43,902 nucleotides of DNA from Planctomycetota bacterium (lineage in GTDB: Bacteria; Planctomycetota; PLA2), in the NCBI GenBank assembly GCA_027297745.1, contig JAPUHK010000112.1, forward strand, positions 1 to 43,902, written 5' to 3'. Shown here in pieces: positions 1 to 43,902 of this stretch (positions are counted from its first letter, which is position 1; every line of letters begins with the position of its first letter). The notes beneath the pieces were generated by a model, which worked only from the letters and a program-made list of their open reading frames with translations, ran no database searches and was not told the DNA's origin. The position numbers were made by a program, and so were the translations under genes.

Positions 1-396
1 AAGCAGTTCGAGTGGCACTTCCGCTACCCCGGCAAGGACGGCAAGTTCGGGACGGATGACGACCTGACCACGCTGGCCGAGTTGCACATCCCGATCAACA
101 CGAAGATCCTGTGCCGCATGCGCTCGCTCGACACGCTGCACAGCTTCTGGATCCCCAACGCGCGCGCCAAGCAGGACATCCAGCCCAACATGACCATCCC
201 GCTGTGGTTCGACAGCACGAAGCTCGGCAACTGGCAGATCTCCTGCGCCGAGTACTGCGGCGTGGGGCACACGAAGATGGCGGCCACGCTGATCGTCCAC
301 ACCGAGGCCGACTACAAGGCGTGGCAGCAGAAGCACCGCGAGGACTTCGGTCCGCACGATCCGGAGCTCCACAAGGTCTGGAAGAACTGGAGATAG
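1..396 (+). CDS. coxB: cytochrome c oxidase subunit II, C-terminal part (cut by window edge)
   Basis: This is the periplasmic CuA domain of an aa3-type oxidase, which takes electrons from cytochrome c and passes them to haem a in subunit I. The frame is open from base 1 to the TAG at 394-396, giving 131 residues; the N-terminal membrane part lies outside the window. The CuA ligand set is visible: the His in DTLHSFWIP and the C-x3-C-x3-H-x2-M block CAEYCGVGHTKM. No haem c motif CxxCH follows, so this is not a caa3-type fused subunit, at least in the part seen. coxA starts 7 bases downstream, so the two are one transcript. Identification rests on the complete CuA motif and the neighbour. Confidence 0.96.
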   Translation, partial: KQFEWHFRYPGKDGKFGTDDDLTTLAELHIPINTKILCRMRSLDTLHSFWIPNARAKQDIQPNMTIPLWFDSTKLGNWQISCAEYCGVGHTKMAATLIVHTEADYKAWQQKHREDFGPHDPELHKVWKNWR

Positions 397-403
397 GGAA
401 GAC

Positions 404-2182
404 ATGAGCGATCATCCCGTCGCGCACACTCCGGGCCAGGTGGCGCACGAGACGCACCACGAGCCTCAGGGCTTTCTGCGCAAGTACGTCTTCTCGACCA
501 ACCACAAGGTGATCGGGATCCAGTTCCTGTTCTCCGGGCTGTTGTGGATGCTGATCGGCGGCCTCCTGGCGATGCTGGTGCGCCACAAGCTCGCCTGGCC
601 GGAAGGCCACATCCCCGTCCTGGGCGACGCCCTGTTCAAGGGCAACCAGGGGGTCATGGACGACGCCTCCTACAACATGTTCTTCACCATGCACGCGTCG
701 GTGATGATCTTCCTGGTGATCATCCCGACGCTCGTGGGCGCCTTCGGGAACTACCTGATTCCGCTGCAGATCGGCGCGCGGGACATGGCCTTCCCGACGC
801 TGAACATGATCAGCTACTGGATGATGTGGCCCGCCTACGCGTGCTTCATCGCGAGCTTCCTGGTCGAAGGAGGGGCCGCCACCGGCGGCTGGACGGCCTA
901 CCCGCCGATCAGCGTGCTCGAAGGCCAGGGCCAGCTGGGCCAGACGCTATGGGCGGCGGGCGTGATCTGCGTGGGCTGGTCGTCCGTGATGGGCGCGATC
1001 AACTACATCACGACGATCATCAAGCTGCGCGCGCCGGGCATGACTTTTTTCCGCATGCCGCTTGCGGTGTGGTCGCTGTTCGTCACGGCCATCCTGACCC
1101 TGCTGGCCACGCCGGTGCTGGCCTCGGCCATGATCTGCCTGATCCTGGAGCGCGTGGTCGGCACCAGTTTCTTCATGACGGCCAACGTCTTCGTGGGCGG
1201 CACCGAGCTCGCGCACAGCGGCGGCATGCCGCTCCTGTGGCAGCACATGTTCTGGTTCTACTCCCACCCGGCGGTCTACATCATGATCCTGCCGGCCATG
1301 GGCATGGTCTCGGACATCATCTCGACCTTCGCTCGCAAGCCGCTGTTCGGGTACCGGCCGATGGTCTATTCGCTCTGCGCCATCGCGGGGCTCGGGTTCG
1401 TCGTCTGGGGCCACCACATGTTCCAGAGCGGCATGAACCCCTACCTGGGCATGACGTTCATGATCTCGACCACGATGATCGCCTTACCCTCGGCGGTGAA
1501 GGTCTTCAACTGGCTCGGGACGTTATGGGGCGGGCAGATCCGCTTCACCGCGGCCATGCTGAACGCCGTGGCCTTCGTGGGGATGTTCATCATCGGCGGG
1601 CTGAGCGGCGTGTTCATGGCTTCGACGCCGGTCGACGTGCAGCTGCACGACACCTACTTCATCGTGGCGCACCTGCATTACGTGCTGTTCGGGGGCAGCA
1701 TGTTCGGCATCTTCGCCGGCATCTACATGTGGTACCCGAAGATGTTCGGCCGCTGCATGAACGAGCGCCTGGGGCGCTGGCACTTCGGCGGCACCTTCAT
1801 CTTCTTCAACATCACCTTCTTCACGATGCACTACATCGGGCTGATGGGCATGCAGCGGCGCATCGGCGTGCCCTCGAACTTCGAGCTGCTCAAGCCCCTG
1901 CAGCCGTGGCAGATCTTGATGACGGTCTCGGCCTTCTGTCTGTTCCTGTTCCAGATCCTCTTCATCATCAACTTCTTCCGCAGCTTCAAGCACGGCGAGA
2001 AGGCGGGCGACAACCCGTGGGAGTCGAACAGCCTGGAATGGGCCTGCAGCTCCCCGCCGTGGCACGAGAACTTCGAGGTCATCCCGACGGTCTACCGCGG
2101 GCCCTACGAGTACGCCTCGCCGGAAGTGGAAGAGGACTACCTGCCGCAGTCGCGGGACACGAAGCAGGAGCCCGCCTCCTGA
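404..2182 (+). CDS. coxA: cytochrome c oxidase subunit I, A2-type
   Basis: Catalytic subunit of the haem-copper oxidase, reducing O2 at the haem a3-CuB centre in the inner membrane and pumping protons. The 592-residue product is a full-length subunit I with about 12 membrane segments. Visible motifs are the CuB His and cross-linked Tyr in FYSHPAVYIMI, the CuB His pair in WGHHMF, and the haem a3/haem a histidines in DTYFIVAHLHYV. The YSHPAVY form, without the Glu of GHPEVY, is the signature of the A2 subfamily, in which Tyr-Ser replaces the D-channel glutamate. Subunit II lies just upstream and haem A synthesis genes follow, but no normal-length coxC is adjacent. Confidence 0.97.
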   Translation: MSDHPVAHTPGQVAHETHHEPQGFLRKYVFSTNHKVIGIQFLFSGLLWMLIGGLLAMLVRHKLAWPEGHIPVLGDALFKGNQGVMDDASYNMFFTMHASVMIFLVIIPTLVGAFGNYLIPLQIGARDMAFPTLNMISYWMMWPAYACFIASFLVEGGAATGGWTAYPPISVLEGQGQLGQTLWAAGVICVGWSSVMGAINYITTIIKLRAPGMTFFRMPLAVWSLFVTAILTLLATPVLASAMICLILERVVGTSFFMTANVFVGGTELAHSGGMPLLWQHMFWFYSHPAVYIMILPAMGMVSDIISTFARKPLFGYRPMVYSLCAIAGLGFVVWGHHMFQSGMNPYLGMTFMISTTMIALPSAVKVFNWLGTLWGGQIRFTAAMLNAVAFVGMFIIGGLSGVFMASTPVDVQLHDTYFIVAHLHYVLFGGSMFGIFAGIYMWYPKMFGRCMNERLGRWHFGGTFIFFNITFFTMHYIGLMGMQRRIGVPSNFELLKPLQPWQILMTVSAFCLFLFQILFIINFFRSFKHGEKAGDNPWESNSLEWACSSPPWHENFEVIPTVYRGPYEYASPEVEEDYLPQSRDTKQEPAS

Positions 2183-2192
2183 GGGTATCGCG

Positions 2193-3161
2193 GTGAAGGA
2201 ACGGCCGGACGCTCCCGCTTCCCGGCAGCTGTACCGGCTCGCGCTGCTCACGGCCGCCGTCACGTTCCCGCTGCTCTGTCTCGGCGGGCTCGTGACCAGC
2301 CTCGACGCGGGTCTGGTGTTTCCGGATTGGCCGCTCAGTGCCGGCAGCCTGAACCCGAGCGGGTGGACCGCAAACCTCGATCAGGCGGCGGAGCACGGCC
2401 ACCGGCTGCTCGGCGCGCTGGTGGGGCTGTGCGCGCTGGCGCTGCTCGTGACGGCCTTGCGTCGCCGCGCGCCGCGTGCGGTGCGCCGGCTGGCCTGGAT
2501 CGTGTTCGCGGCCGTCTCGCTGCAGGGCCTGCTCGGCGGTCTGCGCGTCACCGAGCAGTCCACGCAACTGGCGCTGTGGCACGGCTGCTTCGCGCAGGTC
2601 GTTTTCTGCCTGATGGTCGCCACGGTCTGGCTGACCTCCCGCGATGGGCCTTCGCCCTCCGGGCTACGGCCTTCGGGCTCCGGGCCAAGGCGCACAAGCC
2701 CCAAGCAGCAGAACGATGCCAGACCGCTCTTCGCGGCGTCCGTCGCCGTCGTGCTGCTCGTGTTCCTGCAACTGATCCTTGGCGCGCAACTGCGCCACGT
2801 GGGCGGCCCGGCCTACTCCCACATCCTGGGGGCCGTGATCACGCTCGGCGCGGTGGGCTGGGCGCTGTTCCTCGCGCTGCGCAGGCACGGTCCGGATGCG
2901 CCCGTCGTAGAGGCGGCCACGTCGCTGGCGGGGCTCTTCCTGCTGCAGGTCTTCCTGGGCCTGATCGTCTTTTCCACGCTCGGCACCGGCGCGGGCGATC
3001 CACACACCACGGCGCGGGTCGTGCTGCCGACGCTGCACCTCGCGCTCGGCGCGCTGATCCTGGCGCGCGCGCTGTTGCTGGCGTTGCACGCCGGACGGCG
3101 CGTCTGGGAACAGCGGCCCGTCGCGCCCATGAGCCCCATGAACACGGAGACCGCGTCGTGA
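2193..3161 (+). CDS. ctaA: haem A synthase (CtaA/COX15 family)
   Basis: Integral membrane enzyme that oxidises the haem O methyl group to make haem A for the oxidase encoded upstream. The 322-residue product has about eight membrane segments in two four-helix halves. Conserved haem-ligand type histidines are visible in EHGHR, LALWHGCF, YSHILGA and LPTLHLALGA. The GTG start lies 10 bases after coxA stops. The linker between the halves (about residues 150-176) is unusual: low-complexity Gly/Pro/Ser/Arg encoded by a GC-rich palindromic repeat (2646-2686). The frame is intact through the insertion, so the enzyme is probably functional. The end overlaps the ctaB GTG by four bases. Confidence 0.92.
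   Translation: MKERPDAPASRQLYRLALLTAAVTFPLLCLGGLVTSLDAGLVFPDWPLSAGSLNPSGWTANLDQAAEHGHRLLGALVGLCALALLVTALRRRAPRAVRRLAWIVFAAVSLQGLLGGLRVTEQSTQLALWHGCFAQVVFCLMVATVWLTSRDGPSPSGLRPSGSGPRRTSPKQQNDARPLFAASVAVVLLVFLQLILGAQLRHVGGPAYSHILGAVITLGAVGWALFLALRRHGPDAPVVEAATSLAGLFLLQVFLGLIVFSTLGTGAGDPHTTARVVLPTLHLALGALILARALLLALHAGRRVWEQRPVAPMSPMNTETAS
2646..2686. repeat. GC-rich palindromic repeat inserted in the ctaA coding frame
   Basis: The segment consists of imperfect copies of CCTTCGGGC and GCCCTCCGGGC-like words, each self-complementary, beginning and ending with GGGCC. It encodes Gly/Pro/Ser/Arg-rich linker residues between the two halves of haem A synthase. It looks like a repetitive element tolerated in a loop. 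Only one copy is in the window, so its family status is inferred. Confidence 0.45.
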
Positions 3162-4075
3162 GACACGTGGTGGACGCGGTCGCCGTAGCGCCCGGCCGGC
3201 GGGCCTGGTCTACGTCCTGGGTGGACTTCGTCGAGCTGACCAAGCCGCGCCTGACCGCGCTCGTGGTCGTGGTGGCCGTCGCCGGGGCCTGGATCGCCGC
3301 TCCCGGAGCGGTGCACCTCGCCTTGCTGTTGCACCTCGCCGCCGGTATCGGGCTGGTCGTCGGCGGGGCGAACGCGCTCAACATGGTCATCGAGCGCGAC
3401 CTCGACGCGCGCATGGAGCGCACGCGCAACCGACCGCTGCCCGCGGGTAGGATCGGGGCCGCCGGCGCGGCGTGCTTCGGCATCGCCGCCGCGGCTGTGG
3501 GCGCTGCGTGGCTCGTCTGGGCCACGACGCCGGCCGCGGCCGTGGTGGCCGTGACCTCCTTCGCGCTCTACGTCTGTGTGTACACGCCGCTGAAGCGCAC
3601 TACGACGCTGAACACGCAGGTCGGCGCAATCTCCGGAGCGCTGCCGGCGGTGATCGGCTGGGCTGCCGTGCGCGGCACCGTCGAGGTCCATGGGTGGTTG
3701 CTGTTCGCCATCCTCTACCTGTGGCAGATCCCGCACTTCCTGGCCATCGCCTGGATGTACCGCGAGGACTACCGGCGCGGCGGGTTCTGCATGCTGCCGC
3801 GCATGGACGCCTCGGGCGCGGCCACCGCGCGCCAGGCCGTGGTCGCCGCCCTGGTGCTGCTGCCGGTGAGCCTCGTACCCACTTCGGCCGGCCTGGCCGG
3901 GCCGTTGTACTTCGTGGCGGCGGCTGCGCTCGGCGCCTTCTACCTGCATGCCGCGCTGCGCTTTTGGCGCGCCTCGGAGCAGCGTGACGCTGCCGCGCGC
4001 AGCCTGATGCGCGTCTCGCTCTTCTACTTGCCGCTCCTGCTCCTCTTCCTGCTGGCGGACGCGGGGTCGCTGTAG
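3158..4075 (+). CDS. ctaB: protohaem IX farnesyltransferase (haem O synthase)
   Basis: UbiA-family membrane prenyltransferase that adds a farnesyl group to protohaem, giving haem O, the substrate of CtaA. The product is 305 residues from the GTG at 3158, which overlaps the ctaA stop as GTGA. The first aspartate-rich motif is seen in the segment NMVIERDLDARMER followed by TRNRPLP, and the second conserved region in YTPLKRTTTLNTQVG. The segment LWQIPHFLAIAW is typical of CtaB/CyoE. There are about eight or nine membrane helices. The order coxB-coxA-ctaA-ctaB makes one oxidase assembly operon. The start is chosen because upstream in-frame sequence lies wholly inside ctaA. Confidence 0.95.
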   Translation: MRHVVDAVAVAPGRRAWSTSWVDFVELTKPRLTALVVVVAVAGAWIAAPGAVHLALLLHLAAGIGLVVGGANALNMVIERDLDARMERTRNRPLPAGRIGAAGAACFGIAAAAVGAAWLVWATTPAAAVVAVTSFALYVCVYTPLKRTTTLNTQVGAISGALPAVIGWAAVRGTVEVHGWLLFAILYLWQIPHFLAIAWMYREDYRRGGFCMLPRMDASGAATARQAVVAALVLLPVSLVPTSAGLAGPLYFVAAAALGAFYLHAALRFWRASEQRDAAARSLMRVSLFYLPLLLLFLLADAGSL

Positions 4076-4084
4076 GGGGGCGCT

Positions 4085-4624
4085 GTGGTCGAGCACCAGA
4101 CGTCGGATGCCGCCGGGGGCGAGCGGCTGCGGTTCGGCGTCGACCTGCTGCTGTTCGTCCTGTCGCTCTTCTTCCTGGGCCTGGTGTACATGTATTGGCA
4201 CCTGCGCGCGGGCGCCGAGCGCATCGTGCTGCGCGACGAGGCCTCGGCCAACCTGGCGCTCGTGTGCAGCGTGTTCGCCGCGCTCGCGGCCTGGCTGGCG
4301 GTCGGCTTCAATTGGCTGGGCCGTACCCGCACGTGGCCGGCCGCTCACGCCTTGTCGTGCACGGTGACGGGCCTCGGCCTGCTCTTGACGATGGTCGCGT
4401 TGCACGCGTGGGTGGGCGCCGGGTACACGGCAGGGGCCGGCCGCGCATCGTTCGCGCTGCTGGTGCTCGGTGCCGCTCAGGCCCTGGCGCTGTGCGTTGC
4501 CTGGATGTGGATGGCGGTGGTGCTGCACCGCCCTGCGAACGGGGTCGCGGCCGGGTTGGCCGGCCGCCTGCTCGTCCTCGTAGCCGTCGTAGCGAGCATC
4601 GTCGCGTTGTTGCCGGGGCCATGA
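4085..4624 (+). CDS. short membrane protein, possible cytochrome c oxidase subunit III-like
   Basis: A 179-residue protein with about five hydrophobic helices, starting at GTG 4085 ten bases after ctaB and overlapping the ABC ATPase by ATGA. Position and helix pattern suggest a truncated or diverged subunit III (usual length 190-270 residues), for example the segment LLLFVLSLFFLGLVYMYW near the N-terminus. No decisive family motif can be read, and the conserved Glu/His pattern of subunit III is not evident. It could instead be an unrelated small oxidase-associated membrane protein. Co-transcription with the haem A genes and the exporter is clear. Confidence 0.5.
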   Translation: MVEHQTSDAAGGERLRFGVDLLLFVLSLFFLGLVYMYWHLRAGAERIVLRDEASANLALVCSVFAALAAWLAVGFNWLGRTRTWPAAHALSCTVTGLGLLLTMVALHAWVGAGYTAGAGRASFALLVLGAAQALALCVAWMWMAVVLHRPANGVAAGLAGRLLVLVAVVASIVALLPGP

Positions 4625-5559
4625 GCGCGATCGTCACGCGAGGGCTCCGTTGCACGTACGGCGAGCGCAGGGCGCTCGACGATCTGAGCCTCACGGTCGA
4701 AGCGCAGGAGATCGTCGGCCTGTTGGGTCCCAACGGAAGCGGCAAGACCACGCTCTTCCGCGTGCTGACCACGCTGCTCGCGCCCACCGCGGGCTCGGCG
4801 AGCGTGCTCGGGCACGACACTGTGGCGGAGCCGATGGCCGTGCGGCGCGCGATCGGAGTCGTCTTCCAGGCCCCGAGCCTCGACCGCAAGCTGACCGTCG
4901 CCGAGAACCTGCTGTACCAGGGTCGCCTGTACGGCCTGCGCGGCCGCGCGCTGCGCGCCCGCGTCCAGGAGTTGCCCGGCGAGGTGGGGCTCCAAGACCG
5001 CGCCGGCGAGCGCACGGAGAAGCTCAGCGGCGGGCTGAAGCGCCGCGTGGAGCTGGCCAAGGGTCTCCTGCACCGGCCCCAGGTGCTGCTGCTCGACGAG
5101 CCCAGCGGGGCGCTCGATCCCGGCGCGCGCCGCGACCTGTGGCGCTACCTGCAGCGCGTGCGCGAGGAGTCCGGGGTCACGCCTTTCGTCACTACGCACC
5201 TCATGGAAGAAGCGGAGCGTTGCGACCGCATCGCCATCCTGGACCGCGGGCGGCTGGTGGCCTTCGACACGCCGGATGCGCTCAAGAGCCGCATCGGCGG
5301 CGAGGTCCTGCGCATCACGCCCACAGACCCGGACGGCAGCAGGGGCTTGTGCGCGGCCATCGCCGAGCGCTTCGACGTGCAGCCCACAGACATCGCCGGC
5401 GAGGTGCGCCTGGAGCGGCACGACGGCGCCGCCTTCCTGCCCGCACTGTTCGAAGCCTTCCCGGGCCGCATCGCCGCCGCGACGGTCGCGCGGCCGAGCC
5501 TCGAGGACGTCTTCATCGGACTCACGGGGCACCGCTTCCGGGAGGGGGCGGAAGGATGA
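4621..5559 (+). CDS. ABC transporter ATP-binding protein (DrrA/NodI/CcmA-like)
   Basis: Cytoplasmic ATPase of an ABC-2 type exporter, 312 residues. Walker A GPNGSGKTT, Q-loop VFQAPSLDRKLT, signature LSGGLKRRVE, Walker B VLLLDEPSGALD and the switch His in VTTHLMEEAE are all intact. The C-terminal part after about residue 220 is the extra domain common in DrrA-like ATPases and ends with the typical SLEDVFIGLTG. The ATG overlaps the preceding stop, and the TGA overlaps the permease ATG. The substrate cannot be read from sequence. Location in an oxidase assembly operon suggests export of a cofactor, metal-related ligand or assembly factor, which is inference. Confidence 0.93.
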   Translation: MSAIVTRGLRCTYGERRALDDLSLTVEAQEIVGLLGPNGSGKTTLFRVLTTLLAPTAGSASVLGHDTVAEPMAVRRAIGVVFQAPSLDRKLTVAENLLYQGRLYGLRGRALRARVQELPGEVGLQDRAGERTEKLSGGLKRRVELAKGLLHRPQVLLLDEPSGALDPGARRDLWRYLQRVREESGVTPFVTTHLMEEAERCDRIAILDRGRLVAFDTPDALKSRIGGEVLRITPTDPDGSRGLCAAIAERFDVQPTDIAGEVRLERHDGAAFLPALFEAFPGRIAAATVARPSLEDVFIGLTGHRFREGAEG

Positions 5560-6329
5560 CGGCCGCCCTCACGTTGGCGCAGCGCGAGCTCGTGCGCTTC
5601 TTCCGGCAGCCGAACCGCATCGTCGGCGCCATCGGGCAGCCGGTCCTGTTCTGGTTCCTGTTCGGCGCCGCTTTCAAGGACAGCCTGCGCCCGCCCGGCG
5701 TCGAGCAGGACTACGCGCAGTTCTTCGCGCCCGGCGTGGCGGCCATGATCGTGCTCTTCACCGCCATCTTCAGCACGATCTCGATCATCGAGGACCGCCG
5801 CGAGGGGTTCTTGCAGGCCGTGCTCGTGGCGCCGGTGCCGCGCAGCGCGATCGTGCTGGGCAAGCTGCTCGGCGGAACGCTGCTCGCGATGCTGCAGGCA
5901 CTGTTCTTCCTCACGCTCGTCTTCGCCACCGGCAAGGTCCCCTTCGGTTGGGAGGTCGTGGGGCCGTCGCTGCTGATCTTGTTCCTGATGGGCCTCGCGC
6001 TGACGGGGCTCGGGTTCTGCATCGCCTGGCGCATGGACTCGACGCAGGGCTTTCACGCCATCATGAGCGTCTTCTTGCTGCCCATGTGGCTGTTGAGCGG
6101 GTCGGTCTTTCCCGTCGAGGGCGCCGCGACGTGGCTGGTCTGGGTGATGCGGCTCAATCCGCTCACCTACGGTGTCGAGGCCTTGCGGCGGGCCTTGTGG
6201 CTGCACGGCGCACCGGGCGATCCTGCCGTCTTGTGGGGCTACACCGCGATCACGCTGCTGTTTGCGCTCGCGATGTTCGCCGGCGCTACTTGGATCGCCC
6301 GCAAGCGTCAGACGGTAGACCTGCAATAG
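5556..6329 (+). CDS. ABC-2 type transporter permease
   Basis: Inner-membrane partner of the ATPase just upstream (ATGA overlap), 257 residues with six predicted membrane helices, as usual for half-size ABC-2 permeases of the NodJ/DrrB kind. Features include the amphipathic N-terminus LAQRELVRFFRQP, the cytosolic coupling region IIEDRREGFLQAVLVAPV and the conserved late segment VMRLNPLTYGVEALRRAL. One ATPase plus one permease gives a homodimeric exporter. It is the last gene before a spacer with a palindromic repeat pair, so the first transcription unit probably ends here. Confidence 0.92.
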   Translation: MTAALTLAQRELVRFFRQPNRIVGAIGQPVLFWFLFGAAFKDSLRPPGVEQDYAQFFAPGVAAMIVLFTAIFSTISIIEDRREGFLQAVLVAPVPRSAIVLGKLLGGTLLAMLQALFFLTLVFATGKVPFGWEVVGPSLLILFLMGLALTGLGFCIAWRMDSTQGFHAIMSVFLLPMWLLSGSVFPVEGAATWLVWVMRLNPLTYGVEALRRALWLHGAPGDPAVLWGYTAITLLFALAMFAGATWIARKRQTVDLQ

Positions 6330-6342
6330 GTCACGACTGCCC

Positions 6343-6463
6343 GTGTAAGGGCGCACCCATGTGTGCGCCCTACCGTTCACCTGCCTGACGGGGGCGACCC
6401 CGGGTGGCGCGTGCAACAGGACGGGCGAACCGGAGGGCGGCCACATAGGGCCGCCCCTACAAG
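6343..6463. repeat. REP-like inverted palindrome pair, copy 1
   Basis: Two head-to-head units. Unit A has stem GGGCGCAC (6349-6356) / GTGCGCCC (6363-6370) around the loop CCATGT. Unit B, inverted, has stem GGGCGGCC (6435-6442) / GGCCGCCC (6449-6456). The loop centres are 86 nt apart, exactly as in copy 2 at 7513-7633, and the linker shares the core CCCCGGGT plus CAGGAC. Each unit is flanked by TGTA on one side and usually a CCGTTC-like word on the other. The hairpins may also act as transcription stops between the exporter and the SCO gene. Confidence 0.8.
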
Positions 6464-6496
6464 AGCAGCCTGGACCAAAGCCGTAGGATGGGACCC

Positions 6497-7099
6497 ATGA
6501 GGAGGCTTTGCATTGTGCTCGCGGCGGCGCTCTCTGCCTGCGGCGAGAAGCAGGACGAGCAGGCGATTCGAGTCCACGGCCAGAGCGAGCCGCCCGCCGG
6601 CAAGAACCTGCCGGTGGTGGTGCAAGTGCCCGAGTTCAGCTTCACCGAGCGCAACGGCAAGCAGATGGGCCCGAAGGAGCTGCTCGGCAAGGTCTGGGTG
6701 GCCGACTTCATCTTCACCAACTGCCCCGGCCCCTGCCCGCTCATGACACTTCAGATGCACCGCATCCAGGAGCGTTTCAAGAGCAGCGACGATCTCAGGC
6801 TGGTGAGCATCACGGTCGACCCTGAGCGCGACACGCTCCCCGTGCTGAAGGAGTACGCGAGGAAGTACCAGGCCGACCCGCACAAGTGGTTCTTCTTGCG
6901 CGGCCCGCGGAAAGAAGCGCACGAGTTGGCCTTCAAGGGCTTCAAGCAGGGCAGCAAGGCCGACCCGCTCAACGACCACAGCATCCGCTTCGCGCTGGTC
7001 GATCGCCTGGGCCGCATCCGCAACTACTACGACGGCACGGACGAGAAGTCGATGGAGCGCCTGTTCAGCGATCTCGAGGCCCTGCTGAGCACCTCGTGA
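6497..7099 (+). CDS. SCO1/SenC/PrrC family copper chaperone, lipoprotein
   Basis: Thioredoxin-fold protein that delivers copper to, or reduces the cysteines of, the CuA site of oxidase subunit II. About 200 residues. The copper/redox motif is NCPGPCPLM (CxxxC) and the conserved distal ligand His is in NDHSIRF; TVDPERDT is also typical. The N-terminus MRRLCIVLAAALSAC carries a lipobox, so the protein is probably anchored on the periplasmic face. The second ATG (6497) is preferred because it gives a compact signal peptide and an AGGA lies at 6485-6488; the first ATG (6488) would abut that AGGA. Overlaps the next gene by GTGA. Confidence 0.93.
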   Translation: MRRLCIVLAAALSACGEKQDEQAIRVHGQSEPPAGKNLPVVVQVPEFSFTERNGKQMGPKELLGKVWVADFIFTNCPGPCPLMTLQMHRIQERFKSSDDLRLVSITVDPERDTLPVLKEYARKYQADPHKWFFLRGPRKEAHELAFKGFKQGSKADPLNDHSIRFALVDRLGRIRNYYDGTDEKSMERLFSDLEALLSTS

Positions 7100-7512
7100 T
7101 CGAACAGCTTCCCACCCTGAACGCCGCGCTCAACGCGCTCAGCGCATCCCTGCTCGTGCTCGGCTGGGCCGCCATCCGCAAGGGCAAGGCGCGGCGCCAC
7201 CGCAACCTGATGCTGGGGGCGCTCGGCTGCTCCGTCCTGTTCCTGGTGTCGTACGTGACCTATCACATCGCGAAGCTGCACACGCCGTTCCAGGGCGAGG
7301 GTTGGGTCCGGCCGGTGTACTTCGTCATCCTGATCACGCACGTGGTGCTGGCGGTGGCCATCGTGCCGCTGGTGATCCTGACCGTCGTGCGCGCGGCCCG
7401 GGGGCGCTTCGAGCGCCACCGCCGGATCGCCCGCTGGACCCTGCCGCTCTGGCTCTACGTGAACGTCACCGGCGTGGTGGTCTACTTCATGCTCTACCAG
7501 TGGGTCGCATAG
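7096..7512 (+). CDS. DUF420 family membrane protein
   Basis: A 138-residue protein with about four membrane helices that matches the DUF420 (YozB/CtaM-like) pattern, a family commonly found beside cytochrome oxidase and SCO genes. Visible features are the early helix LSASLLVLGW, a basic loop GKARRHRN, the His-containing helix LITHVVLAVAIVPLV and the arginine-rich loop RGRFERHRRIARW before the last helix. Its role is believed to be oxidase assembly or haem/copper handling, but no reaction is established. The GTG start overlaps the SCO stop as GTGA. A palindromic repeat starts two bases after its stop. Confidence 0.85.
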   Translation: MIEQLPTLNAALNALSASLLVLGWAAIRKGKARRHRNLMLGALGCSVLFLVSYVTYHIAKLHTPFQGEGWVRPVYFVILITHVVLAVAIVPLVILTVVRAARGRFERHRRIARWTLPLWLYVNVTGVVVYFMLYQWVA

Positions 7513-7633
7513 CCTGTAGGGGCGGCCCTATGTGGCCGCCCTGCCGTTCGCGGTCCGGTTGGGTCAGGCCCCGGGTTGCGGGCGCATCAGGACAACGCAC
7601 GTGAGGGGCGGCCACATAGGGCCGCCCCTACAA
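7513..7633. repeat. REP-like inverted palindrome pair, copy 2
   Basis: Unit C has stem GGGCGGCC (7520-7527) / GGCCGCCC (7534-7541) around CTATGT. Unit D is the inverted copy (7606-7613 / 7620-7627) around ACATAG. Loop centres are 86 nt apart, as in copy 1. The linker shares CCCCGGGT and CAGGAC with copy 1, so the whole block of about 120 bp looks like one composite element that spread as a unit. Confidence 0.82.
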
Positions 7634-7669
7634 CGAGCCTGCGAGCAAGCATGGGGTTGCGCCGTCGCA

Positions 7670-7675
7670 TAAACT
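7670..7675 (+). promoter_or_regulatory. possible -10 box TAAACT for the UGA-containing small gene
   Basis: TAAACT lies 10 bases before the ATG at 7686. There is no convincing -35 and no Shine-Dalgarno sequence before that ATG, so transcription may start within a few bases of the start codon (near-leaderless). Weak evidence, given because it separates this gene from the SCO-DUF420 transcript across the repeat block. Confidence 0.3.
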
Positions 7676-7685
7676 AGTACCCGTC

Positions 7686-7919
7686 ATGAGGTTCGCCGCT
7701 TGGGCCGCGCTGATTCTCCTGCTCGCGTTGCCGTCCACGGCATTCGGGTGACCGATGTGCAAGGAGGCGGTCGCCTCCCAGGCTCCGGAAGACGCAGCGC
7801 GGATCTCGCAGGCCTTCGAATACGGGATCCTCGCGATGATGGGTTTGCCCTTCGTCCTGTTGGGCGTGGTGGGTGGTTTGCTCTACCGCGGGTACCGCAA
7901 GCAGCGCGCCCCCGAGTAG
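7686..7919 (+). CDS. candidate selenoprotein: signal peptide, UPMC redox motif, one membrane helix
   Basis: One 77-codon frame runs from ATG 7686 to TAG 7917-7919 and is interrupted only by TGA at 7749-7751 (codon 22). Before it comes a perfect signal peptide (21 residues ending LPSTAFG). After it comes PMCKEAVAS, an acidic-polar stretch, a helix of about 18 residues (GILAMMGLPFVLLGVVGG) and a basic tail YRGYRKQRAPE. The TGA sits where a CPMC motif would have its first Cys, so reading it as selenocysteine gives UPMC, a standard UxxC redox pair. A SECIS-type hairpin follows at 7763-7778. The later ATG at 7755 has no ribosome site and would leave a fragment without a signal peptide. I recall short secreted CPxC proteins of this build near oxidase genes, but no function is established. 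The alternative is a nonsense mutation or a sequencing error of TGC. Not verified: presence of selA, selB, selC and selD. Confidence 0.68.
7763..7778 (+). promoter_or_regulatory. putative bacterial SECIS hairpin for UGA decoding
   Basis: A perfect stem GGAGGC (7763-7768) / GCCTCC (7773-7778) closes the tetraloop GGTC (7769-7772). The loop starts 17 nt after the TGA at 7749-7751. Known bacterial SECIS elements have a short apical loop with a G in its first two positions about 16-37 nt past the UGA. The E. coli fdhF element, as I recall it, shows GGUC at nearly the same distance. The UGA is followed by C, as in fdhF. No bulged U in the stem is seen. Confidence 0.65.
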
Positions 7920-7928
7920 CACGGCGCA

Positions 7929-7944
7929 GGCCGGTTTGCCGGCC
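7929..7944 (+). other. small perfect hairpin just before the cupredoxin-like gene
   Basis: GGCCGG (7929-7934) and CCGGCC (7939-7944) enclose TTTG. A strong ribosome site AAAGGAGG follows at 7947-7954, ahead of the ATG at 7962. No T tract, so probably not a terminator; it might affect translation or mRNA processing. Confidence 0.35.
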
Positions 7945-7961
7945 GCAAAGGAGGCGATCGA

Positions 7962-8813
7962 ATGCGCAAGATGATTCCGGCGCTGGGCCTGATCGGCCTG
8001 GCCGCCTGGTTGTGCAGCCCCGGCGGGGAAGCAAGCCCGGTCTACGCGGTGCCGCGCTACAAGGGCGGCGAAGTGGCGGGCGGCGGCTCGATCAAGGGCA
8101 CCGTGACGATCAGCCCCGTCCCGCAGCCGGCCGACTTCACGGTCGAGAAGGACGTCAAGACCTGCCGCGGGACGCAGGAGAAGAAGGCCAACTTCCGGCT
8201 CAGCGCAAATTCGGACACGGGCGCCTGGGCCGACGTCGTGGTCTACATCGACGGCATCAACAAGGGCAAGGCGCTGCCGAAGGGCCAGAAGTTCACGATC
8301 GACCAGAAGGAGTGCACGTACAGGCCCTTCATCACGATCGCGCCCAAGAAGTCCTCGGTGGAGATCACCTCGTCCGATCCGATCCTGCACAACGTGCACG
8401 TCTACGAGGGCACGCCCCAGCAGCCGCACTCGCTCACCCGCGACGTCTTGAACCAGGCGATGACGAGCTCCGCGGTGCCTGCCACGCCGCTCGAGCGGCG
8501 CGACCTGCGCAGGCCCGCCTTTTACTACATCCGCTGCGACGCGGGACACATCTGGATGTCGGCCTACATCTGGGTCGTGGAGCATCCCTACTACGCGAAG
8601 ACCGACGCGAAGGGGCAGTTCGAGCTCACGGACGTGCCGCCGGGCACCTACACGCTGCGCTTCTGGCATCCGGGCTACGAGATCGAGCCCGTCCTCACCG
8701 ACGGCAAGGTGACCGAATACAACTTCGGCGCACCCATCGAGCACCGCATGACGGTGACGGTCGAGGCGGGCAAGGCGACGAGCGCGAACTGGCAGGCGAC
8801 GGGGGCGAAGTAG
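7962..8813 (+). CDS. secreted cupredoxin-like / CarboxypepD_reg-like protein
   Basis: A 283-residue exported protein with a signal peptide ending near GGEAS and a strong ribosome site AAAGGAGG. The middle has a cupredoxin-like beta-sandwich signature: a His in ILHNVHVYEG and, downstream, C-x3-H-x2-M in CDAGHIWMSAY, which resembles the Cys-His-Met ligand order of type I copper sites. The end (about residues 205-245) is a carboxypeptidase regulatory-like module: TDAKGQFELTDVPPGTYTLR. The next gene encodes a related protein. Probable role: periplasmic copper or electron carrier near the oxidase, which is inference from ligands and context. An unmetallated structural protein is possible. Confidence 0.68.
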   Translation: MRKMIPALGLIGLAAWLCSPGGEASPVYAVPRYKGGEVAGGGSIKGTVTISPVPQPADFTVEKDVKTCRGTQEKKANFRLSANSDTGAWADVVVYIDGINKGKALPKGQKFTIDQKECTYRPFITIAPKKSSVEITSSDPILHNVHVYEGTPQQPHSLTRDVLNQAMTSSAVPATPLERRDLRRPAFYYIRCDAGHIWMSAYIWVVEHPYYAKTDAKGQFELTDVPPGTYTLRFWHPGYEIEPVLTDGKVTEYNFGAPIEHRMTVTVEAGKATSANWQATGAK

Positions 8814-8815
8814 CC

Positions 8816-9607
8816 GTGAAGTACACGCTGCGGGCCGTGCTGCTGCTGTGCGCCGCCGGTTGCGGCGCGCAAAGCGACGGAGCCGCGGCTGCAACGGCCC
8901 GTGACACGATCTACGGGGAGGGCCCCTCCGCCGCGCTGCGCAAGCGCGACTGGGACCCGGGGCTGGCGACGGCGGCGGTCCGCGGGCGGGTGCGCCTGCT
9001 CGGAACCGCGCCGCCGCGCCGCAAGGAACCCTTGGGAAACTGCAAGTTCTGCCGTGACGCGCACCCGGACGGGCTTTACACGGAAAACGTGCTGGTCGGC
9101 CCGGCCGGGGGCCTGAAAAACGTCTTCGTGTGGGTGAAGCAAGGCCTCGAGGGTTGGCGCTTCCCCGTCCCCAAGGAGCCCGCCGTCCTCGACCAGGTCG
9201 CGTGCCGCTACGTGCCGCGCGTCCTGGGGCTCCAGACGGGGCAGGCGCTCCGCATCCTCAACAGCGATGCGACCACGCACAACGTTCACGCGCTGCCCGT
9301 GGTGAACGAGGGCTTCAACCAGAGCATGACGCGCAAGGGCGGCGTGCTGTCCGCGTGCTTCCGTGACCCCGAGGTGTGGATCCCGCTCCAGTGCCAGATC
9401 CACGGTTACATGAGCGCCTACATCGGCGTCGTGCCGCATCCCTTCTTCGCAGTCACGGAGGCCGACGGGAGCTTCGTGCTTCCCAAGCTGCCGTCCGGCA
9501 AGTACACGATCGAGATCGTGCACGAGTTCTACGGCCGCAAGACGCACGAGCTGGAAGTGAAGGACGGGGAGCAGCGCAGGCTCGAGCTTGCCTTCGGCAC
9601 GGAGTGA
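8816..9607 (+). CDS. lipoprotein with cupredoxin-like and CarboxypepD_reg-like regions
   Basis: 263 residues from GTG 8816, two bases after the preceding gene. The lipobox is LLLCAAGC. It shares the layout of its neighbour: an N-terminal Cys block NCKFCRDAHPDG, a His segment TTHNVHALPV, a ligand-like block C-x2-H-x2-M in CQIHGYMSAYIG, then a beta module TEADGSFVLPKLPSGKYTIE. The Cys-His-Met spacing is nearer to classical plastocyanin-like sites than in the upstream paralogue. The pair probably arose by duplication. Likely an outer- or inner-membrane-anchored copper/electron-transfer protein; the actual ligand set is inferred. Confidence 0.66.
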   Translation: MKYTLRAVLLLCAAGCGAQSDGAAAATARDTIYGEGPSAALRKRDWDPGLATAAVRGRVRLLGTAPPRRKEPLGNCKFCRDAHPDGLYTENVLVGPAGGLKNVFVWVKQGLEGWRFPVPKEPAVLDQVACRYVPRVLGLQTGQALRILNSDATTHNVHALPVVNEGFNQSMTRKGGVLSACFRDPEVWIPLQCQIHGYMSAYIGVVPHPFFAVTEADGSFVLPKLPSGKYTIEIVHEFYGRKTHELEVKDGEQRRLELAFGTE

Positions 9608-9620
9608 AATCGACCCCGGC

Positions 9621-11363
9621 ATGGGCGATACTCGCACCCGGATGCCGCATCAGGTCCGACAGCGTCTCGCGCCCGCCGGTCTCGTGGTGTTCTTGCTGTG
9701 CGTCGCCGGCTGGCTGGCGCCGCCTGCCCCGGACGCCCGCGGCGCCGAGGGTGCGGCGGATCTCAGGGAACGGCTCGAGGGGCGCAAGATCTATCTGCGC
9801 GAGGCGTGCTGGCAGTGCCACTCGGGCGGCGGGCCGGGCGCGCCCGAGCCCAAGGGGACGCGCCGCACCGGGCCCGATCTGGCGAAAGAAACCCTCGAGC
9901 ACTCGCGCGCCTGGCAATACGCGCATCTCTACGACCCGCGGGCGCTCGACCCGCATTCGGCGATGGCGTCCTACCGCAAGCTGTTCCGAGTGCACCCGAA
10001 GGAAGAGCTGGCGCGCGAGTTCATCCGGGCCTTCGACAGCAAGGACGGCGGTCGCGACCAGGACGGCATCGTCACGCGTGCCGAGTTTGAGCGGGCCGGC
10101 GGCAAGAAGTGGAGCGACAAGCTCGTGCTGCTGGATACGAAGACCCTGGCCGTCCCGGTCCCGGGCAAGCCGGGTGAGGTGCGGCGCGCGGGCGACGGCG
10201 TGGTGTCGATGAACGACGCGACGCCGGTGATCAGCGCGGAATTGGAGTGGCTGACCGCCTACCTCGACTCGCTCGCCCCGGCGCCGGTGCCCGACAAACA
10301 AGGCGCACCTGAAGCCGGGGAGCGGCGCGAGACCGCGCCCGAGGTTCCCGACCGCCCGAAGACGACGCCGGAGCAGCGGCGCGACGCGGTGGGGCGGGGG
10401 CGCAAGCTCTACGTCCAGCACTGCGCCGGTTGCCACGGCGTGCACGCTGACGGCAACGGCCCGGTCGCGCGCTTCTTCCACGTGCGGCCGCGCAACTTCC
10501 TGCGCGGCGAGTACAAGTTCCGCTCGACGGTCACGCCGGACCCGCCCACGGACCGCGACCTGTTCCGCACGATCCGGCGCGGAGCCGGTATGTCGATGCC
10601 CGCCTGGCCGCATCTCGGTGATGCCCAGGTTTGGGACCTGGTGGAGTACCTGAAGAGCAACCACCCGTACTACATCCCGACCGAGCTGACCGTCGAGGAT
10701 CGCTTCGGCGCCATCCGCGTGGCTTTCCTGCGCTGGACGCCGGAGCAGCAGGCGGACGAGCGCCTCGAGGGTGCGCAACCGGACGACGCCAGCGGCTTCC
10801 GGATCGGAAACGGCCGCGTGCAGAAGCGCCACGGTCGCTGGTTCTGGATCCAAGGCGGCGCGCCGCGCGAGGTGACCGACGGGCTGCAGGTCGTGACCGT
10901 GCTGGAGGGCGTCCAGGTCACTCCGGTCCTGCGACTCGGCGAGCCCGTGTACGACTGGATGCATGACTACGACCCGCACGTCCGCGCGCTGCAGACCGGG
11001 GAAGCGCCGATCCCCTACACGAAGGAGTCCGCCGCGGTCGGCAAGCAGGTCTACGCGGAGCTCGGCTGTGCCACCTGCCACGGCGCCGAGGGGCGCGGGG
11101 ACGGCCCGGGGCTACAGTCCAGCCGCGGCAGCCTCGGGCAGCTGCTGCTACCGACCGACTTCGCCCGTCCCCTGGAGGCCTTCAAGGGCGGCTCAGACGA
11201 CATGAGCCTCGTGCGCACCTTCCTGACCGGCCTGGCGGGCACTCCGATGCCTTCGTATTCCGGGAATTTCCGGGCCTCCCTGGTGGCCCCGCCCGAAGAG
11301 GCGCCCTGGCACCTGGCGCACTACATCCAGAGCCTCGCGGGTCTGCCGCTCGATCCGGAATAG
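9621..11363 (+). CDS. three-haem cytochrome c with CcoO/FixO-like first domain
   Basis: About 580 residues, secreted (hydrophobic stretch LVVFLLCVAGWL after a basic start). Three CxxCH haem sites: CWQCH, CAGCH and CATCH. The first domain, GRKIYLREACWQCH, then RTGPDLAKE and LYDPRALDPHSAM, follows the cbb3-oxidase subunit II (CcoO/FixO) pattern, but there is no cbb3 oxidase in the window. An EF-hand-like acidic stretch, DSKDGGRDQDG, follows this domain. The second and third domains are class I cytochromes with a Met candidate in MSMPAWPH and MPSYSGN. ATG 9621 is chosen because the longer form would overlap the preceding gene by 20 bases. Likely an electron carrier or dehydrogenase partner feeding the aa3 oxidase. 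Confidence 0.85.
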   Translation: MGDTRTRMPHQVRQRLAPAGLVVFLLCVAGWLAPPAPDARGAEGAADLRERLEGRKIYLREACWQCHSGGGPGAPEPKGTRRTGPDLAKETLEHSRAWQYAHLYDPRALDPHSAMASYRKLFRVHPKEELAREFIRAFDSKDGGRDQDGIVTRAEFERAGGKKWSDKLVLLDTKTLAVPVPGKPGEVRRAGDGVVSMNDATPVISAELEWLTAYLDSLAPAPVPDKQGAPEAGERRETAPEVPDRPKTTPEQRRDAVGRGRKLYVQHCAGCHGVHADGNGPVARFFHVRPRNFLRGEYKFRSTVTPDPPTDRDLFRTIRRGAGMSMPAWPHLGDAQVWDLVEYLKSNHPYYIPTELTVEDRFGAIRVAFLRWTPEQQADERLEGAQPDDASGFRIGNGRVQKRHGRWFWIQGGAPREVTDGLQVVTVLEGVQVTPVLRLGEPVYDWMHDYDPHVRALQTGEAPIPYTKESAAVGKQVYAELGCATCHGAEGRGDGPGLQSSRGSLGQLLLPTDFARPLEAFKGGSDDMSLVRTFLTGLAGTPMPSYSGNFRASLVAPPEEAPWHLAHYIQSLAGLPLDPE

Positions 11364-11372
11364 GGGCGGAGT

Positions 11373-11403
11373 AGGGCCCCTCCAAGTTCTTTTCCTGGGC
11401 CCT
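11373..11403 (+). terminator. possible terminator after the cytochrome gene
   Basis: AGGGCCC (11373-11379) and GGGCCCT (11397-11403) form a 7-bp stem around a 17-nt T/C-rich loop. No U tract follows, so any stop would be weak or Rho-dependent. The rest of the spacer up to 11522 shows no gene. Confidence 0.3.
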
Positions 11404-11522
11404 GCACAAGAAGGCCGGATCGGCCGAACTCATGCATTTGGACGATTGGGCCCCGGCGTGGCTCCGGGAGGGCGTGGATTGTGCCCCCGGACCAGCCCGG
11501 CACCCTGAAAATAGAGGCTATC

Positions 11523-12200
11523 GTGCGCGAGCTGGCATTGGTCGACATCCTCGTTGGATCCGCGGTCGGGATCGGGATCATCCTCGGTCTGGTGCGCGGG
11601 TTCCTGCTGCAATTCGCCGGGCTGGGAGGGCTGATCGGCGGCTTCTTCCTGGCCGACCGCTACCACGCGGAGCTCGGTGAGGCGATCCGACGCGTGTTCG
11701 ACATAGGCCACGCGAACACGATCGCCTTCATCGTGATCGCCGTTGCGAGCTTCCTGATCGTGATGCTGATCTGTGCGCTGTGCCGGCGCGCGGTGGGGAA
11801 GTTCCGCATGGGCTCGTACGACCGGTTGCTCGGCGGCGTCTTCGGGGGGCTCAAGGCCGCGCTCTTGAGCGCCGGGATCCTGTTCGCGATCCTGGCCCTG
11901 GCGCCGCAGGACGGCGGTATCCGCCGCGCGGCGCAGGCCTCGTGGTTCGGCCCCGTGCTGTGGACCGGCGTGGATCAGGCGGCGTCCGTCCTCCCCGTGG
12001 AGACGCGCGCACAGGTGCGGCAGTTCCTGTACGTGCACGACCTGCGACCGGGCGCACATGAAACTCCGGCGGATGCCGCTCTCTCTTCCCCGAGCGCGGA
12101 CGACGACGGCGCTCCCTTGAGGTTGGAGGACGACCGTCCCCAGCCGCCTCCGCGCGAGGAGCCCGGAGACCACGAGATCGCGCCGCTGGACGTCCGATAG
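11523..12200 (+). CDS. CvpA family membrane protein
   Basis: Inner-membrane protein of the CvpA/colicin V production family, about 225 residues with four membrane helices followed by a soluble acidic, proline-rich tail of about 60 residues (end RPQPPPREEPGDHE). The start LVDILVGSAVGIGIILGLVRGF is typical of CvpA, as is the Gly-rich third segment DRLLGGVFGGLKAAL. GTG 11523 is preferred: GAGG at 11514-11517 is well placed and the N-terminus then matches family length; a GTG at 11481 would add 14 untypical residues. CvpA proteins are linked to envelope integrity, but their exact role is not settled. Confidence 0.82.
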   Translation: MRELALVDILVGSAVGIGIILGLVRGFLLQFAGLGGLIGGFFLADRYHAELGEAIRRVFDIGHANTIAFIVIAVASFLIVMLICALCRRAVGKFRMGSYDRLLGGVFGGLKAALLSAGILFAILALAPQDGGIRRAAQASWFGPVLWTGVDQAASVLPVETRAQVRQFLYVHDLRPGAHETPADAALSSPSADDDGAPLRLEDDRPQPPPREEPGDHEIAPLDVR

Positions 12201-12240
12201 GGGAGCCGCTCCCGTACACTGAGGCGAAACGGAGAACGCG

Positions 12241-12819
12241 ATGTTGATGTCTTTGCTGGCTGTTACGCCCCTGATCTGGGTCGGCGCGGCCGTCGTTCTG
12301 GTGATCTGGTTCTTCTCGCTCTACAACGGCCTCGTCGGCCTGAAGAACATCGGGCAGGAGGCCTGGGCGCAGATCGACGTGCAGCTCAAACGCCGCCACG
12401 ACCTGATCCCCAACCTGGTCAAGACGGCCAAGGGCTACATGGCGCACGAGCAAGAGACGCTCGAGAAGGTCATCCAGGCGCGCAACGCGGCGGTCGCCGC
12501 CGCGCCGAAGGGCGCCGGCGCGGCCGGGGCCGCGGAAGGCATGCTCAGCGGCATGCTGCGACAGTTCTTCGCGCTGGTCGAGAGCTACCCCGACCTCAAG
12601 GCCAACGAGAACATGCTGGCCCTGCAAGAGGAGCTGGCCTCGACGGAGAACCGCATCGCCTTCTCGCGGCAGCACTACAACGACTCGGTGCGCCGCTACA
12701 ACACCAAGCTCGGGCAGGTGCCCACGAACATGATCAAGAACTTCGGCGACTTCCCGCCGCTCGAGTTCTTCGAGATCGAGGACGAAGCGGAGCGCGAGGC
12801 ACCGAAGGTCTCTTTCTAA
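12241..12819 (+). CDS. lemA: LemA family protein
   Basis: A 192-residue LemA-family protein: an N-terminal membrane helix (IWVGAAVVLVIWFFSLYNG) and a four-helix coiled-coil domain outside. Conserved words are EAWAQIDVQLKRRHDLIPNL, VIQARN, YPDLKANENM and RQHYNDSVRRYNTKLG. Function is unknown; LemA is often paired with the membrane protease HtpX, and here a broken htpX follows directly. A -10-like TACACT lies at 12215-12220 and GGAGA precedes the ATG at 12241. Confidence 0.95.
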   Translation: MLMSLLAVTPLIWVGAAVVLVIWFFSLYNGLVGLKNIGQEAWAQIDVQLKRRHDLIPNLVKTAKGYMAHEQETLEKVIQARNAAVAAAPKGAGAAGAAEGMLSGMLRQFFALVESYPDLKANENMLALQEELASTENRIAFSRQHYNDSVRRYNTKLGQVPTNMIKNFGDFPPLEFFEIEDEAEREAPKVSF

Positions 12820-12831
12820 CACCCGGCGTGC

Positions 12832-13542
12832 GTGGCTAGGAAGCGGCCGCCCGATCTCGGGCTCTTCCATCACATCGACCGCAATCGCCGGCGGTCGATG
12901 CTCCTGATCCTCTTGGCGGTCGGGATCGCCGAAGCCGCGCGTCTACAAGATCGACGACCCGGCCATGAACGCTTTCGCCACGGGCCATGAGCCCGAAGGA
13001 CGGGGGCGGTGGCCGTCACCAGCGGCCTGCGCAACATGCTCACGCGCGACGAGCTGCAGGGCGTGATCGCCCACGAGATGGCCCACATCGGCAACCTCGA
13101 CACACGCGTGATGGTGCTTATGGCCACGCTGGTGGGTACCGTGGCCGTGCTCAGCGAGATGTTCCTGCGCAGCTTCCGGGTGCGCGGAGGGCGCGGGAAG
13201 GGAAGCGCGCCTTTTCTCGTCATAGCGGTGGTGCTGGCCGTCCTGGCGCCCTTCGCCGTGATGCTGATCAAGTTCGCCGTTTCCCGCCAGCGCGAGTGCC
13301 TGGCCGACGCCACCGGGGCGGCCATGACGCGTAACCCGGGCGCGCTGGCCTCGGCGCTGGAGAAGCTGGCGGCATGGGATCAGCGGCTGCAGATGCGCAA
13401 CCGCGGCACGGCGCATCTGTTCATCGTCAATCCCTTCCGCATGCGGCAGGCGCACAACACCGCCTTCGCCACGCACCCTCCGATGGCCGAGCGGATCCAC
13501 CGCCTGCGCGCGCTCGAGGGACGGTATGCTCACACCCCGTAG
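12832..13542 (+). pseudogene. htpX: decayed htpX (M48 membrane metalloprotease)
   Basis: Three pieces of one gene are readable. The N-terminus, from GTG 12832, has LFHHIDRNRRRSMLLILLAVGI. It then jumps straight to a core segment PKPRVYKIDDPAMNAFATG in another frame: about 70-80 codons covering the membrane hairpin are missing, and the junction lies in GGGATCGCC. A second one-base shift in the run CGGGGG (13001-13006) leads to AVAVTSGLRNMLTRDEL. The catalytic HEMAH (HExxH) and third ligand region RECLADATGA are intact in the last piece, a 177-codon open frame from GTG 13009. As read, no full protease can be made. The one-base shift could be an assembly error, but the internal deletion could not. 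Confidence 0.8.
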
Positions 13543-16038
13543 GTGAGCATGGCGGGTTTCTTTCTAGCGCTTCTGCTCGGCGGCGTCGGCAGCATCCAGG
13601 TGCGTTTCCCCGAGCCGTATCACAAGGGCTGGGTCTACACCGTTCGGGTCTTGCGGGACGGTGTCGTGCAGCGCGAGCGGACCGTCACCGGGGAGCGGGG
13701 CCGGGTCCTGCTGGAGGGCCTTCCAGCGGGCCGTTACGACGTGTACGCCACGGCTGTGACGCCGCTGGGAATTCAGGCGATCACTGAGGTCGTGCGCAAC
13801 GTTGCCGCAGTGCCGGGGGGGGCCGCCGGGGTTCCCGACGTCACGCTGGAGCTACACCTGGCCCGAGCGCATGAGGTGCGCGCGCCCCCGGGATCGAGCT
13901 TGTGGGTCAACGGCATTCGACGCCCGCGTGCAAAGACCCTGCTGCTGCGCCCGCGCACCGAGCGGGTCGCCGCGACTCATCCGAGCCTGGTCTCGAGCCC
14001 GGAGCGCGCGGTGCACGTGCGCCCCGACGCCTTCGGCGTCTGGCACCCGCTCACTTTCGAGCTGGAGGCCGGCCTCACCGTGCGCGGGCGGGTCTTCGCG
14101 CGCGACGGCCGTGCCGTTGCCGACGCCCGGATCGTGCTGTTCGCCGACGGCTACCCGCTGGCCCGGCGTGCCCTGACGGATGCGCAGGGCCGCTTCGAGC
14201 TCTCCGGCTTTCGGGGGGACGTGATCTCGGTCCAGGTGCGCGCCCTCGGATACGCGCAGGCGCTGCGCCGCGTCCGCTTCCTCCTGGGGCAGCAGCAGGC
14301 CGACGTGGGCATTCGCCTGACGCCCGGTTCTGCGGCCACGGTTGTCGCCGTCGATGCGCGTGGCCGGCCGCTCTACGACGCGGAGGCAGTGCTCTTGCCG
14401 ACTTGGTACGAGCTTGCAGCGGACGAGCCACGGTTGCGCGCGCACTACGTCCCGCACCGCCGCAAAGGCGGGCTGAGCTTCCGTTTCAGCGGGCTCGTTC
14501 CGGCCCGCGAGTACCGCATCGTGCTCACAAGGCCCGACGGCGGCGCCGCCTCCACTGCGACCTTTCGCGCCCCGGGCGCGGGCGGCACGATTGCCCTGCC
14601 CGACGTCACGGTGCCGGACGGCGCTGCGATCCACGGCATCGTCACCCGCCCCGACGGCGTCGCTGCGGGCGTGCACGTTGTCTGCTCCGGGCCCGCGGGC
14701 TCGCGCACGCGACGCACCGACCGCTTCGGGGCCTATCGCTTCGAAGGGTTGGACCCCGGTTCGCATGAGCTGTGGGTGCGCGACGAGGACGAGCGCCGGC
14801 TGAGCGTCGACGTGTCCGGGAGCGTGCGTCGGGATTTGCACTTGCCGGCACCCGATCCTGCGCGTCGCATCTCCGGGGTCGTGCTCGACGAGGGTGGCGC
14901 CAACGCCCTGCTCGCCGAGCTGCGTTGCGCGGGGCGGCGGGCACTAACGGACGGCGAGGGACGCTTCGTGCTCTCAGGGTTGCCGCCGGGACGCGATCGC
15001 TTCCGCCTTGACATCATGCCCCGCTTCGACCCGAGAATGCCGCACCCCTTCCTGGCGCACACTCTGCAGGCGGTTCCCCTCGGCGACACGCTGCGCATCC
15101 ATCTGCGCCGGCCGCATTCGCTCCGGCTCCGTTTCGCCCTGGAGGCGGGCGTACTGCGCCGCGCCACGTTGCTCCTGGAGGGGCCCGGTGGATTGCGCAT
15201 GCGCCGCCGCATTCCGCACGGCGCGGAGGTCTTCGAGATCGAGGGCCTCGCCGCGGGCGAGTACCGCGTCGAGGTGGCGGCGCCCGGCTTCGCTGGCACG
15301 GGCGGGCTGAAGATCGAGGTCCCAAGCCCCGGCGGGGCACCGGTCGACGTGCCCATCCGGCGGGGGCTCAGCATCTCCGGCAAGGTCGTACGCCTGGACG
15401 CGTTTCGGACCGGCCCCGGCGGCCTGCTGAAGAACGTAGAGCGGCCGCCGGGAACGGCCTGGGTGGCGCTGATGATGCCCGGCCGGCTCTGGCGGCCCTC
15501 CGTGGCGCCCGTGGAGGCGGACGGCAGCTTCGTGCTCACGGGCCTGCCCCCGGAGCCGGTGCTGATCTGCGCCGGCTCGCCGGGCCTCACGCCCGCGTGG
15601 GCGGCCGTGGACCTGCGCAGGGGGAGCGCCACGAACCGCACCCTGACCCTCTATGAGCCCGTGTGGGCCGAGATCCGCGTCCTGGGCCCCTCACGGGAGG
15701 CCCTGGAGCGGGTTCAGGTGCGGGTGACCGGCCGCGCGGGCCTGGACCTGCTCAACCTGCAGACGCGGGCACGCTTCCTGGGCGTCGTGGCCGACGACTG
15801 GGACGTCCCGGACGTGGTCCGCGCCCTGCGACCGGAGCGCCGCCCGGGCGGCCGCCTGCGCATCGGCTTTCTGGCACCGGGGTCGTACTCCGTCGATGTC
15901 AGCGCGCCCGGGTATCTTCCCGGGCGCGTTCAGTTGGCGGCCGTCGCTCCCTGGGAGATGGCGGCGGTCCGCCAGGCGCTGCCCGGAAAGTCCTTGGATT
16001 TCGCTGTTCCGGTTCGGCTCGAGGCCGAGCCGCGGTGA
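13543..16038 (+). CDS. large secreted protein of repeated CarboxypepD_reg-like modules
   Basis: 831 residues with a short hydrophobic N-terminus (AGFFLALLLGGVGS) that looks like a signal sequence, then at least six beta-sandwich modules of the carboxypeptidase regulatory-like type. Examples: VRGRVFARDGRAVADA with DAQGRFELSGF; IHGIVTRPDGVAAG with DRFGAYRFEGLDPGSHELWV; ISGVVLDEGG with DGEGRFVLSGLPPG; ISGKVV with EADGSFVLTGLPPE. No enzyme domain or C-terminal sorting motif is seen. Such proteins are usually cell-surface or periplasmic binding or structural proteins. The GTG follows the htpX stop directly; an ATG at 13549 with AGGTGA before it is an equally good start. Function unknown. Confidence 0.8.
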   Translation: MSMAGFFLALLLGGVGSIQVRFPEPYHKGWVYTVRVLRDGVVQRERTVTGERGRVLLEGLPAGRYDVYATAVTPLGIQAITEVVRNVAAVPGGAAGVPDVTLELHLARAHEVRAPPGSSLWVNGIRRPRAKTLLLRPRTERVAATHPSLVSSPERAVHVRPDAFGVWHPLTFELEAGLTVRGRVFARDGRAVADARIVLFADGYPLARRALTDAQGRFELSGFRGDVISVQVRALGYAQALRRVRFLLGQQQADVGIRLTPGSAATVVAVDARGRPLYDAEAVLLPTWYELAADEPRLRAHYVPHRRKGGLSFRFSGLVPAREYRIVLTRPDGGAASTATFRAPGAGGTIALPDVTVPDGAAIHGIVTRPDGVAAGVHVVCSGPAGSRTRRTDRFGAYRFEGLDPGSHELWVRDEDERRLSVDVSGSVRRDLHLPAPDPARRISGVVLDEGGANALLAELRCAGRRALTDGEGRFVLSGLPPGRDRFRLDIMPRFDPRMPHPFLAHTLQAVPLGDTLRIHLRRPHSLRLRFALEAGVLRRATLLLEGPGGLRMRRRIPHGAEVFEIEGLAAGEYRVEVAAPGFAGTGGLKIEVPSPGGAPVDVPIRRGLSISGKVVRLDAFRTGPGGLLKNVERPPGTAWVALMMPGRLWRPSVAPVEADGSFVLTGLPPEPVLICAGSPGLTPAWAAVDLRRGSATNRTLTLYEPVWAEIRVLGPSREALERVQVRVTGRAGLDLLNLQTRARFLGVVADDWDVPDVVRALRPERRPGGRLRIGFLAPGSYSVDVSAPGYLPGRVQLAAVAPWEMAAVRQALPGKSLDFAVPVRLEAEPR

Positions 16039-16103
16039 GGACTTGACTTCCACCCAGGGATCTGGGATCTCATTTGAACGGACCCCGGCCTGAGGAGAGA
16101 CAC

Positions 16104-16358
16104 ATGACCTACACGATCTGCGAACCGTGCATCGGAGTGTGCGACAAGGCCTGCGTCGAGGAGTGCCCGGTCGACTGCATCCAGCCGCGGGACGGCTACG
16201 ACGACATCGCCGGCAAGCAGCTGTGGATCGACCCCGCCACCTGCATCGACTGCGGAGCGTGCGAGCCCGTGTGCCCGGTCACCGCCATCTTCCCCGAGGC
16301 TGACGTGCCTGAGCAGTGGGAGCACTTCACGCAGCTCAACGCAGACTACTTCACGTAA
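16104..16358 (+). CDS. ferredoxin, two-cluster bacterial type
   Basis: Small 84-residue iron-sulphur electron carrier. The C-terminal cluster motif is classical: C-x2-C-x2-C-x3-C-P (Cys 47, 50, 53, 57). The N-terminal half is Cys-rich, ICEPCIGVCDKACVEECPVDC (Cys 6, 9, 13, 17, 21, 25), like seven-iron ferredoxins (CIGVKDKACVEVCPVDC) but with a Cys where those have a non-ligand, so the first cluster could be 4Fe-4S. Start ATG 16104 has GAGGAGAG just upstream; an in-frame ATG at 16074 lacks one. Monocistronic, with a hairpin terminator after it. Confidence 0.93.
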   Translation: MTYTICEPCIGVCDKACVEECPVDCIQPRDGYDDIAGKQLWIDPATCIDCGACEPVCPVTAIFPEADVPEQWEHFTQLNADYFT

Positions 16359-16376
16359 GCACACCAACAAGGCCAT

Positions 16377-16404
16377 CCGGCGGAGCCCGCCGGCGATTTG
16401 TATC
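16377..16404 (+). terminator. intrinsic terminator-like hairpin after the ferredoxin gene
   Basis: A perfect 7-bp stem CCGGCGG (16377-16383) / CCGCCGG (16387-16393) with loop AGC is followed by CGATTTGTATCT, a weakly T-rich stretch. It lies between converging genes. Confidence 0.5.
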
Positions 16405-16410
16405 TGATGC

Positions 16411-16446
16411 GAGCTGACTGCTGACAGCCCGTAGCTGACAGCTAAC
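16411..16446. repeat. AGCTGACAGC-type repeat over the purF stop codon
   Basis: The words AGCTGAC (16412-16418), CTGACAGC (16421-16428) and AGCTGACAGCTA (16433-16444) repeat in tandem. The last includes the TAG stop of purF (read on the reverse strand). It resembles the inverted repeat after rho at 41403-41520, which also covers a stop codon. Confidence 0.55.
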
Positions 16447-17890
16447 CGTTCCGAGCCTTGAGCCGCTCGGACTCGATCTCCGCCAGCGTCTCGTCGGTCA
16501 CGTCCCCGGTCGGGTAGGCCCCGTCCATGCACGCCTTGCAGAAGTGCCGGATGCGGGGGTTGCCGCGCTGGGCGGCGTCGATCATGTCGGGGATGTCGTT
16601 GTAGATCAGCGCGTCCGCGCCGAGGCTGCGCTCGATCTCCTGCTGGGTCCGCCCGGAGGCGATGAACTCGCCTTTGACGGACATGTCGATGCCGTACACG
16701 CAGGGATGGCGGATGGGCGGGCAGGTGGAGGCGACGTAGACCTTCTTTGCGCCCGCCTCGCGCACCATGCCGATCAGCTGCCGCATAGTCGTCCCGCGCA
16801 CGATGGAGTCGTCCACCAGCAGCACTTTCTTGCCCTCGATCTCCAGCCGCATCGGGCTCAGCTTGTAGCGCACGCTGCGGCTGCGGTCGCTCGAGTGCGG
16901 CATGATGAACGTGCGGCCGATGTAACGGTTCTTCAAGAGCCCCTCGCGCAGCTTGACGCCGATCGCCTCGGCCACGGCCTGTGCGGCGGGGCGGCTCGAA
17001 TCCGGCACCGGCACGACCACGTCCGGCTGCAGGCCGAGCTCCTGGACCTTGCGCGCGACGTGCAGGCCGAGCCGCAGGCGCGTCTTGTAGACGCTGATGT
17101 CGTCCAGCATGGAGTCGGGACGCGCGAAGTAGATGTACTCGAACATGCACGGATGATGGTTGGGATCGGCCACCTGGCGCGAGTGCACGTTGCCCTCCAG
17201 GTCTACGACCATCACCTCGCCGGGCCGGAGGTCGCGCTCGTACTTGCCGCCGAGCGCGTCCAGCGCGCAGCTCTCACTGACCACGATATGGGCCGTCCCG
17301 CTCCCGTTGCGGCGCGTGCCGTAGACGCACGGCTTGATGCCGAACGGGTCGCGCAGCACCACGAGGCCGCGTCCCGCCACGGCGGCGACGGCGCTGTACG
17401 AGCCCTTCACGCGTTCGTAGACCACCCGGCCCGCCTCGAAGCAGGCCTCGGGGAAGGGGAGATCCGTATGCCGACTGAGCGCCTCGGCGAAGACGTTGAG
17501 GATCACCTCCACGTCGCAGGCGGTGTTGATCTGCCGGTGATCTTCGGTCTGCAGCACTTCGCGCAACTCGCTGAAGTTGGTGACGTTGCCGTTGTGCGCC
17601 ATGGCGATGCCGTAGGGCGCATTGACGAACATCGGCTGCGCGTCCGCCACGTCGCCGAGCCCGATCGTGGGGTAGCGCACGTGGCCGATTCCGAAGCGGC
17701 CCTGCAGGCCCGCGGCCTCGTCGTGTCCGAAGGCCTCGCGCACCAGGCCGAAGCCCTTGCGCAGGTGGACCCGGTCGTCGAAGGTTGCCACACCGGCCGC
17801 GTCCTGGCCCCGATGCTGAAGCGCAAGGAGGCCGTCCAGGATGTCCGCTGCGACGCGTTCCGGCCCGAGGATTCCGAGAATGCCGCACAT
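16442..17890 (-). CDS. purF: amidophosphoribosyltransferase
   Basis: First committed enzyme of purine synthesis: PRPP plus glutamine gives phosphoribosylamine. 482 residues. The nucleophile Cys follows the initiator Met directly (MCGILGI), so no propeptide is present, unlike Bacillus PurF. The PRPP loop is KVLLVDDSIVRGTT. Four Cys in the places that bind a 4Fe-4S cluster in the Bacillus enzyme are seen: HPCMFEYIYFARP, STCPPIRHPC, and the pair CKAC near the C-terminus, so an oxygen-sensitive cluster is likely. The stop lies inside a spacer repeat. The gene is convergent with the ferredoxin and divergent from waaA. Confidence 0.97.
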   Translation of the reverse strand: MCGILGILGPERVAADILDGLLALQHRGQDAAGVATFDDRVHLRKGFGLVREAFGHDEAAGLQGRFGIGHVRYPTIGLGDVADAQPMFVNAPYGIAMAHNGNVTNFSELREVLQTEDHRQINTACDVEVILNVFAEALSRHTDLPFPEACFEAGRVVYERVKGSYSAVAAVAGRGLVVLRDPFGIKPCVYGTRRNGSGTAHIVVSESCALDALGGKYERDLRPGEVMVVDLEGNVHSRQVADPNHHPCMFEYIYFARPDSMLDDISVYKTRLRLGLHVARKVQELGLQPDVVVPVPDSSRPAAQAVAEAIGVKLREGLLKNRYIGRTFIMPHSSDRSRSVRYKLSPMRLEIEGKKVLLVDDSIVRGTTMRQLIGMVREAGAKKVYVASTCPPIRHPCVYGIDMSVKGEFIASGRTQQEIERSLGADALIYNDIPDMIDAAQRGNPRIRHFCKACMDGAYPTGDVTDETLAEIESERLKARNG

Positions 17891-17905
17891 GGGAGAGGGC
17901 CGGTA

Positions 17906-17933
17906 ATGCTACCCACGGGGGGCGGACATGCAA
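17906..17933 (-). promoter_or_regulatory. promoter-like sequence for purF
   Basis: On the reverse strand TTGCAT (17928-17933), 16 bases, then TAGCAT (17906-17911), placed about 15 bases before the purF ATG. Matches the sigma-70 pattern moderately. No PurR-type operator was recognised. Confidence 0.4.
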
Positions 17934-18009
17934 CCTCACGCCGCGGCCCTGCGGCGGGCGGTCCCGGGCCGACGCGTGGGTTGTGGAGGCCGCCCGTACA
18001 ATCCCCCGG

Positions 18010-19302
18010 ATGGCCGGGGGGCTGTCGGTCCGCTTCTGGTACCTGCTGTACAACGTCGTCTTGCACTTGGGGGCGCTCTTCTGCCTGCCGGTGTGGCTCG
18101 CGCGGCGCTATCTGGGCGGGCGCTATCGCGGTCAGTTCCGCGAGCGCATGGGCCTCCTGTCCCCGGAGCTCGTGGCGCCCTTCGAGGGCAAGCGCGCGCT
18201 CTGGGTGCACGCCGCGTCGGCCGGCGAGACCGTCTCGGCCGCCCCGCTCGTGCGGCGGCTCAAGGCCGCCTTCCCCGACTCCCCGGTGCTGTTCACGGTG
18301 ACCTCGCGCTACGGCAAGGAGATGGCCACGCGCCTGCTCCACGGCGAGGTGGAGGGAATCGCCTTCTCACCGCTGGATCTGCCGCTCTTCGTCGGCCGCT
18401 TCCTGCAGCGCTTCCGCCCCTTCCTCTACGTCATGGTCGAGACGGACCTGTGGCCGAACATGGTGCGCATGGCGCGCCGCAGCGGGAGCCGCGTGGTGCT
18501 GGCGTCCGGCCACGCCTCCGCCAAGCGCAGCCTGCGCTTGTTGCGCCCGTTCGGCCGCGTGACGCTCGGGCAGGTGGACGCCTTCTTGATGCAGACGCCG
18601 CAGTCCATGCAGCACCTGCTCCGGCGCGGGGCCCCACAGGGCCGCGTGGAGGTGCTCGGAAACCTCAAGTTCGACGGCGCCGAGGTGCAGACCGGGGAGC
18701 GGGACGCGCTCAGGCGGGAGCTCGGCATCAAGCCGGATGCCCCCGTGCTCGTGGCGGGCTCCACCCTGCGTGAGGACGAGGCCCCGGTGCTGGACGCCGT
18801 GTACACGCTGCGGCAGGAAGGGCTGGACCTGCACGCGATCGTGGCACCCCGCCGCCAGGAGCGGGTGCAAGCCGTGGCCGACGGGTGCCGCGCCCGCGGG
18901 CTGGACTACGTCTTGCGCACCGCGGGTGGCGCGGCGCCCGTACTGATCCTGGACACCATGGGCGAGCTGGCGCGCAGCTACGACGCGGCCGATGTGGCCT
19001 ACGTGGGCGGAGGACTGACCCCGAGCGTGGGGCTACACAACATCCTGGAGCCCGCGCTGTGCGGCGTGCCCGTACTGTTCGGGCTGCACCACGGCAAGGC
19101 CGCCGCCGTGGCCGCCGAGTTCCTGCGTCACGACGCCGGTCTCGAGGTGACGGACGGGCCCGGCCTGCTGCGGGGGCTGCGCAGCGTGCTCACGGATCCC
19201 GCGACCCGCGCGCGTCTCGTGCGCGGCGCCGCGCAGCTGCTGCGCACGCACCGTGGCGCCGCGCAGCGCCAGGCCGACCGCATCCGGGAGATCGTCGCGT
19301 GA
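18010..19302 (+). CDS. waaA: 3-deoxy-D-manno-octulosonic acid (Kdo) transferase
   Basis: Adds Kdo from CMP-Kdo to lipid IVA at the inner membrane, joining lipid A to the LPS core. About 430 residues, GT-B fold of family GT30. Family words: an N-terminal membrane anchor (SVRFWYLLYNVVLH), LWVHAASAGET, FTVTSRYGKEMA, YVMVETDLWPN, VLGNLKFD, APRRQER, and in the donor-binding half VGGGLTPSVGLHNILEPA. The ATG at 18010 has no ribosome site and lies only 7 bases after a possible -10 TACAAT (17997-18002), so the message may be leaderless. Its stop overlaps the next GTG. Confidence 0.95.
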   Translation: MAGGLSVRFWYLLYNVVLHLGALFCLPVWLARRYLGGRYRGQFRERMGLLSPELVAPFEGKRALWVHAASAGETVSAAPLVRRLKAAFPDSPVLFTVTSRYGKEMATRLLHGEVEGIAFSPLDLPLFVGRFLQRFRPFLYVMVETDLWPNMVRMARRSGSRVVLASGHASAKRSLRLLRPFGRVTLGQVDAFLMQTPQSMQHLLRRGAPQGRVEVLGNLKFDGAEVQTGERDALRRELGIKPDAPVLVAGSTLREDEAPVLDAVYTLRQEGLDLHAIVAPRRQERVQAVADGCRARGLDYVLRTAGGAAPVLILDTMGELARSYDAADVAYVGGGLTPSVGLHNILEPALCGVPVLFGLHHGKAAAVAAEFLRHDAGLEVTDGPGLLRGLRSVLTDPATRARLVRGAAQLLRTHRGAAQRQADRIREIVA

Positions 19303-20774
19303 AGGTTGCCGGCCCTTGCCTGTGGCTGGTCGTGGCGGCGGCCGCCATCCTGCTGCCCCCGACCCAGCAGCCGCTCGACGCGCCGGTGCGCATGGTCGAC
19401 GAGTTCGGCCGCGACCAAGCCGTCGCGACGAGCTTCGCCTACCTGGCGCAACCGGATCGCTCGCGCGCCACGCCGTTCGCGCCCATCGACGACCTGGCCT
19501 ACACGCTGGTGGACAGCGGACCGATCGGCGGCGCCATCCTGCTCGTGCTGTTCACTCTGCCGATCGTGCTCGTGGGCATCTGGGGCCGCGGTCTGCAGTG
19601 CGGGCTCAGGCGCGTGCTCGTGGTGCTCGGCCTGGCGGCGCCGGTGGGGCTGGCGTTGCTGTACCACTCGTGCTTCCTGCCCGGGCGCCGGCCCGTGCTC
19701 GGCCCGGAGGCGCGCTTCAGATACGTGCTGGCAAACTTCCACGCGCAAACGGACCACAGCACCGGTTTCCTGAGGCCGATCGACGTCGTGCGCTGGCACC
19801 GGCGGCGCGGCATCCACGTGCTCAACATCAGCGACAGGGACTCGATCGAAGGAGCGCTCGCGGCCCAGAGGGCGCTCGCCGAGGATCCGAGCCTGCTGCG
19901 CTCGGACCCGCCCATGGTGGTCCTGGTCGGCGAGGAGTACCACGGCGAGCCGGATGTCGTGCTGGTCCACAGCAAGCGCTCCTACGATCCGAAACGGACC
20001 GTTCTCGAGGACATCATCGCCGGCGTGCATGCGGACGGCGGAGCCCTGATCGTGGCGCACCCCTGGTCGAAGCTGAAGCGGCCGCTCGCGGGCGTGCTGC
20101 AGGAGGGCGTGGACGGCGTCGAGGTCGTCAACGGCGTGATCCACGGCGGCCGGCACGTGGTCGAGGCCGCGCTCGGGGACCGCAGCGCCCCCGCAATGCG
20201 CAAGGCGCTGATCGGCAGCCTCGACTACAAGCTGGGGCCGCACGTGAGCGCGTTGACGCTCGTCCCCCGTGCGGCGCTCTTGCCCTACGACCCCAGCAGC
20301 CCCCCGTCGGCCGGCAAGAGTGCGGCCATGATCGTGCGCACGATCCGCAGCGCACAGACGCGCGTCCTGTACGCCATCCCCGGCACTCCGCGCACGGGCA
20401 CCTCGTGGGAAGTGGGCCGCTTCGGCCCCGCCGCCGCGCTCGCCGGGCTGCGCACGCTGTACGCCTCGAGCCGCGGGCGGCGCCTGATGTGGCTCTTGTG
20501 GGTCGTGGTCCTGGGCGGCTTGTGGAAGCTGGCCACGCGCAAGACGCACCCGCCCAGGCGGCTGGGCCGCTGGCGCATCCTGTTCGTCGCTTCGTGCGCC
20601 GTGCAGCTCCTGTTGCTCGCGGCGCTGAGCTGGCAGGTGCGGGGCATCGTGGGTGTCGTCCCGGTGAGCCTCCTGGTCAAGCTGGGCGCCCTCTTCGCCG
20701 TGCCGTTGCTTGCGTCGGCGCACATGTGCGGCTGCGGCCGCCCGGACGAACAGGCGGAACCGGACGCGGCTTGA
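19299..20774 (+). CDS. membrane protein with a PHP-like metal-dependent hydrolase domain
   Basis: 491 residues from GTG 19299 (GTGA overlap with waaA). Layout: signal/anchor helix, about two more helices up to residue 130, then a soluble domain, then three or four C-terminal helices. The soluble domain has PHP-type landmarks: NFHAQTDHSTG in place of HxHTxxSDG, NISDRDS in place of TDHD, LVGEEYHGEPDVVLVH, and ALIVAHPW. The metal set is partly altered, so hydrolase activity is uncertain. Coupling to waaA suggests a job in envelope or LPS modification, which is inference. I do not recognise a characterised family with this full architecture. Confidence 0.68.
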   Translation: MKVAGPCLWLVVAAAAILLPPTQQPLDAPVRMVDEFGRDQAVATSFAYLAQPDRSRATPFAPIDDLAYTLVDSGPIGGAILLVLFTLPIVLVGIWGRGLQCGLRRVLVVLGLAAPVGLALLYHSCFLPGRRPVLGPEARFRYVLANFHAQTDHSTGFLRPIDVVRWHRRRGIHVLNISDRDSIEGALAAQRALAEDPSLLRSDPPMVVLVGEEYHGEPDVVLVHSKRSYDPKRTVLEDIIAGVHADGGALIVAHPWSKLKRPLAGVLQEGVDGVEVVNGVIHGGRHVVEAALGDRSAPAMRKALIGSLDYKLGPHVSALTLVPRAALLPYDPSSPPSAGKSAAMIVRTIRSAQTRVLYAIPGTPRTGTSWEVGRFGPAAALAGLRTLYASSRGRRLMWLLWVVVLGGLWKLATRKTHPPRRLGRWRILFVASCAVQLLLLAALSWQVRGIVGVVPVSLLVKLGALFAVPLLASAHMCGCGRPDEQAEPDAA

Positions 20775-20800
20775 CGCGTGGTCGTGCGCATTTGCCGTAC

Positions 20801-20905
20801 GAACGGTAGGGCGCACACATAGGCGCGCCCCTACAACGAGCCGACACACTCCCCCGCGGTGCTCTGCGTCCTGTAAGGGCGGCCCTATGTGGCCGCCCTC
20901 CCGTT
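20801..20905. repeat. two REP-like palindromes in tail-to-tail order
   Basis: Unit E (inverted) has stem GGGCGCAC (20809-20816) / GCGCGCCC (20823-20830) around ACATAG, with one A-C mismatch that is a G-U wobble when read from the other strand. Unit F has a perfect stem GGGCGGCC (20877-20884) / GGCCGCCC (20891-20898) around CTATGT. Orientation is opposite to copies 1 and 2, with centres 68 nt apart. They may be the right end of one composite element and the left end of another. Lies between converging genes. Confidence 0.78.
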
Positions 20906-20941
20906 CGACCACCGGTTGTGGGCGACTGTCGGAGCCCGCCG

Positions 20942-22072
20942 CTACTCTCCGCCGTCGATGATGCGCAGCACGACCTCGGCTGCGGCCTGCGAGGGCACCG
21001 GTCCGCTCAAGACCCGCTGCTTGATCTGCTTGAAGCGGCGGCGCTGCTCCTCCCGTTCGTCCGCGTTGCTGAGCAGCGACTGGGCGGCCGCCGCGACGCG
21101 TTTGGGGTTGCGGCTGCCCATCAGGAACTCCGGCACGACCTCCTCGCGCGCGAGCAGGTTGGGCATGGCCATGAAGCCGGCCTTGAGCGGCTTGCCGATG
21201 AAGTACGTGATCGGGTGCAGGCGGTAGATGACGACGGCGGGGCAGCCGTAGTACAGGGCCTCCATCGTCGCCGTGCCCGAGGTGATCAGGGCCAGCTCCG
21301 CCTCGCTCAGGATCTCGCCCACGGCGCCGTCGAAGACCTCGCCCGGCATCCCGGAGTCGGCCAGCATGCGCTGCACGCGGCTGCGCTTGTGCGGGTGTCC
21401 TTGCGAGACGAGCAGGTACGGCCGCGGCTGCATGCGCTGAGCGACCTCGAGCATCACGGGCAGGCTGGCCGTGATCTCCAAGTGCCGGCTGCCGGGCAGC
21501 AGCGCCAGGCGCGGCGTGGGCAGCGTGCGCAGGTACTCCAGGCGCTCCGCGTTCAGCTCGCGGTGCTGCAGACGCTCGAACAGCGGGTAACCGACGTACG
21601 TCGCATCGATCCCGGCTTCGTCGTAGTAGGGCTTCTCGAACTCGTGGATCAACAAAACGTGGCTGTACGCGCGCCGGATCGGCCCGAGCGTGTAGTACCT
21701 GCGGCCCCAAAACTGCGAGCCCACGAAGTGGATCACCGGGATCCCGCGCTCCTGCGCGCTCACGCCCAGGAAGAGATGGAAGGCCTGGTAGTCGATCGTG
21801 ATCAGCGCGTCGGGACGGCTGCGCTCCCAGTCCTCCTGCGACAGCCGGCGCATCTTGGCGTGCAGAGGCACACGCTTCAGGTTCCCCATGAGCCACATGG
21901 CGGACTTGGTGGCCGGGTCCATGATCAGCCGCATGCCCTCCGCGACCATCTCGTCGCCGCCCAGGCCGGCGAAGGTGATCCCCGGCGCGTGCGTTTTCAG
22001 CGTGCGCATCAGCCCGGCGCCGATGGCGACGCCCGAGGGATCGCCGGAGCTCAAGAAGAGATGAGGCGCCAT
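20942..22072 (-). CDS. lpxB: lipid-A-disaccharide synthase
   Basis: Joins UDP-2,3-diacylglucosamine and lipid X into the lipid A disaccharide at the inner membrane. About 376 residues from the ATG at 22072, which overlaps the upstream gene by 22 bases. GT19 features: LFLSSGDPSGVAIGAGLM at the N-terminus, FAGLGGDEMVAEGM, ITIDYQAFHLFL, LLPGSRHLEI, LALITSGTATMEALYYGCPAVVIYR and PNLLAREEVVPEFL. The start at MAPHLFLS gives the family length; a longer open frame upstream lies inside the neighbour. Last gene of a four-gene operon. Confidence 0.95.
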   Translation of the reverse strand: MAPHLFLSSGDPSGVAIGAGLMRTLKTHAPGITFAGLGGDEMVAEGMRLIMDPATKSAMWLMGNLKRVPLHAKMRRLSQEDWERSRPDALITIDYQAFHLFLGVSAQERGIPVIHFVGSQFWGRRYYTLGPIRRAYSHVLLIHEFEKPYYDEAGIDATYVGYPLFERLQHRELNAERLEYLRTLPTPRLALLPGSRHLEITASLPVMLEVAQRMQPRPYLLVSQGHPHKRSRVQRMLADSGMPGEVFDGAVGEILSEAELALITSGTATMEALYYGCPAVVIYRLHPITYFIGKPLKAGFMAMPNLLAREEVVPEFLMGSRNPKRVAAAAQSLLSNADEREEQRRRFKQIKQRVLSGPVPSQAAAEVVLRIIDGGE

Positions 22073-22389
22073 ACCAGCGTCACCAGGGAAGAGGTCCACA
22101 GCACGGTCGCGCACGCAAAAGCGAGCGGGACGAAGTAGATCGTAGGCAGCAGGCTGAAGCCCTTGCGGGCGTCTACCGCGTGCACCAACAGCAAGACCGC
22201 CGGGAGCACCAGGAAGAACCCCCCTAAGACGATCTGCATCACGAGCGCCGTATTGCGGGCCAGGTGCAGGGCCATCAGCACGCTGAAGACGAGCCCGAAC
22301 AGGCCGGCGATCCAGAAGCGCGCGTGGAAGTAGGCGAAGCCCGTCGCAACGAGGCAGAACGTCACAGCCGCGAAGTAGGCGGGGGTCAT
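22051..22389 (-). CDS. small four-helix membrane protein of the lipid A operon
   Basis: 112 residues, four hydrophobic helices (starting MTPAYFAAVTFCLVATGFAY), no recognised motif and no signal for export. It overlaps lpxD by ATGA and lpxB by 22 bases, so all three are translated together. The position suggests an accessory role in lipid A synthesis or transport, but that is inference only. Family unknown to me. Confidence 0.75.
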   Translation of the reverse strand: MTPAYFAAVTFCLVATGFAYFHARFWIAGLFGLVFSVLMALHLARNTALVMQIVLGGFFLVLPAVLLLVHAVDARKGFSLLPTIYFVPLAFACATVLWTSSLVTLVWRLISS

Positions 22390-23399
22390 GACTGCTGTTG
22401 TTCGAGCTTCCGGATGCGCGCCGCCAACTCGGGCAGCCGGCGCAGCTCGATCAGATCACGCAGTGCCGCCCCGTGCTCCTTGGCCAAGGAGCCGGACAGC
22501 GTGCCGCCGCCCGGGAAAGAGCGACTTACGCCCGACTTGGCGACGATCCGGGTGTCGTCGCCGATCTCCACGTTGGGCGTCAGGCCCACCTGGCCCCCGA
22601 GCAGACAGCGTGCTCCGAGCATGGCGCCTCCGGAGAGCCCTGTCTGGGCGGCGATGAGCGTGTACTCGCCAATCGTGCAGTTGTGCCCGATGTGCACCAG
22701 GTTGTCGAGGGCCGCGCTCTTGTGGAGGCGTGTTTCGTCGAAGCGGGCGCGGTCGATGGCCGCGTTGGCGCCGACCAGCACGTCGTCGCCGAGCACGACG
22801 CGGCCGAGCTGCGGCACCCGCATCACGCCCTCGGCGGTGGGGTGGAAGCCGAACCCGTCGAAGCCGACTACGGCGCCGGGGCCAAGCACGACGCGGTTGC
22901 CGATCTCGGCGTTGCGCACGACCGCGTGCGGGTGCAGGACGCAGTCGCTGCCGAGCGTCACGCCGCGGCCGACGTAGGCGCCGGGATAGAGCACGCAGTT
23001 CGCGCCGATGCGCGCACCCTTGCAGATCGTCACGAAGGGCCCGACCACGACGCCGTCGCCCAGCTCGGCGGCGGGATCGATGTAGGCCTTGTCGGACACC
23101 CCCTCGAACGGATGGCTCGTGTCCTGCAACCCGAGCGCGTGGATCACGCGGATCGCTTCGGCTTGGGGATCCTCGACGCGGATCACGGGGCCCTCGCGCC
23201 TGGCGTCGCTGTCTGGGGCCAGGAGCACCGCGGCGGCCCGCGTCGTTGGCACCTGCGACGCGTAGCGCGCTTGCGCCAGGAACGAGAGGTCCTGCGGTCC
23301 CGCGGACTTCAGCGAAGCCACCCCCGCGACGGTCGCGCCGCCGTCCCCTTCGAGCTTGCCGGAGCAAAGCTCCGCCACCTCCGCGACCGTCAGCGCCAT
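22386..23399 (-). CDS. lpxD: UDP-3-O-acylglucosamine N-acyltransferase
   Basis: Adds the N-linked 3-hydroxyacyl chain from acyl-ACP in lipid A synthesis. 337 residues: an N-terminal uridine-binding domain (ending near VSDKAYIDPAAELGDG) and a left-handed beta helix of hexapeptide repeats. The catalytic His lies in NLVHIGHNCTIGEY, and the characteristic GFGFHPTAEG is present. The ATG overlaps the preceding gene's stop (ATGA) and its own stop overlaps the next ATG. C-terminal helix ends in KLEQQQS. Confidence 0.96.
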   Translation of the reverse strand: MALTVAEVAELCSGKLEGDGGATVAGVASLKSAGPQDLSFLAQARYASQVPTTRAAAVLLAPDSDARREGPVIRVEDPQAEAIRVIHALGLQDTSHPFEGVSDKAYIDPAAELGDGVVVGPFVTICKGARIGANCVLYPGAYVGRGVTLGSDCVLHPHAVVRNAEIGNRVVLGPGAVVGFDGFGFHPTAEGVMRVPQLGRVVLGDDVLVGANAAIDRARFDETRLHKSAALDNLVHIGHNCTIGEYTLIAAQTGLSGGAMLGARCLLGGQVGLTPNVEIGDDTRIVAKSGVSRSFPGGGTLSGSLAKEHGAALRDLIELRRLPELAARIRKLEQQQS

Positions 23400-23980
23400 C
23401 AGTACTCCACCGGGCCGCTGTCCTCGGCACCCGTCTCCGGGACCGCAACGCCCATGCGCTGCCGGATGCGCGCGCCATAGGACTCGATCGTGTCGGAGTC
23501 CTGGCGCTTGACCTTCATCAGCCGGCCCAACTCCAGGACCAGCGATTTGTCGTTTTGCAGCTGGAACCCGTGACGCTCCATCATGAAGCGCATCAGCTCC
23601 ACGAAGATCTTGCCGGAGAAGAAGGCGCAGACCCGGTTCAGGAGCGCCGCGATGATCAGCATGGCCGCGAGCGTCAAGCCGATCACCAGCCACCAGTTCG
23701 CGAAGCCGCGCATCGCACCCGAGTCCTGCTGGTCGCGCAGGGCCTGGATCTCGAGGTAGATCATCAGGCCGAAGCCGGCCAGCAGGCAGACGAAACCCAC
23801 CACGACCTCGAGCTTCTGGGTGACGTACTTGCGGAAGAACTTGATCCGGTTGACCTTGAAGCTCAGCAACTCGTGCAACATGTACTTCGGGGACCGGGTC
23901 GAGATGCTCTTGGCCAGAAAGAACGTGCCGAGGACGCAGCTGCACAGGGCAATGACACGAACGGCGCTGGGATCTCGCAT
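23399..23980 (-). CDS. membrane protein of unknown function heading the lipid A operon
   Basis: 193 residues with three hydrophobic helices (about residues 8-24, 57-76 and 96-114) and a charged C-terminal domain of about 75 residues. No motif recognised. It begins the operon after a good sigma-70-like promoter and overlaps lpxD by four bases. A link with lipid A production is suggested by context only. The C-terminal part (FMMERHGFQLQNDKSLVLELGRLM) could be helical. Confidence 0.75.
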   Translation of the reverse strand: MRDPSAVRVIALCSCVLGTFFLAKSISTRSPKYMLHELLSFKVNRIKFFRKYVTQKLEVVVGFVCLLAGFGLMIYLEIQALRDQQDSGAMRGFANWWLVIGLTLAAMLIIAALLNRVCAFFSGKIFVELMRFMMERHGFQLQNDKSLVLELGRLMKVKRQDSDTIESYGARIRQRMGVAVPETGAEDSGPVEY

Positions 23981-23997
23981 GATCGTGAGGTTGTGGC

Positions 23998-24026
23998 ACG
24001 ATAGTCGCGGTCTGGGGTCAAGTCAA
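23998..24026 (-). promoter_or_regulatory. sigma-70-like promoter of the lipid A operon
   Basis: On the reverse strand TTGACT (24021-24026), a 17-base spacer, then TATCGT (23998-24003). The expected start of transcription is about 23991, giving an 11-base leader before the ATG at 23980. One of the clearest promoters in the window. Confidence 0.6.
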
Positions 24027-24074
24027 CGGAGCCGCTGATTCCAGCCCGTCTTGGAAGCGCAGCCCTAAGAGCTG

Positions 24075-25340
24075 ATGAAGCAAGCAGTTGGGTCCCTGCA
24101 CTCTCTGTTCGGCAGGGTCGAAGGCCGACGTCGCGCCGCGCTCGGCCATCGCTGGGCGGTGAACGTCGTGCTGGTCGGGGGGACGCTCACGGCGCTGCTT
24201 TTGTTCCTTGAGCGCATGGGCTTCGACGTTCCGCTCGTCGCGCTCCCGCATCTCAGCGCGGCGGACCCGATCTGGTTGCGCATGGCTGGGACGGTGGTCG
24301 TCACCCTGACCGGTCTAGCGCAAGGGTTGGTGCTGCTGCTCGGCGTGTTCCTTCTGGGTGCGCTCGTGCGCTTCGTGATGCCGCACCTGGTCCGTCGCAA
24401 AGCCGAGCATACGGCGGCGGACCTGGGGCGGCGGCTCCACACGGACTTGTACAGCGCTGCAGTCGAAGGGCGCGGGGCGGCCGGCGAGTTGACGCTCTTG
24501 CGCGCTACGCGCGCCGCACCCGCTGAGGACGCGCTCGTGCGCCCGGCGTTGCGTCGTACGCGGCTGCGCCGCTGGCTGGCGCGCGGGGTCGTGCTGCTCG
24601 TAGTGCTCGTGGCGCTGCAGCCCGGCAGCGCCGGCGGCGCGCCGGGGGACTCGGCGGCGCTCGGCGCGGCACCCGGGGGGATCCGGGGCCTGGACGCCAC
24701 GTTGCGGCTGTCCGGGCCGCCCGAGCGCACGTTCGCCGCCGGGGAGCAGATCCCCCTGCGCGTGCGCCTCGGGGCGCCGGGACGCGTCGAGCGGGACCTG
24801 GTGGGCCGCGTCCGCTTCGAGCTCGACGGAGGCGACGAGATCGTCACCGAGAAGACGCTGCTGTTGGCGGACAGGTCGCGTAGCGACGAAGCGCGGGTCG
24901 ACCTGCGCGACCTGATCCGCCGGGCCGGAGGTCTGCCGCCCGGGGAGCACGAGGTGGTCGCGCTGTGGATGTCGATGCGCAGCAATCCTTACCGCTTCCG
25001 TATCGACGGGTCCGGCGCGGTGACGGTTCCGAAGCCCGAGCCCGAGGGGAGCAACGAAGTCCCGCAGCCAGCACCGGCGCCGCAGCCTGCCCCCAAGGCC
25101 GACATGCGCCCGGTGGTGGTAGAGCCGCTCGTGGCCGACGGCGAGACCGTTCGCAAGCGGGCGCGCGTTCCGGTGGAGGTTCCGGACGGCGGCTTGCCGC
25201 AGGAGCGCACGCTCGAGGAAGCCTGGCCAGAGCTGAGGCGGCGCAAGGAGGCCGCTCTGCAGCGGCCCGGTCTCTCGCCGGCTGCGCGCGCGCTGTTGCG
25301 TGAGTACTTCGACAGGCTCAAGCCGGAGTCCGAGAAATGA
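24075..25340 (+). CDS. membrane protein of unknown function in a DUF58/BatA-like operon
   Basis: 421 residues. Two hydrophobic segments in the first 110 residues (VNVVLVGGTLTALLLF and GLVLLLGVFLLGALVRFV), a third at about residue 172 (GVVLLVVLVALQP), then a soluble part with a beta-rich region, a proline-rich linker (PQPAPAPQPAP) and a charged end (RLKPESEK). No catalytic motif recognised. The last codons overlap the DUF58 ATG. In Bat-type operons such proteins accompany the vWA proteins, so a structural partner role is inferred. Confidence 0.72.
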   Translation: MKQAVGSLHSLFGRVEGRRRAALGHRWAVNVVLVGGTLTALLLFLERMGFDVPLVALPHLSAADPIWLRMAGTVVVTLTGLAQGLVLLLGVFLLGALVRFVMPHLVRRKAEHTAADLGRRLHTDLYSAAVEGRGAAGELTLLRATRAAPAEDALVRPALRRTRLRRWLARGVVLLVVLVALQPGSAGGAPGDSAALGAAPGGIRGLDATLRLSGPPERTFAAGEQIPLRVRLGAPGRVERDLVGRVRFELDGGDEIVTEKTLLLADRSRSDEARVDLRDLIRRAGGLPPGEHEVVALWMSMRSNPYRFRIDGSGAVTVPKPEPEGSNEVPQPAPAPQPAPKADMRPVVVEPLVADGETVRKRARVPVEVPDGGLPQERTLEEAWPELRRRKEAALQRPGLSPAARALLREYFDRLKPESEK

Positions 25341-26197
25341 TCTTCACCTCGCGGGAGATCGCGCAACTGCGCCGGCTGGAGATCCTGGCGGGGAAGGTCC
25401 TCAAGGGGGAGCTGCGGGGGGAGCGGGAATTCAGCCGCCGCGGACCGGGCAGCGGCTTTCGCGAGCACCGCGCGTACGTGCCCGGCGACCCGATCCGCAT
25501 GGTGGATTGGAACGTGTTCGCGCGCATGCGCGAATTGGTCATCAAGGAGTTCGACGCCGAGGAGGCGCTCGACGTCGTGCTGCTCCACGACCGCTCGGCC
25601 AGCATGCGCGGGGCCGCCGCGCTGTGCGCGGCCAAGGTGGTCGGCGCGCTCGGTGCGATCGCGCTGGGGCATCTCGACCGGGTGCTGTGGATCCCTGCCT
25701 CCGGAGAGCACGCACGGCACGCGGAGAGCTTCACGGGCCGGGCCAGGGTCAGCGATCTGCTGGAGGCGCTCGACGGCGGCGCGGGAGGCGCCACGGACCT
25801 GCTCGGCGCGGCGCGACAGGGCCTGCCCCGCGCCATCCGCGGCGGAACCGCTTTCGTAATCAGCGATTTCTTCGACCCGGCCGGTGCCACCGGCGTGCTC
25901 AGCGAGCTGCTGCACCGCCGCTACCAGGTGCGCGTCGTGCAGCTCGAGGACTCGCAGCGGCTCGAGGCCCCGCGGCCCGGGCGCACACGGCTCGTGGACG
26001 CCGAGAGCGGCGAGACCCTGGTGTTGGACATCTCGCCCGCGACCGTGCGCGCCTACGAGCGCGCTCGTGAAGCGCGGGCCCAGGGGGTCCGTGCGTTTTG
26101 CAGGCACCGCGGGATCGGGTACCTGCGCCTGCGCGCGGACGTCCCCTTCCAGAAGATCGTGCGCTCCATCATCTCGCGCGGCTGGCTGACACCGTGA
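25337..26197 (+). CDS. DUF58 family protein (vWA-like)
   Basis: 286 residues, soluble. The DUF58 signature is clear: GSGFREHRAYVPGDPIRMVDWNVFAR, followed by the metal-site motif HDRSASM (DxSxS type) of a von Willebrand A-like fold. Such proteins usually work with a MoxR AAA ATPase and BatA-type membrane proteins in envelope protein maturation or stress tolerance; no moxR gene is present within this window. ATG overlaps the upstream stop and its TGA overlaps the next GTG. Confidence 0.9.
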   Translation: MIFTSREIAQLRRLEILAGKVLKGELRGEREFSRRGPGSGFREHRAYVPGDPIRMVDWNVFARMRELVIKEFDAEEALDVVLLHDRSASMRGAAALCAAKVVGALGAIALGHLDRVLWIPASGEHARHAESFTGRARVSDLLEALDGGAGGATDLLGAARQGLPRAIRGGTAFVISDFFDPAGATGVLSELLHRRYQVRVVQLEDSQRLEAPRPGRTRLVDAESGETLVLDISPATVRAYERAREARAQGVRAFCRHRGIGYLRLRADVPFQKIVRSIISRGWLTP

Positions 26198-27870
26198 GCT
26201 TCCTGCGACCGGAAGCGCTCTGGGTGGCACTCGTCGCGGTGGGGGTGCTGGCGGCCCATCTCATCCGCCGGCGCGCGCGCCGCATGGAAGTGCCCTTCCT
26301 GCCGCTGTGGACGGCTGCGAGCGAAACGCCGCGGGGGTTCGGCGCCTCCGTCTTGCGCGCCCTCGATCTCCTGTTGGTGCTGGTCAGTGTGGCGGCCGTG
26401 TCGCTGGCCGCCGCCGCGCCCTACTTGCCCGGCCGGCCCGGTACCGTGCGCGACCTCGTGTTGGTGCTGGACGGCGGCGTCGAGTTGCGCGCCGCACGAC
26501 GTCACGAGGAGCTGCTGCGGGCGGCAGGCGGCGAGATGGCCCGGCGCGCACCCGGGACGCGCTTCGTGATCATCGGCGTGCAGGACGAGATCGACACGCT
26601 CGTCAGCACGGATCGCCCGTCCGTGGCGCTCGGCGCGGTGATGCGGCATCCCGCGGGCTGGACGCGCCGGCCCCCGGATGAGGGGCTCGCGCTCGCGCGC
26701 ACGGCGGCGCAGGATCTCAACGATCCGGACCTGGTGTTCGTGACCGCGCGCCGGCCCGCAGCGCCGGGGTTTCGCGTGCACTCCGTGGGGGTGGCGGTGG
26801 ACAACCGCGGTTTTACGGCGCTGGACGTGATCGACGATCCGGAGGGTTCAGGGCGCCTGGCGCGTGTGGGGCTCGCGGGGTCCGGCGTGCTCGAGATCGA
26901 GCGCATCGACACCGGCGAGGTGTGGCCGGTCGCTGGAGACGGGGCGCGCTCCGTGGATCTCCCCCTGCCGGAGCGGGGCCGCGTGGTATTCAAGCTGCGC
27001 GGCCGGGACGGCTTCGCTTACGACGACGCGGTCTTCCTCGGGCTCATGGAGCAGCCGCCGCCGCGTGTGCTCGTGGTCGCCGAGGCGGAGCCGTCCCCCT
27101 TCTTGATCGCGGCCATGGAGGCGCTCCACAAGACGGGCCACGTGCAGGGACCGCTGCAGCGCGTCACCCCTGGGCACGCCGCGGAAGCGGCCAATCGCTA
27201 CGACGTGCTCGTGTTCGATCGCTGCGCAGCGCCTGTGGTAGTGCGCCGTCCGGCCCTCTACATCGCGCCGCCGGCCACCTCCAGCCTGCCGTTTCGCGTG
27301 GGCACCGAACGGCCGGCCCCGACGTTGTTCCAGGTGCGCGACACCCACCCGCTGCTGGCCGGACTGGACCTCGAGCGCATTCCACCGCGCCGCGGCCGTC
27401 CCGTGCTCGGGGGCGAGTCGCTGGCGCGCGGCGCCCCTGGGCCGCTCGTGGCTGCGGCGCCCGGGTGGATCGCGCTGGGTTTCGACCCGGACGCATGCGT
27501 GCTCGCCTCGTCACCGGCCTATCCGTTGCTCCTGCGGAACGCCATCGCGGTGCTGGGCAAGCGCAAGCTCTCCGCCCAACCCGAGTTCTTCGAGGTGGGA
27601 GAGACGGTGCGCGTAGGTGGGGACGATGCCCCCGCGCAGGACCTGCGCCTGTTGGGGGCGCCTGGGTTCTGGGATCTGAAGGGGCGCACGCTGCCCGTGA
27701 ACCTGCTTTTGCCCGGTCTCGACCTCACGCCGCCCGACGCTTTGGACGGTGACAAGCCCGACGTCGGCGACCCCGGGATCCCCGACCAGCCGCTGACGCT
27801 CCCCTTCGCAGGCGCCGCATTGTTCCTGCTGGGGCTCGCCTGGTGGATCTTCTGGCGGTCGGTGCGCTAG
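26194..27870 (+). CDS. BatA-like membrane protein with degenerate vWA region
   Basis: 558 residues from GTG 26194 (GTGA overlap). The N-terminus SFLRPEALWVALVAVGVLAAHLIRRR, then MEVPFLPLW, matches the BatA/aerotolerance regulator N-terminal membrane domain. A second helix pair is near residues 50-72, and a final helix AGAALFLLGLAWWIFW is at the C-terminus. Where a vWA metal site would be, the sequence is LVLVLDGGVEL, lacking DxSxS. The middle includes a Rossmann-like stretch RVLVVAEAEPSPFLIAAMEAL, resembling BatA-linked glutamine amidotransferase-like domains. Function unknown beyond the Bat-type context. Confidence 0.78.
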   Translation: MSFLRPEALWVALVAVGVLAAHLIRRRARRMEVPFLPLWTAASETPRGFGASVLRALDLLLVLVSVAAVSLAAAAPYLPGRPGTVRDLVLVLDGGVELRAARRHEELLRAAGGEMARRAPGTRFVIIGVQDEIDTLVSTDRPSVALGAVMRHPAGWTRRPPDEGLALARTAAQDLNDPDLVFVTARRPAAPGFRVHSVGVAVDNRGFTALDVIDDPEGSGRLARVGLAGSGVLEIERIDTGEVWPVAGDGARSVDLPLPERGRVVFKLRGRDGFAYDDAVFLGLMEQPPPRVLVVAEAEPSPFLIAAMEALHKTGHVQGPLQRVTPGHAAEAANRYDVLVFDRCAAPVVVRRPALYIAPPATSSLPFRVGTERPAPTLFQVRDTHPLLAGLDLERIPPRRGRPVLGGESLARGAPGPLVAAAPGWIALGFDPDACVLASSPAYPLLLRNAIAVLGKRKLSAQPEFFEVGETVRVGGDDAPAQDLRLLGAPGFWDLKGRTLPVNLLLPGLDLTPPDALDGDKPDVGDPGIPDQPLTLPFAGAALFLLGLAWWIFWRSVR

Positions 27871-27880
27871 TAGGGGCGAA

Positions 27881-28555
27881 CTACGGAAGCACGATGCGTT
27901 CCAACGCCAGCTCCGGATGCGCTTCGAGCTCTTCGAGCGGGAGAGCGTCCGCGGAACGGTAGGGGCCGCTGCGCGTACGCTCCAGCGACTCGAGGTGGGC
28001 GCCGCACCCGAGCGCTACTCCGAGGTCGTGAGCCAAGCTGCGGATGTAAGTGCCGCGCGTGCAAAGCACTCTCAGACGCAGGCGTGGCAGGTCGGTCTGT
28101 AGCAGCTCGAGCTCACGTACCGTGACCGTGCGGGCCTCGCGCTCGACGGTCTGCCCTTCGCGTGCCAACTTGTACAGCGGACGGCCGTCCCGCTTGAGGG
28201 CCGAGTACATCGGCGGCACCTGCCGGATCTCGCCGCGGAAGGCGTCCAGCGCCGCGTCCAGATCCGCGGCTGTGAGCGGCGGGACCGCGCGGCTCTGCAG
28301 CTGCCGTCCCGCTGCGTCGTACGTATCGGTCTCGATCCCGAGCCGGACCGTACCGACGTACTCCTTGTCGTGCGCCTGGAGCGCATCGAAGAGCTTGGTG
28401 GCCTTGCCGATGCAGACCAGGAGCACGCCCGTGGCAGCGGGGTCCAGGGTTCCGGCGTGGCCGGCCTTGCCCAGCTTCAAGGCCCGCTTGACGCGCGTGA
28501 CCGCGGTCATGGAGGTGATCCCCGCAGGCTTGTACAGGTTCAGGATGCCGTCCAC
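27881..28555 (-). CDS. truB: tRNA pseudouridine-55 synthase, short form
   Basis: Makes pseudouridine 55 in the T loop of tRNAs. From the GTG at 28555 the protein is 224 residues. It carries LYKPAGITS, the catalytic Asp in GHAGTLDPAATGVL, YVGTVRLGIETDTYD, PPMYSALKRDGRPLY and TRGTYIRSLAHDLG. It ends soon after the catalytic domain, so the C-terminal PUA domain of longer TruB proteins is missing. The frame stays open for 77 more codons upstream, but that part has no TruB similarity and coincides with the RNA candidate, so I reject it as coding. No clear ribosome site. Confidence 0.92.
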   Translation of the reverse strand: MDGILNLYKPAGITSMTAVTRVKRALKLGKAGHAGTLDPAATGVLLVCIGKATKLFDALQAHDKEYVGTVRLGIETDTYDAAGRQLQSRAVPPLTAADLDAALDAFRGEIRQVPPMYSALKRDGRPLYKLAREGQTVEREARTVTVRELELLQTDLPRLRLRVLCTRGTYIRSLAHDLGVALGCGAHLESLERTRSGPYRSADALPLEELEAHPELALERIVLP

Positions 28556-28587
28556 CAGCGCCCAACTATAGGCTGTGTTTCGAAAAC

Positions 28588-28847
28588 TATCTGGATTCGT
28601 CCTGCAGCGAAGCCACCATGCTCGAACGCTCCCTCCTGACGACTCGCTCCATGGGTCGCCGGCGTCGTCGCTTGCCTTGGGGCGCCACAGCGCCGTAGGC
28701 GCGACGGCGGCTGGCCTGGCGAAGTGTGCTTGTTTCAAACCCGGGCGCTTCCCGCTCCGCAAGTGCCGGGCAAACCTTGAACCCATCGCAGCCTATGGGG
28801 TAGCATTGGAAGATTCCAGACAGGGCGCGGGAGCGCCCCTTTCTTTT
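28588..28847 (+). ncRNA. structured RNA candidate with 6S-like rod architecture
   Basis: The truB-guaB spacer folds into a closed rod. Closing helix: TCTGGATTCGTCC (28590-28602) pairs with GGAAGATTCCAGA (28808-28820) at 11 of 13 positions; ATGCT (28619-28623) pairs with AGCAT (28802-28806). A long terminal hairpin has CGTCGTCGC (28663-28671) / GCGACGGCG (28701-28709), then GCCT/AGGC and GGCGC-CACA-GCGCC (28681-28694). On the 3' side a second hairpin pairs CCCGGGCGCTT (28740-28750) with AAGTGCCGGG (28761-28770), extended by TTCAA/TTGAA. An intrinsic terminator follows at 28823-28847. Closing stem, open centre, terminal stem and length of about 230 nt match 6S RNA; a long regulatory leader of guaB is the alternative. 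No covariance search was run. Confidence 0.5.
28823..28847 (+). terminator. intrinsic terminator between the RNA candidate and guaB
   Basis: Stem GGGCGC (28823-28828) / GCGCCC (28833-28838) with loop GGGA, followed by CTTTCTTTT. It lies 42 bases before the guaB start, on the forward strand, so it ends the RNA candidate or acts as an attenuator of guaB. Confidence 0.65.
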
Positions 28848-28889
28848 AGCCGACAGGCGGCGCGCCCCTCGACCTGAGCGGAGGTGCGC

Positions 28890-30358
<1,469 letters not shown>

Positions 30359-30362
<4 letters not shown>

Positions 30363-31894
30363 GCCACGAGAAGGTCTACATCCTGGACTTCGGCGCGCAG
30401 TACGCGCAGCTGATCGCCCGGCGCGTGCGCGAGCACCACTGCTACTGCGACATCGTGCCCTACGACGTGGACCCCACGCGGCTGAAGGACGCACGCGGCC
30501 TGATCCTGACGGGCGGGCCCGCCAGCGTCTACGCGGAGCAGGCGCCCCACTGCTCTCCCGGGGTTTTCGAGCTCGGCATCCCGGTGCTCGGCATCTGCTA
30601 CGGAATGCAGCTCATGTCGCACCTGCTGGGCGGCAAGGTCGTCGCGGCGGAGCGTCGCGAGTACGGGCACGCACTGCTCGACATCGCAGACTCCAGCGAC
30701 CTGTTCCACGAGATCTTCGGCTCCACGCCGGTGTGGATGAGCCACGGCGACCGCGTCGAGGACGCGGGCCCCGGCTTCGAGGTCTTGGGCACGACCACGA
30801 ACACGCCTTTCGCCGCCGTGCGCCATTCCCAAAAGCGCCTGTACGGGATCCAGTTCCACCCCGAGGTCACGCACACGGAGCGCGGCCGCGAGATCCTCGG
30901 CAACTTCCTGACGCAAGTGTGCCGCATGAGCGGCGACTGGCAGATGGGGGCCTTCGTCGAGGAGGAGGTGGCCAAGATCCGCGAGCGGGTAGGTGGCGCG
31001 CAGGTCGTGCTGGGCCTCAGCGGCGGCGTCGACTCGGTCGTGGTCGCCAAGCTGTGCGAGCGCGCCATCGGGGAGCACGTGCACCCGATCTTCGTCGACA
31101 ACGGGCTCTTGCGGAAGAACGAAGCCGTGCAGGTGCAGGAGACGTTCCGCAGCCACTTCGAGATCCCGCTGCATTTCGTCGACGCCTCCGAGCTGTTCCT
31201 GGAGGGGCTTGTCGGCGTCGCGGATCCGGAGCGCAAGCGCAAGATCATCGGGCACATGTTCATCGACGTGTTCAAGGAGCGCGCGGGGGAGCTCGAGGAC
31301 GTGCGCTTCCTCGCTCAGGGCACGCTGTATCCGGACGTGATCGAGTCGGTCGCGGCGCATGGCGGTCCCACGGCTACGATCAAGACCCACCACAACGTGG
31401 GGGGGCTGCCCGCCGAGCTGGGCTTCGAGCTGATCGAGCCCCTGCGCGAGCTGTTCAAGGACGAGGTGCGCACCATCGGACGCGCCATGGGCCTGCCGGA
31501 GGCCGTCGTCACGCGCCAGCCCTTCCCCGCGCCCGGCCTGGCGGTGCGCGTGCTAGGCGAGATCACGCGCGCGCGGCTCGAGACGCTGCGCGCCGCGGAC
31601 AACATCGTCCAGGAGGAGATCCGCAACGCCGGGTTGTACACGGAGCTGTGGCAGAGCTTCGGGGTGTTGCTGCCGATCCACGCCGTGGGCGTGATGGGGG
31701 ACGAGCGCACCTACGAGAACGTGCTGGCCGTGCGCGCGGTGACCTCGGTCGATGCCATGACCGCCGACTGGGCCGACCTGCCGCGCGAACTCCTGTCGCG
31801 GATCAGCAACCGCGTGATCAGCGAGGTGCGCGGCATCAACCGCGTCGTCTACGACATCTCCTCGAAGCCTCCCGCCACGATCGAGTGGGAGTAA
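30359..31894 (+). CDS. guaA: GMP synthase (glutamine-hydrolysing)
   Basis: Converts XMP to GMP using ATP and glutamine. 511 residues from TTG 30359, which overlaps the guaB stop as TTGA; no ATG or GTG gives a complete N-terminus [16 protein letters not shown]. The glutaminase domain has the nucleophile in [15 protein letters not shown] and the His-Glu in [11 protein letters not shown]. The synthetase domain has the ATP loop [14 protein letters not shown], and the dimerisation domain has [16 protein letters not shown] and the C-terminal KPPATIEWE. Start choice is supported by the four-base overlap habit of this genome. Confidence 0.97.
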
Positions 31895-31953
31895 CAGTTG
31901 CTCTTCCGGGCGTTCGTAAGTTGCCCCTGGAGTCAGGGTTGCGCGTTGCGAGC

Positions 31954-31971
31954 TGCGGCATCCGTGCCGCA
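31954..31971. terminator. hairpin between converging guaA and gatB
   Basis: A perfect stem TGCGGCA (31954-31960) / TGCCGCA (31965-31971) with loop TCCG. No T tract on either side, so it is at best a weak bidirectional stop. Confidence 0.35.
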
Positions 31972-32003
31972 GGGGACGCAGGCGCGCGGCGCGGACGGCG
32001 GTC

Positions 32004-33458
32004 CTATTCCTCCGAGAGAAGCTCTTCGAGGATGGAGCGGACCGTGTCGGGGTTGGCCTTGCCCTGCGTCTCGCGCATGACGAAGCCCATCAGCGCGCTC
32101 AGGGCCTTCTGCTTGCCCGCGCGGTAGTCCGCGGCCGCCTTCTCGTTGTTCTTCACGGCGGCCTCGGCCGCGGCGCGCAGCAGGTTTTCGTCGTCCAGAC
32201 GCGCCAGTCCCAGGGTCGTCATCAGCCGCTCGGGATCCTCGCCCGAATCGAGCATGAGCGGCAGGATCTTCTTGACGGCCGCGGTCCGCGCGATGCGCCC
32301 CGACTCCACCAGGTCGATCAGCGCGGCCAGGCGCGCCGACGCCAGCCCCAGCTGCGCGACCGTCGTCTCCCGCTCGTTGGCGTGGCGCGCGACCTCGGTC
32401 AGGATCCAGTTTGCGGCCGGCTTCGGCGCGCTTCCGGCGGCGACCACCGCTTCGAAGTAGTCCGCGGTGTGGTGGTCGCGGCACAACACGTCCGCGTCGT
32501 ACTCGCCGAGGTCGTGCTCCTGCATGAAGCGGCGGCGCCGGGCCGGGGGCAGCTCCGGCACGCGCGCCTGAGCTTCGCTGCGCCACGCGGCCGAGATGGT
32601 GATGGGCGGGATGTCGGGTTCCGGGAAGTAGCGATAGTCATGGGCCGCTTCCTTCTGGCGCATGACGAAGGTCGTCCCCTTGTCGGCGTCGAACCCGCGC
32701 GTGGCCCGCTCGACCTCCGTCACCGCTGCGCCCTTCTGCTGGTACTCCTCGATCTGCCGCTGGATCTCGTAGCGCACCGCGCGCTCCACGTTGCGCACGC
32801 TGTTGATGTTCTTGATCTCGATGATCGGGGTCTTGATGAGCTTGCCGCCGTCCTCGATGTGCAGGTTCACGTTCGGCTCGCAGCGCAGGTTGCCCTCCTG
32901 CATGTTGCCGTCCGAGATGTCGAGGTACTGCACGAGCGTGCGCAGGGCGGTCAGGTACGCGCGCGTCTCCTCCGGTGAAGCCAGGTCCGGCTCGGAGACG
33001 ATCTCGACCAGCGGAGTACCCGCGCGGTTGTAATCGACGCGGCTGCGGCCCGTGCCCTCGTCGTGCAGGTTCTTGCCGGTGTCCTCCTCGAGGTGCAGGC
33101 GGCGCAGGCGCACGACCTTGACGCCTTCCTGGGTGACGATCTCCAGCGTCCCGCCCTTTCCCAGCGGCTGGTCGTACTGGCTGATCTGATAGCCCTTGGG
33201 GAGGTCCGGGTAGTAGTAGTTCTTGCGGTCGAACTTGGTGACCGCGGGCGGCGTGCAGCCGAACGCGAGCGCGGCCGTCAGTGCCTTCAGCAACGCTTCC
33301 CGGTTGGGCACCGGCAGCGACCCGGGCAGGCCCAGACAGACCGGACACACGAGCGAGTTGGGCGGCGCCCCGAAACGCACCTGGCAGCGGCAGAACATCT
33401 TGCTCTGCGTGCGCAGCTGGACGTGCACCTCCATGCCGATCAGCACCACGACCTTCAT
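32004..33458 (-). CDS. gatB: Asp-tRNA(Asn)/Glu-tRNA(Gln) amidotransferase subunit B
   Basis: Binds the mischarged tRNA and, with GatA and GatC, amidates it to Gln- or Asn-tRNA. 484 residues. Family words: LIGMEVHVQLRTQSKMFC, the zinc-site cysteines CRC and CPVC, LPGSLPVPN, KFDRKNYYYPDLPKGYQISQ, the segment GRSRVDYNRAGTPLVE, EIKNINSVRNVERA and DYRYFPEPDIPP. The C-terminal YqeY-like tail ends with ANPDTVRSILEELL. ATG overlaps the gatA stop (ATGA). Confidence 0.97.
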   Translation of the reverse strand: MKVVVLIGMEVHVQLRTQSKMFCRCQVRFGAPPNSLVCPVCLGLPGSLPVPNREALLKALTAALAFGCTPPAVTKFDRKNYYYPDLPKGYQISQYDQPLGKGGTLEIVTQEGVKVVRLRRLHLEEDTGKNLHDEGTGRSRVDYNRAGTPLVEIVSEPDLASPEETRAYLTALRTLVQYLDISDGNMQEGNLRCEPNVNLHIEDGGKLIKTPIIEIKNINSVRNVERAVRYEIQRQIEEYQQKGAAVTEVERATRGFDADKGTTFVMRQKEAAHDYRYFPEPDIPPITISAAWRSEAQARVPELPPARRRRFMQEHDLGEYDADVLCRDHHTADYFEAVVAAGSAPKPAANWILTEVARHANERETTVAQLGLASARLAALIDLVESGRIARTAAVKKILPLMLDSGEDPERLMTTLGLARLDDENLLRAAAEAAVKNNEKAAADYRAGKQKALSALMGFVMRETQGKANPDTVRSILEELLSEE

Positions 33459-34942
33459 GCCGCCGGCTCCTGAGTTCCTTCCGGCTCGGGCGGCCAGACG
33501 TGAGTCTGCTTCGAGGCCGCCTCGTAGGCGCGCGCGACCTGGAACAGCTCCTCCTCGCCGAAGCGCTTGCCCATCAGCTGCAGCCCGATCGGCAACCCGC
33601 CCGACGAACGGCCGCAAGGCAGCGAGACGGCGGGGATGCCGGCCAGGTTCGCGGTGACCGTGAAGACGTCGTTCAGATACATGGCCAGCGGGTCTTCCGT
33701 CTTCTCGCCGAGCCGGAAGGCTACGCTCGGCGTGGCGGGTGTCAGCAGCACGTCCACCTGCTCGAAGACCTCGTCCAGCTCGCGCAGCATGGCGCCGCGC
33801 ACCTTCTGGGCGCGGCCGTAGTAAGCATCGTAGTAGCCGCTCGAGAGCGAGAAGGTGCCGACCAGGATGCGGCGCTTGACCTCGCGGCCGAAGCCCCGGC
33901 CACGGGTGGCACGGTACATGGCCTTCAGCTCCTGGGCCTCGGCGCGCATGCCGTAGCGCACCCCGTCGTAGCGCGCCAGGTTGCTCGACGCCTCGCTGGG
34001 CGCCACGACGTAGTAGACCGGGATGCCGTACTCCGTCAGCGGCAGCGAGACCTGCTCCACGGAGGCGTCCAGGTTTTGCAGCGTCGACTGGGCGGCGCCG
34101 ACGGCGGCGCGCACCTCGTCGGCCAGGCCCTTGCCGAAGTACTCGATGGGGATGCCGATCTTGAGCCCCCGCAGCGACTTCGGCGTGGCCGTCTCGAGCG
34201 GCACGAGCGCACGTACCGAGGACGTAGCGTCGCGCGCGTCGTGTCCCGCGATGGTCTCCAGCAGCAGCGCGGCGTCCTCCACGCTGCGTGCCAGCGGGCC
34301 GATTTGATCGAGGGAGGAAGCGAAGGCTACGAGCCCGAAGCGCGACACGCGGCCGTACGTGGGCTTCGCGCCCACGATGCCGCACAACGCCGCCGGCTGC
34401 CGGATCGAGCCGCCCGTGTCCGAACCCAGCGCGAGCGGGACGAGCCCGGCGGCCACGGCGGCGGCCGACCCGCCCGAGGAGCCGCCCGGTGTGCGCGCGA
34501 GGTCGTACGGGTTGCGCACCGGCCGGAAGGCCGAGTTCTCCGTGCTCGAGCCCATGGCGAACTCGTCCAGGTTGGTCTTTCCGAAGAGCACCGCGCCCGC
34601 CTCGCGCAGCCGCTCGATCACGTGCGCGTCGTAGGGCGGTACGAAGTTCTCGAGGATGCGCGAAGCGCAGGTCGTCCTTACCCCCTTGGTGCAGATGTTG
34701 TCCTTGATGCCCACCGGCACGCCCGCGAGCACGCCGGGGTCGGCGCCCGAGCCGATCAGGTGGTCGATGCGCCGCGCCTGTCGCCGCACGTCCTCCGGCT
34801 CGAAGTGCAGGAACGCGCCGAGCCGGTCGTTCCACTCCAGCGTGCGCTGGATGTGGGCTTCGCTGACCTCCAGCGCGGTCACCTCGCGCGCGCGCACCTT
34901 GGCCGCCAGGGCCACGGCGCTTTCCCGCCAGAGCTCGCTCAT
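33455..34942 (-). CDS. gatA: Asp-tRNA(Asn)/Glu-tRNA(Gln) amidotransferase subunit A
   Basis: Amidase-signature subunit that hydrolyses glutamine and sends ammonia to GatB. 495 residues. The Ser-cisSer-Lys triad is intact: Lys in GVPVGIKDNICTKG, and the serines in TPGGSSGGSAAAVAAG and GSDTGGSIRQPAALCG. EFAMGSSTENSAF and PTYGRVSRFG are typical of GatA rather than other amidases. It overlaps gatC upstream and gatB downstream by four bases each. Confidence 0.97.
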   Translation of the reverse strand: MSELWRESAVALAAKVRAREVTALEVSEAHIQRTLEWNDRLGAFLHFEPEDVRRQARRIDHLIGSGADPGVLAGVPVGIKDNICTKGVRTTCASRILENFVPPYDAHVIERLREAGAVLFGKTNLDEFAMGSSTENSAFRPVRNPYDLARTPGGSSGGSAAAVAAGLVPLALGSDTGGSIRQPAALCGIVGAKPTYGRVSRFGLVAFASSLDQIGPLARSVEDAALLLETIAGHDARDATSSVRALVPLETATPKSLRGLKIGIPIEYFGKGLADEVRAAVGAAQSTLQNLDASVEQVSLPLTEYGIPVYYVVAPSEASSNLARYDGVRYGMRAEAQELKAMYRATRGRGFGREVKRRILVGTFSLSSGYYDAYYGRAQKVRGAMLRELDEVFEQVDVLLTPATPSVAFRLGEKTEDPLAMYLNDVFTVTANLAGIPAVSLPCGRSSGGLPIGLQLMGKRFGEEELFQVARAYEAASKQTHVWPPEPEGTQEPAA

Positions 34943-35235
34943 TCCTCGTCTTTGGCCAGGATCTTGGGCACGAGGAAAAACTCGCCGTCCGCGTCCGGGG
35001 CGTTCCAGAGCGCGTCGGCGCGCTCCAGCCCGGAGGCCGTGCGGTCTTCCCGGTGTACGTCCGCGTCGAAGTAGGTGAGCGCCTCGTCGTCGGGGCCGAG
35101 CTCGACCTCCTGCAGGCGGTCGATGTAACTCACGATCTTCTGCAGGTCGTCGGCCAGGCTGTCCGCCTCCTCGGGAGTCATCTCGAGGCGCGACAGTTCG
35201 GCGACGTGACGCACCTCATCGGGCTCGATGGGCAT
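34939..35235 (-). CDS. gatC: Asp-tRNA(Asn)/Glu-tRNA(Gln) amidotransferase subunit C
   Basis: Small stabilising subunit of GatCAB, 98 residues, with the usual pattern VRHVAELSRLEMTPEEADSLADDLQKIVSYIDRLQEV and the C-terminal LVPKILAKDEE. The full GatCAB set implies that Gln-tRNA and/or Asn-tRNA is made indirectly; genes for direct charging cannot be checked in this window. It heads the operon gatC-gatA-gatB. Confidence 0.95.
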   Translation of the reverse strand: MPIEPDEVRHVAELSRLEMTPEEADSLADDLQKIVSYIDRLQEVELGPDDEALTYFDADVHREDRTASGLERADALWNAPDADGEFFLVPKILAKDEE

Positions 35236-35412
35236 TCAGGGTTTTTACCACGCGACAGTTACCCCTGTCTCGGTTCGCAACTCCGGTCGGTGCAGGAACT
35301 TCCACGCGTCCCCCGCGGTATCGGTGTGCGCGAGGTCAACCCGCGCCCCGAAGTCACGCGTGCGGTAGCCGTGCCGCGCTCGATGCGCACCAACCTCGTA
35401 GCGAGTAAGAAC
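35236..35412. other. spacer between gatC and rlmN, no gene recognised
   Basis: 177 bases upstream of gatC and downstream of rlmN on the reverse strand. No convincing promoter pair, tRNA or hairpin terminator was seen. A short forward open frame crosses it but has no recognisable protein features. Confidence 0.4.
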
Positions 35413-36495
35413 TTAGGAGGGCGCAGGGGGGGGTAATGGTTGCTTCTTCGAGTGCAGACGCAGCTGGCCGCAAGCGGCGGCCACGTCGTCGCCTCGCTGC
35501 CGCCTGAGGTTCACGACGGTGCCGTCGCGGCGCAGGCGGTCGGCGAAGCGCTTGCAGTGCTCCGGCAGAGGCGCCACCAGGGCCGGCGCGAACGAGACCG
35601 GGTTCATGGGGATCAGGTTGATGTTGCGATGCCGCCCCACGAGGCGGGCCAGGGCCTCGGCATCCTCGTCCCGGTCGTTGATGCCCTGGATCAGTACGTA
35701 TTCGAAGGTGACGTCGCGGCCGGTGGCCTCGAACCAGCGGTCCGCCATGCCCTGCAGGTCCGCGACGGTCCCCGCACCGCCCCCGGGGACCAGCCGGCTG
35801 CGCAGGGCGTCGGAGGCGGCGTGCAGCGAAAGCGCCAGGTTGACCCTGAGCCCCTCCCGCAGGAGCTGCTCGAAGCCCCGGGGCGGTCCGGAGGTGGAGA
35901 CGGTGATGCGTCGCGCGCCCAGGTCGACGCCCTCCGGGTCCTGGAGGATGCGCAGCGCCTTGGCCAGCGCCGGGACGTTGTGCAGGGGCTCGCCGATGCC
36001 CATCACGACCACGTTGCGTAGCCGGTCCTGTGTGCCGGCCTGCAGCTGCAGGTACTGCTCCACGATCTCGCCCGAGCTCAGGTTGCGCACCACGCCCTCA
36101 GCGCCCGATGCGCAGAAGATGCAGCCCACGCCGCAGCCGACCTGCGTGCTGAGGCAGGCCGTGTGGCGCGGCGTGTCCGGGATGTGCACGCACTCGACGG
36201 CCTCGCCGTCCGCGAGCCGCAGCAGCAGCTTGCGCGTGCCGTCGCCGGAGGGGGCCTCGTGCTCCCGCTGCGTAGTCTGGACCGGGTGCTCGGCGGCGAG
36301 CCTCTCCCGGAAGGCGCGCGGCAGGTTGCTCATCGCCTCGTAGCTCGCGGCGCGCTGCACGTGCACCCAACGGAAGAGCTGCCGGGCCCGGTACGCGGGC
36401 TGGTCGAGCCGCGCGCACAGCGCCTCGATTTCGGAGCGTTCGAGCCCGGCCAGGGAGTCGGCGGAGGGCGGCGCCATCGGACTGGACGGGCTCAC
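35413..36495 (-). CDS. rlmN: 23S rRNA/tRNA adenine C2-methyltransferase RlmN
   Basis: Radical SAM enzyme methylating A2503 of 23S rRNA and A37 of some tRNAs. The SAM cluster motif is CGVGCIFC (CxxxCxxC). Other marks: [68 protein letters not shown] and NLIPMNPV; the C-terminal Cys and GQLRL are also typical. About 360 residues. The GTG at 36495 overlaps the clpX stop as GTGA and is preferred by genome habit; ATG 36477 is the alternative. Co-transcription with the ClpXP genes is likely. Confidence 0.94.
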
Positions 36496-37778
36496 GCGCT
36501 GTCGCGCTGCTGGCGCGGACGTACCTGGGTGCGCACGACGCGGCGCACCTCTTCCTCGCCTCGCACGGCGGCGCCCGTGACCACGTAGCTCGCTACGTCG
36601 GTGCGGTCCGGCAGGTCGAACAACAGCTCGCGCAGCAGCTCTTCCACGAGCGAGCGGATGGCGCGCACGCCCGTCGCGCGCGTCATCGCCTCGATGGCGA
36701 TGGCGCGCAGCGCGTCGTCCTCGAAGTCGAGGCGCGCGCCGTCCATTTCGAAGTACTTCTGGTACTGGCGCACGACCGCGTTCTTGGGCTCGATCATGAC
36801 CCGCACGAGTTCGTCCTCGGTCAGCGGGTCGAGCGTAGCGGTGACGGGCAGGCGGCCGACGAACTCCGGGATCAACCCGAACTCGAGCAGGTCTTCGGTA
36901 TCCAGCTTCGGCAGCAGGTCCCTGAGGCTGTCTTCCGCGTTGGCCGACCCCTCGGGATCGAAGCCGATGCGCTGGCGCCCGATGCGTTTCTTGATGATGT
37001 CCTCGATGCCGCTGAAGGTGCCGCCGCAGATGAACAGGATGTTCGTCGTGTCGAGTTGGATGTACTGCTGCTCCGGGTGCTTGCGGCCGCCCTGCGGCGG
37101 GACGTTGGCGGTGGTGCCTTCGAAGATCTTCAACAGCGCTTGCTGCACGCCCTCGCCGGAGACGTCGCGCGTGATCGAGACGTTGTTCTGGGTCTTGGCT
37201 ATCTTGTCGATCTCGTCGATGTAGATGATTCCGCGCTCGGCACGGTCGCGGTCGAAGTCGCACGTCTGCAGCAGGCGCAAGAGCACGTTCTCCACGTCCT
37301 CGCCCACGTAGCCCGCCTCGGTCAGCGTGGTCGCGTCGGCGATGGCGAAGGGGACGTCCAAGAAGCGCGCCAGGCTGCGCGCGAGCAGCGTCTTGCCCGA
37401 GCCCGTCGGGCCGACGAGCAGGATGTTGGCCTTCTCCAGCTCGACATCGTCGCGCCGGAAGCCGTATTGGATGCGTCGGTAGTGGCTGTAGACCGCCACG
37501 CTCAGCGTGCGCTTGGCGCGGTCCTGGCCCACGACGTAGCTGTTGAGGAAGTCGGCTACCTCGCGCGGCTTGCGTGTGGGGCCGAAGTCGAGGCGCCCGA
37601 CCGGCCGCTGGGAAGGCGTCGCGCGCCGGTTCTCCTCGAGCAGGATCGAGTTGCAGAGTTCGACGCACTCGTTGCAGATGTAGACGTCGGGGGGGCCGGC
37701 GACCAGCGAATCGACCATGTGACGCGACTTTCCGCAGAACGTGCAGCGCTCGGTGTAGGGCTTGCGCGTCTTGGCCAT
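36492..37778 (-). CDS. clpX: ATP-dependent Clp protease ATP-binding subunit ClpX
   Basis: Hexameric AAA+ unfoldase that feeds substrates to ClpP. 428 residues. The N-terminal C4 zinc-binding domain is CTFCGKS then CNECVELC. The AAA domain has Walker [23 protein letters not shown], Walker [10 protein letters not shown], pore loop GVQQALLK and sensor-type [13 protein letters not shown]. The IGF-like ClpP-docking loop region is represented by [11 protein letters not shown]. The usual tig-clpP-clpX order is kept. About 170 bases with an inverted repeat separate it from clpP. Confidence 0.97.
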
Positions 37779-37856
37779 GGTCTAACAGTTTATCGGCTCG
37801 GTTCCCTTCTGGGGAGGAGCCGTCCTCTTCACGCACTTGTTTCGATACATCAACGG

Positions 37857-37949
37857 GTCCGAGCCCGAGTCCCAGTCCGAGTCCGCTCCACACGCCCGTG
37901 CCCGGGCGGGCAGGGGAAAGGGTATCGGACTCGCACTCGGGCTAGGGCT
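37857..37949. repeat. inverted GAGTCC-rich repeat in the clpP-clpX spacer
   Basis: A left arm with CCGAGCCCGAGTCCCAGTCC words (37862-37885) pairs with a right arm (37926-37949) at 20 of 24 positions. Between them a nested hairpin pairs CCCGTGCCC (37895-37903) with GGGCAGGGG (37908-37916). The right arm contains the TAG stop of clpP. The clustered short GAGTCC-type words suggest a dispersed intergenic repeat. Confidence 0.6.
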
Positions 37950-38547
37950 ACTCCCTGAGGGACTGCACGACCTCATCCACAAGGCCGTAGTCCTTGGCCT
38001 CGTTCGCGCTCATGAAGAAATCGCGGTCGGAGTCCGTCTCGATCCGGCTCGCTTTCTGCCCGGTGTGGCGGCCGAAGAGCTCGTTCATCTCCCCCTTGAG
38101 CTTGACGATCTCCTCCGCGTGCCGCTCGATGTCGGCCGCTGTGCCGCCGGCGCCGCCCCAAGGCTGGTGCAGCATTACGCGCGCGTGGGGGAGTATGAAG
38201 CGCTTGCCCTTGGTGCCCGCGGACAGCAGCAGGGCGCCCATCGACATCGCCTGACCGATGCAGTAGGTGGCGATGTCGCACTGCACGAACTGCATCGTGT
38301 CGTAGATCGCGAGGCCGTCGGACACGTTGCCGCCCGGCGAGTTGATGTACAGCTGGATGTCCTGGTTGCGGTTCTCTTTCTGCAGGTACAGCATCTGCGC
38401 GATCACGATGTTGGCGACCGTGTCGTTGATCGGCGTTCCGACGAAGATGATGCGGTCCTCCAGCAACCGCGAGTAGATGTCGTACTGCCGCTCCCCACGC
38501 CCGGTCTTCTCGATCACGAAGGGCATGGGGACGTAGGAATCTCGCAT
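37948..38547 (-). CDS. clpP: ATP-dependent Clp protease proteolytic subunit
   Basis: Serine protease forming the two-ring chamber used by ClpX. 199 residues. Triad positions are visible: Ser in [14 protein letters not shown], His in [14 protein letters not shown] and Asp in the [20 protein letters not shown] block. The N-terminal [18 protein letters not shown] and LYINSPGG are standard. It lies 7 bases after tig and ends inside a spacer repeat. Confidence 0.97.
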
Positions 38548-38554
38548 AGGGGTC

Positions 38555-39916
38555 CTAGTTCTCCTTCTCGGCGGTTTTCTTCTTGGCGGCCGTCTTCTTC
38601 GGGGGCTGAAGCTCCTTGACGGTCACCTTCTTGCGCAGCTTCGCGCGCGCCTTCCGCTCGCGCAGTTGGTTGCGCAGCGAGCCGAGCCGCCCCGCGTCCC
38701 GCAACCGGCCGTACATCTGCTCGGGACTGGTCTTGTTGTGGGCGGCCAGGATGGCGACAGCCTCCTTGACCTCGTTCTCGGTGACGATCACGCGCTCGGC
38801 CTTCACCAGCTTGTCCAGCAGGAAATAGACCTTGAGCTCCTGGGCGGCGGCCTGGGTCCGCCGCGTGCGCATCTCCGACACCTGGCGCGCGATCTCCTCC
38901 GGCGTCTTGCCCTGCAGCTGCAGCTCGTAGGCCGCGCGCCGGCTGAGCTCCTGCGCCTCCTGGTCGATCAGGTCTTCCGGCAGGTCCAGCGTGACCTTGT
39001 TGACCAGCTGTTCCAGCGCGAGGTCCTCGATCAGCCTGCCGCGCTCGCGCTGCTTCTGCGCGGCGACGTCCTTGCGCACGGTGTCGAGCAGCTCCTGCTT
39101 GGAGTCCAAGTCGAAACCCTTCGCGAAGGCATCGTCGACCTTCGGCAGCTCCGGCCGCTTGATGTCCAGGATCTCCGCCTCGATCTGCACGGTGACGCCC
39201 GCCAGAGGGTGTTGATCTTCGTGCGGCGGGGCCGTGGCGGTTCCCTCGGCGCGGTCGCCGGACTTGTGGCCGACGAGGTCCTCGTCGAGACCTTCGGCGA
39301 TCAGACCGCCGAGATAGCGCGAACCCACCTCATAGGAGAGGTTCTCCTCGTGGAAGACCTCGTCGTCGTCCGCCGAGCCGCGCACGTTCAACGAGACCAC
39401 GTCTCCCTGCGCAACGGGCCCGTCGATGGGTTTCAAGATCGCCTTGCGCCGCTGTAGCGTGCGTAGGGCGTCCTCCATGTCCTCGTCGGTCGGCTCCGCC
39501 GAGGGAACCTGGACCTCGATGCCCTTGAGATCGGGCAGGTCGAACTCGGGCTTCACGGTGACCGTGAAGTCGAAAGACACCTGCTGCGAGGGCTCGACGG
39601 TGATCCCCTCGAGATCGAGCTCGGGCTGCGCGAGGGGCTCGAGGTCGTTCTCTTCGATCGCCCGCTCGTAGGCGGTCTCGAGCAAGTGCTGCTTGACCTC
39701 TTGCGCTACCTCGGCGGCGTACTTCTTTTCGACCAGCCGGCGCGGCGCCTTGCCCGGACGAAAGCCGGGGATCGGCACGGTGCGCGCCCAGGTGCGGTAG
39801 GACTTGTCGAACTCGTCGGCGACGCGCTCGGGCGGGATCGTGACGGTGATCTTCTTGCGGCAGGGGCCGGCCGGCTCGACGGCGAATTCCATGATTTGGG
39901 CTGTTCCGGGCTCCAT
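38555..39916 (-). CDS. tig: trigger factor
   Basis: Ribosome-bound chaperone with peptidyl-prolyl isomerase activity. 453 residues. The ribosome-binding signature is [20 protein letters not shown] (F-R-P-G-K). Then come the PPIase region ([10 protein letters not shown] to the segment [16 protein letters not shown]) and the helical C-terminal domain. The end is lysine-rich ([14 protein letters not shown]). An ATG eight codons in (MEFAVEP) is an equally typical start. It heads tig-clpP-clpX-rlmN. Confidence 0.95.
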
Positions 39917-39943
39917 GGGACGCCCTGGCCTCGAAAGGGGCTC

Positions 39944-39971
39944 AGTGTAGGGGGGCGACCTAGTGGGTCAA
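39944..39971 (-). promoter_or_regulatory. sigma-70-like promoter of the tig-clpP-clpX-rlmN operon
   Basis: On the reverse strand TTGACC (39966-39971), 16 bases, TACACT (39944-39949). Expected start near 39937, about 20 bases before the tig ATG. No heat-shock (CIRCE or sigma-32) element was recognised. Confidence 0.6.
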
Positions 39972-40025
39972 GGGACGAAGGCTCCTTGCCGACAAGGTGT
40001 GGGACGGGGACGGCGCCGAAATCAC

Positions 40026-40054
40026 TTGCTCGTGCGCCGCTCCGCACGTATCCT
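40026..40054 (+). promoter_or_regulatory. sigma-70-like promoter of rho with a long leader
   Basis: TTGCTC (40026-40031), a 17-base spacer, TATCCT (40049-40054). Expected start near 40061, giving a leader of about 130 bases before the rho ATG at 40194. The leader is C-rich in its middle (CCGGCCCCCGCTCCGGG), which would suit Rho-dependent autoregulation; that is inference. The rest of the tig-rho spacer shows no gene. Confidence 0.5.
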
Positions 40055-40193
40055 GAGTCAGCCCTAGGAAACGTGGGAAGGTCGGTTGGTTCTCGCTTTG
40101 AGAGCCCCATCGTTCCGAAGCCGGCCCCCGCTCCGGGAAGGCTGATCCGCTGTCGCGAAGGCGCCCGGGCTACATTTGTTTTTGGGAGCAGAG

Positions 40194-41399
40194 ATGGATC
40201 AACAAGGGTCCAGGTCCCCTTCCGCCTCCAGGCGACGTCGACGTCGGCGCCGCCGTGGAGGTGGAGCGAAATTCGACTCGACACCGGTCTCTCCGGTCAC
40301 CGGCATCCTGGCCGTCGTACGCGAGGGCCACGGCTTTCTGCGCACTCCGAAGAAGGACTGCCAGATCCTGCCGACGGACGTTTACGTGCACCGTGAGCTG
40401 GTCACCAGGCACCAGCTTCGGCAGGGCCAGCTGATCGAGGGCCACGTCGGCAAGGTGAACCGCGGCCAGGCCCCCATGCTGGCGACGGTCGACAAGGTCG
40501 AGGGGCTCGACCCGGAGGAGGCCAAGAACAACGCTCGGCTCGAGGACCTCACGGTCATCGATCCGGAGGAAGCCTTCCAGCTGGTCGGCGGCGAGCACCA
40601 GGACATGGCCATGCGCGTGCTGGACCTGATCGCGCCCATCGGCAAGGGCCAGCGCTCGCTGATCGTCGCCTCGCCACGCACCGGCAAGACGGTGCTGCTG
40701 CAGAAGTTAGCCAACTCGATCACGACCTTCCACCCTGAAGTGCACCTGATGGTCTGTCTGGTGGACGAGCGTCCCGAGGAGGCGACGGACATGCGCCGCG
40801 CCGTGAAGGGCGAGATCTACGCGAGCACGAACGACATGCCCGCCAGCAACCACGTGGCCATGACCGAGCTGGTCACCAGCCGCGCGCGCTGGCTGACCGC
40901 CATGGGCAAGGACGTGGTGGTGCTGATGGACTCGCTGACCCGGCTCGGCCGCGCCTACAACATCGAGGCGCGCGGGTCCGGGCGCACGCTGAGCGGCGGT
41001 CTGGACGCCAAGGTGCTGGAGAAGCCCAAGGCGCACTTCGGCGCCGCGCGCAACATCGAGCACGGCGGCTCGCTGACGGTCATCGCGACGGCCTTGGTAG
41101 ACACGGGCTCGCGCATGGACCAGGTGATCTTCGAGGAGTTCAAGGGCACGGGCAACATGGAGCTCGTCCTGAACCGCGACCTGGCCGACCGGCGCATCTG
41201 GCCCGCGATCGACGTGACGCTCTCCGGAACGCGCAAGGAAGAGAAGCTCGTGCCGGAGGAAAAGCTCAAGCTGATGTGGGCGCTGCGCAAGATCCTCGTG
41301 AAGACCAAGCCCGTCGAGGGCATGGAGATGCTGCTCGATCGTCTGAACAAGACCGAGTGCAACGAGGACTTCCTGGCGCTGTTCAACGGCGTGGCCTAA
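40194..41399 (+). CDS. rho: transcription termination factor Rho
   Basis: Hexameric RNA helicase that ends transcription. 401 residues. The N-terminus is an arginine-rich stretch (SASRRRRRRRRRGGG) in place of the usual helical N-terminal subdomain. Next is the cold-shock RNA-binding part GILAVVREGHGFLR and DVYVHRELV, the P-loop ASPRTGKTVLLQKLA, VCLVDERPEEATDM, VVLMDSLTRLGRAYN, the Q-loop GRTLSGGLD, and the R-loop GTGNMELVLNRDLA. All catalytic motifs are intact. Start ATG 40194 follows GGGAG. Confidence 0.97.
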   Translation: MDQQGSRSPSASRRRRRRRRRGGGAKFDSTPVSPVTGILAVVREGHGFLRTPKKDCQILPTDVYVHRELVTRHQLRQGQLIEGHVGKVNRGQAPMLATVDKVEGLDPEEAKNNARLEDLTVIDPEEAFQLVGGEHQDMAMRVLDLIAPIGKGQRSLIVASPRTGKTVLLQKLANSITTFHPEVHLMVCLVDERPEEATDMRRAVKGEIYASTNDMPASNHVAMTELVTSRARWLTAMGKDVVVLMDSLTRLGRAYNIEARGSGRTLSGGLDAKVLEKPKAHFGAARNIEHGGSLTVIATALVDTGSRMDQVIFEEFKGTGNMELVLNRDLADRRIWPAIDVTLSGTRKEEKLVPEEKLKLMWALRKILVKTKPVEGMEMLLDRLNKTECNEDFLALFNGVA

Positions 41400-41402
41400 G
41401 AC

Positions 41403-41520
41403 AGCTTTCAGTTTTCAGCTATCAGCTCGGGCCCAGGCAGTCTCCGCTTGGCAGACGGGCTCGAGCGCAGCTCGTCCGATGGCGCTCTTGCGTCCTGTCG
41501 TGAGCTGATAGCCGAAAGCT
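41403..41520. repeat. inverted AGCTATCAGC-type repeat between rho and the HD gene
   Basis: Left arm AGCTTTCAG plus AGCTATCAGCTC (41403-41428). Right arm GAGCTGATAGCCGAAAGCT (41502-41520) is its reverse complement except for a 7-base gap and one mismatch. About 73 bases lie between the arms. The right arm covers part of the HD gene's stop codon. Related in wording to 16411-16446. Confidence 0.65.
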
Positions 41521-42082
41521 ATTCCCCCGCGAGGCCGAGCGCCTCGGCGTTGCGCTGCAGCGCCTCGATCATGTTGGCGATGTGCTCGCCCAGCTCGATC
41601 CCGATCAGCTCCACGCCGCGCTGTACGTCCTCGCGATGCACGCCGGCGGCGAAGGCTGACGTCTTCAGCTTCTTCGTGACGCTCTTCACCTTGACGTCCG
41701 CGACGCTCTTGCTCGGGCGCACGTAGGTCACGGCGAACATGAAGCCCGTCAGCTCGTCGCAGGCCACGAGGTGGCGCTCCATCGGCGATTCGGGGGCGAC
41801 GCCGGTGCGCGGCTCGTAGTGCGAGGCGATGGCGCGCACGATCTCCGGGTCCCAGCCTTGCTCCTCCAGCAGCCGCATGCCCCACAGCGGGTGCTCGTCG
41901 GGATGCTGCTCGTAGTCGAAGTCGTGCAAGAGCCCGGCGATGCCCCACTTTTCCTCGTCCTCGCCGTGCTTGCAGGCGTACCAGCGCATGGCCGTTTCCA
42001 CACCCATGCAGTGCCGGCGCAGCGCGTCGCTGGGGGTGTGCTCACACAGGAGCGCGAAGGCCGCCTCACGATCGTTCGCCAC
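41519..42082 (-). CDS. HD-domain phosphohydrolase-like protein
   Basis: 187 residues from the GTG at 42082, soluble. The metal-binding HD fold is shown by the His in [16 protein letters not shown], the HD pair in [19 protein letters not shown], and [11 protein letters not shown]. Similar single-domain proteins are annotated as HDIG-type hydrolases without known substrate. The C-terminal part ([22 protein letters not shown], then [15 protein letters not shown]) is helical. It is convergent with rho. A longer open frame upstream is rejected because it has no HD similarity. Confidence 0.85.
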
Positions 42083-42256
42083 GGTGCGGCAGCCTAACGG
42101 AGGAGCGGTACCGCCGGCAAGCGCGCGGTGCGGACCCCAATGCCGCACCCCGCCGCCCCAACCGCGGGCGGAGCAGAGACTTCCGACGGCCGAAAGCCAA
42201 CGTCGTTGGAAGCCGCGGGGGCCGATAGAGTAGGGCGGAAAGGGCGCCTCAGGCAC
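42083..42256. other. spacer between the divergent HD and glycosyltransferase genes
   Basis: 174 bases holding the promoters of two divergent genes. A weak -10-like TAGAGT is at 42226-42231 for the forward gene. No RNA gene or clear operator seen. Confidence 0.35.
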
Positions 42257-43846
42257 ATGCACCTCGTCTTGTTGCACGGTTATCTGCTTACGGGCACGGG
42301 CTCGAACATCTACGTAGCCAACGTGGCGCGGGCCTGGGCGGCGCAGGGCCACGCGGTGACCGTGGTGTGCCAGGAGCCGGGCGCTGCCCCGCTGTCCTTC
42401 GTCGATGAGGCCTTCCTCCCCGGCGACGAGTTGCCCACAGAGCCGCCTGCGCAAGGGTGCCTGCGCGTCGTGGTGCCGGACATCGGCGGGCTCTTGCCGG
42501 TCTACGTCTTCGACCGCTACGAGGGCTACGAGGTCAAGCGCATCCCGGACATGACGCCTGAGGAGCTAGGGCGCCACATCGCGATGACCGGCGACGTCTT
42601 GCGGCAGGTGGCGCTCGAGGCGGACCGGGTGCTGGCCAACCACGTGCTGTTGGGCCCCGTGATCGCGCGCCGCGCGCTCGAGGGGACGGGCGTGCCCTAC
42701 GACGTGAAGATCCACGGCAGCGCGCTCGAGTACACGCTCGTCCCCACGCCGGAGTTGATGCCGCTGGCGCTGGAAGGCCTGCGCGACGCGGAACGCGTCT
42801 TCGCAGGGACGCGCTACGTGCGCGACCGCGTGCTGGAGGTGTTCGGCGCCGAGCGGGAGGCTCTCGGACTGGACGAAAAGCTGCACATCGTCTCGCCGGG
42901 CATGGATCCCAAGGTCTTCATGCTCAGCGACGATCCCGTCGCGGGGCAGAAGCGCGCGCGCGTCACGATCGCCGCCAAGATCCGCCGCAACGGCGGCGGC
43001 CGGAAGTCGCCGGCGGTGCCGAAGCCGGGCACGCACACGAACGACGAGCTGCACGAGCTGCTCGTCGAAGCCGGCGAGCAGTACGACCAGCGCGCGCCGG
43101 ACGCGAACCTGCTCAAGCGCTGGCCCGAGCTGGAGCCCGATGAGCCGGTGATCGGCTTCCTGGGCAAGCTGCTCGACGCGAAGGGCGTGGGGGAGCTGCT
43201 GGTCGCCTTTCCCAAGGTGCTGGAGCGCATCCCGAGCAGCCGCCTGCTGATCGTCGGCTTCGGCGCCTACCGCGAGCACCTGGAGGGGATGCTGCACGCG
43301 CTCGAGAGCGGCGACGGTGCCGCCTTCGAGCGTTACGCGCGCGCGGGGGGCTTCGTGGACGAGCTGGACTGGCGGCATTGGTTTCGCCCGTTCGGCAAGG
43401 AAGGCCGGGCGCGGGTCACGCTCACGGGCATGCTGGACCACGACTGCCTGCGCGACACGTTGCCTTTGTGCAGCGTGCTGGCCGTGCCGAGCAAGTGGCC
43501 GGAGGCCTTCGGCATGGTGGCGGTGGAGGCCATGGCCGCCGGCGTCCTGCCGCTGTGCAACTACCACGCGGGCCTCAAGGACGTGGTAGACGAGGTCGCC
43601 ACTGCGGAGCCGGAGCTGGCCGACCTGATGAGGCTCGACCGCGCGCACTTCGTGCACGAGCTTCCGGGCCGCATCAGCGCCGCGCTGGAGTTCCTGTATC
43701 CCGAGGGCTACTCGAACCACGAGCACCGGCGCGAGATCGCGCGGCGGCTGCGGCAGATCTCCGTCGAGCGCTTCAGTTGGGACGGCATTGCGCGCCGCCT
43801 GATCGATCCGTTGGACACGCGGAAGAAGAAGAAGGCTCCGGCCTAG
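42257..43846 (+). CDS. GT4-type glycosyltransferase
   Basis: 529 residues, soluble, GT-B fold. The acceptor half begins [32 protein letters not shown], typical of family GT4. The donor half has [61 protein letters not shown] and the conserved Glu region [21 protein letters not shown] charged insert of about 60 residues (near residues 235-290) between the halves is unusual. Sugar and acceptor are unknown. The lysine-rich end (KKKKAPA) is probably unstructured. Confidence 0.88.
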
Positions 43847-43891
43847 CGGTGGCGTCCGCCCTCACCGGGCGGGAGCCGCAACGAGGAGGCG

Positions 43892-43902
43892 ATGTCGAGC
43901 AC
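43892..43902 (+). CDS. first codons of a further gene (cut by window edge)
   Basis: ATG at 43892 is preceded by CGAGGAGGCG, a strong ribosome site, and opens a frame M-S-S that runs off the window. A short hairpin CCGCCC-TCACC-GGGCGG (near 43856-43873) lies in the 45-base gap after the glycosyltransferase, so the two may be partly separated. Product unknown. Confidence 0.45.

Follow-up and report, generated by a model that had tools for sequence, protein, structure and literature searches.

The small gene at 7686-7919 of the window, the whole stretch of 43,902 nucleotides from a Planctomycetota bacterium analysed here, was found, with hardly any room for doubt, to encode a selenoprotein of an unnamed family. 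The best explanation as a whole, favoured on balance, was considered to be a selenoprotein that would supply the SCO-CtaM branch of haem-copper oxidase maturation with a tethered selenol/thiol pair. The computed basis consists of the selenocysteine (Sec) coding, the selection on the SECIS-type hairpin, the exchange of Cys and Sec on both sides of the motif and the linkage to SCO and CtaM.

Reading frame and homologue family

The gene was found on the forward strand with an ATG start and a TAG stop (7917-7919), encoding 77 amino acids with Sec at residue 22. As the preliminary description had stated, the sole inner stop of the 77-codon frame was the TGA at 7749-7751, which occupies position 1 of a CPMC-type motif and is read as selenocysteine from the frame and the homologue motifs, and no indel was needed anywhere across the frame. 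With the TGA read as U, the protein was found to be MRFAAWAALILLLALPSTAFG-U-PMC-KEAVASQ...YRKQRAPE. The putative signal peptide (7686-7748), recognised by eye and not by a dedicated predictor, ends in an A-F-G cleavage-like site and is immediately followed by the UPMC motif (7749-7760). The PMC residues were followed by about 20 further residues, a single hydrophobic stretch taken by eye as one membrane helix (approximately 7824-7886) and retained in the family alignment, a basic tail (7887-7916) and the TAG codon, all on the same strand. No promoter or terminator pattern was found near the gene.

Searching 59 genomes with the single sequence yielded matches in 16, one of which (L026 in G022, with a TAA inside) was discarded as unrelated and was absent from the later profile search. 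The other genomes of the sample with the family code of the window (G001-G004) were found to contain TGA at the identical codon. A profile of 17 sequences (A1) was run over 392 sampled Planctomycetota genomes at E <= 0.001 and matched 115 places in 109 genomes, from which 109 genes of 106 genomes were classed. Two matches without the motif (L168, L169) were left out, and four others (L165, L167, L170, L171) were placed outside the 109 in a sister set with Cys-Sec or Sec-Sec. The TAA or TAG codons within profile matches (the window's genome G000, G150, G301 and one of G089) were the ends of the genes themselves. A separate contig scan for the small Sec protein gave two loci.

The 109 homologues were found to contain UxxC (33), CxxU (14) or CxxC (62) motifs, the TGA of the CxxU genes (CAMU, CVMU, CPMU, CPGU and others) being at the second motif position, so Sec can occupy either side of the two-residue motif. 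The UxxC genes were spread over 11 family codes and the CxxU genes over six different ones. The best tree, which was poorly resolved, contained 13 changes between Sec and Cys, two of them forced by supported branches. With Sec counted as Cys, no column of the 109-row alignment was invariant apart from the two end positions of the motif. Motif position 3 was occupied by Met in CPMC (23), CAMC (4), CSMC (3), CAMU (4) and CVMU (4) members; among the 33 UxxC members, 31 had Asn, Ser or Gly there and one had Met. All 33 UxxC proteins contained a small residue at -1 and a small or aliphatic residue at -3, immediately before the motif. The motif stood immediately after the cleavage-like site in 33/33 UxxC, 55/62 CxxC and 1/14 CxxU proteins, and within three residues of it in 13 of the 14 CxxU proteins, mostly with Gln between. 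In five of the 109 genes (L072, L091, L137, L161, L166) the expected range contained no start codon, and two of these (L161, L166) apparently have no signal peptide and start just 5' of the motif, as would fit an N-out insertion.

Homologues with Cys at this codon, whose absence the preliminary description had named as a refutation, were present, with CxxC in 62 genes. The TGA in the frame was judged to exceed chance, given these 62 homologues and the TGA at the identical codon in G001-G004. A base error is very unlikely, since that TGA recurs in G001-G004 and 47 genomes contain a TGA at the motif. In 23 close pairs of Sec-type relatives (at least 55% identity without gaps, with members shared between pairs), dN 3' of the motif fell below dS in all but one, where the two were equal.

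SECIS-type hairpin and selenocysteine machinery

The bacterial SECIS model comprises a loop of 3-9 nt with G in the first two loop positions, a stem of 4-16 bp, a spacing of 16-37 nt and an MFE of <= -7.5 kcal/mol (PMC13188914). The window was found to contain, on the forward strand at 7763-7778, the stem half GGAGGC (7763-7768), the loop GGUC (7769-7772) and the stem half GCCUCC (7773-7778), a hairpin of 6 bp with a 4-nt loop, 17 nt from UGA to loop and -11.4 kcal/mol, which lies within every term of the model. None of 200 shuffles was as stable as the 22-nt hairpin. The fold of the whole 42 nt was unremarkable (z -1.41, with 25/200 shuffles as stable).

Across the family, a lax hairpin scan was non-specific, matching 33/33 UxxC and 14/14 CxxU but also 42/62 CxxC genes. 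A strict test was defined by a stem of at least 5 pairs, G in the first two loop positions and a loop 16-21 nt past the TGA or first Cys codon, and was passed by 26/33 UxxC, 8/14 CxxU and 3/62 CxxC genes (codon shuffles 12%, 11% and 6%, respectively), so that 7/33 UxxC and 6/14 CxxU genes failed it. The UGA of the CxxU genes stands 9 nt further into the motif, and the distance of the hairpin to the UGA was found to be kept (loop at +18 to +21).

Since the stem overlaps the KEAVAS codons, a control was run on the UxxC and CxxC sets with the amino acids held fixed and synonymous codons redrawn from the same genes in 500 draws. All six pairs were present in 22 of the 33 UxxC genes against a null mean of 2.8 and a maximum of 9 in the 500 draws, and none of the 62 Cys genes was fully paired (null 0.0). 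The Val codon of the loop was GTC in 29/29 cases vs 64/168 elsewhere. These results point to RNA-level selection for the hairpin at synonymous sites in the UxxC genes, and a SECIS-type hairpin, which the preliminary description proposed to look for, is present in the window, within the model terms and selected across the UxxC set.

The same results bear on the reading of the TGA as an ordinary stop, which would leave a 21-residue leader peptide, a broken gene or a base error. This reading was rejected and is given almost no weight, on account of the identical TGA that all five genomes of the family code share, the TGA at the motif in 47 genomes, the Cys homologues, the coding constraint (dN < dS) 3' of the TGA and the hairpin selected at synonymous sites.

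The genome holding the window (G000; 3.69 Mb in 312 contigs, 94% complete) was found to contain tRNA-Sec (67.2 bits vs a cut-off of 47) and SelB (319 bits, curated cut-off 242), SelA (510 bits) and SelD (362 bits), each above its curated cut-off, with selD, selA and selB together on one contig (C106). The selA, selB, selD and tRNA-Sec named in the preliminary description are thus all present. The selD gene (L173:4762-5688, reverse strand) contained one in-frame TGA in the string SSAGG-U-AAK, which is a UxxK site as listed for Sec-containing SelD in a 2026 review, so the SelD of this genome is likely itself a selenoprotein, judging from its sequence. From the machinery and the TGA in selD, decoding of UGA as Sec is expected in this genome independently of the small gene. 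A changed genetic code, in which TGA would stand for another amino acid, was likewise rejected as having a negligible chance, since TGA serves as a stop in the neighbouring SCO gene of the same cluster and in several homologues, and the full Sec machinery is present.

SelB was called present at E < 1e-70, a stand-in for the 242-bit cut-off (about 5e-72 by estimate) with no compared genome between the two, and was over the cut-off in 234/392 genomes. It was found in 41/47 Sec-type and 24/59 Cys-only genomes, and among genomes at least 90% complete in 29/29 Sec-type vs 17/49 Cys-only ones (Fisher p 1.1e-9, relatedness not removed). Few supported independent pairs were available on the tree for this comparison. 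The six Sec-type genomes without SelB were 55-89% complete, and tRNA-Sec was over the cut-off in four of them, leaving G004 and G301 with neither over the cut-off. Among the 14 genomes given to the tRNA-Sec scan, none of the six Cys-only genomes of family code f25 contained tRNA-Sec over the cut-off.

Oxidase assembly genes and the proposed role

The window was found to contain, all on the forward strand, the end of coxB (subunit II; 1-396; Pfam COX2) with the CuA-type string CAEYCGVGH read from the sequence, followed by coxA (subunit I; 404-2182; an ORF named by eye, not Pfam-scanned, and the source of the coxA probe), ctaA (COX15; 2193-3161; PF02628) and ctaB (UbiA family; 3113-4075, start approximate; PF01040). 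A membrane ORF without a Pfam match at E 0.001 (4085-4624) stood in the place of a subunit III gene, followed by an ABC ATPase and an ABC-2 permease (4618-6329, forward strand, starts approximate; named by Pfam). SCO1-SenC (6488-7099, forward strand; PF02630, 83.3 bits) contained a CxxxC motif (NCPGPCP) and a TGA stop, overlapped by the probable GTG start of DUF420/CtaM (7096-7512, forward strand; PF04238, 160.9 bits for the scanned 7099-7509). Downstream of the Sec gene, two secreted carboxypeptidase-regulatory-like proteins (7962-9607, forward strand; PF13620, the second below the cut-off) were present. The preliminary description had placed the Sec gene between SCO/DUF420 and cupredoxin-like genes. 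SCO1-SenC and DUF420 were confirmed by Pfam; the cupredoxin-like label is to be qualified, as Pfam gave only carboxypeptidase-regulatory-like or similar sandwich domains for the downstream genes and the cupredoxin-type CxxxHxxM and CxxHxxM strings were seen by eye. Genes of this downstream type were near only 6/109 homologues. The genome was also found to contain a DsbD-type protein and no match to COX11 (PF04442).

Between DUF420 and the Sec gene, a perfect 27-bp inverted repeat was observed at 7515-7541 and 7606-7632, its halves 64 nt apart. The repeat looks dispersed, since its end TGTAGGGGCGGCC recurs in 40 exact copies in the genome (69 with one mismatch vs 30 for a reversed control).

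Neighbour probes made as profiles from the window genes were run over flanks of about 4 kb in most loci, shorter where the contig ended first. Near the 109 homologues, DUF420 (74), SCO (70), ABC permease (40), ABC ATPase (38), ctaB (37), ctaA (25) and coxA (24) were found, with at least one probe at 87/109. DUF420 was on the same strand with its frame centre within 1.1 kb in 68 loci, and in 28/109 loci (L071, L080, L110, L112 and 24 others) the SCO and DUF420 probes matched one open frame; SCO-DUF420 fusions are noted for planctomycetes in the available part of PMC13344008. None of the probes was found at 22/109 homologues, for only some of which contig ends account, and eight of the 14 CxxU genes had no neighbour probe, including all five of family code f66. 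Over the 339 genomes searched, DUF420 was present in 82/88 genomes with the family (the 88 including G288 of the sister set) vs 52/251 without it (p 5e-35, relatedness not removed).

As a side observation, the f66 CxxU genes (L142, L146, L149, L153, L159) keep the protein and the UGA with no oxidase genes nearby, and two of them (L142, L153) lie beside a transporter-like ORF and a very long ORF, both named by eye.

For the claim of a selenium-based step in oxidase maturation, the gene order and the DUF420 co-occurrence make a strong link to oxidase assembly for the family at large, one that does not extend to every member, given the eight of 14 CxxU genes without such neighbours. Work of the small Sec/Cys protein in oxidase maturation is accordingly a confident but qualified prediction from gene context, and less so for the CxxU genes. 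The selenoprotein could instead have no part in assembly, being a structural or accessory subunit similar to the membrane segment at the N-terminus of subunit II, or a general guard against peroxide or stress. This is considered unlikely. Its distribution tracks DUF420, no oxidase gene is near the eight CxxU genes, and TIGR01432 (QOXA, quinol oxidase subunit II) picks up 15/109 members along one hydrophobic stretch at E <= 0.1 (best 3.7e-5); these scores are far under the cut-off (23 vs 241 bits), the match spans one helix as many single-helix proteins could give, and only the two Cys/Sec columns of the alignment are invariant.

In the mechanism proposed for the assembly role, UGA codon 22 would be read as Sec by SelA, SelB, SelD and tRNA-Sec, directed by the hairpin with its loop 17 nt downstream. 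As the motif stands immediately after or near the cleavage-like site, the mature protein should begin with or near the Sec/Cys pair on the outside; we infer the topology, the mature N-terminus and the redox step as follows. Secretion and cleavage would give a mature N-terminus of Sec-Pro-Met-Cys outside the membrane, anchored by one helix with the basic tail inside, and the protein would most likely be a small membrane-tethered selenol/thiol pair of the SCO-CtaM branch. The pair would maintain the CxxxC of SCO, the subunit II CuA cysteines or both in the reduced state so that copper can load, or alternatively, within the same scheme, would reduce copper to Cu(I) for loading.

A tethered reductant of SCO/CuA makes the simplest reading, with a Cu(I) relay as its main rival, and the chance that the protein is a reductant rather than a copper carrier or a structural part is put at about even. 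The position of the motif, at the very N-terminus and outside any fold, counts against the reductant, being unusual among disulphide reductases. In bacteria that have TlpA, Sco and subunit II are reduced by it, and those lacking it presumably rely on some other factor (PMC9145763). Oxidase activity depends on CtaM, for which export of copper to Sco has been proposed, and the need for a local cupric reductase has been discussed (PMC13344008). The rival, in which the selenolate/thiolate pair would be a Cu(I) ligand passing copper from CtaM or the membrane surface to SCO or subunit II, is possible though distinctly doubtful. The Met that many CxxC and CxxU members carry at motif position 3 would suit such a ligand, as would the adjoining SCO and CtaM genes, given the copper export for Sco proposed for CtaM (PMC13344008, available part), the known Sec-bearing metal-binding families (MerT, CopZ-like; 2026 review) and weak Pfam MerE matches of 2/109 members (best E 0.0042); the UxxC members argue against it with Asn, Ser or Gly at position 3 in 31/33 and Met in one, as does the lack of a strong metal-binding Pfam match among the best 25 of 48 families.

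Three weak matches and one odd one from profile A1 led to relatives with adjacent Sec-Sec or Cys-Sec, and a search with these four sequences also recovered the window gene (E 5e-7), while its other matches supplied five additional sister members; two further matches of that search (L213, L214) contained no motif and were discarded. The nine sister members, all in genomes other than that of the window, were found to contain UU from adjacent TGA-TGA in six (L167, L170, L171, L208, L209, L212) and CU from Cys-TGA in three (L165, L210, L211), with one helix each; the UU genes include L171:3890-4165, L170:3938-4177 (reverse strand) and L167:3974-4174 (reverse strand), and the CU genes L165:1860-2123 (reverse strand). 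Six of the nine lie behind coxB and coxA on the same strand and one (L170) behind ctaA, ctaB and ABC genes, and none of the ten neighbour probes was found at L167 and L211. Five (L165, L167, L170, L171, L212) contained a stem of at least 5 pairs with a G-bearing loop 18-23 nt past the last UGA. The other four contained such a hairpin only at 34-36 nt, three of them with an additional stem at 11-14 nt, a shorter distance than the SECIS model permits. Of those folded, L171 was best (z -4.9), followed by two others (-1.4 and -1.5).

A wider picture, offered tentatively and at somewhat below even odds, would be a selenium-dependent route of oxidase building in Planctomycetota, in which an outer-face Sec/Cys pair (UxxC or CxxU) would serve the SCO-CtaM copper branch and, with the Sec-Sec/Cys-Sec sister, would make up a selenolate copper/redox relay unlike the described assembly factors.

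Comparison with known systems

The family was absent, compared by name and motif, from Table 1 of PMC13188914 and Table 1 of PMC9312934. The former, with 119 families and subfamilies judged by names, domain ids and motifs, contained no small secreted single-helix oxidase-assembly protein, and no NCBIfam model of its families fitted among the matches listed. No such family was present in the accessible part of the deep-Sep paper (PMC12013277). The window protein had no Pfam match at E 0.1, and no match near the cut-off was among those listed for NCBIfam release 20, its sole match there being NF041047, a listed (seleno)protein family (E 0.051, 13.7 bits vs a cut-off of 110). For the 109 members, no fitting Pfam or NCBIfam model was among the best 25 of 48 families. 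Planctomycete selenoproteins are reported in PMC4807772, and an earlier mention is possible in its supplementary list. No account tying selenium to cytochrome oxidase assembly was found in the open PMC literature searched by titles and abstract starts. The remark that no described system of this kind was known agrees with the two catalogues, the Pfam and NCBIfam matches listed and this open PMC literature.

The available text of PMC9145763 and PMC13344008 leaves open the job of CtaM and the agent that reduces Sco or copper where TlpA is lacking, and a conserved Cys/Sec peptide beside SCO-CtaM is a concrete candidate for the missing reductant or relay. Because Sec is found at both motif positions with the distance between hairpin and UGA kept, the family is a natural experiment on the replacement of Cys by Sec. 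Ordinary gene callers stop at UGA, so the Sec forms are probably overlooked in annotation.

The gene resembles the SelB-dependent bacterial selenoproteins with an in-gene SECIS (PMC13188914), which likewise have UGA as Sec, a hairpin 16-37 nt on, a loop-start G, Cys homologues and the machinery. The UxxC selenoproteins of the thioredoxin, glutaredoxin and Dsb types share the UPxC/CPxC spacing typical of redox pairs; the window protein, with about 55 residues after the signal peptide, is too short for their fold, and no thioredoxin-fold match was found for it or among the best 25 of 48 families for the 109 members. TlpA of Bradyrhizobium and mitochondrial COA6 are like the proposed job in keeping the SCO and CuA cysteines reduced. 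TlpA differs in being thioredoxin-like and COA6 is a soluble twin-Cys protein, and both were set apart by their absence from the family-scan matches, not by direct comparison. COX11, or Cox11-type CtaG, is a single-helix periplasmic copper factor in oxidase assembly, sharing the single helix but absent among the Pfam matches listed for the family. CtaM (DUF420) and CtaK of Bacillus belong by gene linkage to the same pathway, CtaM being the direct neighbour of the Sec gene, and both are unlike the small Sec protein, CtaM having four or five helices and CtaK being a lipoprotein (PMC9145763 and PMC13344008, in their available parts).
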